A program made the translations under genes and the position numbers. Positions 1 through 59,286 of a stretch of 59,286 nt of DNA are shown here, in pieces; the stretch's first letter is position 1; every line of letters starts with the position of its first letter. The stretch is taken from the NCBI RefSeq assembly GCF_000239275.1, contig NZ_JH417567.1:6510-65795 (forward strand), in the 5' to 3' direction. Origin of the DNA: Megasphaera geminata F0357 (lineage in GTDB: Bacteria; Bacillota; Negativicutes; Veillonellales; Megasphaeraceae). The notes below the pieces were generated by a model. It saw nothing but the letters and a program-made list of their open reading frames with translations, did not search any database and was not told the DNA's origin.

Positions 1-290
1 CATTTCTTTTTATCGTGCAACATAATTGACTATAGTCCAAAGAAAATTAGATCCACCTTGCGCAATTATGATAGATACTTCGCATATCACCTTCATTGAA
101 GGTTTATCTAAAACAGTCTGCCGTTTCCGTTTTTCTATCTATAGTATACCGATCATGCTCTGCTTTACTGCGTGCAACACACGCAGGATTTCTGTCAAAC
201 ATACAAAAATTTTCCCACAAGTTTTCTAATTTTCACTTTTCCCATTGCAAACTCTATTGCAACATAGCCGTTCCTGACCCGGCAACACTC

Positions 291-815
291 CTATCTTTTA
301 TCAATAACGTCCAATATTTCGCCGATAAAGACGATATGCGGCTGCCAGCCGCCTTCTCCGTCCGGATAGACGGCGGCGCCGGACGCATAATATGCTTGAA
401 CGTCGGATACAATATCTTCTTTTGTAAATTGATGCTGATATAACTTTCTGCAAACAAAGGTTAACTCCGCTTCTTCATAGGTCACTGAATTTCTTACGGC
501 AACGGGCGTAAGGCCTGCCGCTTCCGCCTTATTTTCCGTCCGTCCCGAATGGGTCCCCATATAGGCCAAGGCGCTTTTTTGCGACTTAGGGAAAAAGCTG
601 ACCGTAAATTCTTCATTTTCTTTGAGAAATTCACTTGTATACCGGGCCGGATGCACGTATACAGTCACCGTCGACCTGCCGTCTCCCCATATATTGCCCA
701 AACTCCCCCAACCGACGGTACAAGAATTAAACCGCTCTATCGTACCGGCCGTAACCAGAGCCCAGTCCTTTTCAAACATTGCAAACACGCGATAATCTTT
801 TTCTTTATACGTCAT
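291..815 (-). CDS. Flavin reductase-like FMN-binding protein
   Basis: The 174-residue product starting MTYKEKDYR resembles the small flavin reductase / DIM6-NTAB family, which folds as an FMN-binding split barrel and either reduces flavin or simply binds FMN. Visible family traits are the early segment with SCTVGWGSLGNIWG and the stretch ending FTVSFFPKSQKSALAYMGTHSG, the usual flavin-contact region. I chose the ATG at 815 because AGGGGAAG lies just upstream on the minus strand; an upstream in-frame start at 857 has no such site. The substrate cannot be read from the sequence, and no clear electron-transfer partner lies beside it. The gene is monocistronic here. Confidence is good for the family and low for the exact reaction. 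Confidence 0.7.
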   Translation of the reverse strand: MTYKEKDYRVFAMFEKDWALVTAGTIERFNSCTVGWGSLGNIWGDGRSTVTVYVHPARYTSEFLKENEEFTVSFFPKSQKSALAYMGTHSGRTENKAEAAGLTPVAVRNSVTYEEAELTFVCRKLYQHQFTKEDIVSDVQAYYASGAAVYPDGEGGWQPHIVFIGEILDVIDKR

Positions 816-936
816 GATGCTTCCCCTTACACTGCAACTATAATATACGCTCATCAATCATAAAAGCTCACGATCTCATAACCGCATTTAGTGCCGAAAA
901 ACACACTTTATTTACCGATAACCGACTACCGAGTCT

Positions 937-971
937 GTCGCTTTACTTCTACCGGCAAGGCAGGCAACTCA
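937..971. repeat. 35-bp dispersed direct repeat, copy A
   Basis: This 35-bp stretch recurs at 2451-2485 in the same orientation with about two mismatches. It contains the core cttctaccggcaaggcagg. Each copy overlaps the 3' end of a minus-strand gene (here the DUF4143 ATPase). The pair brackets the ATPase gene with its promoter. It is too short and isolated to be called an insertion sequence. Confidence 0.75.
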
Positions 972-2269
972 TATGTATATAGACTCTTCATCCAGCAAAA
1001 ACTGTTCCACCCCTATATACAATATGCCGTTTTCATCCTTCCACGGTTTGATATAGTCACGGACCGCAACGATCTTACCGAAAGAATCAGGTATACGAAT
1101 GAGGGAAGCTATCTCCTGCATTCGCTTTTCAGGTTCCGAAACAGACAGCGCCGACTGAATATAAAACCGCTGATTACCGCGGTTTACAACGAAGTCGACT
1201 TCAAGATGTTTTCGAACCTTTTTACCTTCTTCTGTTTTTATGTTCTGCTCGACAACTCCCACATCCACATCATAACCGCGACGAATCAAATCACAGTAAA
1301 GAATATTCTCCATAATATGCGATTCTTCCTGCTGTCGAAAACCGAGTCTGGCATTCCTCAGTCCTACATCCGTATAGTAATACTTCAGCGGCGTCTGCAT
1401 GTACCTTTTTCCCTTTACGTCGTATCGGTGGGCTTCGCTAATTAAAAACGCCTGTGTGAAATAGTTAAGATACAATTCAATCGTCGCGGGACTGATACGA
1501 ATCTGCTTTTCACTTAGAAATGTACGAGAAAGTTTCGTCGGATTCGTAAGGGACCCGACATTTGAAGCAATGATATGCAAAAGGTCTTCGAGGATACCCG
1601 TACCGTTTTGAATATTGTGCCGTTCAACCACATCTTTCAGATAGGTGCGCGTAAACAAATCTTTCAAATACCTGCTCTTCTCTTCATGGGAAGGAAGAGT
1701 CGGAACAACAGGCATTCCTCCATACGTATAATAATCAATCCACGCATTCCTCTGCTCACCTTCATACACCTCATAAAATTCAGCAAACGAAAGGGGATAC
1801 ACTCTGACTCATCGCCCCGATCCCGAAATTGCGTGAGAATATCCGAAGAGAGCATTTTCGAATTGCTGCCCGTAACATAAATATCCGCATTTTTTATTTT
1901 CATTAAACCGAGAATAACATCAATAAAAGTCAATTTCGCGTCATCATTCGGCACATACGGATTTTGAATTTCCGTAACAAACTGTATCTCATCCATCAAC
2001 ACATAATACTGCTTAGACTTATCAGTAATTTTTCCCCGGACATACTTGTCGAGCTCCAACGGATTTCTATACCTTGCATTCGCCAAGTCATCAAGGGCAA
2101 GGCTTATAATCTGAGCATCGTCAATGCCGTTTTTACGAAGATATTTGGTGAATAATTCAAACAAAAGATACGATTTCCCGCTTCGCCGTATTCCCGTGAT
2201 AATTTTTACCCTGCCATTATGCATTTTGGTAAGCAATTTTTGCATATATTGATTTCGGTTAAATTCCAT
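969..2269 (-). pseudogene. AAA ATPase with DUF4143 domain, frameshifted
   Basis: Read across one frame change, this is a complete protein of about 430 residues of the AAA_14/DUF4143 family (predicted stand-alone ATPases of unknown role). The N-terminal part shows Walker A (GIRRSGKSYL, about residues 26-35), Walker B (YYVLMDEIQ) and the sensor-like YVTGSNSKML. The C-terminal part begins VYPLSFAEFYE and continues as DUF4143 (YYTYGGMP, then the restriction-nuclease-like tail). The two parts are in different frames. The switch falls near 1808, where GAGTC would read through if it were GAGGTC, so one base appears to be missing. Whether this is mutation or a sequence error cannot be told. A promoter flanked by two identical palindromes lies just upstream. 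Confidence 0.8.
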
Positions 2270-2292
2270 TTTATATTACCTCGAACTTTTTT

Positions 2293-2305
2293 TGCGGATT
2301 CCGCA
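2293..2305. promoter_or_regulatory. Palindromic operator-like site 1
   Basis: TGCGGATTCCGCA is a near-perfect palindrome. An identical GCGGATTCCGCA core lies at 2370-2381. This copy sits just downstream of the predicted transcription start of the ATPase gene, where a bound protein would block elongation. The operator role is inferred from position and symmetry. Confidence 0.5.
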
Positions 2306-2321
2306 TTTATTTTTCGAGTTA

Positions 2322-2350
2322 ATCATATCAAGTGAATAATTTTATTGCAA
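2322..2350 (-). promoter_or_regulatory. Promoter of the DUF4143 ATPase gene
   Basis: On the minus strand, TTGCAA (2345-2350) and TATGAT (2322-2327) are separated by exactly 17 bases, about 50 bases before the ATPase start. Both boxes are close to the sigma-A consensus. The promoter lies between the two palindromes. Confidence 0.6.
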
Positions 2351-2369
2351 GTATGGTCAAATAGTTTTC

Positions 2370-2381
2370 GCGGATTCCGCA
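2370..2381. promoter_or_regulatory. Palindromic operator-like site 2
   Basis: This is the second copy of GCGGATTCCGCA, 76 bp centre to centre from site 1 and just upstream of the -35 box. Two identical sites straddling a promoter are typical of repression by looping or co-operative binding, but no cognate regulator can be named. Confidence 0.5.
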
Positions 2382-2482
2382 CTTTTAATTTGGAACGGGA
2401 AATGCAGGTTTACAGGCTGTCCTGACATGAGCAGTCCCGTTGTCACCTCAGTCGCTTTGCTTCTACCGGCAAGGCAGGCGAC

Positions 2483-2848
2483 TCACCCTACCGAACTCAT
2501 GACCCTGCCGATGTAGTAAATGCCTCCTATGATGCCGACTGTAATCAACAGCCCTGCCAGAGAGGATAATGTCTTTAGAAACAATTTTTTATCTTTACGA
2601 AAGGTTAAAACAAGGACCGTAAGTTTTAATATTACGCCGACTGTCGCTATAGGCAAGCCACAGATGAATACAAATGAAATCATATAAAAGCCGATCTTCA
2701 CACTTCCCATTCCCAGTGAAAAGCCTATGACAAAGGTTAAAATAAGAAACGTATCCAACCCTCTTGATACCCAGTACCTTCGTTTACTTTTATCCGCACC
2801 ATTCCAGATTCGTTTTCCTGTATCTATCAGACATCTCATGAACTTCAA
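2483..2848 (-). CDS. Small membrane protein of unknown function
   Basis: The product is about 121 residues with a basic N-terminal segment (KSKRRYW) followed by three hydrophobic helices: TFLILTFVIGFSLGMG, a central one from IGFYMISFVFICGLPIA running into VGVILKLTVLVLTF, and a last one around LLITVGIIGGIYYIG. I chose the TTG at 2848 because GGAGGTG lies 8 bases upstream. A start at 2962 would overlap the neighbouring pseudogene and lacks a better site. I do not recognise the family. The 3' end overlaps the second copy of the 35-bp repeat. Confidence 0.45.
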   Translation of the reverse strand: MKFMRCLIDTGKRIWNGADKSKRRYWVSRGLDTFLILTFVIGFSLGMGSVKIGFYMISFVFICGLPIATVGVILKLTVLVLTFRKDKKLFLKTLSSLAGLLITVGIIGGIYYIGRVMSSVG

Positions 2849-2921
2849 GTCGGGCACCTCCCTGCTTGAGCCGGCGCTTAGAGGAAATAAGGCCGAATTC
2901 CCATCTCTCAACACGGCAGGA

Positions 2922-3318
2922 TTACTCGTTGATCTGCCGGCGGCCGTAACATTTTCCTCCAATACGGACTATGCAACCGGAGTCCTTCAGCGTATTGGTA
3001 TATTTCTGAACAATTCTCCGTATTGTCCCAAGTCTTTCTCCCAAGGCTTCCTGTGAAATATCCGGTTCTTCTCTTAATATTTCTATAAGCCTAAGTATCA
3101 TTGTACATTCCAAAGCACTGTCATTATCAGTGCTTCGGTGCATCGGGCTAAGCAATTAGCGCACTTTTAAGTGCCTTAAAACACAAGTGGATGCCATTTC
3201 CCAAATCCTCATAGCCAAGCAAGTCCGTCCCAAGTGCGCGACACTCATCGCAAATCTTCTGAATTCCGCGCCCCTATCTCTCTATGTAATCCATTCGGTA
3301 ACATACATTCGCAATGTC
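2922..3318 (-). pseudogene. C-terminal remnant of AlbA/RecG-like ATP-binding regulator
   Basis: Reading the minus strand from 3318 gives DIANVCYRMDYIER, a TAG stop, then GRGIQKICDECRALG and GNGIHLCFKALKSALIA. This is the C-terminal part of the ATP-binding AlbA_2/RecG-like (Schlafen-type) regulators, where the stop replaces a normally conserved tryptophan. After a second stop, and in another frame, comes a winged helix (ILREEPDISQEALGERLG, then IVQKYTNTLKDSGCIVRIGG) that normally ends the same protein. The ATP-binding domain is absent. One nonsense codon, one frameshift and a missing N-terminus make this true decay. It abuts the 3' end of the hydrolase gene with almost no spacer. Confidence 0.7.
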
Positions 3319-3342
3319 AGGCAGTTCAATTTTGTCTCCGTC

Positions 3343-4104
3343 TTACCTATGTGTCAGCATTTTGAACCTGACGGCCAATTCCTGCGGATACAGCGGCACC
3401 ATACTGCCATGTCCGCAATTCCTTATCTTTATTAATTTTGTACCGGAAAAATGCCTTTTTACGTATTGGATATCCCATGCGCGGTCTTTCTCTTCTTTAT
3501 CCCCGTACCAATATTCCAGATGGCCGGAAATTTCCGGCACCGGGTCCGGCATCTTGTAATTATTGCAGGATTCAAAAGTACGCCAGATTGTCTTATAGCT
3601 CATAAAACGAAGCACCCCGGACAAGTACTCCAAATCTTCTTTACTGTACTCATCTGCGGAGAACGCCTTTTCCAGAATCTTCAGCCCGCCCGCTTTAGCC
3701 ACGGATACCATCATAAAATCTCTGACGGCGATAAGACGGGTGATGAGCCATGGCAGCTGATAAGGCGTGATGGCTCCATCTGCAATCGCATTCTTAACGC
3801 GGACCTTGTGATCCGCCAGCATCCTGAGTACTACGCTGCCTCCCATAGAGCAGCCATACAGTATATCAACATCTTCTATTCCTTTTAATACAAGATAGTC
3901 CGATATCCGGGCGGAAATATCCTCAACGCTTGTAAAATCTTCATTCGGCGCTTCCCTGTCATAGCCGGGAAGCGCCGGAATAATCAGATGAAAATCTTCG
4001 CAAAGAAGCGGGCAGACGCGAGAAAAATAATCCCATGTGACTACAGAAGGATGAATCAACACTATGTTTCGATTATTTTGCTTGCCGTATTCATGAAACG
4101 TCAT
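3343..4104 (-). CDS. Alpha/beta hydrolase
   Basis: The 253-residue product is a single-domain alpha/beta hydrolase. The nucleophile elbow is GCSMGG (serine near residue 86), the catalytic histidine lies in NCGHGS near the C-terminus, and the acid is probably the aspartate in WYGDKEE. The oxyanion region is the early LIHPSVVTWDYFSRV. There is no signal peptide, so it is cytoplasmic. The ATG at 4104 is preceded by GGGGGG about 5 bases upstream. The substrate is unknown; related proteins act on small esters or amides. It stands alone between a pseudogene and a degenerate stretch. Confidence 0.75.
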   Translation of the reverse strand: MTFHEYGKQNNRNIVLIHPSVVTWDYFSRVCPLLCEDFHLIIPALPGYDREAPNEDFTSVEDISARISDYLVLKGIEDVDILYGCSMGGSVVLRMLADHKVRVKNAIADGAITPYQLPWLITRLIAVRDFMMVSVAKAGGLKILEKAFSADEYSKEDLEYLSGVLRFMSYKTIWRTFESCNNYKMPDPVPEISGHLEYWYGDKEEKDRAWDIQYVKRHFSGTKLIKIRNCGHGSMVPLYPQELAVRFKMLTHR

Positions 4105-4175
4105 GTCATCCCCCCTTTTCTCATCTTTTAGACCCTATTCCTCATAACATAGAAAAATTATCCTGATAAACTTAA

Positions 4176-4410
4176 TTACAGCAAAGTACATATTCCGGCG
4201 ATTCCGAGAGAAAGCAGAAGAAATATAACGAGCCATTTCAAAAGCCAACCGAAAATTGTTTTCTGCGAGGGTAACCCGCTCTTATGTTTCGTTTTACGAT
4301 TCAGACAATAAACCTTATCAGCAAAATGCTTCCTGTCTGCGCAAGTGAGAAAAGTGTACCCATGACGAACGGCCGCCGCAGAAAGTGTTCAAAATGTCCA
4401 ATATGTTATG
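4176..4410 (-). pseudogene. Degenerate membrane-protein fragment
   Basis: Between the hydrolase and the acyltransferase there is no intact gene, but the minus strand shows protein-like text in two frames: FVMGTLFSLAQTGSILLIRF, then a stop, and in the next frame KTIFGWLLKWLVIFLLLSLG ending at 4176. The pattern suggests a decayed hydrophobic protein with a frameshift. I cannot name the family. The rest of 4105-4528 shows nothing I can support. Confidence 0.3.
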
Positions 4411-4528
4411 AGTATATGAGTCAGTCAGAATGTAGGATTACAATTGAAGGATCACGCTGCATATGTTACACCGGGGACTTTACTTTGTTTCCATTTATTG
4501 AACTGCCGCCGTTCTGTTTTATCACTAC

Positions 4529-5566
4529 TTACTTCAGCCAGCGAATACATCTGGTCGGATAAAAAATCAATTCTATTACGGCTATTTTCTTCGTGAGATA
4601 ACAGGCAATAACTGAAATTAACCAGGCAAGAAGGGTGACACCGACTATCATCAAGAAATAATCGGCAATCCCCGCTTTGACAAATACTGCCCTTATAGCA
4701 GATACGGCGGGAGCATGCACCAGGTAAATGATTAGAGAATCACGGCCGTACTTTCTAAAATAATTATGTATACGATTCTCCCTGAAATTAGAATAGATGT
4801 AGAAAAACACAGGAATGCTGGCCATTTTTGAAACAAATGTAACAAAAGTTAAGCCGTTTGTATCATACCGGTTTTCCCCACCGAATTGAATTTGCATGAG
4901 CCAGGATATTAACATAATCGTGAGTGCCGCGATAAAACTTTTGTTATAGGAAAAAGTTTTATGTTCCTTTATCAAGCGGCCGAAATTAAAAGTTACCGCC
5001 CATGTAAACATCAAATGCAAAAAAGCGGGAAATTCAATTAAGGAAGCCGCGACAAAGAGAATCAAACTGATACCGAATTGAACTTGCACATTGAACTTAC
5101 ACAGATCCAGAAAGTCGCTCAGTATATAAATTAAGACCAAAGCATATATATACCACAAATAGCTGATTGGGTGAGCAAAGATACCTAATAAGTCAGACCA
5201 CGGATGAACAGCGTGTGTTGAACTTTCCGGAGAAAGATTTTGCATAAACACATACGCTGCTGAAAATATAATATAAGGAACAGCCAGGCTTACAATTCGT
5301 TTGAGCATATTTTTCCCATATTCCTCCCGGTTCTTAACTTCTTTATAAACAAGACCGGATAACGCAAAAAATATAGGCATAATGAAAGTAGCCAATAAAA
5401 ATATCGTCCATTCTCCTACTTGCTGCTCTCCCCGGGCGAACACATTAGCATCATGCACACTTTTAAAGGCATGATAGATAACTACAAAAAGGATAGTCCA
5501 TCCTTTCGCCCAGTCAATCCAGTCTATGCGGCCTTGTTTATCTGTTAAGACTGTACTTTTATTCAT
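4529..5566 (-). CDS. Acyltransferase family 3 membrane protein
   Basis: The 345-residue product is a multi-pass membrane acyltransferase of the Acyl_transf_3 (OafA/fucose-4-O-acetylase-like) family, which usually moves acetyl groups onto cell-surface sugars. The N-terminal signature is DWAKGWTILFVVIYHAF, with the family's conserved histidine. It is followed by FALSGLVYK and about ten hydrophobic segments. I chose the ATG at 5566 (MNKST), with TTGAGGA 6-7 bases upstream; a TTG at 5578 overlaps that site. The acceptor is unknown. No polysaccharide genes flank it, so it may be a leftover of a larger locus. Confidence 0.75.
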   Translation of the reverse strand: MNKSTVLTDKQGRIDWIDWAKGWTILFVVIYHAFKSVHDANVFARGEQQVGEWTIFLLATFIMPIFFALSGLVYKEVKNREEYGKNMLKRIVSLAVPYIIFSAAYVFMQNLSPESSTHAVHPWSDLLGIFAHPISYLWYIYALVLIYILSDFLDLCKFNVQVQFGISLILFVAASLIEFPAFLHLMFTWAVTFNFGRLIKEHKTFSYNKSFIAALTIMLISWLMQIQFGGENRYDTNGLTFVTFVSKMASIPVFFYIYSNFRENRIHNYFRKYGRDSLIIYLVHAPAVSAIRAVFVKAGIADYFLMIVGVTLLAWLISVIACYLTKKIAVIELIFYPTRCIRWLK

Positions 5567-5966
5567 GAATATCCTCAACCTTTTATAGGAAATTTACCGA
5601 TTTCATCACATCTGATGTGTAGTTTATCATGCCTGTCCCCCTCCTTAAAACCCTTCACCACGGAAGGCTGTATCAATCAACAACTGCACTATCGTCTTTT
5701 CCTGAGTGTTCCCTAATCAGTACGAGCCGTTTTTCCATACTGAGAGTATTTCCTTCTTTCCAAGAAACCACAGGTAATTCTTAAACCAATTTTACTTCAT
5801 CCGCGACATCAAGGCCACGCACTCGACATGTGATTCATTGTCCAAACTCAATTCATACCCCTATCCAAAAAGAGTTCCTCTTCAACTTCACCATTCACAT
5901 AAGAACATCTTTTCCCTGTCAAATTTTACCTTTTTTCTTCATTGTATTATGAATGTTTTTAATGTT
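5567..5966. other. Gene-free stretch containing the distal att-like motif
   Basis: No intact gene is visible in this 400-bp AT-rich stretch. Its main content is the rlmD-end-like motif at 5811-5830 and short unclassified reading frames. Confidence 0.4.
5811..5830 (-). other. Putative attR: displaced 3' end of rlmD
   Basis: On the minus strand this reads as SHVECVALMSRMK followed by a stop, which is what the end of an uninterrupted rlmD gene looks like. The core CATGTCGAGTGCGTGGC is shared, with one change, by 6747-6766, and partly by rlmD itself at 9268-9283. I read it as the far attachment site of an element that inserted into rlmD. The role is inference. Confidence 0.5.
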
Positions 5967-6378
5967 TTACAAATATTCCTTTTCTACCGGCGCCAAGTTC
6001 TGTACCTGATATTCCCTTATATTCTTCAGTTGCTTTTTCGATTGCCTGCTTATGATTAATCGTCCCAGGACTCTGCAACACTTTTTCACCTGTAGTTTTT
6101 AAAACATTATCAAGGTACTTCACATAATCTGATATATACTACATATAGGCATGGCGCATAGCCTGAATTTCCGCAAAATCAAAGCGACCTGATACAACAA
6201 TAGACTCACTACTCTTGAGAGCATAGTCAGCACTTGTTGCATAAAGGTTAAATACTTGTCGATACATAACTTTTTCTGACGAGCGGATATCTCGAATGCG
6301 GTCTAATAACTCTTTCCAGTAATTATCACCACCCAGATTTTTCAGTCTCTCATCATCCATTGTAAAGACTTTTACCAT
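5967..6378 (-). pseudogene. RhuM-family protein remnant
   Basis: The minus strand reads MVKVFTMDDERLKNLGG, then DRIRDIRSSEKVMYRQVF and NLYATSADYALKSSES, the signature block of RhuM-family proteins (virulence-associated, often in restriction-modification islands and mobile elements). It then jumps to VSGRFDFAEIQAMRH, which in intact proteins lies about 70 residues further on, so an internal deletion is visible. Later segments DYVKYLDNVLKTTGEKVLQ and EYQVQNLAPVEKEYL lie in other frames, ending at 5967. The N-terminus is missing. With several frameshifts and a deletion, this is genuine decay. Confidence 0.75.
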
Positions 6379-6597
6379 GTACTCTTTTAAGCGTTTAGTA
6401 GCTCATCACCGAAAATTTGTAGAAATTTTAGATTTTACTCTAATCACCTTTGAATTCTTTGTGTTGCAAGTTACTGCAACTTAAATTTTCTATTGTAAAG
6501 CTTCATTCTATGGTATTCACGAAAAATTTCTACCCATAAAAATCATATTTTGCAACTTACTACTCATTAAGTTCCCAAGATCCATCATTTCCAGTGC

Positions 6598-6766
6598 CTA
6601 CATAAGATCAGTACCTTGAATCTATACTTTTCAAACACATAATTTTGAATTTGTTTATAAATAGCTTTACTCTCTGCACTTGTTAAGTCCATTTCATCAA
6701 TCGGAAACTCTGCACTTATATGCTTTTTGAGTCCAGTTTGGAGAGTAGCGCCACGCACTCCACATG
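6598..6766 (-). pseudogene. Second copy of the RlmD tail module, with att-like start
   Basis: The minus strand reads HVECVALLSKLDSK, then (one base shifted) KHISAEFPIDEMDLTSAES and KAIYKQIQNYVFEKYRFKV. This is the extra C-terminal module found after RlmD in many Clostridia, and it parallels the tail after rlmD at 8959-9216. It starts with the att-like core at 6747-6766 and lies directly behind the recombinase remnant, as expected for an element boundary. It is truncated and cannot encode a functional protein. Confidence 0.65.
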
Positions 6767-6892
6767 CCTTGAGACCCCATTATGAATGTCAAAAGTAAAC
6801 GGAAATATATCTAAAATTATGCAGTAACAGCAAAAATATCATTATGTATATTTTATCATAGAAATACAAAAAGGCCCGTAGTTTTATCCTAT

Positions 6893-7613
6893 AGGCTCTA
6901 AAAAATATTCGCTCTATATCTCCACTTTCAGATTGAAGTCCAGATTTAAATTCAACAACCGCTTTATTATCATATATGGTTATTTTTTCAATAAGCCTTC
7001 TAACCAGCGTATCTGAATACTCTGTAATGGCTCGTGTCTGCTCTTCAAAAAAAGAAAACATATCATTTATTCTTTTCTGAAGTTCTATGTTTTTTCTTTT
7101 CTAAGAGCTATGATTTCCTCTCCGATTTCATCAATTATTTTTTGTTCTTCACCTGCCTCAAGAAGTTTTATCTGTAGGGTCCTTTATCTTCATTTCCAAC
7201 TTTTCCAAGCTTTCCTGTGCATCTTCATTTATAACCTCCCGAATACTCTCCATCAATATAGGAATGGTTTCATCTTTTTATTAAATGTATCATTTATTGC
7301 CGTAAGCACTGCTGCCTGCAAATCTTCCTCCCTTATCGTTTTAGCTGAACAAATCAATCCCAATTGTTTTATTAACCCGGCACACACACCTCCAAACCGT
7401 TGATTTGCATCCTCTGTTATTCCATTTTATTCTGCGGAATATATCTCCACAGTGACCACAAAAGACTATACTGGACAAAGCGTACTTTGAACCATAAATT
7501 CTTTTCTTTCCACCACTAAGTATATTTGCTCTTCTGTTAATCTCAGCTTGAATTCTTAAAAACACATCTCTATCAATAATTGCATCATGACCGCCTACTT
7601 TTGAATAATCCAC
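6893..7613 (-). pseudogene. Large serine recombinase, C-terminal remnant
   Basis: The first reading frame gives [40 protein letters not shown] and [20 protein letters not shown]: the recombinase and zinc-ribbon domains of a large serine recombinase, with the cysteine pairs visible. Further segments continue in shifted frames: [20 protein letters not shown], then a coiled-coil part, then FFEEQTRAITEYSDTLVRRL and EKITIYDNKAVVEFKSGLQS near the C-terminus. The N-terminal catalytic domain with the nucleophile serine is absent. Enzymes of this kind integrate conjugative elements, and their genes usually sit beside an att site, as this one does. Confidence 0.85.
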
Positions 7614-7650
7614 TTAATATTCCCATTCACATTCCTCCTAATTTTTTGCA

Positions 7651-7681
7651 AAGAAAAGCACCTACCTTTCTTAGTAGATGC
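7651..7681 (-). terminator. Terminator after the toxin gene
   Basis: On the minus strand GCATCTAC and GTAGGTGC form an 8-bp stem with a 7-8 nt loop, followed by TTTTCTT. It lies just downstream of the RelE-like gene. Confidence 0.65.
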
Positions 7682-7710
7682 CTTAATCTAGTTAACATAT
7701 TTTTATACGG

Positions 7711-8034
7711 TTACAGTTTTTCCAACTGTCTTGCCTGATCCATTTTTACATAGATAACAGCAATAATTTGGACTTCTTTCTTGTTATTATCAATCCAAAA
7801 GTAAATATAATGATTTTTTACTCGAATTTTTCGAAACCCTAAATCTTGCCACGGTTTTTCATCAATACACTTAATACGATGTGGCATAGTTTCCAAAGAG
7901 CGCATCTCGGATTTCAACAATTCAAGCATGTTCTTCGCAATACCGGGTTCTTTTAATTCTGTAGCAATATATTCTCGTATAAGTGTAAGATGCTCTTTTG
8001 CTTGTTTTGTAAGCTTTATCTTATACTTATCCAT
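7711..8034 (-). CDS. RelE/ParE-family toxin
   Basis: The 107-residue product (MDKYKIKLTKQAKEHLTLIREYI) has the RelE/ParE toxin fold signature: an N-terminal helical pair, a central DLGFRKIRVKNHYIYFWIDN strand region and a C-terminal VQIIAVIYVKMDQARQL. RelE toxins cut mRNA on the ribosome and ParE toxins act on gyrase; which applies here is not certain. The start codon overlaps the antitoxin stop (TGATG), so the two are translationally coupled. Both genes appear intact although everything around them is decayed, which is common for addiction modules stranded by an element. Confidence 0.8.
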   Translation of the reverse strand: MDKYKIKLTKQAKEHLTLIREYIATELKEPGIAKNMLELLKSEMRSLETMPHRIKCIDEKPWQDLGFRKIRVKNHYIYFWIDNNKKEVQIIAVIYVKMDQARQLEKL

Positions 8035-8336
8035 CACAGCTCTTTCTCAAGTTCTTCAAAGACATCATCTATATCATAAGAATCTCCTTGAATTGCCTGT
8101 GCGTAGCCATTTGCCATTAGTGAATTAAAAGCTTTTTCATCCATATTTTCTCTTACCAGTAAATTTTTAGGTATCTTCAAAGAAAATGGAATTCCATTAT
8201 TTAAGATTATCTGTCTATAAAACATATCAATTGCTGTAGCTCTGGGAATGCCTATGGTATCTAAAATTTGTTCAGCCTGTTGTTTTATATTTTCCTGTAT
8301 TCTCACATTTATATTTGCGGTTTTAGTAAGTGCCAT
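8034..8336 (-). CDS. RelB/DinJ-family antitoxin
   Basis: The 100-residue product (MALTKTANINVRIQENIKQQ) starts with a ribbon-helix-helix domain typical of RelB/DinJ, including IGIPRATAIDMFYRQIILNNG. It ends with an acidic toxin-binding tail (DIDDVFEELEKEL). I chose the ATG at 8336, which has GGAGGG upstream; an alternative GTG at 8345 overlaps that site. The antitoxin would repress its own promoter and neutralise the downstream RelE-like toxin. Confidence 0.8.
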   Translation of the reverse strand: MALTKTANINVRIQENIKQQAEQILDTIGIPRATAIDMFYRQIILNNGIPFSLKIPKNLLVRENMDEKAFNSLMANGYAQAIQGDSYDIDDVFEELEKEL

Positions 8337-8505
8337 GTCAATCACCCTCCTTTGAGGATATTATGCAATATTGTATCGCGTTTTGCAATACATACCGCTC
8401 ATATAAAAAGTATCTCTCTGCTATCATAGACATTCTCTGTATTTTGATTACCACATTTAACGGCTCTTTTATATGGAAGTAACGATTCTATATAATTAGT
8501 AGTAG

Positions 8506-8574
8506 GCATATGAGATCGCATCCTTTCTTTAGGACTTAGACACTTTTATTGTAAAGCATGCGAGTCTCATATGC
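8506..8574. repeat. Imperfect inverted repeat
   Basis: GCATATGAGATCGCAT (8506-8521) and ATGCGAGTCTCATATGC (8558-8574) are inverted copies differing by one extra base, 36 bases apart. They lie in the gene-free strip between the Mod remnant and the antitoxin gene. They could be an operator, a long hairpin or a transposon end pair. Confidence 0.5.
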
Positions 8575-8584
8575 TTTTCTTTGC

Positions 8585-8623
8585 AAAAAAAGAATGCTGA
8601 AGTCAGCATCTTTCGATGCCGAC
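8585..8623 (-). terminator. Terminator-like hairpin after the Mod remnant
   Basis: The minus strand carries GTCGGCATC-GAAA-GATGCTGAC, a 9-bp stem with a tetraloop, then TTCAGCATTC and seven T residues. It stands directly after the broken methyltransferase reading frame. Confidence 0.6.
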
Positions 8624-8629
8624 CCCAAC

Positions 8630-8952
8630 ATTTATTATAGAACCTAAATTCTTCAAAATTTCAAGCCTTGGCTTCATCAATGACAACCAAGTGCTATGCT
8701 CTAAATTATCATCGTAATGCTCAAATGCTGATACCGTATTATACGGCGGATCGATATAGATACACTTAACCTGTCCTGCATACTTGCTCTCCAATGCTTT
8801 CAAGGCAAGCAGTTATCTCCGTGAATAATCATATTTTCCGTATTCCGGTCATTTGTGCAGTTGGATTTTTCTTTGTCTTCAATCAAAATCCTCGGCTCTA
8901 TTTTTATTTCTTTCTCTTTACCAAGCCAGGTAAGCTCTAACTTGTTTCCCAT
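8630..8952 (-). pseudogene. Type III restriction Mod (DNA methyltransferase) fragment
   Basis: From the ATG at 8952 (AGGAGGG upstream) the frame reads MGNKLELTWLGKEKEIKIEP and reaches NMIIHGDNCLP. A one-base shift then follows, and the frame continues LKALESKYAGQVKCIYIDPP YNT. That is the N-terminal part of a Mod-type adenine methyltransferase with motif IV DPPY. It also shows EHYDDNLEHSTWLSLMKPRL, then runs out at a terminator. The target-recognition domain and the Res subunit are absent. It begins 7 bases after the stop of the rlmD tail, suggesting one transcript. Confidence 0.75.
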
Positions 8953-8958
8953 TTTTTC

Positions 8959-9175
8959 TTATCCCTCCTGCACTATCATCCCAAAATGCTTCAGTGCATC
9001 CATGATAGCCTCTTCTTTTTCTTTCGGACACACCGGCACTACATAATTGTCCTTCTTGGATTTATTGTAATTTTCTCCAAGCTCAAGTCCACACTTCCTC
9101 TTAATTTGAGCTATATAAAGCGTTGAAACCTTAAAGCCATATTTGCCAAGGATATAATTCTTTGGTATTCTCATA
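8959..9175 (-). pseudogene. Out-of-frame C-terminal tail of RlmD
   Basis: Just past the point where rlmD stops, a different frame continues with NYILGKYGFKVSTLYIAQIK, RKCGLELGENYNKSKKDNY and VCPKEKEEAIMDALKHFGMI. This is the tail module commonly fused to RlmD in Clostridia. The two frames can be joined by a one-base change around 9160-9175. The module probably reached this position with the integrated element and is paralleled by the fragment at 6598-6766. Confidence 0.65.
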
Positions 9176-10624
9176 AGTTCCTTTATTTTCCGCCTTGGTA
9201 ACATCTTCCTCGTCAAGCTCCAATTTTACCTCAATACGGCTGTCGATATCTTTCCTGCACAAAAGTGCTACCGCCTCCACATGATGGGTCTGGGGGAACA
9301 TGTCAACAGGCCGGATTTTTTCGGTTTTGTAGCCTCTTGTTCTCATGTAGGCCAGGTCTCTTGCCAGGGTCGCCGGGTTGCACGATACGTAGACAACGCG
9401 CTTCGGTTTGACGCTTGCAATGGCGTTCAGGACTTTTTCTTCACAGCCGGCTCTGGGCGGATCGATGACAATGACATCGGGTTTTATGCCGCTTTGCAGG
9501 AGTTCCGGCAGTTTGTATGCCGCATCGCCGCACGTGAAATGGGCATTGCGGATGCCGTTGTCTTTCGCGTTTTTAACGGCATCGCGAACGGCCGGCTCGA
9601 CGATTTCTATGCCGTATACGTACCTGGCCTGTTTTGCCAGGAAGAGGGTGATCGTCCCCGTGCCGCAGTAGACGTCGACAACCGTTTCTTTGCCGGTCAA
9701 ATTCGCATAGGACAGGGCCGTTTCGTAGAGTTTTTGTGCCTGTTCACTGTTGACCTGGAAGAAGGATTGAGCCGATATGCGGAAATTCAGGTCACCGATG
9801 GAGTCGGAAATGGTCAGGCTTCCGTATATGACCTTCGTCTTATTACCCAAGATAACGTTCGTATGGCGCGTATTAATGTTTTGCATGACGCTCGTAAGGC
9901 CCGGCACTTCTTTGCGCAGCATGTGTACGAGGTCCTTCATATGCGGTACGACGGGCACGGCCGTGACGATACAGACCATGATTTCTCCCGAATGGACGCC
10001 CGTTCGTCCCATAATATGGCGGACAATACCCGTTCTCCTGTCTTCATCATAGGCGGGAATCTTATAGTCCTTCATCCACTGCCGCACGACGGGAATGATT
10101 TGATTATTTCCGTCTTTTTGTATGGGACAGGCATCGATATCAATAATACGATGAGACTTTTCAGCAAAGCAGCCGATGTGAACGGTCTTCTTTTCGCCCC
10201 CTACGGGAAGCTGCATTTTATTTCTATAGTTCCACGGCCGATCGGAACCCAAGGTCGGTAAGACGGGAATATCTTTCAGCTTACCGATATGCTCTACGGC
10301 ATCCTTCACCTGCCTCTGTTTTTCCACCAGCTGCCCTTCATAAGAAAGGTGCTGCAACTGACAGCCGCCGCAATCGGCATAGACCGGACAAGAAGGCTTC
10401 ACGCGATGAGGTGAAGCCTTCTGTATGCGCTCCGGCCGGCCGACGGCATACTGCTTTTTTACATACGTAATACGTGCCGTCACGGTTTCTCCCGGCAGGG
10501 TCCCGTCGACAAAGACCGTGAAATTTTCCACCCGTCCTACACCTTCGCCGCCTGCACCGAGCCTTACTATATCAATGGTATATGTTTTCCCCTTTTCCAC
10601 AGGGATCTTGAATTTCTCCGCCAT
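9131..10624 (-). CDS. rlmD: 23S rRNA (uracil-C5)-methyltransferase RlmD
   Basis: This 497-residue RumA/TrmA-family enzyme makes 5-methyluridine in 23S rRNA using S-adenosylmethionine. It shows an N-terminal TRAM domain (about 1-62), an iron-sulfur cysteine set (C79, C85, C88 in CPVYADCGGC and a later DACPIQ), the SAM-binding VVDVYCGTGTITLFLA, DPPRAGC, and the nucleophile cysteine in VVYVSCNPATLARDL. The ATG at 10624 has GGGAG upstream. It lies 12 bases after pdp, so it probably shares that operon. The catalytic part is intact, but the C-terminus after HHVEAVALLCR is altered: it runs into an element-derived tail that is frameshifted. Confidence 0.9.
   Translation of the reverse strand: MAEKFKIPVEKGKTYTIDIVRLGAGGEGVGRVENFTVFVDGTLPGETVTARITYVKKQYAVGRPERIQKASPHRVKPSCPVYADCGGCQLQHLSYEGQLVEKQRQVKDAVEHIGKLKDIPVLPTLGSDRPWNYRNKMQLPVGGEKKTVHIGCFAEKSHRIIDIDACPIQKDGNNQIIPVVRQWMKDYKIPAYDEDRRTGIVRHIMGRTGVHSGEIMVCIVTAVPVVPHMKDLVHMLRKEVPGLTSVMQNINTRHTNVILGNKTKVIYGSLTISDSIGDLNFRISAQSFFQVNSEQAQKLYETALSYANLTGKETVVDVYCGTGTITLFLAKQARYVYGIEIVEPAVRDAVKNAKDNGIRNAHFTCGDAAYKLPELLQSGIKPDVIVIDPPRAGCEEKVLNAIASVKPKRVVYVSCNPATLARDLAYMRTRGYKTEKIRPVDMFPQTHHVEAVALLCRKDIDSRIEVKLELDEEDVTKAENKGTYENTKELYPWQIWL
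9268..9283 (-). other. Putative attL inside rlmD
   Basis: CATGTGGAGGCGGTAGC encodes HVEAVA near the RlmD C-terminus. It matches in position and partly in sequence the motifs at 6747-6766 and 5811-5830. I read it as the near attachment site of the element scar. Confidence 0.45.
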
Positions 10625-10636
10625 GACAACTCCCGT

Positions 10637-11944
10637 CTATCCTTCTATGACTTCCCCGATTACAGACTCTTCTTCTACGTTTTTGCCCGCTTCAATGTGA
10701 AAGGCCTTACGAATGCGTTCCTCATAAGGCCTTATATCCGTACGTGCCGCAGCATAGACCGTACAGAGCGGGTCTCCTTCCGCTACGGTATCGTAAATCT
10801 CCTTATGAAGGGCAAGACCCGTATACAGCTCGATAGGGTCTTCCTTGCGGGCCCTGCCGGCGCCCAATTCCATGGCAATGGCTCCCAGGCCGCGTCCGTC
10901 GACGGCTGTAACGACACCGCTCTTTTCGGCTCGTATTTCACGCGTATTGACAGGCTCCGTCAGAGAGCGTACGCCTATAAAGGACGCATCGCCCCCCTGG
11001 GCTTCCAAAAAATCTTTGAATTTTTTAAGTCCCGAGCCGTCGTCGACATGAGCCTGTAAGATAGCCTTGCCTTCTTCTACGTTAGCCGCTTTTCCGGCGG
11101 CCTTCAGCATGTAGGCACCTATAGTGAGGACCACTGCCGTCAGCCTCTTACCGCCCGTCCCCGAAAGGACCTGAACGGCTTCGTCGATTTCCAGGCTGTT
11201 GCCGATACTCATGCCCAAGGGCGCATCCATGGACGTAAGGACGGCCGTCGTCGGTTTTCCGGCAAGTTTACCGATGCGCACCATGGCCCGGGCCAGTTCT
11301 TCAGCTTTCTTGCGAGTTTTCATAAAAGCGCCGTCGCCGTATTTTACGTCCAGGACGATGGCCTGTGCTCCGCCGGCCAGTTTTTTGCTCATTACGGAAC
11401 TTGCAATAAGGGGAATGCTCTCTACCGTTCCCGTTGTATCACGAAGAGCGTACAAGAGCTTGTCCGCCGGCGCCAGTTCCGCCGACTGGCCGATGACGGC
11501 GATGCCGATTCGATTTACTTGGTTAAAAAATTCGCCTTTTGTCAAGGATATGCGAAAGCCCGGCACGGATTCCAGTTTATCCAGAGTCCCGCCCGTAAAA
11601 CCCAGGCCTCGGCCGCTCATCTTGGCCCCCTTTACGCCTGCCGCCGCCACGAGAGGCGCCGTAATGAGGGTCGTCGTATCGGCGATGCCTCCCGTGCTGT
11701 GTTTATCTACTGTAATGCCCTTTATGGGCGACAGATCGACGACTTCCCCCGAATCGCGCATGGCCGTCGTCAATGCCGCCGTTTCTTCATCATTCATGCC
11801 CTTAAGATACACGGCCATGAGCCACGCCGCCGCCTGATAATCCGTCACGTTTCCCTGCGTATACTCTTTTATAAAGCGGTTGATTCGAAACGCGCTGTGC
11901 TCTTTACCGTCCCTTTTTTCTTCTATAAAGTCTACAGGCCACAT
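10637..11944 (-). CDS. pdp: Pyrimidine-nucleoside phosphorylase
   Basis: The 435-residue product splits uridine, deoxyuridine or thymidine with phosphate into the base and (deoxy)ribose-1-phosphate. The family signature KHSTGGIADTTTLITAPLVA, the glycine-rich MSGRGLGFTGGTLDKLES and the phosphate-binding region are intact. The length matches bacillar Pdp (about 433). It lies 3 bases after deoB, which converts the resulting sugar-1-phosphate to the 5-phosphate, so the two form a nucleoside salvage operon with rlmD. The choice of Pdp over thymidine-specific DeoA rests on length and Firmicute context. Confidence 0.88.
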   Translation of the reverse strand: MWPVDFIEEKRDGKEHSAFRINRFIKEYTQGNVTDYQAAAWLMAVYLKGMNDEETAALTTAMRDSGEVVDLSPIKGITVDKHSTGGIADTTTLITAPLVAAAGVKGAKMSGRGLGFTGGTLDKLESVPGFRISLTKGEFFNQVNRIGIAVIGQSAELAPADKLLYALRDTTGTVESIPLIASSVMSKKLAGGAQAIVLDVKYGDGAFMKTRKKAEELARAMVRIGKLAGKPTTAVLTSMDAPLGMSIGNSLEIDEAVQVLSGTGGKRLTAVVLTIGAYMLKAAGKAANVEEGKAILQAHVDDGSGLKKFKDFLEAQGGDASFIGVRSLTEPVNTREIRAEKSGVVTAVDGRGLGAIAMELGAGRARKEDPIELYTGLALHKEIYDTVAEGDPLCTVYAAARTDIRPYEERIRKAFHIEAGKNVEEESVIGEVIEG

Positions 11945-11947
11945 AGT

Positions 11948-13126
11948 CTACCTCAGTTCTGCCAAAAACGACGTGCCGAATGCCAGCGTCCCCGCGTCAA
12001 AATTATCCATAACGGTCTGTCCCAGATCCGCATAGGTTTTGCGCGTTCCCAAGTCCGTACTTTGCGTAAGGCCCGGGCTGTACACGACGAGGGGGACTTC
12101 TTCACGCGTATGGTCCGTGCCCGCCGCCGTCGGGTCGTTGCCGTGGTCGGACGTGATCAGGAGCAGTTCATCTTCCCGTAGCTGCGGCAAAAATCCACCC
12201 AACATGGCGTCGAAGTCTTCAAGGCATTGCGCATACCCGGCGGGATCGCGGCGATGACCGTACATGCTGTCAAAATCGACGAAATTGGCCATGAGAAGTC
12301 CTTCCGTGTCTCTGTGACGCAGGAGTTCACGTGTCAAAACCTCCATGTCTTCCCGATTGTTCGCCGTGTGGTAACTTTCGGTCAAATCGATATGAGCATA
12401 AATATCGCCGATTTTACCGACGCCTACGACAGCATACCCCTTTTCTTTTAAATACGAAAAGACCATCTTTCTGTCGGGCAGGCGGCTGTAGTCCTGTCTG
12501 TCGCCGGTACGGACAAATTTTCCCGGCGCGCCCACGAAGGGACGGGCAATGACGCGGCCCACTTCATACGGGCCGACGCATACTTCCTTACGCGTCACTT
12601 CGCAAATGTGATAGAGCTCGTCCAGCGGGATGACGTCCGTATGAGCGGCAATCTGAAAAACGCTGTCCGCCGACGTATAGACGATAGGATTACCCGTCTT
12701 TATGTGTTCGGGCCCGAGGCGTTCAATGATTTCCGTTCCCGACGCCACTTCATTGCCGAGCCAGTCGCAGCCGGTCTTTTCCGTAAAGGTGTCGAGCAGC
12801 TCCTGCGGAAAGGCGTCATAAAATACGGGAAAGGGATTTTCCACGGGATTACCCATAAATTCCCAGTGTCCGCTCGTCGTATCCTTGCCGTTGGAAATTT
12901 CCCGCATTCTGCCGTATGAGCCGACGACGGCCGTACCGGTCGGGCGGATATGGGCCGCCTTTTCCCAGCCGAGACGGCGCAGGTTCGGCACCTTGAGTCC
13001 GCCCGGTACAGCTTCATCAATATGTTTCAGCGTGTCCGCACCGGCATCGCCGAAGCGGTCCGCATCAGGCGCGCCGCCGGCGCCGACACTGTCCGTAACG
13101 ATAACGACAATCCGTTTAAATTTCAT
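11948..13126 (-). CDS. deoB: Phosphopentomutase
   Basis: The 392-residue enzyme interconverts ribose- or deoxyribose-1-phosphate and the 5-phosphate using a two-manganese site of the alkaline phosphatase superfamily. It shows the metal-binding VIVTDSVGAGGAPDA at the N-terminus, the phosphorylated-threonine region GKDTTSGHWEFMG and the C-terminal LLITSDHGNDPTAAGTDHTR. I chose the ATG at 13126 because GGAGGCGGGACA precedes it; an upstream in-frame codon at 13171 adds unrelated residues. It is the first gene of the salvage operon. Confidence 0.92.
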   Translation of the reverse strand: MKFKRIVVIVTDSVGAGGAPDADRFGDAGADTLKHIDEAVPGGLKVPNLRRLGWEKAAHIRPTGTAVVGSYGRMREISNGKDTTSGHWEFMGNPVENPFPVFYDAFPQELLDTFTEKTGCDWLGNEVASGTEIIERLGPEHIKTGNPIVYTSADSVFQIAAHTDVIPLDELYHICEVTRKEVCVGPYEVGRVIARPFVGAPGKFVRTGDRQDYSRLPDRKMVFSYLKEKGYAVVGVGKIGDIYAHIDLTESYHTANNREDMEVLTRELLRHRDTEGLLMANFVDFDSMYGHRRDPAGYAQCLEDFDAMLGGFLPQLREDELLLITSDHGNDPTAAGTDHTREEVPLVVYSPGLTQSTDLGTRKTYADLGQTVMDNFDAGTLAFGTSFLAELR

Positions 13127-13226
13127 TGTCCCGCCTCCTTCAAAACAATCCGGGTATATCGAAATATTCAAATTAAGCAGCTACTGCCGACGATCCCCGC
13201 CGCCGTCTTCTTTTTTAACAATGCCG

Positions 13227-14609
13227 TTATCTACACAGGACACTGTTAAAGAGATATTTTAATATGTTAAATCCTTTCTCCAGCTCTTCCACACTGTCCG
13301 GCGAACAGACGGCCACGCGCAGGGCGGATTGTTTTATCATGCCGCCTACGAAAAAGCGTTCCGCGCAAAGCACTTCCAGTCCATGTTCTCCGGCAAGCCT
13401 TTCAAATTCATACCCGCTCCGTCCTTCCGGCAACGGTATCCATTGAAACAAAGCATGCGGATTGTCGGACGTATATTCAGGAAAAAACGTATAATAAAGA
13501 GCGTTGCGTTCTTTTGACAATTCATTTTTCCGTTTAATGATTTCTTCCGCATCCCCGCTCAAAATAAGTTCATCGGCAATTTCAGCATTAAACGGCGGGA
13601 TGTGGACATTTATACTGTTGAAAGCGAGCAAAATCTCTTTAATAAAACGATCCGGCACAACCATATAGGCAACGCGCAGCCCTGTAAATAAAGCTTTTGA
13701 CAGCCCGTGCACGTAAACCGTGTTCTCAGGGATCAGCGTAACTAACGGAGGCAACGGACTGCCGCCTGTAAACGCATATGTATCATCTTCAATTAAAAGA
13801 AGCCGATACTTCACGATAATTTCAACCAGAGCGGCCCGCCGCTTCGGGCTTAATGTGACGCCGGTCGGGTTATTGGACACGGGAATGAGGTAGATACCCT
13901 TAATCCGGCACTGCCCGCACTTTTTCAGCAGATCATCGGGACGTATTCCTTCATTATCGGACAGTAAGGGCACAAGCTCAATCTTGAACCGATGAGCCAA
14001 GGCAATAAAATTTATATACGTGAACGAATCCACAGCGATTTTATCGCCCGCCTGAAATACGGTCAAAAAAAGAAGTACCAAGGCATTCTGCGTTCCGTAA
14101 GTTAAAAAAATATTTTTTTCAGAGACGTTAAGAAAATATTTCTTCAACCAATACTGGGCCGTTTCTTTAAACCGCCCGCCGTCGGCAACAGTATTACCTC
14201 TCAACAGTTTATCAACAGACTGTCTTTGCAAAAGCCGTCCGGCCGCGTCGGATACTATGGAATTTAATTGCCTATACGGCCGCAGATTCCCGAAAGGAAT
14301 AAGCGACCTGTTTTTCAGTAATCCCAGCGGCGTTACTTTATTGGGAGCTACAAAAGTCCCCTTCCCGATAACCGCATAAATAAGGCCTTTTCGCTCACAG
14401 ATCTTAAACGCTCTTGTAACGGTGCTTAAATTAATATCCAGGAAATCCGCCAATTCCCGCTGCGGCGGCAATTGCGTCCCGGCACTCAAGTATCCTCCGG
14501 CAATATCTGTCTCCAAGAGCGTAGCCAGGCTAAGATACAGCGGCGCCTGCAACCGTTTTTTATCAGGTTTCCAGGTCATGGGATAATATTCAAACGAATT
14601 GACCGGCAT
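13227..14609 (-). CDS. MocR-type GntR regulator with aminotransferase domain
   Basis: The 460-residue protein joins a GntR winged helix (about residues 18-85: QLPPQRELADFLDINLSTV, then KGTFVAP) to a fold-type I aminotransferase domain. The PLP lysine is in VYVHGLSKALFTGLR, and the cofactor-contact aspartate region is LLLIEDDTYAF. MocR regulators sense PLP, amino acids or related ligands. It is transcribed away from a MATE exporter gene, 122 bases apart, so that exporter is the likely target. AAATTGT-type repeats lie in the shared intergenic region. Confidence 0.85.
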   Translation of the reverse strand: MPVNSFEYYPMTWKPDKKRLQAPLYLSLATLLETDIAGGYLSAGTQLPPQRELADFLDINLSTVTRAFKICERKGLIYAVIGKGTFVAPNKVTPLGLLKNRSLIPFGNLRPYRQLNSIVSDAAGRLLQRQSVDKLLRGNTVADGGRFKETAQYWLKKYFLNVSEKNIFLTYGTQNALVLLFLTVFQAGDKIAVDSFTYINFIALAHRFKIELVPLLSDNEGIRPDDLLKKCGQCRIKGIYLIPVSNNPTGVTLSPKRRAALVEIIVKYRLLLIEDDTYAFTGGSPLPPLVTLIPENTVYVHGLSKALFTGLRVAYMVVPDRFIKEILLAFNSINVHIPPFNAEIADELILSGDAEEIIKRKNELSKERNALYYTFFPEYTSDNPHALFQWIPLPEGRSGYEFERLAGEHGLEVLCAERFFVGGMIKQSALRVAVCSPDSVEELEKGFNILKYLFNSVLCR

Positions 14610-14621
14610 GAATCTTTCCTC

Positions 14622-14707
14622 TAAATTGTCCTGCCTACAATTTTACGGGCACGGAAAAAACAATTTCTCTTTATAATAACAGTAATAGAATTGTACGCCT
14701 AAATTGT
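14622..14707. promoter_or_regulatory. Intergenic operator-like AAATTGT repeats
   Basis: Between the MocR gene and the MATE gene there is an inverted pair TAAATTGT / ACAATTTTA (14622-14645) and a direct pair GAATTGT / AAATTGT (14688-14707). A TATAAT (14672-14677) for the rightward promoter lies between them. MocR proteins usually bind such repeats; the assignment is inference. Confidence 0.5.
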
Positions 14708-14731
14708 ATCATACCGAAAAGGGGAAAATAA

Positions 14732-16048
14732 ATGACCGATTTAACCGAAGGAAATGAATTAAAGACCATACTGTACTTTTCCGTCCCTATCTTTCTGGGA
14801 AACATATTTGAACAGTTATACAATGTAACGGATGCCGCCATTGTCGGGAATTTTATAGGTACGGAAGGTCTTGCCGCTGTCGGCGCCGGCGCTCAAATAG
14901 TCACGTTAACCGTATTTCTTTCCACAGGTATTTCAATCGGGGCAAGCGTGTTTATTTCCCGGCTCTACGGCTCGAAGCAATTTGAGGATATGAAGGAAGT
15001 GCTTGACACAAATTTGATCTTTACGGTACTGTTGGCCTTTATTCTGACCGTTTTGGGGATCCGCTGTTCCACGATCTTTTTAAAATGGTTAAGTGTCCCT
15101 CCGTCTCTGTTGTCCGATGCGGATACGTACTTAAAAATTATTTTTTCAGGACTGGTCCCGCTTTTTGCGTATAATACGCTGGCTAACAGTTTAAGAGGGG
15201 TCGGCGACTCCAAAACACCGACTTATATTCTAATAAGCTCCGTCTGCTTAAACGCTTTTTTAGACATCATTTTTATTGCCGTGTTCCGTTACGGCACTGC
15301 CGGCGCCGCCATAGCGACCGTACTGGCCCAGCTCTTTTCTTTTATCACTTGTTTACTCTATATGAATCGAAAATATCCGGAACTGGCGCTCCATATATTT
15401 CACTTAAAATGGAACCTGAGGAAATTATGCTCATCGTTAGCTGTCGGCATACCCGCCATGCTGCAGCAAACTTTTATCGGTTTCGGCTTTCTCGTCATTC
15501 AATTTCTGGTCAACAGTTTCGGAACAACGGCTATCGCGGCGTATACGGCGGCCTCTAAAGTAGATACTATCGCGGAAATGCCGGCCGTAAACCTCGGGCA
15601 GGCTCTGATGAATTTTACGGCGCAGAACAACGGCGCGGGAAAACCCGAGCGAATCCAAAAAGGAGGGAAGAACACCTTAGTTCTTTCAGTCATTATATCC
15701 GTTTGCACTTCGATTATCGTTTATATTTTTTCACCGCTGTTCATCTCTATTTTCGACCGGAATGCGGCAGTTATACAAATCGGCCGGCAATATTTGCATA
15801 TCGTGTCCGTCTTTTACTTAATTTTCGGCGCGATGCAGGTGCTTAACGGATTATTACTGGGTTACGGGAAATCGGTACTGCCTTTGATCGCCTCCATCAC
15901 CACATTCTGTCTTCTCCAGGTTCCCCTGGCCGTCCTGTTATCCCGCACCTCACTGGGTTTTAACGGCATCTGGCTGGCCACGCCGTTCGGCTGGACGGCA
16001 GGGTTTCTGATGCGTTTAATTTATTTCCGCTATATTTCAAAAAAATAA
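14732..16048 (+). CDS. MATE family efflux transporter
   Basis: The 438-residue product has about twelve hydrophobic segments and the duplicated MATE architecture. It opens TEGNELKTILYFSVPIFLGN and shows EQLYNVTDAAIVGNFIGTE, and the second half repeats with AIAAYTAASKVDTIAEMPA. MATE proteins export drugs or metabolites using sodium or proton gradients across the cytoplasmic membrane. The ATG follows GGGG by 7 bases. It is one of few plus-strand genes and is probably controlled by the divergent MocR regulator. The substrate is unknown. Confidence 0.88.
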   Translation: MTDLTEGNELKTILYFSVPIFLGNIFEQLYNVTDAAIVGNFIGTEGLAAVGAGAQIVTLTVFLSTGISIGASVFISRLYGSKQFEDMKEVLDTNLIFTVLLAFILTVLGIRCSTIFLKWLSVPPSLLSDADTYLKIIFSGLVPLFAYNTLANSLRGVGDSKTPTYILISSVCLNAFLDIIFIAVFRYGTAGAAIATVLAQLFSFITCLLYMNRKYPELALHIFHLKWNLRKLCSSLAVGIPAMLQQTFIGFGFLVIQFLVNSFGTTAIAAYTAASKVDTIAEMPAVNLGQALMNFTAQNNGAGKPERIQKGGKNTLVLSVIISVCTSIIVYIFSPLFISIFDRNAAVIQIGRQYLHIVSVFYLIFGAMQVLNGLLLGYGKSVLPLIASITTFCLLQVPLAVLLSRTSLGFNGIWLATPFGWTAGFLMRLIYFRYISKK

Positions 16049-16113
16049 GCCGTTTATTTTACCGCCAGTTATGATACAAAGCCGTAACACGACTGTCCGG
16101 CGTTTTCCGCCTT

Positions 16114-16659
16114 TTATAATCCGGGTAAATACTTACGCGCCTTCTGAAAGCAGGCAATGGTCTTGGCATCGATGATTTCGTCGGCGTCGATCATGGCTTC
16201 CACTTCCTGTGGCGTATAGTATTCGATATTCATAAATTCATCTTCATCAAGATGCTGCATTCCCTTTTTCAAATTCCGGGCAAGATAGAAATAAATTTTT
16301 TCATTACAGAACCCGGGTGATGTGTAACTGTAGCCGAGTGAGATGAGTTCTCCCGTAACGCCGGCTTCTTCTTCCAGTTCACGGGCGGCGCAACAATCGG
16401 GCGATTCACCGTCCCGGTCGATTTTTCCGGCCGGGATTTCCAGCATGACCGTACCGGCGGCATAGCGATATTGGCGCACAAGGATAATTTTACCGTCCTC
16501 CGTTACCGGCATGATCGCACAAGCTCCTTTGTGCCAGACCACCTCACGCGTCGAGGTCCTGTCCGTACCGTTAATGCGGACCGTATCCACTGTCACATGC
16601 AGGATATTCCCGTCCATAATTTCCTTACGCTCTATCATTTTTTCACTGCTGATACTCAT
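16114..16659 (-). CDS. NUDIX hydrolase, ADP-ribose pyrophosphatase type
   Basis: The 181-residue product carries the Nudix box (GESPDCCAARELEEEAGVTG) and the flanking KIILVRQYRYAAGTVMLEIP typical of ADP-ribose pyrophosphatases (NudF-like). These split ADP-ribose to AMP and ribose-5-phosphate. I start it at the ATG at 16659, preceded by GGGGGAG; a longer frame to 16794 runs into dut. It follows dut at the end of the pnp-dut run. Confidence 0.82.
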   Translation of the reverse strand: MSISSEKMIERKEIMDGNILHVTVDTVRINGTDRTSTREVVWHKGACAIMPVTEDGKIILVRQYRYAAGTVMLEIPAGKIDRDGESPDCCAARELEEEAGVTGELISLGYSYTSPGFCNEKIYFYLARNLKKGMQHLDEDEFMNIEYYTPQEVEAMIDADEIIDAKTIACFQKARKYLPGL

Positions 16660-16735
16660 TTTTTTATTCTCCCCCTGTAAAAAAAGACGCCTGCCGCAGT
16701 ACACATCATACTGCAGCGCGCCTTTTTCAGCTCTC

Positions 16736-17181
16736 CTATTTTCCCGTGCTGCCGATGCCGCCGGTACGTATCCCCGCGGCACTGTCATCGTCAACAGTAA
16801 GGTATTTCATGAAAATGCCCTGGCCGATACGTTCCCCCTTTTCAACGTGGTACGGTGTATCTGCCGTATTGTAATACGCAATCATATGTGCCCTTCATTG
16901 TCGGGATTGTTGTAGTAATCGCTGTCTACGATACCCGTACCGTTTGCCAGCATAAGCCCCTGCTTGAAGGCCAGTCCGGAGCGGATGAAAATCGACAGGT
17001 ACTCGTCTTCTTCCATATACGCTTTCAATCCCGTCGGCACGACCGTAACCGCATGCGGTACGAGGACGACGGAAGCGGCCGCTTCCAGGTCATAACCGGC
17101 GCTGGCTTTTGTCTTACGCTGAGGAACGGTAATCCCCCGGCCGGCATAAGCCGTAACGATTTCAAATCCTCTTTGTCTCAT
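16736..17181 (-). CDS. dut: dUTPase, with a one-base frameshift
   Basis: Across one frame change this is a complete dUTP pyrophosphatase of about 148 residues, which removes dUTP and supplies dUMP. Motifs are ASAGYDLEAA, then IRSGLAFKQGLMLANG and GIVDSDYYNNPDNEGHI in the first frame. MIAYYNTADTPYHVEKGERI, GQGIFMKYLTVDDDSAAG and the phosphate-contact tail RTGGIGSTGK follow in the second. The break is at about 16883-16887, where ATATG would read through as ATAATG. Since both halves are perfectly conserved, a sequencing error is more likely than mutation. It starts 3 bases after pnp, suggesting co-transcription. Confidence 0.85.
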
Positions 17182-17184
17182 AGC

Positions 17185-19332
17185 TTATCTCCGATGCCCG
17201 TTCCTGCGGTCACCGCGATCATTGCGGTCGCGGCTCTTGAAATCACCGTCTTCACCGGTAAGCACAACCTTGCGGGAAAGATTGATACGGCCCTGGCTGT
17301 CGATTTCAACGCATTTAACCATGATCTCGTCGCCGATGCTGACGACATCCTCCACTTTTTCGACCCGCTCAACGGCAAGCTGCGAAATATGCACAAGCCC
17401 TTCCTTCCCCGGCAATACTTCAACAAATGCGCCGAACGTCATAAGGCGTGTAACCTTACCGAGATATGTCTGTCCGACTTCAACATCTTTCGTCAGGCTT
17501 TCAATCCAGGCCTGTGCCTTTTGACCGCTTTCGCCGTCAACGGAAGCAATATATACGAGGCCCGAATCGTCGATATCTATTTTCGCACCCGTTTCTTCCG
17601 TAATCTGCTTGATTATCTTGCCGCCGGGCCCGATGACATCACGAATCTTGTCGGGGTTAATGTACATTGTAATAATACGCGGGGCATAAGGAGACAATTC
17701 CTTGCGCGGAGCATCAAGGACCTCCAGCATCTTATCCATAATATGGAGACGGCCTTCATGAGCCTGTTTGAGCGCCGTATCCAGAATTTCACGGCTGAGG
17801 CCTTTAATCTTGATGTCCATCTGGATGGCCGTCACGCCCCGTTTAGTGCCGGCAACTTTAAAGTCCATATCGCCGAGAGCGTCTTCCATACCCTGGATAT
17901 CCGTCAGGATCGTAAAATCGTCGTCTTTCGTAACAAGTCCCATAGCCACCCCCGCGACGGGAGCCTTGATAGGGACGCCCGCATCCATGAGCGCCAGGGT
18001 CGAACCGCAGACACTGCCCATGGAACTGGAACCGTTCGATTCAAGGACCTCCGAAACGACACGGACGGCATAGGGAAATTCTTCTTCCGACGGCATAACC
18101 TGTACAAGCGCGCGTTCAGCCAGCTTGCCGTGGCCGATTTCACGGCGTCCCGGTCCGCGGGAAGACCGTGTTTCGCCGACACTGAAAGAAGGGAAATTAT
18201 AGTGATGCATGTAACGGCGGTCCGTTTCCAGGCCTACGCCGTCGATATGCTGTGATTCCGACAGGGGCGCGAGCGTGGCAAAACTCAAAATCTGCGTCTG
18301 CCCGCGTGTAAAAAGGCCCGTGCCGTGCGTACGCCTGAAGAGACCGGCTTCACAGGAAACGGGACGCACTTCATTGACTTTACGGCCGTCCGGACGTATT
18401 TTATCAACAGCTATCATGTGGCGGACGATTTCCTTGATCATCTTTTGCGTAACCGCGGCCACATCGTTTTGATTATCGGGATATATGGAGGCGAAGTGCT
18501 CATAAATGTCCGTCTCAACGGCATTCATTTTTTCTTCCCGTTCCATCTTATCCGGCTCAAAGACAGCGTCCTTCATCTTTGCTTCGCCGTATGCATGTAC
18601 CGCTTCCGCAATATCGGCGGGAACTTCTTTTTCAATAAATTCCTGTTTCGGTACGCTGATCTCGCCTAAGAAGGACAGCTGGAATTCGACAACCTTTTTG
18701 ATTTCTTCATGAGCAAACATGATGGCGTCGAGGATGTCCGCCTCGGGAACCTCTTTGGCACCCCCTTCAACCATGAGGATAGCGTCCTTTGTGCCGGCTA
18801 CGACGATGTCCATATCGCTGGCTTCACTCTGTGCGACTGTCGGGTTAATAACGAGCCGGCCGTCCACGCGGCCTACGCGTACGCCGGCGATCGGGCCGGC
18901 AAAGGGAATATGCGACATGCAAAGAGCAACGGAAGCGCCGATCATGGCGGCGATTTCCGGCGCGTTGTCGTGGTCGACGGCAAAGTCATAGGCCACGACG
19001 TGCACATCGTAACGATATGTCTTCGGGAAAAGCGGCCGGATCGGACGGTCGATGAGACGAGCAAACAATGTTGCCGATTCGGGCGGCTTGCCTTCCCGTT
19101 TGATAAAACCGCCGGGGATTTTACCGACAGCGTATAATTTTTCTTCATAGTCCACTGTCAACGGGAAAAAGTCCGCATCTTCACGCGCTTCTTTTGCCCC
19201 CGTAGCCGATACGAATACGGCCGTGTCACCGTAGCGGACCAACGCGGCACCGCTCGACTGTTTTGCCAGTTTGCCCACTTCAACGGTGAGCGGCCGGCCG
19301 GCAAAATCCATTTGGAATTTCTTTTCTTCCAT
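17185..19332 (-). CDS. pnp: Polynucleotide phosphorylase
   Basis: The 715-residue product degrades RNA 3' to 5' with phosphate. It shows the two RNase PH-like cores (the first ending before residue 240, the second containing [20 protein letters not shown]), then KH ([20 protein letters not shown]) and S1 ([19 protein letters not shown]) domains. It has a basic C-terminal tail. The ATG at 19332 has GGAGG 7 bases upstream. It lies downstream of rpsO, separated by a terminator, which is the usual order in bacteria, and it leads into dut. Confidence 0.97.
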
Positions 19333-19358
19333 TCCCTTTCCTCCTTAGAGCTTCTATC

Positions 19359-19392
19359 CAAAAAAGAGGCTGATGGTCTATACATCAGCCTC
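19359..19392 (-). terminator. rpsO-pnp intergenic terminator
   Basis: On the minus strand GAGGCTGATG and CATCAGCCTC form a perfect 10-bp stem with a 7-nt loop, followed by six T residues. It lies between rpsO and pnp. Confidence 0.9.
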
Positions 19393-19403
19393 ATTTCGTG
19401 CAA

Positions 19404-19670
19404 TTATTTACGCAAATTGAGTTTTTCGAGAATAGCGCGGTAACGTTCCAAATTATGTTTTTGCAAGTATGCGAGCAAGTTACGGCGCTGACCGACGAGT
19501 TTCAATAAGCCGCGGCGGGATGCATGATCCTTTTTGTGGCTGCGGAGATGTTCCGTCAGATAAAGGATACGGCTCGTAAGGAGCGCGATCTGTACTTCCG
19601 GAGAACCCGTATCATTTTCATCCGCACCGAATTTGGTAACGATAGCCTTTTTTTCTTCTGCACTTAACAT
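19404..19670 (-). CDS. rpsO: 30S ribosomal protein S15
   Basis: The 88-residue product is a canonical S15 that binds the 16S rRNA central domain. It shows [20 protein letters not shown], then [20 protein letters not shown] and [20 protein letters not shown]. The length equals the family norm. The ATG at 19670 has AGGAGGAAT upstream. It has its own promoter and a leader of about 80 nt, where S15 could autoregulate. Confidence 0.98.
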
Positions 19671-19760
19671 TATAATTCCTCCTATTAAAACAGAACCTTC
19701 ACAAAGTACTGCGTGTTCGTCGGAGTGATCGACCCACCCGGTACCCGTATGACAGGAATC

Positions 19761-19789
19761 ATTATAACACTACAGGCCTCTCCTGTAAA
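19761..19789 (-). promoter_or_regulatory. rpsO promoter
   Basis: TTTACA (19784-19789) and TATAAT (19761-19766) are 17 bases apart on the minus strand. The leader after it contains GC-rich segments (GTACCGGGTGGGTCG) that could fold, as S15 leaders often do. Confidence 0.8.
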
Positions 19790-19812
19790 GAAAGAACCTT
19801 GTTTTCGCACGG

Positions 19813-22239
19813 TCAACGCAGCTTTGCGCCTAATTTCTCCTGTAATTCATCAAGGATCCCCTGAATCGGTTCCTGAATATCCTCATCCGATAACGTCCCT
19901 TCCGCCGAGCGGAACGTCAAGGCGAAGGCAAGGCTTACGTAACCGCGCGGCACCTGTTCTCCCGCATACATATCAAAGAGGTGTACGCCTTCCAGGTTTT
20001 TGCCGCCCTTTTTGCGAATAACGGCAAGTATATCTTCATGTCTTGTGCTGATCGGCACAAGGACCGCCAGATCGCGTGTAAGCGCCGGGAATTTGCCGAC
20101 TTTATGGTAATCCGGGATAAGGTTGACGAGAGGCAGTATATTCTTCAAATACATTTCAAAAATATATACGGGGCCGGCAACATCATAGTTGTCGACAGCT
20201 TCGGGATGAAGTTCGCCGAAACGGCAGAGAACCTTTCCGTCTTTCACGTATTCCGCAGCCTTGCCGGGATGAAGGGGCGCATAGTCGGAAATCTGAAGTC
20301 CCGCTTCAATGCCCAGGCTGTCTAAAACGACTTCAACAAGGCCTTTCACATCGTAAAAATCGTAGTCTTCCGCCGTATACGGCCAGTTTGCACGGTGGCG
20401 TTTACCGTAAATAAGGCCGGCTACTTCCGTTTCTTCAGCCGGGAGTTCCGTAATCGGCAACGCTTTCGGACGATACGTCGCGGCAATTTCATAAATACCG
20501 ACGGCATCATTCTTCACCGCCTGGTTACGGACGAGTACCTCCATAAGGGACGGCAACAGCGTCGTACGCATGAGCGGGAATTCTTCCGTAATGGGATTTA
20601 AAATGGGAACGGCCGTATAGTGCGCGTCCCCTTCCTCAAAAAGGAGTTTTTGCAATGATTCGTTGTTCATAAAGCTGAAAGTAACGGTTTCATTAAGGCC
20701 GCTGCGGCTGAGGACCGACGAAATATGCTCACGGACGGCATGTTCAAATCCTTCCTGCCCTTCAGAAATATTGCTGAGCGGACGGGTTGATTTAATGCGT
20801 TCATAGCCGTAAATACGAGCCACTTCTTCGGCAATATCGGGCATTTCCGCACAGTCCACACGCCAGGTCGGGACTGTTGCCGTCACGCTCTCACCCTGCA
20901 CTTGCGTCGTAAAGCCGAGTGTTTCCAGAACGGCAATCATTTCTTTTTCTGAAATATCCGTGCCGAGGAAGGCATTGACCTGTTCGGCCGTAAACGGGAT
21001 CCGGCGCACCTCCTGCGGGCGTACGTATTCATCGACGACGCCGGCGGCCACTTCACAGGCGCCCGTTTCCTGCAAGAGCTGAGCTGCCCGGTCCAGGGAG
21101 TGCACGCACCCTTCCGAATCGAGGCCGCGTTCGAAACGGGCCGAAGCTTCCGAACGAAGGCCGAGCGCGCGGCCGGTTTTACGGATGCCCGAACCTTTGA
21201 AAGAAGCGCATTCCAGGACAACCGTCGTCGTATTCTCCGTCACTTCCGAATCAAGGCCGCCCATAATACCGGCTACACAGGCAGCTTTTTCAGCGTCCGC
21301 AATGACAAGCATATCTTCCGTCAGCTCACGCGTTACATTATCCAACGTCGTAATTTTTTCACCCTTCCCGGCACGGCGGACAATGAGTTCATGTTCCGCC
21401 AGTTTATCATAATCGTACGCATGAAGCGGAATGCCGAATTCAAGCATCGTGTAGTTCGTGACATCAACGATGTTATTAATCGGACGCACGCCCGCCTTAC
21501 GCAGGCGCTGCTGCATCCAGAAAGGCGACTTGCCCACTTTCACATGATAAAGAAGACGCGCCGCGTAACGGGCGCATAATTCGGGGGCGGCGACAGAAAC
21601 CTTGAGTTTGCCGTCGATTTTTTCACGGCCTTCGGCAACGCGGGTCTTCGGCACGTGCGCTTTTCTGCCGCTCAAAACGGCGAATTCACGACTCAGGCCG
21701 ACCATGCTGAAACAATCGGCACGGTTCGGCGTCAGTTCATATTCATAAACGATGTCGCGCAGGCCGGTCTGTTCGACGGCATCCGCCCCGAGAGGCGTGT
21801 CTTCCGGGAGGATCCAAATGCCCGTACGTTCTTCCGGCAAAAGCAGGCTGTCGTCAAGCCCCAATTCATGGGCAGAACAGAGCATGCCTTCCGACAATTC
21901 ACCGCGGAGCCTGGATTTTTTTATTTTCACGCCGCCGGGCAGCACCGCACCGTGTACGGCAACGGGAACAACCTGCCCTTCGCGGACATTCGTCGCACCC
22001 GTTACGACGGTCAGTGCTTCAGTCCCCATATCAAGAGTGCAAATAACGAGCTTATCCGCATTGGGATGAGGCATGATTTTCGTAATCCTGCCGGTAATAA
22101 TATTTTGAATGTCCCTGCCCCAGTATTCCACCCGTTCGACGGGAATCCCGGAGACGGTCAGCACGTCCGCGAATTCCTGAGGCGTGCGGCTCCTATCTAT
22201 TTCTACATAGTCCTGCATCCATTCAAGTGAACTCTTCAT
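19813..22239 (-). CDS. pheT: Phenylalanyl-tRNA synthetase beta subunit
   Basis: The 808-residue subunit shows the tRNA-binding (EMAP-like) domain near residues 40-150, the B3/B4 editing region, B5 (RIPFTAEQVNAFLGTDISEK), a catalytic-like core and a C-terminal anticodon-binding fold (VPISTRHEDILAVIRKKGGK). It forms an alpha2-beta2 enzyme with PheS, hydrolyses mischarged Tyr-tRNA-Phe and binds the anticodon. It lies 12 bases after pheS and is under the same T-box. Confidence 0.96.
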   Translation of the reverse strand: MKSSLEWMQDYVEIDRSRTPQEFADVLTVSGIPVERVEYWGRDIQNIITGRITKIMPHPNADKLVICTLDMGTEALTVVTGATNVREGQVVPVAVHGAVLPGGVKIKKSRLRGELSEGMLCSAHELGLDDSLLLPEERTGIWILPEDTPLGADAVEQTGLRDIVYEYELTPNRADCFSMVGLSREFAVLSGRKAHVPKTRVAEGREKIDGKLKVSVAAPELCARYAARLLYHVKVGKSPFWMQQRLRKAGVRPINNIVDVTNYTMLEFGIPLHAYDYDKLAEHELIVRRAGKGEKITTLDNVTRELTEDMLVIADAEKAACVAGIMGGLDSEVTENTTTVVLECASFKGSGIRKTGRALGLRSEASARFERGLDSEGCVHSLDRAAQLLQETGACEVAAGVVDEYVRPQEVRRIPFTAEQVNAFLGTDISEKEMIAVLETLGFTTQVQGESVTATVPTWRVDCAEMPDIAEEVARIYGYERIKSTRPLSNISEGQEGFEHAVREHISSVLSRSGLNETVTFSFMNNESLQKLLFEEGDAHYTAVPILNPITEEFPLMRTTLLPSLMEVLVRNQAVKNDAVGIYEIAATYRPKALPITELPAEETEVAGLIYGKRHRANWPYTAEDYDFYDVKGLVEVVLDSLGIEAGLQISDYAPLHPGKAAEYVKDGKVLCRFGELHPEAVDNYDVAGPVYIFEMYLKNILPLVNLIPDYHKVGKFPALTRDLAVLVPISTRHEDILAVIRKKGGKNLEGVHLFDMYAGEQVPRGYVSLAFALTFRSAEGTLSDEDIQEPIQGILDELQEKLGAKLR

Positions 22240-22251
22240 CTTCCGTACCTC

Positions 22252-23277
22252 CTAAAACTGATTCAAGAAACGCATATCATTTTCGTAGAACAGGCGCAGG
22301 TCATCAATACCGTATTTGAGCATGGCAATGCGTTCCACTCCCATACCGAAGGCAAAGCCGTTCACCTTATCCGGATCATAGCCGTTCAAACGCAATACAT
22401 TCGGGTGCACCATACCGCAGCCGAGGATTTCGAGCCAGCCCGTATGTGAGCACACACGACAGCCTTCACCGCCGCACATGACGCAGGAAATATCAACTTC
22501 CGCACTCGGTTCCGTAAAAGGGAAGAAACTGGCACGGAACCGGACATGTGTCTGCTGTCCGAAAATTTCTCTGAGAAAGTCTTCCAGCATGCCTTTCAAG
22601 TCGGAGAAACGGATATTTTCATCGACAATAAGCCCTTCCATCTGATGGAATACGGGCGAGTGAGTCGCATCATAATCCCAACGATAGACTTTGCCGGGAA
22701 CGATGACCTTGACCGGTTCATTCGGGGTATGAGCCTGCAGTGTACGGGCCTGCATCGGCGACGTATGCGTCCGAAGGAGGATTTTTTCCGTAATGTACAT
22801 GGAATCCTGCATATCCCGCGCCGGATGGTCATCAGGAAAATTGAGGCACCGGAAATTGTAGTAATCATCTTCGATTTCAGGGCCTTCGGCAATGGAGAAG
22901 CCCATGTGCAGGAAGGCCTGCTCCATTTCCCGGCGGATCAGATGCAGCGGATGTTCATGCCCTATGACAGGTTTCCTGCCGGGCAACGTGATATCGACTG
23001 TCTCCGCTTCGATCTTTGCCGCCATGGCCGCAGCTTTTAATTCTTCCATCTTTTTGTCCAGACATTCTTCAATAGCCTCCCGTGCCGTATTGACCATCTG
23101 GCCCACCTGCGGCCGTTCTTCCGGCGAGAGGTCCTTGAGTGTCTTCATAAGGGATGTGAGTTCGCCTTTTTTCCCTAAATACCTGACGCGAATATTCTGA
23201 ACGTCCTGCAAGACGGTGCTGTCATTAAGTTGTTCATTAACGGCCGCTTTAATCGCTTCAATCGTATCCTTAATCAT
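22252..23277 (-). CDS. pheS: Phenylalanyl-tRNA synthetase alpha subunit
   Basis: The 341-residue catalytic subunit begins with a coiled-coil tRNA-binding arm (about 1-85) and continues with class II synthetase motifs. These include [46 protein letters not shown] and the motif 3 segment [20 protein letters not shown]. Four cysteines in [16 protein letters not shown] are as in many Firmicute PheS. The ATG is preceded by AGGAGG and by a T-box leader, so expression should rise when tRNA-Phe is uncharged. Confidence 0.97.
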
Positions 23278-23289
23278 ACAATACCTCCT

Positions 23290-23505
23290 GAAAAAATAAC
23301 GGACCTCCGCCCGGAAAGGGGCGAAGGTCTCGCGGTACCACCCTAATTGTATCTCTTCTCTTCTATAACGGGAAGACCCGCTCCGCCTACTGGTCGGTTC
23401 AGCAAAGAGCTCAAAAGGGAATCATACGACCTATCGCGCGGCACTCTCAATCATTGATGCCGCTTCCTGTAAACGATATTCCGTCATATGCTGTCTTTCT
23501 CATAG
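23290..23505 (-). promoter_or_regulatory. T-box leader of pheST
   Basis: On the minus strand the T-box core AGGGTGGTACCGCGAG (about 23330-23346) is followed by the terminator GACCTTCGCCC / GGGCGGAGGTC and a T-rich tail (23290-23330). About 150 nt upstream can hold Stem I. A UUC codon at 23372-23374 (GGTCTTCCCG) is a candidate Phe specifier. Uncharged tRNA would stabilise the antiterminator and switch pheST on. Confidence 0.88.
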
Positions 23506-23510
23506 CCGTT

Positions 23511-23539
23511 TATTCAAATTAATATATGTATTGTATCAA
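23511..23539 (-). promoter_or_regulatory. Possible pheST promoter
   Basis: TTGATA (23534-23539) and TGAATA (23511-23516) are 17 bases apart, directly upstream of the T-box leader and overlapping the 3' end of the acyl-CoA dehydrogenase gene. The -10 box is weak. Confidence 0.4.
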
Positions 23540-24675
23540 TAGAGCGTTTTATTTGCAATAACCAATCGTTGAATCTGGTTCGTGCCTTCATAAATCTGCA
23601 TGATTTTTGCATCGCGCATATATTTTTCTACAGGATATTCTTTCATATATCCGTAGCCGCCCATAACCTGCACGGCATCGACGGTAACCTGCATAGCCAC
23701 ATCGGAAGCATTGCACTTGGCAATAGCGGCTTCACGGCTGAAATCCAGTCCCTCGTCTTTCATCCAGCAGGCACGTTGCACAAGCAGGCGCGCACCTTCA
23801 ATCTTCATAGCCATATCGGCAATCATGGCCTGAACCATCTGGAAGGAGGCAATCGGTTTATCGAACTGTACACGTACTTTCGCATATTCCGAGCAAGCGC
23901 GGAAAGCCGCTTCGGCAATACCGACAGATACGGCACCGACGAAAGGACGGGCCGCATCAAGCGTGTTCATGGCGATACGGAACCCCTGGCCTTCACGGCC
24001 GAGCCGGTTTGCCACAGGCACGAAGCAATCCTGAAAAATAAGTTCCGTCGTGTTGGAAGCGCGAATTCCCATTTTATTTTCAGCTTTGCCTATTGTAAAA
24101 CCGGGCGTTCCCTTCCTGACAATAAAAGCCGTCAAGCCCCGGATACCGCCGCCTTTGCGCGTATTGGCGAAAACCACGAACACTTCGGCAAGAGCGCCGT
24201 TGGTAATAAAGCACTTCGTACCGTTTAACAGGTACCCGCCGCCGTCCTCCGTCTTACGGGCCTGCGTCGACACGGAGCCCGCATCGGAGCCCGTACCCGG
24301 TTCAGTCAACGCAAAAGCGGCCAGGTGATCGTTGTTGATGATGTCAAAATAACGTTTTTTCAGGCCATGATTGCCGGCAATAATAACGGGATACGAAGCA
24401 AGCGCATTGGCGGCGACAGTCGTTGCCGTGCCGGCACAGCCCTTGCCCAACTCTTCATAAATGGCGGCAATAGTAACCGCGTCAAGGCCGGAACCGCCGA
24501 ATTCTTCGGGGATAGCAACGCCGAGCAAACCCTGGGCTGCCAGTTTATCCAGCAAGCCTTCGCGAAGCGCTTCCGTTTCGTCCATTTCCAAGGCGTACGG
24601 TTTGATTTCCTTTTCCACCAAATCACGCACGACTTTGATAATTTCCTTTTGTTCGTCGTTATAAGCAAAATCCAT
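23536..24675 (-). CDS. Acyl-CoA dehydrogenase, short-chain (butyryl-CoA type)
   Basis: The 379-residue flavoprotein has the full acyl-CoA dehydrogenase fold. It shows the FAD contacts LTEPGTGSDAGSV and CFITNGALAEVFVVFA, and the C-terminal GGYGYMKEYPVEKYMRDAKI followed by MQIYEGTNQIQRLVIA, where the glutamate is the catalytic base. The sequence is closest in style to butyryl-CoA dehydrogenases of anaerobes, which reduce crotonyl-CoA, often with EtfAB. No etf genes are adjacent. The ATG at 24675 (MDFAYNDEQ) is the conserved start. Exact chain-length preference is inference. Confidence 0.88.
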   Translation of the reverse strand: MDFAYNDEQKEIIKVVRDLVEKEIKPYALEMDETEALREGLLDKLAAQGLLGVAIPEEFGGSGLDAVTIAAIYEELGKGCAGTATTVAANALASYPVIIAGNHGLKKRYFDIINNDHLAAFALTEPGTGSDAGSVSTQARKTEDGGGYLLNGTKCFITNGALAEVFVVFANTRKGGGIRGLTAFIVRKGTPGFTIGKAENKMGIRASNTTELIFQDCFVPVANRLGREGQGFRIAMNTLDAARPFVGAVSVGIAEAAFRACSEYAKVRVQFDKPIASFQMVQAMIADMAMKIEGARLLVQRACWMKDEGLDFSREAAIAKCNASDVAMQVTVDAVQVMGGYGYMKEYPVEKYMRDAKIMQIYEGTNQIQRLVIANKTLY

Positions 24676-24703
24676 GTCGTTACCCAACCTTCCGTTTTAA
24701 ATA

Positions 24704-25147
24704 CTACTGTTCACCCGGTTTCTTCAAGATGTAAAACGATGCGCGCCCTTTGACGACAATCCGGCCGTCAGCGTCATAAATGACCGCTTCCGTCAGATTG
24801 GTATCGTCGCCTTCCCGCACGACAGTCCCTACACCGCGGATACATTCACCGGCACGTACATGCCGCACGTAATTCATGTTAATTTCCAATGTCGTTACAC
24901 TGTATCCCAGGGTACGGCAGCTAAATCCCATGAGCGTATCACAAAAAGCCATCATCAATCCCGGTGCGGCGACGCCTTTGGCATCACAAAAGCGCTGCTC
25001 GACAGGGAAATCTATCGTTACTTCACCGCCGTTTAAATCCGCGACCTGACAGGGCAAATTCTGAAAATACGGAGTCCCGTCGTATATTTGTTTGAGCGTT
25101 GCCAACAGGATACGTTTCTCTTCGGCAGTCAATGTTTTTAAGGCCAT
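24704..25147 (-). CDS. PaaI-type hot-dog thioesterase
   Basis: The 147-residue product is a single hot-dog domain of the PaaI/YigI thioesterase group. The segment DAKGVAAPGLMMAFCDTLMG is where the family's active-site residues sit, and VTTLEINMNYVRHVRAGECI is the following strand. Such enzymes hydrolyse acyl-CoA or aryl-CoA. It overlaps the upstream thioesterase by 10 bases and precedes the acyl-CoA dehydrogenase gene, so a CoA-metabolism operon is likely. Confidence 0.75.
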   Translation of the reverse strand: MALKTLTAEEKRILLATLKQIYDGTPYFQNLPCQVADLNGGEVTIDFPVEQRFCDAKGVAAPGLMMAFCDTLMGFSCRTLGYSVTTLEINMNYVRHVRAGECIRGVGTVVREGDDTNLTEAVIYDADGRIVVKGRASFYILKKPGEQ

Positions 25148-25563
25148 TTTCCATTTCCTGTTCTTCCGGTGACGAGAAATGTTCCCTTGCCGTGTGCCAA
25201 ATAGCGATTTTTATTGTCATAAAAATCGCAGAGGAGCACCGCTGTCGTACGGCCGCAGTGAATCGCCGCCGCCCTGACGATTATATCCGTACCGGCAATC
25301 CCCGGCCGCAAATGATTTAAGGACATATCAAGCAATCTGACCTTCCGGCCTGCCATGAGACACGCTTTTTCCATAGCCGACGCGGCCATGCCGTAAAAAA
25401 CGCCGCCGTAAAGGGTGCCGTTCGGATTATCCCATGCGGAGCCGTTATTATGAAAAACAAGAGTTACGGCCGTCTCGTCGGCTTCTTCAATATGAAATTC
25501 CATATAGCGGTCAAAAAAGCTTTGCTGCCGGTCGTATTCCGCCGCATTTAGTGGGCGAGTCAT
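25138..25563 (-). CDS. Hot-dog fold thioesterase
   Basis: The 141-residue product (starting MTRPLNAAEYDRQQSFFDRY) has the hot-dog pattern with NPNGTLYGGVFYGMAASAME, the helix that carries the active-site residue in PaaI-like thioesterases. VRLLDMSLNHLRPGIAGTDI is the next strand. I prefer the ATG at 25563 over 25638, since the longer form adds a hydrophobic stretch that does not belong to the family; GGAAGGCGG lies upstream. It is coupled to the second thioesterase. Confidence 0.7.
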   Translation of the reverse strand: MTRPLNAAEYDRQQSFFDRYMEFHIEEADETAVTLVFHNNGSAWDNPNGTLYGGVFYGMAASAMEKACLMAGRKVRLLDMSLNHLRPGIAGTDIIVRAAAIHCGRTTAVLLCDFYDNKNRYLAHGKGTFLVTGRTGNGKWP

Positions 25564-25669
25564 AAAAAAACATTGCCGCCTTCCTGCAAATATTATAAAT
25601 ACGTTTATTATTTTACTATAGCCTTCTTTGTTCGTCAAACACGAAAAAGGCTTAACTGTCCCGATTATG

Positions 25670-25904
25670 ACACAAAAAAGAACTGCCGGAGCAGTTCTTT
25701 TCGTAAAACACGCCTGACCTGGTTTTTACCCCCACACTCGCCTGCCGGAGGGTTCGCTCGTAAACTGCCGTTCCCCACTACTGCCTCTCTCGCTTTTCGC
25801 GGCAGGTCTTACTTCTAGGCCGCACTATGATCAGGCCCGTATCGGAGCCCTTACGTGGATCGCTTTGCCTGCGGCTGGCATCGACTTTCAACCACAGCAC
25901 GTGT
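25670..25904 (-). ncRNA. Unassigned structured RNA
   Basis: Between rny and the thioesterases, the minus strand has a strong -10 (TATAAT, 25911-25916) and, 210 bases on, a perfect intrinsic terminator (25674-25701). No plausible protein lies between. The ends can pair (ACACG with CGTGT, TGGTT with AACCA), and internal hairpins such as CTGCC-CGCGAAAAGCG-GGCAG are visible. GC-rich, conserved-looking segments such as GGCCTAGAAGTAAGACC suggest a folded RNA. I could not match it to tmRNA, RNase P, SRP RNA or a riboswitch class. It may be a second 6S-like RNA, the raiA motif, or new. Confidence 0.5.
25674..25701 (-). terminator. Terminator of the 25.7-kb RNA
   Basis: AAGAACTGC and GCAGTTCTT form a 9-bp stem with a 4-nt loop, followed by T residues on the minus strand. 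It is also U-rich in the other direction. Confidence 0.85.
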
Positions 25905-26118
25905 CAGTTTATTATAACACATTTATACTCATGCCCGGAAAGAAATATATTTCTAAAACTTATCCCATAATGAAAGGCCTGTTGCCCTTTACAAAAGAAC
26001 AACATACAGAACCGCTCTCAAAACAATCGCACGGACCAGATTGGCGGAACCGTTACAGCAGATTTTCATTTACAAAAATCCCCCTGCCGTATATAGCAAG
26101 GGGACAGTTCTTTCAAGC

Positions 26119-27654
26119 TTATTTCGCATAGTCGACCATACGTGTTTCTCTGATGATGACAACCTTGATCTGACCGGGATATTCCAATTCCGCTTCGATA
26201 CGTTTCGCCACTTCGTGGCAGAGAATCGTGCAATCGTCTTCATTTAATTTTTCCGGTTTTACCATAACGCGGATTTCTCTGCCCGCCTGAATAGCAAAAC
26301 ACTCTTCTACGCCGTCAAAGGATTTGGCGATTTCTTCAAGTTTTGCCAACCGCTTCAGATAATTTTCCAACGTTTCACGACGCGCTCCCGGCCGTGCCGC
26401 CGAAACGGCGTCGGCTGCAGCAACTAAGACAGCTTCCACAGACGTTGCTTCTTCATCGCCGTGATGGGAAGCAATACAGTTGATTACGGCCTTTGACTCG
26501 CCGTATTTTTTTGCAACATCGATACCGATAGATACGTGCGTGCCTTCCAAATCATGATCCAGCGCTTTTCCGATATCATGAATCAAACCGCCGCGACGGG
26601 CCAGGTTGACATCAACACCCAATTCGACCGCCATAATACCGGCAAGCTGCGATACTTCAATGGAGTGCCGCAGGACGTTTTGCCCGTAGCTTGTACGATA
26701 ACACAAACGGCCCAACGTCTTGATCATTTCCGGATGCAGTCCGTGTACTCCCGCTTCATACGTCGCCTGTTCACCGGCTTCGCGAATCTTCTGACTGATT
26801 TCTTTACGGGCTTTCTCCACCATTTCTTCAATGCGCGCCGGATGAATCCGTCCGTCGACGATGAGTTTTTCCAAAGCCAGGCGCGCCACTTCGCGACGAA
26901 TAGGATCGAAGCAGGAAAGGATAACCGCTTCCGGCGTATCGTCGATAATCAAATCAACGCCCGTAAGGGTTTCGATGGCACGAATATTACGGCCTTCACG
27001 GCCGATAATACGGCCTTTCATTTCATCATTCGGCAGGGATACAACGGAAACCGTCGTCTCCGCCACATGATCGGCGGCACAACGCTGGATGGCAAGAGAA
27101 ATGATTTCGAGGGACTTCTGCTCCGCCTCTTCCTTCGCTTCTTCTTCAAGACTCTTGATAAGCTGAGCCGTTTCATGTTTTATTTCATTTTTAACGTCGG
27201 CAAGAAGCAGTTCTTTAGCATCGTCATAAGACAATCCGGAAATACGTTCCAACTCCGCCAGCTGCTGCTCGTGCAAGCGGTCGATTTTCTCCTGTGCCTT
27301 AGCGACTTCCCCCTCTTTACGGATGAGGGATTCTTCCTTTTTTTCGATAGAATCCGTTTTCTTGTCCAGGTGTTCTTCTTTTTGGAGCAGCCGGCGTTCC
27401 AAACGCTGCAATTCGGAGCGGCGTTCTTTATTATCACGTTCCGCGTCAGCGCGCAACTTATGGATTTCCTCTTTACCTTCCAGGATAAGTTCTTTCTTCT
27501 GAGCTTCTCCATCTTGCTTAGCCGCGCCGATAATACGGCTTGCTTCCGCTTCAGCACTGCCCAATTTGCTTTCCGCAATCTTCAGACGGTAAAAGTAACC
27601 GGCGCCGAGACCGATAACACCGCAGCCTACAGCTGCGACAATAACTTCCGTCAT
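26119..27654 (-). CDS. rny: Ribonuclease Y
   Basis: The 511-residue endoribonuclease starts mRNA decay in Firmicutes. It shows an N-terminal membrane helix ([19 protein letters not shown]), a long charged coiled coil (about 30-200), a KH domain ([20 protein letters not shown]) and an HD domain whose metal ligands are in [16 protein letters not shown]. It ends [16 protein letters not shown] as in the family. The ATG has AAAAGGAGG upstream. A terminator hairpin sits only about 24 bases before the start, so transcripts from any upstream promoter must pass it. Confidence 0.97.
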
Positions 27655-27677
27655 TATAAATATTCACCTCCTTTTCA

Positions 27678-27802
27678 CAAAAAAAGCCGAACCCGTGTCC
27701 GGCTTTTCTAGGATGAGAGTCTCATAATTTCATCATTTTTCAAAAAACCATCATGATCGCATATAAATACCAGTATAATGTACCGGTCACGTTTATTGTA
27801 AA
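27678..27802 (-). promoter_or_regulatory. rny leader: promoter followed by terminator hairpin
   Basis: A likely promoter (TTTACA 27797-27802, TATACT 27772-27777, spacing 19) lies just after recX. About 60-90 nt later comes AGCCG...CGGCT followed by seven T residues (27678-27710), then the rny ribosome site. The hairpin may only end recX, or it may attenuate rny. Confidence 0.45.
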
Positions 27803-27808
27803 ATTTTT

Positions 27809-28243
27809 TCACTCTTCTGTCAAGGTAACAAAGTCGGCCAAAACGGCTTGTACAGCCGTTATCGAAAACCCCCGGTTCTGTAAAAAACGAGCGATTTTCC
27901 GTTGATCCGCGCCGCCGTTTTTAAATGTTTTCCTCGTCAGGGCAAGGGCCGTCACCGTCTCGTCAAAAGGTTCCCGTTCGTCCGGAACGGACAGGTCCCG
28001 CAAACGTAATCTGTTGCAAATATAGGCATGTCCGTACTGCGCTTTTTTTACATAGTAACGGTAAACTGCTTCAGCCAGCCTTTCGTCGTCAATAAACCGC
28101 TCTTCTTTGAGTTTTTCTACGACTTCATCAATGACGGCTTCCGGCATCCCGCGGCGCAAAAGCTTGCGCCGCAGCTCGTTTTCGCTGAGAAAACGCACGT
28201 TCAAAAGACGTAAGGCCGCGCCGTAACATTCTTTATATTCCAT
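27809..28243 (-). CDS. recX: Regulatory protein RecX
   Basis: The 144-residue helical-repeat protein binds RecA filaments and limits recombination. It shows ALRLLNVRFLSENELRRKLL, RRGMPEAVIDEVVEKLKEER and FIDDERLAEAVYRYYVKK, the standard RecX pattern. I start it at the ATG at 28243, four bases after the recA stop; a longer frame overlaps recA. The tight spacing implies co-transcription with recA. Confidence 0.9.
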   Translation of the reverse strand: MEYKECYGAALRLLNVRFLSENELRRKLLRRGMPEAVIDEVVEKLKEERFIDDERLAEAVYRYYVKKAQYGHAYICNRLRLRDLSVPDEREPFDETVTALALTRKTFKNGGADQRKIARFLQNRGFSITAVQAVLADFVTLTEE

Positions 28244-28247
28244 AGTT

Positions 28248-29294
28248 TTATTCGGCGTCATCATCAAGACGGGGCTGATCCGCCAGAACTTCGTCAAACT
28301 TTTCCGGTTCCGCCACGAGTGTATCACGGATAATTTGCTCGATTTCTTCCGCCACTTCGGGATGTTCTTTAAGGAACATCTTTACATTTTCTTTCCCCTG
28401 TCCGAGCCGTTCACCCTTATACGAGTACCAGGTACCGCTCTTTTCAAGGATTTCCATGGACGATCCCAGATCAAGAAGCGTGCCTTCTTTGGAAATGCCG
28501 GTACCGTACATAATATCCACTTCACAATTGCGAAACGGCGGGGCCACTTTATTCTTGACCACTTTAACGCGCGCCCTGTTGCCCATGACGTCGCCGCCGA
28601 CTTTAATCGCCTCGCCTTTACGTATTTCCATGCGGACGGATGCATAGAATTTCAGAGCGCGCCCGCCTGTTGTCGTTTCGGGGTTGCCGAACATGACACC
28701 CACTTTTTCACGAAGCTGGTTAATGAAGATGACAATGGCTTTGGACTTGGCAATGATACCTGTCAGCTTCCGCAGCGCCTGGCTCATAAGCCGCGCCTGC
28801 AGACCGACGTGCGAATCACCCATTTCGCCCTCTATTTCCGCTTTCGGCACAAGCGCCGCTACGGAGTCGACGACAATAATATCCACCGCGCCGCTGCGGA
28901 CGAGCTCTTCCGTAATTTCCAGAGCCTGTTCGCCGTTATCGGGCTGAGAGATAAGGAGATCCGCCGTATCGACGCCAAGATGGCGGGCATAAACCGGATC
29001 AAGCGCATGCTCCGCATCAATAAAGGCCGCTATACCGCCGGCCTTTTGCGCCGACGCGATGGCATGGAGCGCCAAGGTCGTCTTGCCGGATGATTCGGGG
29101 CCGTAAATTTCGATAACGCGGCCGCGCGGATAACCGCCGACACCGACGGCCAGATCAACGGCAAGCGACCCGGATGAAATAACTTCCAGATTCATTTTTT
29201 CCGCCAAATCGCCAAGCCGCATAATCGCGCCCTTACCGAAATCTTTTTCAATTTTTTTCATGGCATTTTCCAATGCCGTCTGCTTCGCTTCCAT
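28248..29294 (-). CDS. recA: Recombinase RecA
   Basis: The 348-residue strand-exchange ATPase shows Walker A (GPESSGKTT, residues 65-73), [20 protein letters not shown], the DNA-binding loop region [20 protein letters not shown] and the loop 2 [16 protein letters not shown]. The length and the acidic C-terminal tail ([10 protein letters not shown]) are typical. The ATG at 29294 has GGAGG upstream. I saw no clear LexA box here, but the start region overlaps the end of cinA, so the gene probably belongs to the cinA-recA transcript. Confidence 0.98.
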
Positions 29295-30558
29295 ATGGTT
29301 CCTCCTTACGAATATTCCGACAGATACTGCGCAAGACATAGAAGACAGCCTTCATGGCCGCCCGTTCCTTAACTTCGATTCTGTTGCCGGGAAAGATATT
29401 CTTATGCACTGTCGTCCCCCACGGCCCGTCAACCCCTATATACACAAGGCCTGCGGGCTTTTCGGCCGTACCGCCGTCGGGACCGGCAATACCCGTCGTG
29501 CTGACGGCAATGTCGCTATGGTAAAGAACACGGCTGCCGCGAGCCATTTCGGCAGCCGTTTCTTCACTGACCGCCGTATAAAGACGCAATGTTTCTTCCG
29601 ATACGCCCAATACGCTTACCTTGACCCTGTCCTGATAGGTTCCGGCAGAGCCGAGGAAATAGGCCGAGCTGCCGGCAATATCCGTTATATAGGAACCGAC
29701 GAGACCGCCTGTGCACGATTCGGCACCGCTCACAGTCAGGCCTTTTTTCAGAAGGACGCGGCCGAGAGCCGCCGCAACGGACTCATCGTCATAGGTAACG
29801 ATGACATTCGGCAAGCGGCTGCACAGTTTTTCCCGCATCGGCAGGACAAGCGCTTTTGCCGCCTGTTCATCCGCCGCTTTTGCCGTAATGCGCACTTCCA
29901 CGAAGCCGATACGCGCATACATGGCGATGGTCGGATTGGACTGCTCTTTAACGAGATCCATAATCGTGTCTTCAATGCGCGCTTCACCCATGTCGTAAAT
30001 TTTCATATACGACGAATAAATATATCCCTGCGAGCCGAAAAGACGCTGTAAATACGGTTTCACCCGATAATCGAAGACCCAGCGCATTTCCGCCGGCGGG
30101 CCGGGCAGGTGGATGAGCAACTTGCCGCCCTTATAAAGGGCCGTTCCGGGTGCCGTGCCGGCGCCGTTCTCAAGGACTTCCGCCCCTTCGGGAATCATGG
30201 CCTGCCGGCGCTGATTACCCGTCAGATCCCGTTCGGGATGCCGCAGCTTGATCCATGAGGTGACGGTCTGCATGACATCCTCGCGAAAGACAAGAGGCAC
30301 TTCCATGACTTCGGCACCGACAAGTTTCGTCATATCGCCCTGCGTCGGTCCCAGACCGCCTGTAGTAATCACAATATCTGTGCGTGCCAAGGCGGTTCGC
30401 AACACACTTTCCATGCGGGCGGGATTATCGCCGACCGTGGTCTGATAGACGACGGAATACCCCATCTGGTTGAGTTGCTGCGACAGATAGCGCACATTTT
30501 CATTTATAATTTCACCGAGCAGGAGCTCCGACCCGGTAGTTACAAGTTCAACCAACAA
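29248..30558 (-). CDS. cinA: Competence/damage-inducible protein CinA
   Basis: The 436-residue product has an N-terminal MoCF-like domain (about 1-170; [36 protein letters not shown]) and a C-terminal nicotinamide-nucleotide amidase (PncC) domain with [20 protein letters not shown] and [20 protein letters not shown]. In the family this cleans up damaged or deamidated NAD precursors. It starts at a TTG at 30558 with AGAGGTG upstream. It overlaps rimO by 11 bases and recA by 47 bases, a compact operon seen in many Firmicutes. Confidence 0.93.
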
Positions 30559-31909
30559 TTTTTCTGCACCTCTGTATCATACCCGTTCGGCAATGACCAT
30601 CATACGCAAATCCCTGGACGACTTTAACGAGAATAATGTCACCCGCATTCAGTTCCTCGCCGTTTTCGACATAGGTCAGGCCGTCCACCTCGGGAGCCTG
30701 AATATCCAAACGTCCCACGGCCTGTAAACGGCCGCCTTCTTCTGTCAGTTCTTCCACGATAAAAGGATGAACCGTTCCTTCCAGTTCTCTGTTGCGTTCT
30801 TCCGAAACCTTCGCCTGAATTGCCATCAGCCGATGGTACCGTTCTTCTTTGACTTCTTCAGGAACCTGGTCCGCCATCTTGGCAGCCGGCGTGCCTTCTT
30901 CCTGTGAATAGGTGAATACGCCTACTGCATCGAACTTCGTCCGTTCCACAAAATCACAAAGTTCCCTGAATTCTTCTTCCGTTTCACCGGGAAAGCCGAC
31001 GATAAAAGTGGAACGAAGCGCAAGTTTACGCCCCCGCTGCGTCAATTTCCCGACAAGTTTCAATACGTCCGCCTTTGTATCACGACGATTCATGCGTGTC
31101 AGGACGTCCTGCGAAATATGTTGAAGCGGCAAGTCGACGTAAGGACAGATTTTATCTTCCTTAACGATAAGCTCCATCAGTTCATCCGTAAAATAATGCG
31201 GATAGAGATAAAAGAGGCGGATCCATTTGACGCCGTCAATTTTAACAAGCTCTTTTAAAAGCTCCGCCAACAAGGACTTGCCTGCCAAATCGACACCATA
31301 GCTCGTTGTATCCTGGGCGATAAGATTGATTTCCTTCACGCCGTTTGCTGCCAAGCGTTTCACTTCCGTTACAATCGATTCTGTCGGACGGCTGTAAAGA
31401 GGCCCGCGCACATGCGGGATGATACAAAAGGTGCAGCCGTTATTACAACCCTCGCCGATTTTAACGTATGCGCTGTACACGGGCGTCGTTAAAACCCGGC
31501 TCGTATCCTGGTCGTAAAGATGGCTTACGTCATCCATAAAACAAGCCCGTTTACCCGTTTTTGCCGCCGTAACGGCTTCCCAAACGCGATCCCATGACCC
31601 CGTCCCCAAAAGGGCATCCACTTCGGGCAATTCTTTCATTAATTCCTGTTGATACTGTTGACTGAGACATCCCGTGACGATGAGGATTTTACATCTTCCT
31701 TCCGTCTTATAACGGCCCGCCTCAAGAATTGCCTGAACGGACTCTTCTTTCGCCTTTTCGATAAATGTACATGTATTGACAATAATGATATCCGCATCGC
31801 GCATGTCTTCAGTCATGCTCATGTGATGATCCCGTAAAATCCCGAGCATGACTTCTGTATCAATTAAGTTTTTTGAACAGCCCAGGCTGACAAACGCTAA
31901 TTTCTCCAT
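30548..31909 (-). CDS. rimO: Ribosomal protein S12 methylthiotransferase RimO
   Basis: The 453-residue radical SAM enzyme adds a methylthio group to an aspartate of ribosomal protein S12. It shows the N-terminal UPF0004 domain with three cysteines (GCSKN, NTCTF, VTGCLSQQY) and the radical SAM motif CNNGCTFCIIPHVRG. It ends in a TRAM domain. The ATG at 31909 overlaps the stop of the upstream gene (TAATG), so translation is coupled. Confidence 0.95.
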   Translation of the reverse strand: MEKLAFVSLGCSKNLIDTEVMLGILRDHHMSMTEDMRDADIIIVNTCTFIEKAKEESVQAILEAGRYKTEGRCKILIVTGCLSQQYQQELMKELPEVDALLGTGSWDRVWEAVTAAKTGKRACFMDDVSHLYDQDTSRVLTTPVYSAYVKIGEGCNNGCTFCIIPHVRGPLYSRPTESIVTEVKRLAANGVKEINLIAQDTTSYGVDLAGKSLLAELLKELVKIDGVKWIRLFYLYPHYFTDELMELIVKEDKICPYVDLPLQHISQDVLTRMNRRDTKADVLKLVGKLTQRGRKLALRSTFIVGFPGETEEEFRELCDFVERTKFDAVGVFTYSQEEGTPAAKMADQVPEEVKEERYHRLMAIQAKVSEERNRELEGTVHPFIVEELTEEGGRLQAVGRLDIQAPEVDGLTYVENGEELNAGDIILVKVVQGFAYDGHCRTGMIQRCRKIVG

Positions 31910-32958
31910 TAACCGTCCCTTCCAAATCTGATCGTCCGTATCCACCAGTCCTGCATGGCTCTGCGGTCTTTATCATTATAATGCTTCACTGTTTTGAAAA
32001 ATACCGGTCCCTGTTGCTTCGAATCTGCCTGTACGGCAATAGCACTGTTGGCAAAATTGAACTGCATGCGATTTTTCCGCAACACGTCCGCCGCCTCAAG
32101 AGAAAGAAGCCAATCAATAAACTTGCCCGTTTCTTCCTCGTCGGAGCACCATCTGGTCGCCGCTGCACCGATAAGCCAGTAGGCCGTGCCGTCCTGCGGG
32201 TAAACCACAAAAACGGGCGCACCGTCGAAACGATATTGACGCGCCGTCACGGCATCGACAACACCTGCCTGCGCCTCACCGCCGGCGACGCGATGCATGA
32301 CGGGCGCCATTGTCTTGGAATAAGCGCCGATACGGGTCTGAAGACTGCGGAAATAAAGTTCCGCTCTTTCCTGCCCGTGAAGTTCCACATATTCACAAAG
32401 GAAACGGCCCGCAATATCCGTCGCCGCCAAATCGGGAAAACTTATAACCATATTGGCGTCAGTTAAAAGATCGCTCCACGTATTGATATTACTGCCGCCC
32501 ATATTATAGTAATCACGGTTAATGACAAAGACGAGCGGATCATACCAAAGGCCGATCCAGGCACCGGCATCGTCCTTTAATTCATGCGGCACTTCATCCG
32601 TTACATACGATGTATACGGAATGAACGCGCCTTGAAGACGGCCTGCATAAAGTGTGTCCTCCGAAGCAATAACCGCATCGGGAAGCCGATTTTCCTTCGG
32701 GTTTCGGATAGCGCGCTGTAATTCATCTTCCGTCATGGTCATAATATAGGCGCGTAATCCCGTGTCTTTGTAAAAGGCTGCCGCCAGATCCTGATTAACT
32801 TGTCCGGGCATATCCGAATAAACGACGAGGTGCCGTTCTTTCTCATACATTTCCCGGGCAGCCAGCTGTTGTTGCCGTTCCTGCTGTATGTACACGCCGG
32901 CCCAGAGAACGGCGGCTATAAACACTATCATCCCTATAAAGGGGATATATCGTTTCAT
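31909..32958 (-). CDS. Membrane-anchored extracellular solute-binding protein
   Basis: The 349-residue product opens with one membrane helix (IPFIGMIVFIAAVLWAGVYI), then a periplasmic-binding fold of the iron(III)/putrescine group. This shows HLVVYSDMPGQVNQDLAAAF, GLWYDPLVFVINRDYY and a C-terminal VLRKNRMQFNFANSAI. There is no lipobox, so the helix anchors it. No ABC permease or ATPase is adjacent. It sits between the RodZ-like gene and rimO, an arrangement I associate with Negativicutes. The ligand is unknown; the start at 32958 has AGGAGATAG upstream. Confidence 0.7.
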   Translation of the reverse strand: MKRYIPFIGMIVFIAAVLWAGVYIQQERQQQLAAREMYEKERHLVVYSDMPGQVNQDLAAAFYKDTGLRAYIMTMTEDELQRAIRNPKENRLPDAVIASEDTLYAGRLQGAFIPYTSYVTDEVPHELKDDAGAWIGLWYDPLVFVINRDYYNMGGSNINTWSDLLTDANMVISFPDLAATDIAGRFLCEYVELHGQERAELYFRSLQTRIGAYSKTMAPVMHRVAGGEAQAGVVDAVTARQYRFDGAPVFVVYPQDGTAYWLIGAAATRWCSDEEETGKFIDWLLSLEAADVLRKNRMQFNFANSAIAVQADSKQQGPVFFKTVKHYNDKDRRAMQDWWIRTIRFGRDG

Positions 32959-33138
32959 TCGTTCTATCTCCTGCATATATCGTTTCGACGGTGCGTTTCA
33001 CGAGTATTTTCATCCTGTACATATCGACTTCAGTCGTCACGCGTCCTTTATACCGTTATACAACAAATCCGACATGACGGTCTCTTTCTTTCGGATGCTT
33101 ACGGTTTATGACTCCGGACGCCTGTGTACGGTCCGTCT

Positions 33139-33525
33139 CTAAAAAATAAACCGCGCCATAAGCAGGATAAAGAGAACAAGGCCGCCGATAATGGTAATCT
33201 CGGGCCATCTCGTCTGTTTACGGCGCCGTTTTCTCCCGGCCGCCGCGAATTTCGGCGCACCGATTCTGCGCCGTTCGGGTACGGGCGGCTCCGGGGCCGT
33301 ATGACGAAGATATGTTTCAATCAGTTCTTCTCCGTCCAGTCCCAAAAAACCTGCATAGGCCCTGATGAATCCCTTTACGAAAACCGCACCGGGTATGCTG
33401 TCGTAGTTATCCGCTTCCAGGGCCGACAGATACTCCGTCTTGATGTAAACCGCGGCGGAAACTTCCGTCAATGTCCGTCCCTGCGCTTCCCGCTCGCGCT
33501 GCAAAATTTCACCTATTGAAGACAA
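33139..33525 (-). CDS. RodZ-like helix-turn-helix membrane protein
   Basis: The 128-residue product has an N-terminal RodZ-type HTH (IGEILQREREAQGRTLTEVS, then KTEYLSALEADNYDSIPG and VKGFIRAYAGFLGLD). A basic linker (GRKRRRKQTRW) and one membrane helix (ITIIGGLVLFILLMARFIF) follow. RodZ links MreB to the cell envelope. This version is short and has no external domain. A TTG start at 33525 fits GGAGG 8 bases upstream. It follows ftsK. Confidence 0.78.
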   Translation of the reverse strand: MSSIGEILQREREAQGRTLTEVSAAVYIKTEYLSALEADNYDSIPGAVFVKGFIRAYAGFLGLDGEELIETYLRHTAPEPPVPERRRIGAPKFAAAGRKRRRKQTRWPEITIIGGLVLFILLMARFIF

Positions 33526-33559
33526 CTCCTCCGTCCTCCGTTATCTTTCCCCGCCTGAA

Positions 33560-36118
33560 TCAGTGCGAGAAATATTTAGCCTGTACCTGGTCGGGCGTCA
33601 TCAGAATATCACGAGCCTTACTGCCGTTGGAAGGCCCGACAATCCCCATCTCTTCCATCGTATCCACCATGCGGGCGGCACGGGAAAACCCGATGCGGAA
33701 ACGGCGCTGCAGCAACGAAACCGAGGCTTGCCCCGTTTCCATGACCATCATGATAGCCTTATCCATGAGCTCATCTTCAAAAAAGTTACGGCCGCCTTCG
33801 TTATGTGAATCTTCCCTTTGTGCCGCTGCAACGGCTTCATTATATTGCGGCTTGCCTTGCGCTTTAATATATGCAACGACTTCATCAATTTCACCGTCGG
33901 ATATAAAAGCGCCCTGTACGCGTACCGGTTTCGACGCCCCCATGGGATAAAAGAGCATATCGCCCTTGCCGATAAGTTTTTCCGCACCGGCCATATCCAA
34001 AATTGTACGCGAATCGATCTGGCTGGATACGGCAAACGCAATACGGCTCGGCACATTGGCCTTAATAAGGCCCGTAATGACATCCACGGACGGGCGCTGC
34101 GTCGCCAGGACGAGATGCATCCCGCAGGCACGGGCTTTTTGCGCCAACCGGCAAATAGAGTCCTCCACGTCACCGGCTGCGGCCATCATAAGATCGGCCA
34201 ATTCATCGATAATAATAACGACATACGGCATGGCTTCCTGCGGTCGGAGTTCATTATACCGTTTAATATCGCGGGTCTTCGTCAAAGCGAAGCGTTTATA
34301 CCGTTCATCCATTTCGCGGACAGCCCAACGCAAAATATTGGCGGCCTTTTTCGGATCCGTAACGACTGGCGTCATCAAGTGAGGGATCCCGTTATAGTTT
34401 GAAAGTTCGACCACCTTCGGGTCTATTAAAATAAGCTTAACGTCTTCCGGGCGCTGCTTGAAAAGAATGCTTGAAATAAGCGTATTGATGCACACGCTTT
34501 TACCGGAACCGGTCGAACCGGCGCCGCGCATATGAGGCATTTTCGTCAAATCGGCAACAACAGGCGTGCCGGCAATATCCTTACCGAGACCGACGGGAAC
34601 GCCGCCCGCCGCATTCCGGAAAACTTCCGTATCAAGAACATCCCGCAAACATACGGGCGTAACTTTTTTATTCGGCACTTCAATACCTACTGCCGCTTTA
34701 CCGGGAATAGGCGCTTCAATACGGATACCCGTAGCCGCCAGTTTCAAAGCGAGATCGTCGGCAAGATGAACAATCTTACTTACCTTGACGCCCGCCGCAG
34801 GTTCCAGCTCATATCTCGTGACGGCAGGACCGCGACTGGCCGTAAGCATTTTCGCATCAATATTGAAACTCTTCAAAGTATCCTGAAGAATTCGGGCATT
34901 CTGCCGCACTTCATCACTGAGCCCCGCTTCATGGGAAGAGCCGCGATGCAGGAAAGAAACGGACGGCAAACGGTATGTCTTTTCTCCTGCGGCCGTCGGT
35001 ACGGCGGTCTGCCCTGCCGGCCCCACCTCCGCCGTACCTGCCGTAAGTTCCGACTCAAGAGGTTTCAGGCCTTCAAGCAGCGGCGGCACGGCGGGATCGC
35101 GGGGCGGCACGGCGGTATACGCGGCCGGTTTCGTCCTGTCCACAACCGCTTCGACAATGCCGTTGCCGTCATAATCCGCCGTTTCCGGGGCTTCTTCCTC
35201 ATCTGCAAAGCATTCCTCCGGCTCATACCCGCGGTCGTCACGTTCCGCCCCGATACCCTCATCGGCAGCAGCGTCGTAATCCGCCGCTTTATCGCCCCGT
35301 AGCGTGCGTTCGTGTGGATCGAAAGACAATTCGTCGGCGGACGACACTCCAGAAACGGCGGACATCGCCGTCCCGTCCGGAGAATTGTCAAGAGCGGATT
35401 CTTCCCGTTCAATATCAAAAATTTTCCGGTCTTTACGCTGCTGCCAGGAATTCTGTACAGCCTGTGAAGCGGTTTGAATGCCCGTTACGGCTTTTCCGGA
35501 AATGCGCGCCACTTCTTCCGTCGTCACTTCCTGGGCAAACGCTACGGGCTTTGATATGGATACCTTTTTCCAAATCATGAGAACAATAACAAGCGCCCCG
35601 AAAAGAACGAGTACAGCCCCGAAAGAGCCCAGGGAACCGCGCAGAAAGGAGGCAGGCACGGCTCCGAAAAAGCCGCCGCCGAGACGAAGGGAACCGGGCA
35701 GGAATTCTTCCCCCTCTCCCGTAAAAAGAAGATGCCAGAGACTGAGCACAAGTTCGCATGACAAAGCGCCCATTACCCAGTTTCCGGTAAAGCGGCAAGG
35801 CCTTCCGTTTCACAATATATTGCAACCCCGCTATAATCAGTGCGACAGCGACGATAAGCCGTCCCGTCCCGAAAATATAAGCAAACACATCGTCAAGGGC
35901 ATAGCCTATTTGTCCCGTATCCACCCCGACCATACCGACGGTGGAAATATACCCGCTACTAAAAAGACAAGGCCGAGGATTTCATACTTCAGCCAGGGTG
36001 TACCGCTCTTTTTGCCGCGCCTTGCCGCACTTTTCCTCGTACCGCCTGCTGCGGAGCGTTTTTTCGCGGCAGCCGTCGTGCTTGCGCGGCGCCGTTTACG
36101 TTCGGCCAACTTCTTCAC
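33560..36118 (-). CDS. ftsK: DNA translocase FtsK/SpoIIIE, with two frameshifts
   Basis: Read across two one-base shifts this is one protein of about 850 residues that pumps chromosomal DNA at division. The first frame (from 36118) gives a basic N-terminus and the first membrane helix. The second gives [20 protein letters not shown] and [12 protein letters not shown]. The third, from about 35790, gives the remaining helices, an acidic linker, the ATPase core ([20 protein letters not shown] Walker [36 protein letters not shown]) and the gamma DNA-recognition domain ([20 protein letters not shown]). The shifts lie near 35952 and 35790. Since the whole protein is conserved, base-calling errors are the simplest explanation. 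Confidence 0.9.
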
Positions 36119-36189
36119 CTACCAACAGTAATCCAACCTTTATGAACAGGCTTTCGCCCGTTCATTTGTTTGGTTCCGTGACCATATAG

Positions 36190-36212
36190 AAAGCCGCCAA
36201 GCTAACTTAGCG
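36190..36212 (-). terminator. Hairpin upstream of ftsK
   Basis: GCCGCTAAG and CTTGGCGGC form a 9-bp stem with a TTAG loop, followed by TTTCTAT. The T tract is weak. It lies between the 6S-like RNA and ftsK. Confidence 0.4.
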
Positions 36213-36237
36213 GCCGCATAATCAACGATTACGATTC

Positions 36238-36418
36238 AAAAAAAAGCCCCACCATGCCGTCTATAACCGAGTTTTGAGCCTGCCGAAGCAGGTGGGTGTC
36301 CTCCTATAGAGCTCAACAGTCCAGTAAAGGCATTGTCTTACCGAAATAGAGTCCGGACCCCCTATGTAAAGGTGTTGGTTCAAAACTTCGAGACCATTTA
36401 CGTACACAGTAGGGTTTT
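36238..36418 (-). ncRNA. ssrS: Probable 6S RNA
   Basis: A transcript of about 180 nt is predicted from a -35/-10 pair (TTGATT and TACTGA, spacing 17) ending just before 36420, to a T8 run at 36238. Its ends close as CCCTAC with GTGGGG, an inner helix pairs GTTTTGA with TCAAAAC, and a CCTGC-TTCG-GCAGG hairpin lies in the 3' half. Length, rod shape and closing stem plus U-run fit 6S RNA, which binds sigma-A RNA polymerase as a promoter mimic. The family match is by structure and memory, not by a covariance search. Confidence 0.6.
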
Positions 36419-36516
36419 CTCTTGCATTCAGTAAAGAAAATCACCAAAAAAATCAAGTCATACCGCCTCTTTATCCATATCCGTGCTGTATACGGCCCTA
36501 AGGGCGGGAGATATAC

Positions 36517-37794
36517 TTATTCGGACGGCCTCAGAATATGGCATCTCATATAGGGACGAAGTACTTCCGGAATGATGACGGAGCCGTCCTCCTGCTGATA
36601 GTTTTCCAAAACGGCCGCAACTGTACGGCCGACGGCAAGGCCCGAGCCGTTCAACGTATGCACGTATTCAGGCTTGGATTTCGCATCACGACGGAAACGG
36701 ATATTGGCACGGCGCGCCTGAAAATCTTCCGTGTTCGAGCAAGATGAAATTTCTCTGTATTTGCCCTGAGCCGGGAACCATACTTCTATATCGAAGGTCT
36801 TGGCCGCAGAGAAACCGATATCGCCGGTGCAGAGGCAAACGACACGGTACGGCAGGCCCAGCTCCCGCAGAATCATTTCAGCGTTTTCCGTCAGCTTGTC
36901 AAGTTCATCATAGCTTGTTTCGGGAGCCACGTATTTTACCATTTCCACCTTGTGGAACTGATGCTGACGGATGAGGCCGCGCGTATCCCTGCCGGCGGAA
37001 CCCGCTTCGGCGCGGAAACACGGAGTCACGGAGGTAAAGTAAACGGGCAGTTCGGCGCCGTCAATGATTTCGCCGCGGTAGTAGTTCGTCAAAGGGACTT
37101 CCGCCGTCGGAATCATGAACATCTCCTGTCCTTCGATACGGAACATGTCGTCATAAAACTTCGGCAGCTGTCCCGTACCGATCATGGAATCGCGGTTGAC
37201 AATATACGGCGGAATAACTTCCGTATATCCGTCCGTTTCCGTATGGCGGTCGAGCATAAAATTATACACGGCACGTTCCAGGCGGGCGCCGGCGCCGAGA
37301 TAAAAATAAAAACGCGAACCGGCTACTTTACCTGCCCGTTCGGCATCGAGAATGCCGAGATGTTCACCGATTTCCCAGTGATTTTTAGGGATAAAGGAGA
37401 AGGCCGGCGTTTCCCCCCATTTACGAACTTCCGGGTTGTCACTGTCGTCTTTACCGACGGGAACGGACGGATGGCACATATTGGGAAGCATGAGACGGAT
37501 CTCCAGCATCTTGTCTTCCGTTTCTTTTACCCGGCCGTCGAGGGCGGCTATTTCATCGCCGAGCGCTTTCATCGCCGCGATTTTTTCGTCCGCATTTTCT
37601 TTACTGCGCTTTAAAACGCTGATTTCTTTCGTAACCTCATTGCGGCGGCTCTTCATGGCTTCCACCCGGCCCAGCAATTCGCGGCGCCTTGCGTCCAATT
37701 TGATAAAGGCGTCCACATCGACACGGGCATTGCGATTCTTCAAATTCGTTTTTACGGCTTCCAAGTTTTCACGTATAAATTTTGTATCCAACAT
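36517..37794 (-). CDS. serS: Seryl-tRNA synthetase
   Basis: The 425-residue class II synthetase charges tRNA-Ser. The N-terminal coiled-coil arm (about 25-110) clamps the long variable arm of the tRNA. The core has [13 protein letters not shown], motif 2 [20 protein letters not shown] and motif 3 [20 protein letters not shown]. The ATG has AAAGGAG upstream. No T-box was seen before this copy. It follows a phosphatase and the ser biosynthesis genes, so the serine block may be read together. Confidence 0.96.
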
Positions 37795-37827
37795 CGTTTT
37801 ACTGTTCTCCTTTCACCTGACAGCTTT

Positions 37828-38472
37828 TTATAATCCTTTTTGTTCGATTCCGCTGAAAAGATACCCCAAATGGTTCGTCGAATTAAGCAGTACCAGACGC
37901 CACAGGCCGTTTTTCTCTTCCAGCACGTTGATGCAGGCGTTGTCCTGCTTAATCTGCCAAAAACACTTTTGCGACATACCGAGAAGGTCGCAGATGAGCG
38001 CTTTGTTGACGGCATCATGAGCGGCTGCAAGGACGGTTTTACCGGCCCACCGCGTCGCATAATCATCAAAAGCGGCACGGGCGCGGGCACACACATCTGC
38101 TAACGATTCGCCGCCCGCCCCGGGCATTTGCACCGTATGAGGCGCCGTGTGCCAGGCTGCAAATTCGCGCGGATAGGCGGCTTCAATTTCACCGGCCAGA
38201 CGGCCTTCCCAGTCACCGTGGTCGATTTCTGTCAGGCGCGGATCTTTTTGAACTTTTTCACCGTGCAGTTCCGCACAAAAGGACGCGGTCATAAACGCCC
38301 GTTCCAAAGGACTTGAAATAAACGCGTCAATATGCACGTCTTTTAAGCCCCGCGCCAACAGTTGCCCCTGTTTCAACCCGCGCTCGCTGAGGTGTGTATC
38401 TTCCCGTCCCTGATAGCGGCCTTCAATATTCCACTGTGTTTCGCCGTGACGTACCAAGATAATGCGTACCAT
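37828..38472 (-). CDS. Histidine phosphatase (phosphoglycerate mutase-like)
   Basis: The 214-residue product has the RHG motif (LVRHGETQWNIEGRYQGRED) with the phosphorylated histidine, the second arginine region SPLERAFMTA and the late catalytic histidine in VLAAAHDAVNKALI. Members act as small-molecule phosphatases; family relatives include GpmB, CobC and PspA phosphoserine phosphatase. Because it lies between serA and serS, it may supply the missing phosphoserine phosphatase (SerB) step, as PspA-type enzymes do in bacteria without SerB. That is inference from context. Confidence 0.8.
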   Translation of the reverse strand: MVRIILVRHGETQWNIEGRYQGREDTHLSERGLKQGQLLARGLKDVHIDAFISSPLERAFMTASFCAELHGEKVQKDPRLTEIDHGDWEGRLAGEIEAAYPREFAAWHTAPHTVQMPGAGGESLADVCARARAAFDDYATRWAGKTVLAAAHDAVNKALICDLLGMSQKCFWQIKQDNACINVLEEKNGLWRLVLLNSTNHLGYLFSGIEQKGL

Positions 38473-38482
38473 CGATTACCTC

Positions 38483-40091
38483 CTATTGATTCGGTTCACA
38501 ATGAATAAGTTTCATATCCAAAATGCCGTCAATCGCTCTGAGCTTGAGCATGACATCATTGGGAATATCATTTTCCACGGCAACCGCCATAATATTGGTC
38601 CCCTTCTTCGTCATCTTCCCTACTTGCATACCCGTAATATTGATCTGCGCTTCGCCGAGGATTGTCGAAATCTGGCCGATCATGTTCGGCCGGTCGATAT
38701 GGGGCGCTAAAAGAAGGTAATTTTCCGGCGTAAAGTCGACACGATATTCATCGATCTGTACTATTTTAGCTTCCGTGCGATTGAAACAGGGTGCCGACGA
38801 TGCTGTGCCCGCCCTTCGGGGTGACGATACGGACCGTTACGGCACCGACAAAATTACCGGTATCACTCGATTTCACTTCCTTGACAGAAATATGGCGCTG
38901 TTTAGCGAGATCCGGCGCATTGACGAAGTTGACCGAATCCTGGAGAATGGGATTTAAAGCGCCTTTCAATACGGCCGTCGTCAAAAGGGCGGTTTCCGTT
39001 TCCGCCAGCTCGCCGGTATACTCGACGCTGATTTCCTTCATCGGTCCCTCAGCTAAATATACACCCAGAATCCCCATACGTTCCATCAAATCAAAATAAG
39101 GGCGAATGGTCGTATAGACATTTTGTGCGACAGGCGCCATGTTGACGGCTGTCGGTACGGGTTCACCGCGAAGACCCGCCATAATCCCCTGCGCCACGTC
39201 AACGGACACGCCTTCCTGGGCTTCAACGGTCGAAGCGCCGATGTGCGGTGTAACGACAACATTTTCCAGTCCTATGAAGGGGTTAATATCCGTAGTGAGC
39301 GGCTCTTCCGGGAAAACGTCAACAGCCGCGCCGGCTACTTTACCGCTTTTCAAGGCTTCCGCCAAAGCGTTAATATCCAAAACCGCACCGCGAGACACAT
39401 TGATAACGCGCACGCCGTCTTTCATCCTGGCAAATTCTTCCGTACCGATCATACTGCGCGTTTCTTTGGTAAGCGGCGTATGGAGCGTAATATAATCCGA
39501 TTCCCGAAGGAGCGTATCCAAATCGACAAGCTCACAATTTAGCTGTTTTCCCCGTTCTTCCGGAATATACGGGTCATACCCGATAGTACGCATTTCCATA
39601 GCCTGCATGCGTTTGGCAATACGCGAACCGATACGGCCGACACCGATGATGCCTATGGTCTTATCTTTAAGCTGAATGCCGGTGAATTTCTCACGCTTCC
39701 ATTCGCCCGCCATGAGCGAATCGTGAGCCTGCGGAATATGTCTCGTCACGGCAAGAATCATGGCGCAGGTATGCTCCGTCGCGGCAATCGTATTCGATGT
39801 CGGCGCGTTGACGACAATAATGCCGCGGGCTGTCGCCGCCTTAAGATCGATACTGTCGATACCGACCCCGGCCCGGCCGATTATTTTAAGTTTCTTCGCC
39901 GCCGTAATAACATCGGCGGTCACATGCGTCATGGAACGGGTAATCAATCCGTCATAGTCTCCGATGCAGTCAATAAGACCGACTTCGTCAAGATTGGTTT
40001 TAACGTCCACCTGATACCCCTTTTCACGTAACAAGGCGACGCCCTTTTCCGATACGTCATCGCTTACTAAAATTTTCATCTTATCTGCCAT
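38483..40091 (-). CDS. serA: D-3-phosphoglycerate dehydrogenase, with a one-base frameshift
   Basis: The enzyme oxidises 3-phosphoglycerate, the first step of serine synthesis. The first 435 or so residues show the NAD-binding IGIIGVGRIGSRIAKRMQAM, the catalytic region INVSRGAVLDINAL and HIGASTVEAQEGVSVDVA, then the long-form substrate-binding domain. The C-terminal ACT domain (MIGQISTILGEAQINITGMQ) lies in another frame. The two join if one base of the AAA run at 38785-38787 is removed, giving LFNRTEAKIVQIDEYRVDF. A sequencing error in a short homopolymer is likely. Confidence 0.9.
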
Positions 40092-40111
40092 TGTCCTATC
40101 CTCCGAATTTT

Positions 40112-41183
40112 TTAGTGACTGCGGCGAAACCGCTCCATAAAACCGGCTAATTTTTCACAGCCTTCCAACGTAACGGCATTATATATGGAGGCGCGGCAGC
40201 CGCCTAAAGACCGGTGCCCTTTCAAACCGATCAGCCCTTCCGCCTCGGCTCCGTCAATAAATTCTTTTTCCAGCTCCGCCGTTGCCAAGCCGAAGGTTAC
40301 ATTCATCAGGCTGCGTGAATCTTTAACGGCATGTCCCCTGTAAAAACCGTTGCTTTCATCAATTGCCGCATAAACAACTGCGGCTTTTTCTTTGTTTTTT
40401 TGCTCCATAACTGTCAGGCCGCCGTTCTCATCAAGCCAGCGGAGAACCTTGTTGACAAAATAAATACAAAAAACGGGCGGCGTATTATATGTCGAATCGT
40501 TAGTAAAGAACGTATCGTATTTGAGCATAACAGGCAGGTCTTCCCTTGCCGCGGCCAAAAAAGATTGCTTTATGATGCCGACGACGGCCCCTGCAGGGCC
40601 GACATTCTTCTGAATTCCCGCATAAAGGAAATCAACTTGGCTCATATCAACGGGACGGGCGAGAAAATCACTGGAGGCGTCACAAATAAGAGGTACGTCG
40701 AAAGCCGGATAATCACGCCACTCTGTACCGTGAATCGTATTGTTCGAGGTAATATACACATAATCCGTACCGTCTTGTACGACAAAGTCCTCTTCTTGCG
40801 GAACATATGTAAACGTCTTTTTCACTGGACGCCACATCGTATACATCACCGAAAAATGAAGCCGCTTCCTTCGCCTTACGCGACCAGACGCCCGTATTGA
40901 TATAGCCGCCCTTGCGCTTCAGAAAATTGGCGCCGTGCATGAGAAACTGCATGCTGCCCCCGCCTTGCATAAAGGCTATCAGATAATCGTCGGGAATATT
41001 CAACAGCTTTCTCAATAACGCAACGGTTTCATCCTGCATCCGTTGATATGCTTCACTGCGATGACTTGTTTCAACAATACTCATTCCCGTACCGGCAAAA
41101 TCCAGAAATTCCTGTTGAACCTGTTTCAGCACGGTCAAAGGCATAGCCGACGGACCGGCATTAAAATTGTATACTCTTTTCAC
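40112..41183 (-). CDS. serC: Phosphoserine aminotransferase, with a one-base frameshift
   Basis: The PLP enzyme converts 3-phosphohydroxypyruvate to phosphoserine. The first frame gives VKRVYNFNAGPSAMPLTVLK and FMQGGGSMQFLMHGANFL. The second continues with TFTYVPQEEDFVVQDGTDYV, TSNNTIHGTEW, the PLP-lysine segment FLYAGIQKNVGPAGAVVGII and the C-terminal GLKGHRSLGGCRASIYNAV. The switch is at the five-base T run 40818-40822 (plus strand), which would read through with four. I chose the GTG at 41183. A T-box leader precedes it, so serC-serA respond to serine starvation. Confidence 0.9.
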
Positions 41184-41203
41184 CTTTGCTTCACTCCCCT
41201 GCA

Positions 41204-41511
41204 TAAAAAACAAAACGGAGACGCAGTCCTATTGGGACGAGCCTCTCCGTATCTCGCGGTACCACCCAACTTGCCGTAAGCCGAGAAAAAAAGCTCCCGT
41301 CCCGAACAGGGACGAGAGCATACTCCCGCGTTGCCACCCAACTTGCCTTACGGCCGTCTTTAGACGCTGTATCGGGCGTACCCGTCAAATTCTTCATTTG
41401 CCGCTCCGGAGCGGAACGCCTCACAGCCCTGTCGCCTCTCACCGTCCGGCGGCTCTCTGAAAAGGGTCTCTGATTTGCTTCTCCATCAATGCGTTTCATA
41501 TGATTTAAATT
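41204..41511 (-). promoter_or_regulatory. serC T-box leader with two antiterminator-terminator modules
   Basis: The minus-strand leader has one candidate Stem I region (about 41360-41505, with the CAGAGAGCC and GGTGAGAGGC hallmarks). Then come two nearly identical T-box cores: GGCAAGTTGGGTGGCAACGC (about 41327-41346) and GGCAAGTTGGGTGGTACCGC (about 41256-41275). Each is followed by its own terminator: GCTCTCGTCCC/GGGACGGGAGC with seven T (41285-41319), and CGGAGA/TCTCCG with a T-rich tail (41204-41249). A UCC near the Stem I base is a candidate serine specifier. The space between the modules is too short for a second Stem I. Confidence 0.85.
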
Positions 41512-41517
41512 ATCCAT

Positions 41518-41546
41518 AGTATACGTATTTTCGTACGCCCTGTCAA
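41518..41546 (-). promoter_or_regulatory. Promoter of the serC-serA T-box transcript
   Basis: TTGACA (41541-41546) and TATACT (41518-41523) are 17 bases apart, a near-consensus sigma-A promoter immediately before the T-box leader. Confidence 0.9.
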
Positions 41547-41644
41547 GACAAATTCTTCCTGAAGCATATTCACTTTTTCAGTTTTCTTTTACATAAAAAC
41601 TTTCATTTCTGACTGCCGTTCCCGTTTCTAACAAATTTGTAATC

Positions 41645-41673
41645 TGGACAATTTCAGTATTATTTGTTATGCT
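41645..41673 (+). promoter_or_regulatory. sodA promoter
   Basis: TGGACA (41645-41650) and TATGCT (41668-41673) are 17 bases apart, about 45 bases before the sodA start. I saw no clear Fur or PerR box. Confidence 0.55.
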
Positions 41674-41717
41674 TTTTATATGATAATTATTATTGCTTTG
41701 TAAAAGGAGGTTTTACC

Positions 41718-42323
41718 ATGGCATATACACTGCCTGATCTGCCGTACTCGTATGCGGCGCTGGAACCGTACATTGACGAAGAAACCATGCACTATCATCA
41801 CGACAAACATCATCAGACATATGTAACGAATTTGAACGGCGCAATAGAAAAACATCCGGAACTTTTCTCTAAAACGGTGGAAGAATTGATTTCCGATTTA
41901 AACGCCGTTCCCGAAGATATTCGCACGGCTGTCCGCAACAACGGCGGTGGCCATGCCAATCATTCCCTCTTCTGGAAAATCATGGGGCCCGACGGAGGAA
42001 AAATAAGCGGTCCCGTCGCCGACGCCGTCACCGAAGCCTTCGGCAGTGTTGAAGAATTCCAAAAACTATTCGCACAAGCTGCTGTCAGCCGCTTCGGCTC
42101 CGGCTGGGCCTGGCTGGTTGTAAATAAGGGCAAGTTGGAAATCCTGTCCACAGCCAATCAGGATTCGCCGTTAAGCGAAGGAAAAAAACCTATCCTTGCC
42201 TTGGACGTATGGGAACATGCTTATTACTTAAAATATAAAAATGCCCGGGCCGACTATATTTCCGCTTTTTGGAACGTAGTCAACTGGAAAGAAGTAAACA
42301 ATTACTTTGAAGCCGCAAAATAA
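41718..42323 (+). CDS. sodA: Superoxide dismutase, Fe/Mn type
   Basis: The 201-residue enzyme dismutates superoxide in the cytoplasm. Metal ligands are in [16 protein letters not shown] (first histidine), [14 protein letters not shown] (second histidine) and [20 protein letters not shown] (aspartate and third histidine). The ATG at 41718 has AAAGGAGG 7 bases upstream. It is monocistronic, with its own promoter and terminator. Metal choice (Fe, Mn or cambialistic) cannot be decided from these motifs alone. Confidence 0.95.
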
Positions 42324-42334
42324 GAACCGTGCAT

Positions 42335-42371
42335 AAAAGCGACCGCCTTCGGGCAGTCGCTTTTATTTTTT
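42335..42371 (+). terminator. sodA terminator
   Basis: AAAGCGACCGCC-TTCG-GGCAGTCGCTTTT forms a strong stem with a TTCG loop, followed by ATTTTTT. Confidence 0.9.
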
Positions 42372-42388
42372 GCCGAATCCGTATAATT

Positions 42389-43017
42389 TTATATAAAAAC
42401 CGATAATACAATCTGATACAAAAACAATATCCCTCTTTGGATAGGTATGAGAACGGCTCCCAGAACATTCGTCATTAATAAAGCAATGAGAATTAAAAAA
42501 GAATACCGTTCCAATCCCGCCAGTTTATAGGCCCATTGCCCGGGCAACAGGGCGGCCAGAATCCGGGAGCCGTCCAATGGCGGGAGGGGCAGTAAGTTAA
42601 AAACGGCAAAATTGATATTATACAGCACAATCAACTGCAATACAAAAATCATGCCGTCCGATAAAGAAATATGGAAACGGCCGAGTACGGCAATGACCGA
42701 CATGGCCAGAAAGGCGGCGATAAGATTGGCTCCCGGGCCGGGGCAAAAGCGACGAGGATTTCCCCTTTCCGCCAATTGCGGAAATTTCCCGGATTGATCA
42801 TAACCGGCTTGGCCCAGCCGAATCGGGCGACAAAAAGCATGATAAGGCCGACAGGGTCAATATGCGCAATCGGGTTCAACGTCAGCCGCCCCGCTTGCTT
42901 CGGCGTATCGTCTCCCATAGCAACGGCCGCGCGGGCATGCGAATATTCGTGAACAACCATAGCGATAATTAACCCGGGAATGCCCGCCACCATGGCAAGT
43001 ATATCATAATTAAACAT
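42389..43017 (-). CDS. Site-2 protease family (M50) membrane protein, frameshifted
   Basis: Across one frame change this is a short M50 metalloprotease of about 210 residues, with the zinc motif HEYSH in the first helix region and the second-site motif NLLPLPPLDGSRIL. The N-terminal part (MFNYDILAMVAGIPGLIIAM) runs to GEILVAFA. The rest (PGPGANLIAAFLAMSVIAVL onward) is in another frame, and the shift sits at the GGGG run 42740-42743. Such small rhomboid-like M50 proteins cut membrane substrates; targets are unknown. The start at 43017 has GGAGG upstream. Confidence 0.82.
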
Positions 43018-43192
43018 GAAAACCTCCAAGTATGAAACTTATATACGCGTCGGAACACATATATACAAAGTATATCATACTTGGAAAACACAACAATATG
43101 TACATGATAAAATCTGCAACAGATACTTTTTAAGAAGGATGTCTCATCGGGGCCGGTCTTTACCACATTGCACAAAAAAAAAGGAAGCAATC

Positions 43193-43468
43193 TTACGTAA
43201 GTCTTTTCTTACCGGTCTCATGCCGCATGCGCTCCATATTTTTCCGGAATCCGTCCGAATCGGCCATAGTTATGCGAGTATAAAGCACCTCACCTATGTC
43301 CATATGAACCATGCGGGACGTTCCGGCTTCAGTCGAATAATTAGCTTCCCGTCCTATGCCGTGCAGACAAATATCGGCAATTTTCGCCAAGGGCGACAGG
43401 ATGTGACCGGTTATAACGATAACGGCCGCCCCTTTCTTCTTTGCGATCCCCGCGTACCGAAAATACAA
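43193..43468 (-). pseudogene. SIS-domain fragment of an RpiR-type regulator
   Basis: About 90 residues match the C-terminal half of the sugar isomerase domain of MurR/RpiR regulators: AGIAKKKGAAVIVITGHILS, PLAKIADICLHGIGREANYS, TEAGTSRMVHMDIGEVLYTR. The N-terminal helix-turn-helix and the first half of the SIS domain are missing, and there is no convincing start. I see it as a truncated remnant. Confidence 0.65.
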
Positions 43469-43557
43469 TGTTTTTCATTTACAAGCCGTATATATGATAT
43501 ATCTTTATCACTTATATGAAACTGTATCCGCCGGACTGCCGGGAAGGAACAGCACGG

Positions 43558-43589
43558 AAAAAGGCCGGAAACATTATCCGGCCTTTTTT
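43558..43589. terminator. Bidirectional terminator after the zinc-binding protein gene
   Basis: GGCCGGA and TCCGGCC form a 7-bp GC-rich stem flanked by A runs on one side and T runs on the other. It would end the minus-strand znuA-like transcript. Confidence 0.85.
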
Positions 43590-43650
43590 CAAAGAGAAAA
43601 TTGTTATGTGACTCCTGCCGCATATACGGCATATATATTTTATCCCGAAT

Positions 43651-44562
43651 TTACGGAAGCAGACTCGCATAAATGCGTTGGAGGTTGGTCTTCATCCGTT
43701 CTAAATAGGTCTTGCCGTCCTTATTGCTTTCTATCGTATCAAGGAGTTCAACCTTAGCCCCCACCTCTTCCGCCAGGGCTTTCGATACGGACGGGCTTAC
43801 CATTTCTTCCGCAAAAATCGTCGTGACATGGTGTTCCTTCGCATATTCCGCAAGTTCCGCCAACTGTTTTGGACTCGGTTCTCCTTCTGCAAAGACATCT
43901 TCTACGCTCATCTGCGTGAGAGCGAAGTCACGGCAAAGATATGCGAATGCCGCATGACCCGTCACGAACTCGCGACGCGGGGCGTCCTTAAAACGGCCTT
44001 CATACTCTTGCTGCAATTCATTCAACTGAGCAATGTATTCACGTGAATTCTGTTCGTAAAACTCTTTATTGTCCGGATCCGCCTTACCCAGAGCCGCCGT
44101 AATGTTTGCAACTTCCGTCGCCGCATTGCGCAAGCTGAGCCATGTATGGGGATCGTATTCACCGTGTTCTTCCACTTCTTCAGGATCCGTATTTTTGATA
44201 GCGTCCACACCCTTGGATGCCTCTACTTTTACGAGTTTGTCATTATGTGCGGCTTCAACAGCTTTTTCTATCCACGGCTCCATACCCATACCGTTATAGA
44301 CAAGCATATCGGCTGTCGCCAAAGCTTTCATCGAATCCGTCGACGGCTCAAATTCGTGCGGCTCCGTACCGGCAGGAATGATAGTAATAATATCTACTTT
44401 ATCCTTTCCCACGGCCTTCACAAATTCCGCCATTGCGTCGAAGGTAACAGCCACTTTCAGCTTGCCGTCCTTTTTCGACTCTTCTTTCTGAGTCGTACCG
44501 CAGCCTGCGAGTATGGTTACTGCCAGAATCGCACTCATTGCTACTGCTAACCATTTTTTCAC
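43651..44562 (-). CDS. Metal (zinc) ABC transporter substrate-binding lipoprotein
   Basis: The 303-residue product is a cluster A-I (ZnuA/TroA-like) metal-binding protein. It has a lipoprotein signal ending LAGC, the first ligand region PAGTEPHEFEPS, a short acidic-histidine stretch (EEVEEHGEYDPHTWLS) with the next histidines, GHAAFAYLCRDF and the acidic ligand region TIFAEEMVSP. I start at GTG 44562, which has AAGGAG 8 bases upstream. No permease or ATPase gene is next to it, so it must use a transporter encoded elsewhere. Zinc over manganese is inferred from the histidine-rich loop. Confidence 0.85.
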   Translation of the reverse strand: MKKWLAVAMSAILAVTILAGCGTTQKEESKKDGKLKVAVTFDAMAEFVKAVGKDKVDIITIIPAGTEPHEFEPSTDSMKALATADMLVYNGMGMEPWIEKAVEAAHNDKLVKVEASKGVDAIKNTDPEEVEEHGEYDPHTWLSLRNAATEVANITAALGKADPDNKEFYEQNSREYIAQLNELQQEYEGRFKDAPRREFVTGHAAFAYLCRDFALTQMSVEDVFAEGEPSPKQLAELAEYAKEHHVTTIFAEEMVSPSVSKALAEEVGAKVELLDTIESNKDGKTYLERMKTNLQRIYASLLP

Positions 44563-44585
44563 TATATCCACTCCTTCTTGAGCAA

Positions 44586-44602
44586 ATGCAAATCATCTGC
44601 AT
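44586..44602. promoter_or_regulatory. Dyad operator candidate upstream of the zinc-binding protein
   Basis: ATGCAAATCATCTGCAT has 5-bp inverted ends (ATGCA/TGCAT) and lies between the -10 box and the ribosome site. A Zur- or MntR-type repressor could bind here. Confidence 0.4.
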
Positions 44603-44614
44603 TAAATCAAAAAA

Positions 44615-44643
44615 AGGATAGCATAGCGCCCCCCTTCTGTCAA
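44615..44643 (-). promoter_or_regulatory. Promoter of the zinc-binding protein gene
   Basis: TTGACA (44638-44643) and TATCCT (44615-44620) are 17 bases apart on the minus strand. Confidence 0.7.
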
Positions 44644-44686
44644 TCTTATGAAGATGTGCTGATTTGTCACACCCTATGCGGAATAC

Positions 44687-44720
44687 AAAAAAGCGCCCCG
44701 AAAATCCCGGGACGCTTTTT
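44687..44720 (-). terminator. Terminator after the DUF308 gene
   Basis: AAAAAGCGTCCCGGG and the complementary GGGGCGCTTTTTT form a GC-rich hairpin with T tail on the minus strand. Confidence 0.8.
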
Positions 44721-44741
44721 ACCGAACACTATAACGTATCG

Positions 44742-45257
44742 TTATCCTTTAACCGCTTCAATAATGCGATATATACCGTCGACGAAGAAGCCCGCGGCTA
44801 CGATATATACTGCCGCTACAATAGTCGCCATCGGATTGAAGAGGACGAGAATCCCGAAAATGAGGGAAATGATACCGAAGCCAAGCGAGGCTTTTCCCAC
44901 CGCCGGTACGTACTCTTTCAGATGAAGTCCTTTGGCAAACACAAACATGCCCTCCACCACAAGCCAAATGCCCAAAAGGATCGGCATCACGATCGGCAGC
45001 GCAATATAGCCGACACTTACAAAGTACCCGGCAATAATAACATTGAGAACGGCCGACAGCAAAAATGAAACATGCCGCAGTTCTTTGGAAACGGAAAAAT
45101 ACGTGACAACCTGTGCGAGCGAATTAATAAGAAAAGCAACGGAAATCAACCAGCTGTACACAATAAGATTGGCAATCGGCTCTATACAGAGGAAATAGGA
45201 CACGACTATATACAACAGCCCGGAAATAACAAGAAATGCTCTGCTTGATGTTTTCAT
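44742..45257 (-). CDS. HdeD/DUF308 family membrane protein
   Basis: The 171-residue product has six hydrophobic segments in three similar pairs, typical of HdeD-like DUF308 proteins. Examples are FLVISGLLYIVVSYFLCI and SLGFGIISLIFGILVLFNPM near the end. HdeD is acid-stress linked in E. coli; the role here is unknown. I start at the ATG at 45257 (MKTSSRAF), with AGGAGATG upstream. It is monocistronic with its own terminator. Confidence 0.75.
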   Translation of the reverse strand: MKTSSRAFLVISGLLYIVVSYFLCIEPIANLIVYSWLISVAFLINSLAQVVTYFSVSKELRHVSFLLSAVLNVIIAGYFVSVGYIALPIVMPILLGIWLVVEGMFVFAKGLHLKEYVPAVGKASLGFGIISLIFGILVLFNPMATIVAAVYIVAAGFFVDGIYRIIEAVKG

Positions 45258-45373
45258 AAAAAGACATCTCCTTAAATTATAAAAAACTCTGCGTCTTTCA
45301 AATATATTTCTCAAGGTACGCGCTCCATACATCCAAGCCGTCTGCCCGTACCGTACAGCCGGTTTGGTACCCG

Positions 45374-46150
45374 TCAGTCTATATGTATTTCCGCTTCCGA
45401 ATAGAGAGCGGCCTTACCGGCCATAAAGATTTTTTCACCGGCCACCCTGCAATATATAGTGCCGCCGCGACGGGAAGCCTGATAAGCGACGATTTCGTCT
45501 TTACCTAGCCGCTCGGCCCAATAGGGAACAATATGACAATGCCCGGAACCGCAAACCGGATCTTCCTGTACGGAAAGTTTCGGCGCAAAACTGCGTGATA
45601 CGGTATCCGCAACCTTCCCCCGCGCTGTTACATGCACGAGAAGCCCGTCCAAGGTTTTGACCTTTGCAAAATCAGGCGCCATCGCCTCTATGACCGCCCC
45701 GTCGTCATAGACGCAAAGAAGATCGCGACCCATGTACGCCGCTGCGGGACGCACGCCAAGAGCTTCTTCCATAGCATCCGTAACATCCACTTCATGCAGC
45801 GTATATTTCGGAAACTCCATTTCGTAGAGGTCGTCTTTTCTCGCAACGGTCAAAGCGCCGCTGCGCGTAGAAAAAGTAATAAACTTCGCATCTTTTTCAT
45901 AAAAACGGAAAAGCACGTAAGCGGCGCCTAATGTAGCGTGGCCGCAAAGATCGATTTCTCCGCCCGGAGTGAACCAGCGCAGACGATAAATATTTCCTTC
46001 TTTTACGGCAAATGCCGTTTCAGACAGATTATTCTCCCGTGTAATATTCATCATCAGTCCATCGGAAATCCATTCATTCATAATGCAGACTGCCGCGGGA
46101 TTACCGGCAAACACCTTATCTGTAAACGCATCGACTACATACTGTTTCAT
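45374..46150 (-). CDS. PhzF family isomerase-like protein
   Basis: The 258-residue product has the PhzF pattern: the N-terminal QYVVDAFTDKVFAGNPAAVC, the catalytic-glutamate segment NNLSETAFAV, DLCGHATLGAAYVLF, and the second-half DPVCGSGHCHIVPYWAERLG. PhzF proteins are diaminopimelate-epimerase-fold isomerases. Outside phenazine producers the substrate is unknown. There is no phenazine cluster here. Confidence 0.85.
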   Translation of the reverse strand: MKQYVVDAFTDKVFAGNPAAVCIMNEWISDGLMMNITRENNLSETAFAVKEGNIYRLRWFTPGGEIDLCGHATLGAAYVLFRFYEKDAKFITFSTRSGALTVARKDDLYEMEFPKYTLHEVDVTDAMEEALGVRPAAAYMGRDLLCVYDDGAVIEAMAPDFAKVKTLDGLLVHVTARGKVADTVSRSFAPKLSVQEDPVCGSGHCHIVPYWAERLGKDEIVAYQASRRGGTIYCRVAGEKIFMAGKAALYSEAEIHID

Positions 46151-46187
46151 TTCCTTTCCTCCTGATACATAGAATTATCGGACGGTT

Positions 46188-47030
46188 TCAGAGATTCGTC
46201 CTGCCTCGGAAAATCTGTTTATAAATATCCGCGTCCGTATCCGTAAAAACATTGAACAGAACCTTGATTTTCTTATCCTTATGTTTGTTCAACCATTCCG
46301 TCACCGTCCTCACCGCAATTTGTGCCGCTTCCTGTGCGGGATAGCCGAAGACTCCCGTGGAAATGCAGCAGAAAGCCACGCTGTCTATGTTTTTTTCGGC
46401 ACATAAATCAAGAACGTTCACATAACAGGCCCGCAAATCTTTACGGCTTGCTTCCGTCGGTGTACGGCCGCCCACAGCCGGACCGACGACATGGATGACA
46501 TGCTCCGCCGGCAGATTATACCCTTTCGTCAATAAGGGAACGGCCACGGGCGAACTGTATGTACCGCTGCGGAGAAGCGCTTCCACGCCTTTTGCGCATT
46601 CTTCGCGCAACTGCACGCCCGCTGCCGAATGAATGCAATTATCAATACAGTTATGGAGCGGCACGAAACAGCCGAGCATCCGCTGATTGGCCGCATTAAC
46701 GATAGCTCCCACAGCAAGCCTCGTAATATCGCCCTGCCAGAGATATACCTCATCGGCCCACGCTTCATTACGGGAAAACTCCTGAGCGACTGTATTCATA
46801 TACCGCAAAAGGACAACGCCCTTCTTATTATTTTCTTCCCGCAAATATTCGTCCTGAATTTTGAGAATCTTCTTATCCGTTTTCTTCGGAGGACGCACAT
46901 TAACCAAGGCACGGAGAGTATTTTTCTTTTCATCTTCACTTTCGCCTTCAGCCGGTACCCCGTGATCGGCACAGCCTTCTTCATCGGAAAAATAAGCAAT
47001 CAATGCATCTAACCGTTCCTCTTGTGTCAT
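46188..47030 (-). CDS. Zinc-containing macrodomain protein-ADP-ribose hydrolase
   Basis: The 280-residue product has a helical N-terminal extension and then a macrodomain. Key segments are ITRLAVGAIVNAANQRMLGC and VPLHNCIDNCIHSAAG, the zinc-binding cysteine/histidine set typical of the Firmicute Zn-macro class, and CCISTGVFGYPAQEAAQIAV for the phosphate loop. These enzymes remove ADP-ribose from proteins. In some bacteria the gene is linked to a SirTM-lipoylation operon; none is visible here, so its partner is elsewhere or it has a different target. Confidence 0.85.
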   Translation of the reverse strand: MTQEERLDALIAYFSDEEGCADHGVPAEGESEDEKKNTLRALVNVRPPKKTDKKILKIQDEYLREENNKKGVVLLRYMNTVAQEFSRNEAWADEVYLWQGDITRLAVGAIVNAANQRMLGCFVPLHNCIDNCIHSAAGVQLREECAKGVEALLRSGTYSSPVAVPLLTKGYNLPAEHVIHVVGPAVGGRTPTEASRKDLRACYVNVLDLCAEKNIDSVAFCCISTGVFGYPAQEAAQIAVRTVTEWLNKHKDKKIKVLFNVFTDTDADIYKQIFRGRTNL

Positions 47031-47138
47031 TACGCATTTCTCCCTTTTCGTATTCTATACCCGTATTATACACTATTTTTCATATATTCTTCCATAGGCT
47101 TCCTTACCGTTCTTACACAGCTTTTCCATGAAAATAAA

Positions 47139-47166
47139 AAGCTGCAAGCATCTTGCTCACAGCTTC
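47139..47166 (-). terminator. Terminator after the YbjN-like gene
   Basis: AAGCTGTGAGCA and TGCTTGCAGCTT form a 12-bp stem with two G-U pairs and a short loop, followed by TTTTTA. Confidence 0.75.
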
Positions 47167-47180
47167 TTTATTTCCGTCAG

Positions 47181-47609
47181 TCAGTTCCAAATAGCCTTCA
47201 TAAGCGGCCGGTACGATTCTTCCAGATGCTGAATAATGACATCAAAAAGGACCGATAAGATATCTCCGTCCACATCATCATTACTGATATAGCACATATC
47301 AAGAAGAAGTGCCCCTTCTTCATCAATACAGTACTTGAAGGACTTGTACGTGCGGTTGTATTCGTTTATCAATTGATAGACAGCCATTTCGTTCCCGTCC
47401 TTCAATACTTTCGGGGCAATGAGAACGCGGATACTGCCGTACAAAGTGTCGTCAAGGACAAAAATCAGAGGCAATTTTGTCCCCTGCGCCTCAATAAATG
47501 TTCTGAAAATAACAGTATGCAGTTCGTCATCATGCATGTCTTCCATTTCAAACGCTTCTATTCCGGCCTTCTTTAAATATGTCCGGAAGGCCTTGGCTTT
47601 CTTATTCAT
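47181..47609 (-). CDS. YbjN-like small cytoplasmic protein
   Basis: The 142-residue acidic product resembles the YbjN/type III chaperone-like fold: short alternating strands and helices, such as LPLIFVLDDTLYGSIRVLIA and MAVYQLINEYNRTYKSFKYC, then ALLLDMCYISNDDVDGDIL. It has no signal or membrane segment. The family is of unknown role. The similarity is based on pattern only, so the name is tentative. Confidence 0.5.
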   Translation of the reverse strand: MNKKAKAFRTYLKKAGIEAFEMEDMHDDELHTVIFRTFIEAQGTKLPLIFVLDDTLYGSIRVLIAPKVLKDGNEMAVYQLINEYNRTYKSFKYCIDEEGALLLDMCYISNDDVDGDILSVLFDVIIQHLEESYRPLMKAIWN

Positions 47610-47714
47610 CTCTGTATCACTCCGTTCTTACCGGCCGAATCCGTCAGGCGAATAATCATTCTATCCCCTCGTTCCTCATTATACAGAGATTGCGAAAGCC
47701 TTGCAAAGCCGCAC

Positions 47715-48458
47715 TTATACTGATATTCGATGACTTTTGCCCGTAGCATAATCGATTTCGATACCGGGCTGATTATTATACACATAAACATTGAATTTTA
47801 TACCGGCACCGTCGTCTTCCACGGAAAGGGCTTCCATCTGCACGCCGGAAGCGACGAGGTTTTTCCCCTCAAAAACGGGAGTCACCCTGTAAAGCACATG
47901 GTTTTGCGTTTCTTTGATGTAATCATGGACCATGTTTTCAAAAGGCAGCATGCCCTGTACATTTAAATAACGCGTGCCCGTAATGAGGTTTCTCGGGTTT
48001 GCGTTTTCCGCCGTCAGCTGGTAACCGATAAGATGGCAACGATTGTATAAATATTTACCGTCAACATTATCATATTTTGTCGTCTGCCAACCGGTCGGCT
48101 TGACCGAGCCTATGGGTTCCCGTTTTTTCGTCGGCATCAGGTCCGTCCCTATATTGGCGAAGGCGGGACCGCAGCGGCCGAGCGGATCGAGGTCGCTATA
48201 GCGTTCGGTCGACGCGGCAGTCATTTCCTCCTTGCTGAAAGAAGGCTCATTATTGTTGACGATAACAAAAGGTTTGCCGTTAAATGCCGGTACAGACGCC
48301 AAATCGACGACGGCACGGCCGCTCTCATTCTGCCCGTTCTGCACGGCAACAGGCCGTGTATCCGTCTCGGCTCCTTTTTCAACGACACTGCCGCAAGCCG
48401 CAAGGAGCAGGCCTATCGCTGCAAAAAGGACGAGAACCGACTTTTTCCACTGTATCAT
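47715..48458 (-). CDS. Secreted DNA/RNA non-specific endonuclease, lipoprotein
   Basis: The 247-residue product has a lipoprotein signal (VLFAAIGLLLAAC) and a beta-beta-alpha metal nuclease domain of the EndA/Spd type. In place of DRGH it shows YNRCHLIGYQLTAENANPRN, where the histidine is the general base and the late asparagine binds the metal. The domain ends near VYVYNNQPGIEIDYATG. Being on the cell surface, it could take up or destroy DNA. Its ATG overlaps the stop of the preceding gene by 4 bases. Confidence 0.82.
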   Translation of the reverse strand: MIQWKKSVLVLFAAIGLLLAACGSVVEKGAETDTRPVAVQNGQNESGRAVVDLASVPAFNGKPFVIVNNNEPSFSKEEMTAASTERYSDLDPLGRCGPAFANIGTDLMPTKKREPIGSVKPTGWQTTKYDNVDGKYLYNRCHLIGYQLTAENANPRNLITGTRYLNVQGMLPFENMVHDYIKETQNHVLYRVTPVFEGKNLVASGVQMEALSVEDDGAGIKFNVYVYNNQPGIEIDYATGKSHRISV

Positions 48459-48862
48459 CTTCTATATACCTCTTCCGTTATTTTATCATGTGACGAGCCG
48501 GCAAAGTCTTCACTCCCGTCAAGGTGCCACGGCGCTTTATCCACAGGCAGGTCAAAGAAGAAATCGCCCGGGTAGGCGCGGTTCCATTTGTAAAGGACGA
48601 CCGATTTCGCCGCGTCCGCCACAGCCCGTACACTCACATCTTCAATAAAGCAATAGGCCCCGTCGGCGGCCTGTTCCAGAAAATGTTCATCTATATGGAG
48701 CACGATGTCAACACCGTCAAAAAGAGTCGCCGAAAAAGGACTCACCCACAGTTCCCCGTTACAAAGGGAGGCGATACGTTCGTTAAGGACGCCGTCTCTG
48801 CTCTGGCGGCGCCCGTTAAAAAGCAGGCCCATCCTGTCGTCTACAGCCGCTACGATATGCAT
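48455..48862 (-). CDS. Unrecognised 135-residue protein in nuclease operon
   Basis: The product begins MHIVAAVDDRMGLLFNGRRQ, continues with SLCNGELWVSPFSATLFDGV and DGAYCFIEDVSVRAVADAAK, and ends with a charged tail. It has no signal peptide or membrane segment, and I do not recognise a family. GAGGAGG precedes the ATG. It lies 11 bases after the pentapeptide gene and overlaps the nuclease start by 4 bases, so all three are co-expressed. Confidence 0.6.
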   Translation of the reverse strand: MHIVAAVDDRMGLLFNGRRQSRDGVLNERIASLCNGELWVSPFSATLFDGVDIVLHIDEHFLEQAADGAYCFIEDVSVRAVADAAKSVVLYKWNRAYPGDFFFDLPVDKAPWHLDGSEDFAGSSHDKITEEVYRR

Positions 48863-48873
48863 GGTTTCCTCCT

Positions 48874-49578
48874 CTAATAGGCCATTGCCTCTTCCGGGGT
48901 CAGCCAGTAATGAATGCCCGTCGTTGAATCGAACCAGCGATCTTCGTTAAAATTTCCGACTTCCAGCCACTGCCCGACGCGATAGATAAAGTTCGGATCG
49001 ACGAGGGACACGGCTTCATCATACGAACGGCTGCCGTCAAAATTTTTAATGGACAGGACTTTCGCCTTATTTGTCCGACAAGAATGCAGGGTCGCCGATG
49101 TGCGTTTGGCGTCGGCCGGAATGAGAAGTTGCACGAGAAGATCATTAAAGCACTTTTTATACCCCAGGAAAGCGCCCGTTGCCGGCGGATAAAGGCGGAA
49201 GAATTGCGTCCGCTCATCATCAACAATGCCGTCAAGACGTGCATGTTCCAAATTGGCGCTGTACAGGTTGGCCCCTTCGATGTGAGCATTATGCAGATCA
49301 CAGCCGCGTAAAGCGGCTCCACTTAAATCGGCATCACGCAGATTGGCAGCAGCAAAAGACGTATTGACACAGCGTACATTGGCAAGATTTACGCCGGTCA
49401 AATCGGCGCCGGCAAAGGAGACGTCTTCAAAATCGGACCATTCCATATTGAGCCCCGACAAATCAACACCGGCCAGATTAAGATGAGAAAAGCGGGAACG
49501 GCTGAAATCCAGCTTTTCCCGTTCTTCCCGCGGCAGGCCGACAAGTCTGTCAATATCCTCTCTTGCAATATCTTTCAT
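48874..49578 (-). CDS. Pentapeptide repeat protein with DUF5758-like tail
   Basis: Residues about 25-120 form pentapeptide repeats of the A(D/N)LXX type: SHLNLAGVDLSGLNMEWSDF, SFAGADLTGVNLANVRCVNT and DADLSGAALRGCDL. These fold as a right-handed quadrilateral helix. The C-terminal half (FLGYKKCFNDLLVQLLIPAD and GIHYWLTPEEAMAY) resembles DUF5758 found after such repeats. Some pentapeptide proteins mimic DNA and bind gyrase, but most have no known role. It is the first gene of a three-gene operon with a surface nuclease. Confidence 0.75.
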   Translation of the reverse strand: MKDIAREDIDRLVGLPREEREKLDFSRSRFSHLNLAGVDLSGLNMEWSDFEDVSFAGADLTGVNLANVRCVNTSFAAANLRDADLSGAALRGCDLHNAHIEGANLYSANLEHARLDGIVDDERTQFFRLYPPATGAFLGYKKCFNDLLVQLLIPADAKRTSATLHSCRTNKAKVLSIKNFDGSRSYDEAVSLVDPNFIYRVGQWLEVGNFNEDRWFDSTTGIHYWLTPEEAMAY

Positions 49579-49594
49579 ACAATCACCTTCTTCG

Positions 49595-51070
49595 TTAAAG
49601 ACGCGTGATTTCTTTATACCGCGGTTTTACGACCCACGCGCCGCGTACATCCATGACCCCGTAAAGACCGTTGACTTTAACGATAGAAAGGCCGTTATTA
49701 AAGAGCGTTACGCCGCTGATGTCACCTTGCGTATCCGTATAAAGAACACGGCCCGCCTTATCGATAATGGAATATTTCTTATCGACGTTCATCCAGGTGT
49801 ACTCGTCGCCGAATACATATATGACCGCTTTTTCAGGGAACGTCGCAACGATAGCCCCTGTCGTTCCGTCAATAAGATACTGCACTTTATTTTTTGTGAC
49901 GCTCAATCGGTCGGCGCTCAGGAAAGTCACATTATCATACGCGAAATCAGTCAGCTGCACGCCGTCGACGACACTGAAGATGGCGTACTTTCCTGTTTCC
50001 TTATCCTTCAAGGCCACATTACCGTTAATATCGTCCCAGGACTCCTTGCTGACATCGTAGTTGCCGGGCGCGATAATATAACGCCCCTGCCGGTTCACAT
50101 AACCGAGTTTCCCTTTATTCTTAACAAAGGTGCCGAAATCGGAGATCGGCCATACTTCATCATTTTTACTGTCAATGACGATCGCGCCGGTGCGATCAAT
50201 ATAACCGCGCTTAATACCGTCATAAGAAAGAGACAGCTCCGGCCCGTAATAGGTGCCGTGATCAATAACGCCGCCGAGCACCACCCCTAAAACGCCGCCC
50301 CAGTTAAACTTGTGTACGGCCCGATGATATTCGGCGAGACCCTTACGGTAAGCGAAAAGTTCATCATACGGCACATCAAAAAGCTCCCGGCCCGTCGTAT
50401 CGACGGCAACCTTTTTCCCCTTGCCGTTACGTACGAAGGCGATGCCTTCACTGAAAGGCGCAAGGACTTCTTTATAAACGGGCGGCAAGAGAATCTTGTC
50501 GTTACTGTCTTTAAAGCCGTATTTACCGTTTTCATGGAACGGGCGAATACCGTCATCTCCGTCGATATGCACTTTTTTCTGAGGTGTATCGGACGGTAAA
50601 ATCCGGCCGGTTTTGTCAATGAGGATACGGTTTTTCTTCTCTTTCGTCCAGAATTGGCCCGCATTGGCAGCGGCCGTGATCTCTTTATACTGCGGCTGTA
50701 CCAAAACGGTTCCGTCCGTACCGAGAAGGCCGTATTTCCCATTATCCTTGAATGTGCCGAGAACTCCGGCCCGATAGTTTTCATCATAACGTCCATGTAT
50801 CTTGCCGGCGAGGCCGGACGGCGCCCGGTGGTCCCGGATCTTCGGTATGAAAATCTCGCCGATACCGGAATTAACAGAGGCTCCTGCACGTTTCTCCGTT
50901 GACTTTGTCCTTTCAACACTTGTCGTCTGCGATGTTGTCACCGTCGTTGACGCCTCTTCACGATGTGTATGTTCGTAAATATGGGCCGGCTCCTCTGCCT
51001 GTACACCGATTGTGACGGCAATGGACAGGGCTGCGGCACTTAGTACGGATTTTATTATTTTCTTTTTCAT
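49595..51070 (-). CDS. Secreted WG-repeat protein
   Basis: The 491-residue product has a signal peptide (MKKKIIKSVLSAAALSIAVT, cleaved near VQAEE) and then many WG-type repeats, each with a (K/D)GKYG(F/L)... pattern. Examples are GTFKDNGKYGLLGTDGTVLV, FHENGKYGFKDSNDKILLPP and GVMDVRGAWVVKPRYKEI. WG repeats are thought to be binding modules on the outside of the cell. The start at 51070 has GGAGAG upstream. It follows a phosphoribosyltransferase gene by about 20 bases. Confidence 0.75.
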   Translation of the reverse strand: MKKKIIKSVLSAAALSIAVTIGVQAEEPAHIYEHTHREEASTTVTTSQTTSVERTKSTEKRAGASVNSGIGEIFIPKIRDHRAPSGLAGKIHGRYDENYRAGVLGTFKDNGKYGLLGTDGTVLVQPQYKEITAAANAGQFWTKEKKNRILIDKTGRILPSDTPQKKVHIDGDDGIRPFHENGKYGFKDSNDKILLPPVYKEVLAPFSEGIAFVRNGKGKKVAVDTTGRELFDVPYDELFAYRKGLAEYHRAVHKFNWGGVLGVVLGGVIDHGTYYGPELSLSYDGIKRGYIDRTGAIVIDSKNDEVWPISDFGTFVKNKGKLGYVNRQGRYIIAPGNYDVSKESWDDINGNVALKDKETGKYAIFSVVDGVQLTDFAYDNVTFLSADRLSVTKNKVQYLIDGTTGAIVATFPEKAVIYVFGDEYTWMNVDKKYSIIDKAGRVLYTDTQGDISGVTLFNNGLSIVKVNGLYGVMDVRGAWVVKPRYKEITRL

Positions 51071-51089
51071 TTTATTCTCTCCATATACT

Positions 51090-51641
51090 TTATTCAGCCT
51101 CAAACAGAGGCAATGTTTCCAGGAAGATGATATCGTCGCGTTTAGCCGCATCCCCCTCGGCAAGTATGGCCGCTTTGGCAATAACAGCCGCACCGGCCTT
51201 ATCGGCCAATTCCATAAGCGCCTTTAAGGAACCGCCCGTGCTGATAACGTCATCGACAATAACCGTTTTCTTGCCCTTGATGAGAGCCACATCCGCATCA
51301 GACAGGCAGAGCATCTGTTTCCCCTTTGTTGTAATCGATTCGTCATCGACAACAAGGGGATTTTCCATGTACGCCTTAAAATCCTTGCGTGCCACGACAT
51401 AATGCGGCATGCCAAGAATACGCGCCATCTCAGCCGCCAAGGGTATACCTTTCGTTTCAGCCGTCATAATGATTTCTGCATCGGACGGGATCCTTCCGGC
51501 CAGTTCGGCCGCCGTATTGACCGTAAGTTCTGTATCGCCGAGAATGACGAAACCCGCTATAGCGAGCGTATCGGTTACATTCAGAATCGGAAGCTGCCGC
51601 GTACAGCCGGCGACGCGAAGCTTATAATATTTTTTTGCCAA
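51090..51641 (-). CDS. Adenine/xanthine-type phosphoribosyltransferase
   Basis: The 183-residue product has the type I PRTase fold. The PRPP motif is TVIVDDVISTGGSLKALMEL, and the hood and flexible-loop region are near GMPHYVVARKDFKAYMENP. It also has a partial adenine-PRT-like N-terminus. Purine salvage is the likely role, but the exact base is unclear. The TTG at 51641 fits GAGG 8 bases upstream. A GTG 9 bases earlier would overlap that site. Confidence 0.75.
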   Translation of the reverse strand: MAKKYYKLRVAGCTRQLPILNVTDTLAIAGFVILGDTELTVNTAAELAGRIPSDAEIIMTAETKGIPLAAEMARILGMPHYVVARKDFKAYMENPLVVDDESITTKGKQMLCLSDADVALIKGKKTVIVDDVISTGGSLKALMELADKAGAAVIAKAAILAEGDAAKRDDIIFLETLPLFEAE

Positions 51642-51675
51642 CGTAAACACCTCAATAGGCCCTTATGAGGGCGTT

Positions 51676-52110
51676 TTAAATTTTCAAATCAATGACGGCC
51701 GATACACCGACGCCCTGAATGCGCGACGCTCCGGCCGGATTGGCACTGTCAACGGGAACGAGCCCTTTAGCACGAGCAATATTATTGAAACTCCCCTCCA
51801 CTTGAGCGACAGCTTTAACACGTTCCACTTCCGCTGTCGGCCCCGTTACCTGAGCGGCCCCGACACGGCTGCCGTTACCGAGGCTGACAATAGGGACAAC
51901 CTTTGTCGCATAAGTTGTTCCCAAGTTTTTCTGGTTAAGCAGTTTATTTAAAAAACTGTTAATGGACGGGCCGTATTTATCCACGCCCACACCGACAATA
52001 CCGCCTTTGATGAGTCCGCCCAAGCCGATAGCTTCTACGGGAAGCGCGGCACCGAAAGAAGCAATGCCGAGAGAAATGGCCAGAGAGGCCGCAATCAGTT
52101 TCTTTTTCAT
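51676..52110 (-). CDS. Secreted protein of unknown function
   Basis: The 144-residue product has a signal peptide (MKKKLIAASLAISLGIASFG, cleaved near AALPVEA), a glycine-rich stretch (IGLGGLIKGGIVGVGVD) and a mixed C-terminus ending VGVSAVIDLKI. I do not recognise the family. AGGAGG precedes the second of two adjacent ATG codons, which I take as the start. It may act at the envelope. Confidence 0.55.
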   Translation of the reverse strand: MKKKLIAASLAISLGIASFGAALPVEAIGLGGLIKGGIVGVGVDKYGPSINSFLNKLLNQKNLGTTYATKVVPIVSLGNGSRVGAAQVTGPTAEVERVKAVAQVEGSFNNIARAKGLVPVDSANPAGASRIQGVGVSAVIDLKI

Positions 52111-52227
52111 CATAATCCTCCTATAACATCGTATATGTATATTATATCAAGAGCCCACGGTCTGTGAAACCCCTCATAAAAGGTTACGACAAGACATAAA
52201 AGATTCCTTTCTCATATGAATATGGTA

Positions 52228-52233
52228 TATAAT
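52228..52233 (+). promoter_or_regulatory. -10 box upstream of the 52.3-kb membrane gene
   Basis: TATAAT lies 30 bases before the plus-strand gene start. No good -35 is seen. Confidence 0.35.
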
Positions 52234-52262
52234 AGCGTCATATCATTATTTCGGAGGTACGT

Positions 52263-53797
52263 ATGTTAAAATACCGACTTCAAAAAACAGGTTCCCGTAT
52301 ATATATGCTGTTTAAGCAAGACCCCTTACTGCATGTACTGATTTTTCTCTTTGCAGGCCTTATTTGTTTCTTTCCCGCATCGCCGTCCGTCACCTGTACG
52401 GGCCTCATTCTCATGTGCGGTCCGGCTGTCCTCTTGCAGACCTATGTGCTGCGCCGCCGGCGTTTCAGAACAATCAGCACCGTAACGGGCCTCATCGCTT
52501 CAGCAGCCATGTATACTCTTTCAATAACGGCGGACAATACGGGCGTTTCTGCCGTCTTACTCAACCTGTCCGCTCTTTGGCTCTTTACCGTCCTTTTACA
52601 ATACGTAACCTGCGATGCGACGGACAATGCCGTTTCCGCCGTTTACGAAAGATTCCTGCAATTTATAAAGAGCGGTGCCGTGGCGACTCTCATTTGCATC
52701 TTGCTCGCTGTCATCCTTCTTTTTACGTCCCTTATTTTACCTTCAGGCATATACTTCGACATCGTCAGGGGGGTAATTTCTGCCTGGCCTTATGGATCCT
52801 TCTTTTTTTCATCGTCCTTTTTTCGTACAACGGCAAACCGTCCGCCCCCGGCAGGCTCTACACCCGTATTTTTAAGACCGTCGTTCCAAAATTTTCCGTC
52901 TTTTCGGGAATTCTGGCCGTTATATACCTCTTTTTAATACTCATCGACGTTCGTCCCGACGCCCGTTTTCTCTATACCTACTATCCGTACGTGACCTTGT
53001 ACTATCTCTTCTTTCTGGCAAGCTTTCGTATTAAAGAAAAGGTGCCCGAACAGCCGCTCATTCTGGTTCTTTTCTCGGCGCTTACCGCCCTATGCCTCAT
53101 CCTAACGATTAAACGAGTCTACGTCGATTCATCCCTTATCCTCGGTGCCGTTTATATCATCCTCTTCAACGGCCTTTTTCTGCTTCACAACCTGTACCTA
53201 TTCACCCGCAGGACAGGCCCGGGGCCGCATACGAAACTCCTGGCTCTCGTCATGGGGCTCATTATGTTCATGCCCCTTATCGGCTATACGTCCTTTATCC
53301 GCTTCGTTACGTATACACACGAAGCCGATACGTACGTGCCGCATTTTTCCGTCGTCGGTCAGTTTGACGGCTCTATAGAAAAAGCACAAGCCGAGGCGAA
53401 CCGTGAAGAGACGGCAAGGCGGAGGCAAGGCGAGCAACAGCCGGAAAATACGGTAATCTTCCGCCCTCGCGCCAAGAAACAGGTTTCTTACGACATTGCT
53501 CCGTACACTGCGGCCATCTTTAATCTCAACCTGTCTCTTTCGGATGACTCGTCACACAGCACTCACGCCGACAAGGGCTTCACCTTTGCCCTTGCCGATA
53601 AGGGAAACATCCTTGTCATTACGGCGCCTGACGGAAGTACGGAGCGATACGACCTGCCCGATACGGTAAGACAAAACGAAAGCCTTGACGAACATACGTC
53701 CATCATCGTACAAACGGACACGTCCCTTCTCGTCATCAGCCAGTACTTCAACAACGGCACGACGGCAACCGTCACCTTCGACTTCTTCGGGAAGTAA
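52263..53797 (+). CDS. Multi-pass membrane protein of unknown function, frameshifted
   Basis: Across one frame change this is a protein of about 510 residues. The first 170 or so residues (LLHVLIFLFAGLICFFPASP and other helices) are in one frame. The rest (LALWILLFFIVLFSYNGKPS onward) continues more helices and ends in a soluble beta-rich domain after residue 370. The shift falls in the G run 52768-52773, which has six G and would read through with seven. It resembles DUF4153-like membrane proteins in layout, but I cannot confirm the family. GGAGG precedes the ATG. Confidence 0.6.
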
Positions 53798-53834
53798 AAG
53801 AGGCTGTGAAAACAAAAACTGCACATTATACAAC

Positions 53835-53860
53835 AAAAAGACGGCCCGGGCCGTCTTTTT
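53835..53860. terminator. Convergent bidirectional terminator
   Basis: AAAAAGACGGCCC/GGGCCGTCTTTTT is a perfect palindrome. It would end both the rightward membrane gene and the leftward malic enzyme gene. Confidence 0.9.
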
Positions 53861-53901
53861 GCATATCCCCTAAGGGTATAGGAATTTATACTTACTTATA
53901 T

Positions 53902-55539
53902 TCAGGGAACCACTTCTTCAGGGAACCACTTCAACGTATCAACGTTGTGCAAAGCTTCCGCTTCGCTAAATTTGCTTTGCCCTGTACGCACCGCTTCTTT
54001 GGCTACGGCTACGGCCACGGTGTGAGAGAATTCGGTCAGTTTATCGACAGGCGGTAAAGTAGCCGCACCGGGCTGCGTCGTATCAATAATACCGCCCAAG
54101 GAGTGCGCGGCCGCTGAAATCATTTCGTCCGTCAGGAGCTTTGCTTCCGAAGCTAACACGCCCAATCCCAGGCCCGGATAGATGAGAGCGTTATTAGCCT
54201 GCCCGATGTAGTACATAATGCCCTTATACATGACGGGAGCAGCCGGAATACCCGTAGCGACCAGCCCGCGGCCGTCCGTCCATTCGATGAGGTTTTCCGC
54301 TTTCGCCTCAGCCAGTTTTGTGGGATTACTGAGTGGGAAAATGAAAGGGCGTTTCGTCGTATCCGCCATATGACGGACAATTGATTCCGTAAACGCGCCG
54401 GGAACGGTAGACGTGCCGACGAGAACAGTCGGATTCACGGCTTTTACAGCCGCTTCAAGCGTCGTCAGTTCATGAGAGTTCACAAATTCTTCGCGCTTAC
54501 GCGTAAATTCTTTTTGCTCCGGCGTAAGTCCCGGTGTGTCATCGAAGAGAAGCCCCTGCCTGTCGACCAAATAAAAATGCTTTTTCGCTTCTTCAGGCGA
54601 CAACCCTTGCGCCACCATTTCCGAATACACGCGGCGTGCAATACCGCAACCGGCCGTACCTGCACCGAAGCACATATACACCTGATCGATCAGCTTTTCT
54701 TTCGAAATTTCCAGACCGCCCAAAATGCCGGCCAAGGTGATGATCCCCGTCCCTTGTATATCATCGTTAAATACGGGATAAATCTTATTGTACTTTTGAA
54801 GCAAAGCGGCTGCATGATCTCTACCGAAATCTTCAAAGTGCAAGTACAGTTTCGGGAAGAGTCTTTCTACCGTTTCTACAAAAGATTGGAGGAAGTCGTA
54901 ATATTTTTCTCCCGTCACCCGTTCATGACGATTACCCAAGTATAAGGAGTCGTCCAAAAGGGCCTTGCGATTCGTACCGCAGTCCAGGATAACGGGCAAT
55001 ACCTGCTCGGGATTAACGCCGGCAGCTGCCGTATAGACCATAAGTTTGCCTACGGAAATATCGACACCGTTCGTCCCCCAGTCACCGATACCTAAGATTT
55101 CTTCCGCATCGGAAACGACGACAAGACGAATATCCCGTCCAGCCGCACCGCTTTTCAAGGATTCCTCAATATCTTCGGGCCGGTCAATAGACAAAAACAC
55201 GGCATTTTGAGGGTTGACGAACAATTCGCTGTATTCTTCAATATTTTCGGCAATAACCGGATCATAAACGACAGGCATAAATTCAGCTACATGTTCACTG
55301 AATACCTTATAAAACAAGGTTCGATTCGTATCGAACAACTGCATGAGAAAACGCCGTTTTTCAATACCCGCATCTTTACGGCAAATATGTTCATATGCCT
55401 GCTGCGCCTGTTCTTCAAGAGACTGTACGCGAGGCGGCAACAAACCGACCAACCCGTATTCCTTACGTTCTTCGTCCGTAAAGGCCGTCCCTTTGTTCAA
55501 AAACGGATCGTTTAATAAATCGTACCCTGTTTTTTTCAT
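53902..55539 (-). CDS. NAD-dependent malic enzyme / malolactic enzyme
   Basis: The 545-residue product is a long-form malic enzyme. It shows the substrate region [40 protein letters not shown], the metal-ligand segment [20 protein letters not shown], the NAD-binding [20 protein letters not shown] and [13 protein letters not shown]. Members either release pyruvate and NADH or, in malolactic enzymes, give lactate directly with bound NAD. The motifs do not distinguish the two. It is monocistronic. It would feed malate into fermentation. Confidence 0.88.
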
Positions 55540-55798
55540 CGTTACTCCTCCCTTTCGGGCAAACCGAAAACCAAATATTTTTATATGAGTAGTTAAATAT
55601 TATATCATAATTCAAAGAAAATTCTCCCCGAAAAGACGATATCCTATCCGATTACACTACAGTCTGCTCGCTTTCATAGTTATTTTTTATACTGCATTTT
55701 GAGAAAGAAGCAGTATAACGAAAGCGTTTGGATATTTTATTCCAAAGAATTTTATGTTGAATCAATTTTATAAAATGCATCCACATGAGAAGGAAGAT

Positions 55799-56136
55799 AT
55801 GGCTATTACAGGTTTAATTATTAGGTATTTTAGCAGGTGTTATTTTGCAACAAGGCCAGTTTTGTATTTCCGGACAACTAGGCATATATTGTTCAGTCCC
55901 GTTTGCTTGCGGCAGCGGCTCCTATTGCCGTTGCCGTCGCCATCCAAATGGTAGGTTTTTACGTCTTGTCCGAGTACGGATACATTACGATCCCGTCCTC
56001 GCCCATGCCGTTCCTGGCAACGCTTGCAGGCGCTTTATTGTTCGGCCTGAGCATGGGTATTACCGGTTGTTGTTTGACGGGACAGCTCTTCCGAGCCGGC
56101 CAGGGCCTCATTTCGGCAACATACAAGTACATTTAA
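55799..56136 (+). pseudogene. YeeE/YedE transporter remnant
   Basis: Three frames in turn read MAITGLI, then LGILAGVILQQGQFCISGQL, then RLLAAAAPIAVAVAIQMVGF and PFLATLAGALLFGLSMGITG, CCLTGQLFRAGQGLIS. These are the start and second block of a YeeE/YedE sulfur (thiosulfate or selenium-linked) transporter, including the conserved cysteines in QFCIS and GCCLTG. The frame then stops at 56136, well short of a full two-repeat protein. At least two frameshifts, a small deletion and truncation mark it as decayed. Confidence 0.65.
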
Positions 56137-56518
56137 AATTTGTGGTCTCAGTAGGAAAACTTCGTATTTCCAAGCTTCCCGGAAAATCATGAGAGTGTTT
56201 TGCTTTTCAGACCCTCTGCACAACATCGCCGTAAGATATCTCAAAGGCCCCTTTTCTACGTCATTACGGAGCAACCGCATATGTTCTGCCGTTCCATGTG
56301 AGGCGTGCTAAGCCGTAAATACCATTGCGGTGCGCCTTCTAATGCTTTCTTTACTTGACTGACAGACGAATTGCTTTGTATTACATCAAGAGTTTTTTCA
56401 CAGCTACATTTGCCGTGAAAAAACCGACCTACGTCAGTCGTATTTTCCGGTTCTGACTGACGTAGGCCGGTTCCATGCCAATTCACTGTCAAGTTTTTTA
56501 CTTTGCTGTCAATACATA
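56137..56518. other. Gene-free stretch with two stacked inverted repeats
   Basis: No convincing gene lies here. There is a perfect 10-bp inverted repeat (GTTTTTTCAC/GTGAAAAAAC, 56392-56401 and 56415-56424) next to a 16-bp inverted repeat (56424-56439 and 56455-56470) with a 15-nt loop. On the minus strand the second hairpin is followed by TTTTTT, so it can act as a terminator for the small secreted-protein gene upstream. Confidence 0.55.
56424..56470 (-). terminator. Long terminator hairpin
   Basis: CCGGCCTACGTCAGTC and GACTGACGTAGGTCGG pair over 16 bases (one G-U), with a 15-nt loop and a following TTTTTT, downstream of the 56.5-kb gene. Confidence 0.75.
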
Positions 56519-56755
56519 TTACGTATTATTGGCCACAACCGCCCCTACTACTGCCCCTATCACAAAGGCGGCCGCTTCATTGCCGTGACCGGAATCATGA
56601 TGAGTTTTTTTTGGTTTGGGAGGCGGCGCTTCATGATGAGCAGGCGGCTCATCCGGCGGCGGCGGAGCGGCATAAACCATAGCCGTACCTGCAGTAAATG
56701 TCATAAACGAAGCCGCGACCATTATCATTTTCATCTTCTTGGACAAGCATAACAT
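56519..56755 (-). CDS. Small secreted proline/histidine-rich protein
   Basis: The 78-residue product has a signal peptide (MIMVAASFMTFTAGTAMVYA) and a mature part rich in proline and histidine (APPPPDEPPAHHEAPPPKPK, KTHHDSGHGNE). It ends in a glycine-zipper-like hydrophobic segment (AAAFVIGAVVGAVVANN). Histidine clusters could bind metal. I chose the ATG at 56755, 8 bases after GGGGTG. I do not recognise a family. Confidence 0.55.
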   Translation of the reverse strand: MLCLSKKMKMIMVAASFMTFTAGTAMVYAAPPPPDEPPAHHEAPPPKPKKTHHDSGHGNEAAAFVIGAVVGAVVANNT

Positions 56756-56996
56756 AAGTGTCACACCCCTTTCATCAACCTTTCGTTGATATCCGAATTA
56801 TATGAAAACTCATCATCAATTTCAAGTACCCGGAGAGAATTGGCATTATACTGTAGAAATCGCGAAAAATATCTGTCAAATATAACCGGCAGAACACACC
56901 TCGAGTCGTTTTTCCTTTCCCGTTCCATCTGTCCTGTGAAGAACCCTGTATAATATGAAACCGGCGCAGCACATATGGGCCGCACCGGTCGTTTTA

Positions 56997-58109
56997 TCAG
57001 TAGAGGCTTTGGTAGATTTCCAGGTAATCCCCTTCTTTTAAGGGAACAAAGTTATTGTCTGTCAGTCGCTTTTGATTGGTTGCCACGGAATTGGCAAAAC
57101 TTTTTAAGTCGCTTTCTTTTACTCCGTATTCATGTAGGGGCTTTTTCGGCAAAATAACATTAAGAAGAGTTTCCAGTTCTTCATAAACCCGATCCGTCGT
57201 CGTATCCAGAAGGTTCGCTATAAAAGCATTGAGCCTGGAAATTTCGCCGTCTTGCCGGCGCTGCATGTAGGCTTTCATCACTCCTGTAAACATGGCGTAA
57301 TTCGATTCGCCGTGGGCTACGTGATACATAGCGCCCAAAGGATAAGACATGGCATGTACGGCCGCACAGCCGGCATTACCGAAGGCTATGCCCGCATAGG
57401 TTGAGGCCATAAGGAAGTCTTCCTGTAAAGGAAAGCGGGCATCAATACCGCGCTCCCTAATCTGTATGTAGCCGCCGATGATCTTCTCAATGGCCTTATA
57501 GCTGAATATTTTTGTCGTTTCCGAGGCCTTCGGCGAAAGAGCCGATTCAACGGCATGAACGAGGGCATCAATGGAGCTCGTCGCAAAAACCTTGGACGGG
57601 AGCGTCTGCAAAAGTTCGGGCACAAGAATAGCTTTATCCGCATAAAATGCTTCTACGGCAAGACCCTTTTTCATATTTCTGCCGTTCAGGGAAAGGACGG
57701 CCACATTCGTTACTTCACTGCCTGTGCCGCACGTTGTCGGCACGATAACCAATTCTCTCTCCTTAACCGGTTCCATTATACCGTCGTAGAGATCAAGGAC
57801 AGGAATAACGTTTTTCAGACAAAAGAATTTGGCCAGATCGATGATTGTACCGCCGCCGATGGCGATGATCTGTTTCGGATTTCCCTGAATATCTTTATAA
57901 ATGGCTTCAGTCATATCATCGGACGGCTCACCCGCACCGTATTCTTCCTGGAAAATAACCTGACAGGGCAGATTGAATTCCGCAAAATAAGGGCCGTAAA
58001 TATATTGATTTGTAAGAATCAAGTCATCGGCCGTAATATTCAGGTCGATAACCATTTGTCTGCATGTGTGATAGTGTAAAATCGTGGCTTTCAGTGCCAA
58101 TTCCTGCAT
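56997..58109 (-). CDS. Iron-containing alcohol dehydrogenase, 4-hydroxybutyrate dehydrogenase-like
   Basis: The 370-residue product is a group III alcohol dehydrogenase. It shows the NAD-binding QIIAIGGGTIIDLAKFF, VIVPTTCGTGSEVTNVAVLS, the metal-ligand region SSIDALVHAVESALSPKASE and the histidines in CAAVHAMSYPLGAMYHVAHG. Length and overall sequence resemble the 4-hydroxybutyrate dehydrogenase of Clostridium kluyveri, which interconverts succinate semialdehyde and 4-hydroxybutyrate. No succinyl-CoA or 4-hydroxybutyrate CoA-transferase genes are adjacent, so the substrate remains inference. The ATG at 58109 has AAGGATGG upstream. Confidence 0.82.
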   Translation of the reverse strand: MQELALKATILHYHTCRQMVIDLNITADDLILTNQYIYGPYFAEFNLPCQVIFQEEYGAGEPSDDMTEAIYKDIQGNPKQIIAIGGGTIIDLAKFFCLKNVIPVLDLYDGIMEPVKERELVIVPTTCGTGSEVTNVAVLSLNGRNMKKGLAVEAFYADKAILVPELLQTLPSKVFATSSIDALVHAVESALSPKASETTKIFSYKAIEKIIGGYIQIRERGIDARFPLQEDFLMASTYAGIAFGNAGCAAVHAMSYPLGAMYHVAHGESNYAMFTGVMKAYMQRRQDGEISRLNAFIANLLDTTTDRVYEELETLLNVILPKKPLHEYGVKESDLKSFANSVATNQKRLTDNNFVPLKEGDYLEIYQSLY

Positions 58110-58199
58110 TGTAATCCATCCTTTCACGAACGCATGTATACTATGTTCTTATTATAACATACTCTCCGCTTCCTGTACGAGAATTGCCATGCTTCTCTG

Positions 58200-59249
58200 C
58201 TATAAGACCCGCAGCTGCGTACCTTTATCCGTATGCAGCCGCCATGTTCCCCGTCCTGTCTCAATTCGCAGTACGCCTGTAGCGAGACTGTTATCTTCCA
58301 TCCATTTAATACCGATGCGTAAGGCAGGCCCGATTTTCATGTTTTCGTTTTTATAGCCGCGTGTGCGCGATGTATCTTTTCGATTATAAGCAACGGTCAC
58401 TGTACCGTCAGGATTGAGTTCTTCAAGTAAATGTCGGATTTGTCTGCCATATCGGAGAGAATCGACCATTTCACCCATAGCGGGAGCATAAGCGCCGCCG
58501 AGGATATTCACGGCCCGGTCAAGTTCTTCCGTCGCTTGCAGACCTGTGCGTATGCAGGCAATACCGTTACGCAGGAAACGCTCTTTCATAAAAGCGGCCC
58601 GACGTACACCCTCGTCAACGGTTAACGGTCTGTAGCTCCCTTCTTTATAGAGGTCGGCCAGTTCCGTATTATCGATGACGACAACCGGATAGATACGTGT
58701 AAAATCGGGTTTCAACGCACAAATTCTCTCTGTCGTGGCCATCAGGCTGGCCCGGTCTTCCTCAGGCAGTCCCGGCATGAGCTGTAATCCGACGGCAAAA
58801 TTTTGTTCCCGCAACAGCATAACAGCCCGCTCCACATCTGTTGCCGTATGGCCGCGCTTCGCTTTACGGAGAACGGCATCGTCCATGGACTGAACGCCCA
58901 GTTCAACGACGGTAACACCATATTTCTTTAACCGCGCCAACTTGTCCGGCGTGATACAATCCGGCCGTGTCGAACAGCGTACGGCGGCAATTTTTCCCGC
59001 CTTTAAGGCTTCGTATGCAGGCCGCAGCAGCTCTTCCTGCAACGCCTCAGCAACAGCCGTAAAAGAACCGCCGTAAAAGGCAACTTCCCAATGACGCGCT
59101 TTCCCCCGTGTATATTTTTCAATGCGTCTTGCCACCTCCTGACCTGTCGGCACGTCTTTGTGTCCCGTAATTTTCTGCTGATTACAGAAAATACACCGAT
59201 AAGGACAGCCCAAATGGGGAATAAAAACGGGAATAATCGATGTTTTCAT
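58200..59249 (-). CDS. Elp3-like radical SAM protein
   Basis: The 349-residue product has the radical SAM motif CPYRCIFCNQQ near the N-terminus, then VAFYGGSFTAV, the SAM-binding VVELGVQSMDDAVLRKAKRG and GLQLMPGLPEED. The C-terminal extension after residue 260 is family-specific. In Firmicutes this gene usually lies near rnc and smc. Members resemble the Elp3/HemN radical SAM group, and the reaction is unknown. It ends the window, with only 37 bases beyond its start. Confidence 0.82.
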   Translation of the reverse strand: MKTSIIPVFIPHLGCPYRCIFCNQQKITGHKDVPTGQEVARRIEKYTRGKARHWEVAFYGGSFTAVAEALQEELLRPAYEALKAGKIAAVRCSTRPDCITPDKLARLKKYGVTVVELGVQSMDDAVLRKAKRGHTATDVERAVMLLREQNFAVGLQLMPGLPEEDRASLMATTERICALKPDFTRIYPVVVIDNTELADLYKEGSYRPLTVDEGVRRAAFMKERFLRNGIACIRTGLQATEELDRAVNILGGAYAPAMGEMVDSLRYGRQIRHLLEELNPDGTVTVAYNRKDTSRTRGYKNENMKIGPALRIGIKWMEDNSLATGVLRIETGRGTWRLHTDKGTQLRVL

Positions 59250-59286
59250 ACAGTCTCCTGAAAAAAAGGCCGATGCGGATGCATCG

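Follow-up and report, generated by a model that had tools for sequence, protein, structure and literature searches.

The 3' end of rlmD in the window (the whole stretch of DNA analysed, 59,286 nt) raises the question of how many mobile elements have used this gene as a target, and of what kind they were. A first-pass annotation had proposed the scar of one or two integrative elements with a junction in its middle. Evidence at all three joints supported such a scar, and we hold with high confidence that at least two, and probably three, site-specific elements sharing an attachment core inside rlmD collapsed to leave it. The scar spans 3.45 kb, with ~3.5 kb of broken pieces, and its G+C content is 34.8% (5831-9283), compared with 54.1% in 9284-13171.

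Three attachment cores mark the 3' end of rlmD

RlmD matched TIGR00479 (532 bits) from residue 22 to residue 450, the Glu of an HVE motif. Upstream, the gene order deoB-thymidine phosphorylase-rlmD (names assigned by eye) is kept in genome G008. The features of this end and the near-perfect repeats are the following.

9131..10624, minus strand: rlmD, 497-aa ORF; native RlmD up to HVE (residue 450), then 47 foreign residues and an early stop
9294..9304, minus strand: half-site motif GAYATRTTYCC, rlmD codons for DMFP; one of only two occurrences in the window
9275..9283, minus strand: attL core CATGTGGAG, codons HVE; E is the counterpart of the general base E443 of pneumococcal RlmCD
8974..9283, minus strand: tail 1, element-encoded, grafted on rlmD; frame broken near 9160
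6750..6766, minus strand: left 17-bp direct repeat of the tail 2/RhuM element, 16/17 bases
5814..5830, minus strand: right 17-bp direct repeat of the tail 2/RhuM element, 16/17 bases

The HVE core occurs three times on the minus strand (9275-9283, 6758-6766, 5822-5830). The three motif copies noticed in the first-pass annotation were recovered as a repeat family (D1; 5811-5830, 6747-6766 and 9264-9283, at least 71% identical to the reference copy). Allowing up to 3 mismatches, the 17-nt pattern CATGTSGAGTGCGTGGC matched twice in 59,286 bases, at 6750-6766 and 5814-5830 and both times exactly, with 0.16 matches expected by chance and two matches in 1 of 100 shuffles. The rlmD-borne copy is more divergent and lies outside these matches. 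Direct repeats at a joint in the rlmD 3' end are a mark of serine-recombinase elements integrated in rlmD (rumA), and all three cores look like real recombination joints.

The two pieces of tail 1 were 36/42 and 52/63 identical to the rlmD tail of locus L022; as there, the 3' end of rlmD at attL has been replaced by an element-encoded one. Elsewhere this foreign tail occurs either as a C-terminal domain of large serine recombinases (LSRs) or grafted on RlmD.

Remnants of mod, an insertion sequence and a toxin-antitoxin pair

Behind tail 1 lie four further features.

8645..8952, minus strand: N-terminal fragment of mod, a type III-like DNA methyltransferase gene; frame broken, ends at the IS start
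8464..8644, minus strand: surviving end of an ISL3-like insertion sequence whose remainder is lost; adjoins the mod fragment directly
8034..8345, minus strand: RelB/DinJ-type antitoxin ORF (TIGR02384, 63.6 bits, above the cut-off)
7711..8037, minus strand: RelE/ParE-type toxin ORF (PF05016, 43.7 bits, above the cut-off)

The mod fragment matched PADLOC PDLC03636 (E = 7.7e-28 and 6.2e-12); its tblastx matches stop at 8645, and complete relatives are present in L165 and L166. The adjoining IS end recurs at five other places of this genome with 81-91% identity, BLAST matches extending to 8653, and its terminal sequence reads GGTTCTATAATA. We take it to belong to the ISL3 family; of the transposase and two ends that define such an element one end is left, and a fuller copy occurs in L016. 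RelE reached 23.5 bits against TIGR02385 (NCBIfam), just under the cut-off of 27.9, and a comparison of the RelBE stretch with plasmids gave no match. A perfect 19-nt inverted repeat connects 7642-7660 and 8572-8590; among L015-L019 it is common to L015 only, whose copy lies at the IS place corresponding to 8572-8590.

A phage-like integrase end meets a second tail at the middle core

The middle joint is made up of the following features.

6914..7613, minus strand: 3' part of an LSR gene, like that of a phage-like record (PF13408; phrog_95 integrase); frame broken
6767..6913, minus strand: right arm of the phage-like element; continuous alignment to L211
6801-6811, minus strand: half-site GATATATTTCC in the right arm; second occurrence of the half-site motif in the window
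6758..6766, minus strand: middle core CATGTGGAG, joint of the phage-like end and tail 2; homology to L211 stops at this 9-bp core
6603..6766, minus strand: tail 2, a different allele; frame broken, cut off at ~6603
5925..6441, minus strand: RhuM fragment (PF13310, E = 9e-22); frame broken, N-terminus missing

Window positions 7591-6758 aligned to the integrase end of L211 (IMG/VR record IMGVR_UViG_2642422560_000004; the aligned part is its last LSR plus arm) with 724 of 868 alignment columns identical (83%). Identity was 19/20 before the core and 9/9 within it, and then fell to 10/20, 5/20 and 8/20. Together with the phrog_95 match, this places a phage-type integrase end, as expected of a prophage, at the middle joint. 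L211 shares with the scar the LSR, a 146 bp arm and the core, but it has LSR ORFs as well as, by eye, an endolysin-like ORF, and its own core runs on into HVETVVLMSKVR-stop, a short rlmD-like end. The left end of the L211 element is absent from its record. The broken LSR that had been noticed by the middle motif was thus confirmed, except that it is of a phage-like type, different from the LSR class at attR.

Among 24 IMG/VR loci with this LSR type, a core-like sequence follows the LSR in 4, so that the type may not target rlmD in every case; in 11 the 2.2-5.5 kb behind the LSR contain no such sequence, and 9 have at most ~0.5 kb there. Genome G086 (L163, L171, L236), considered as a carrier of a phage of the same LSR type in rlmD, was rejected as evidence for rlmD targeting because host-like genes follow its rlmD; in G042 (L162) the LSR type lies near an rlmD paralogue, not inside it. 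The LSR fragment also matched 11 Enterococcus plasmids, over 29% of its length among the matches listed.

Tail 2 was 29/42 (69%) identical to L142, 25/41 (61%) to L024 and 19/40 to L022, and the RhuM fragment had tblastx matches to L143, L144 and L151. Unanchored comparison of the DNA before the middle core was not significant (13/200 shuffles).

The far joint lies inside a gene for a second class of LSR

At the far end, two features meet.

5831..5860, minus strand: last LSR codons (GYELSLDNES), second class; in frame into the core
5792..5830, minus strand: attR, core plus short rlmD 3' end HVECVALMSRMK-stop

The LSR codons directly before the 5822-5830 core, like the IS end at ~8464-8644, go beyond the first-pass annotation, whose tail, Mod fragment, RelB/RelE pair, LSR zinc-ribbon fragment and RhuM fragment are all present as described. 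Positions 5822-5854 matched L184 at 26/33 bases, a value that no window position other than the site itself reached (1 of 118,506), with references picked after such joints had been observed. An 11-residue test anchored at the attR core and frame, with references from loci collected beforehand, pointed in the same direction (2/80,779, site included). Unanchored DNA and protein comparisons before the attR core were not significant (22/200 shuffles; 674/2630 windows). LSR codons before the core place attR inside an LSR gene, and joints of this make were present in 6 of the 8 LSR genes examined (L175, L176, L179, L180, L181, L184). The same LSR class closes off a conjugative element inserted in Peptoniphilus indolicus rlmD, standing at its far end; the insertion there is in tandem and conjugation genes are present.

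The 5792-5830 end is likely of host origin. The first-pass annotation had read 5811-5830 as a natural gene end; a short rlmD-like end with a stop is indeed there, but is not itself proof, because tail-less element ends look alike, and some short RlmD ends in relatives may be element ends themselves. Similar-codon tail-less ends in L176, L178, L180 and L237, and a downstream flank (3300-5830) without a match in 14 other genomes of the genus, would suit the left end of a further tail-less element. We consider this improbable, since the ORFs that follow are host-like (autotransporter-like, hydrolase, acyltransferase; by eye) and 1.4 kb from this end gave no blastn match (E<=1e-3) to 21 other ends. 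An empty site joining both flanks was not found, the upstream flank being kept in G008 and the downstream flank having no match in the genus.

The scar is best explained by tandem accretion and collapse

The scar thus contains three joints, two tail alleles, two LSR classes and an IS end; at least two att-bounded units with distinct ends, as in tandem accretion, occupy one site. The earlier count of one or two elements is too low: the two tails, previously taken as copies of one module, are different alleles (tail 1 near L022, tail 2 near L142), and two LSR classes are present, which implies at least two and probably three elements. Only one direct-repeat pair, 6750-6766 / 5814-5830, is near-perfect, as would fit one element, without accretion, whose left end and core had been duplicated internally. 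The tails with their different nearest relatives, and the phage-like LSR at the middle core alongside another class at attR, make this reading very unlikely.

Within the accretion reading, tail 1 and the phage-like LSR could belong to one element or two, because the L211 record has no left end. Exactly two elements, one from tail 1 to the middle LSR and one with tail 2 and RhuM, are conceivable, though we would not favour this count: G427 carries a tail close to one of its ends and, close to the other, an LSR with 53% identity to that of L211, but an apparent tail-less element end (by eye) follows that LSR, so that G427 may hold more than one element, and in L022, the nearest relative of tail 1, the LSR following the tail is only 28% identical to the phage-like query. 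The tandem proposed at rlmD is further supported by less decayed tandems in L101, L102 and P. indolicus; L101 and L102 follow the scar in their order of LSRs, cargo, core and tail, and L101 also has a coupling-protein-like ORF (all by eye).

No relaxase, coupling protein or VirB4 was detected in the scar by a Pfam scan of nine ORFs and an NCBIfam scan of eight (shorter ORFs lay outside the scans), nor were phage structural or lysis genes among the nine ORFs scanned with Pfam. The label "conjugative" is therefore not supported for these remnants, although it holds in a relative. Integrase is represented by 3' fragments with broken frames, short of the intact gene of an ICE.

The core spans the HVE codons, the Glu being the catalytic base of RlmD; because the core encodes this residue, the attachment site is conserved. 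Tail-bearing elements have their own site inside the 3' part of the LSR gene. On integration 3' ends are swapped, giving the LSR C-terminal tail to RlmD (attL) and the short rlmD end to the LSR (attR). Later elements would have entered an existing joint, yielding a tandem of the order [tail1-mod ...][phage-like ... LSR-arm]-core-[tail2-RhuM ... second-class LSR]-attR. IS insertion in mod, deletions and frameshifts may then have removed nearly everything, leaving the RlmD core with its catalytic Glu plus 47 foreign residues. We infer this order of arrival, the number of elements, the deletion route and a retained RlmD function.

That the 3' end of rlmD (rumA) is a target of conjugative elements with serine recombinases is borne out by streptococcal ICEs and dICEs with a single serine integrase in rumA, in which rumA and the integrase gene are described as trading their 3' parts (PMC4701971). 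These share with the scar the target gene, the direct repeats and an attR inside the integrase gene; the scar differs in consisting of joints and scraps with no conjugation gene found, in having two LSR classes in tandem, and in its non-streptococcal host. Accretion in tandem has been published for IMEs, ICEs and decayed elements, with several elements at one site and later deletion as in the scar (PMC5357655); nine of the ten tandems in that study occupy rpsI, rpmG or rplL and have tyrosine integrases, and decayed serine-integrase ones are only mentioned. CTn5 of Clostridium difficile 630 delta-erm inserts in rumA, and its fusion to CD1844A is reported to give a hybrid RumA protein as here; CTn5 is intact, mobile and single-copy (PMC4320837). 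The scar represents a known kind of insertion hotspot in a decayed state. Its joints at the rlmD site are readable long after cargo loss, and phage-like and tail-bearing elements can accumulate there. Beyond published 3'-end exchange and accretion, we add the identity of the core with the catalytic Glu codon and the apparent hybrid nature of RlmCD.

A recombinase domain grafted on an rRNA methyltransferase

A side result, in our view the more important one, is that recombinases repeatedly hand over a domain to an rRNA methyltransferase, at the codon for the enzyme's catalytic residue. The 133 tail places in L021-L139 comprise 32 fused behind rlmD, 45 in frame behind an LSR (motif rule) and 56 elsewhere; an open frame of at least 400 aa precedes 29 of the 32 rlmD-fused tails. 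The spacing is near-fixed. The tail is absent from all 12 same-genus RlmDs recovered, and of 17 family genomes only its own has the 85-aa tail ORF. The LSR query had no match in 3 of 12 genomes with a tailed rlmD (L038, L052, L070). The domain corresponds to phrog_27283, whose function is not catalogued; the copies tested had no Pfam match, 153 bases of the rlmD tail had no match in the phages collection, and a sequence search of the PDB gave no confident relative (best E 0.041, to a ribosomal protein and judged a chance match).

The RlmCD of Streptococcus pneumoniae (SP_1029; PDB 5XJ1) reads HHVETVALLSKLDVD over the joint, identical to the tailed S. mitis protein L027, and both proteins have 543 aa. 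Compared over this stretch of chain, the 543-residue pneumococcal RlmCD of the structure papers appears to be a tailed hybrid. Its tail is apparently unbroken and the enzyme has been shown to be active (PMC5614603, PMC6235398), whereas the tail frame is broken in the scar RlmD. The element's own site lies in the LSR gene just ahead of this domain. Its removal from the LSR, with grafting on the methyltransferase, might act as a built-in switch between integrating and resident recombinase and alter ribosome methylation measurably as a by-product, pneumococcal RlmCD being one such hybrid; we put this forward tentatively. With a protein of solved structure apparently among these hybrids, experiments can address directly what integration does to RlmD and to the recombinase. 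An RlmCD construct of residues 1-454, cut within the tail, was ~25% more active than the full-length enzyme in a U747 RNA assay (PMC5614603).

Core copies and the left joint in rlmD

A repeat search of the window (G000:C8:6510-65795; genome of 1.8 Mb in 57 contigs) recovered the three copies of the rlmD end motif that the first-pass annotation had reported. They share a core, the HVE-codon stretch on the minus strand:
9275-9283, minus strand, core at the left joint (attL)
6758-6766, minus strand, middle core
5822-5830, minus strand, core at the right joint (attR)
A 17-nt form of the motif has two matches in the window (5814-5830 and 6750-6766; 0.16 expected). The DNA between the outer motif copies is AT-rich with a G+C content of 34.8%, compared to 54.1% in the adjacent rlmD-deoB block.

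RlmD is intact through the HVE glutamate (residue 450) and is followed by 47 foreign residues and a stop, which comes early because the frame of the element-encoded tail 1 (8974-9283) is broken near 9160; the remainder of tail 1 lies in ORF 8959-9216. We recovered rlmD from 12 of the 14 other genus genomes searched, and in all 12 RlmD ended 7 to 17 residues past HVE and carried no tail. Among 17 family genomes, the tail ORF was found in M. geminata F0357 only.

The tail as a proposed recombinase domain passed to RlmD

The genome-contig scan for tail relatives retained the best 80 of 139 (79 loci), to which 39 loci from IMG/VR and one plasmid record were added. In the 133 tail places of these loci, whose contig part is the best 80 of 139 relatives, the tail was fused behind rlmD in 32, formed the in-frame C-terminal end of a large serine recombinase (LSR), as assigned by a scripted motif rule, in 45, and was in neither position in 56. 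With the same contig part, the tail was preceded by an open frame of 400 aa or more in 29 of the 32 rlmD fusions (exceptions L036, L073 and L085). No Pfam family was found in the tail copies tested, which match phrog_27283, a family of unknown function. Most simply, the tail would be an LSR domain whose coding sequence lies past the attachment site of the element and which is passed to RlmD upon integration. The same exchange was described by Ambroset et al. for streptococcal ICEs in rumA (PMC4701971).

In five loci (L088, L089, L090, L094 and L095) an LSR without the VETV core, located upstream of a second LSR, ends in the same tail domain, which suggests a role of this domain beyond site exchange. 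In the plasmid collection, 96 records contained a tail relative, 90 of them from Enterococcus; 95 of the 96 were below 60% identity (40.5% in 19 of the 20 matches listed), and those listed were labelled hypothetical protein or had no annotation. The island behind the tailed rlmD nearest to tail 1 (L022, 10210-14938) includes genes for type IIG restriction-modification and for AbiEii; thus, the rlmD site also gathers defence genes.

The core covers the catalytic glutamate

The general base of pneumococcal RlmCD is E443 (PMC5614603; PMC6235398). Counted back from residue 454, the end of PDB chain 5XJ1 (...HHVETVALLSKLDVD), E443 is the Glu of HVE. The catalytic residue therefore lies within the core and is restored by the element. 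The 5XJ1 chain aligns with the tailed S. mitis protein L027 without gaps up to and beyond the joint, with identical residues there. L027 comprises 543 aa from the Met aligned with 5XJ1 residue 1, and full-length pneumococcal RlmCD also has 543 aa (PMC6235398). Because of this alignment across the joint and the equal lengths, an element tail is very probably present on the pneumococcal RlmCD whose structure was published, which would make it a 543-aa rlmD-element hybrid. RlmCD cut at 454 was about 25% more active, and the authors suggested self-inhibition by the C-terminal region (PMC5614603). The words "integrative", "integrase" and "mobile" are absent from the main texts of PMC5614603 and PMC6235398. 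The rlmCD region has been named as the commonest target of Tn1207.1-type insertions (PMC8321556).

A phage-like recombinase at the middle joint

The LSR fragment beside the middle core aligns with the last LSR ORF of the IMG/VR record L211, which by eye also has an endolysin-like ORF. Window positions 7591-6758 and L211 are identical in 724 of 868 columns, across the gene end and an arm of about 147 bp. The match stops at the middle core (19/20 before it, 9/9 in the core, then 10/20, 5/20 and 8/20), after which L211 continues with HVETVVLMSKVR-stop and the window with the second tail (tail 2, 6603-6766). This phage-like LSR type is linked to the rlmD core, but not in all loci, since a core-like sequence follows the LSR in 4 of the 24 IMG/VR loci with this type (within 0.2 kb in L211 and L232, at 4.7 kb in L227 and at 5.1 kb in L231); 11 of the 24 have none in the 2.2-5.5 kb after the LSR, and in nine the sequence after the LSR amounts to at most about 0.5 kb.

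The window contains two copies of the half-site GAYATRTTYCC, one at the site of rlmD itself and the other 34 bp ahead of the middle core, a number also reached by 4 of 100 shuffles. Within 90 bp before the core it was present at 15/32 rlmD, 10/54 other and 0/45 LSR sites (contig part again the best 80 of 139), with a background of 9 in 5000 random 90-mers. In the IMG/VR records L101 and L102, whose LSRs match that of L211 at 48%, the order by eye is LSRs, cargo, core, tail; an ORF that follows in L101 resembles by eye the P. indolicus ICE coupling protein, and the L102 record ends before that point. Two or three successive DMFP-like half-sites were observed at element ends upstream of the tail core in L021, L032, L042, L046 and L061, and 140 bases of such ends look alike in the first four despite different species. 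These ends may be landing pads for the next element.

A second recombinase class at the right joint

A tail-less LSR query had matches in 9 of the 12 genomes or loci searched, out of 32 with a tailed rlmD. Six of eight LSR genes (L175, L176, L179, L180, L181 and L184) end in ...LDN, three residues, VE and a short end; L177 has a stop directly after the core and in L178 the core is changed. Several short ends of the examined genes belong to further elements, as their left ends, and not to the host. The LSR was placed relative to the tailed rlmD for P. indolicus only (L176, about 41 kb downstream). At attR the window sequence is GYELSLDNES-HVECVALMSRMK-stop. With the alignment fixed at the core, it shares 26 of 33 bases with L184; of 118,506 window positions, 1 does as well, namely this site. 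The 11 residues at this joint scored 28 against LSR ends of other loci; among 80,779 open 33-mers, 2 attain this score, the site being counted among them. Unanchored tests failed.

Number of elements and host end

Tail 1 is identical to L022 at 36/42 and 52/63 positions, and tail 2 to L142 at 29/42 and to L022 at 19/40; by these identities the two tails are different alleles. The two LSR ends of the scar belong to different classes. Since both tail alleles and LSR classes differ, the scar requires at least two elements. Tail 1 and the Mod fragment may belong to the phage-like element or to a third one: the L211 record is without the left end of its element, and record G427 is ambiguous. In P. 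indolicus (G413:C1:481000-527000), two similar element left regions stand by eye in tandem behind the tailed rlmD, the first with conjugation genes and with Pfam matches to a coupling protein, a topoisomerase, RepA_N and a CD1107-like protein. That elements accrete at shared sites is already known (PMC5357655).

No empty site with both flanks was found among the relatives compared. An element, too, can provide a short end after HVE: loci L002 and L009 have 200 nt in common at 87.5%, the short end of L012 resembles the element joint L180, and in genome G008 rlmD is followed by restriction-like genes (by eye). For this reason, 5792-5830 is graded as the likely, not proven, host rlmD end.

Decay of the scar

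RhuM, tail 1, tail 2 and the LSR are broken, and the RelB and RelE ORFs are open. Nine ORFs of the scar were scanned, and none showed any part of a conjugation or phage structural module. What is left of Mod is the N-terminal part of a type III-like methyltransferase; its similarity stops at 8645, where an ISL3-like insertion sequence, represented by one of its ends, begins. Five more copies of this end are present in the genome (contigs C51, C46, C25 and C45 of G000; L015-L019), the fullest being L016 with two transposase ORFs. Positions 4390-4431 match C51 near an ISL3-like copy over about 41 bp at 86%. A perfect 19-nt inverted repeat (7642-7660 / 8572-8590) flanks the RelBE pair, with one arm inside the ISL3-like end.
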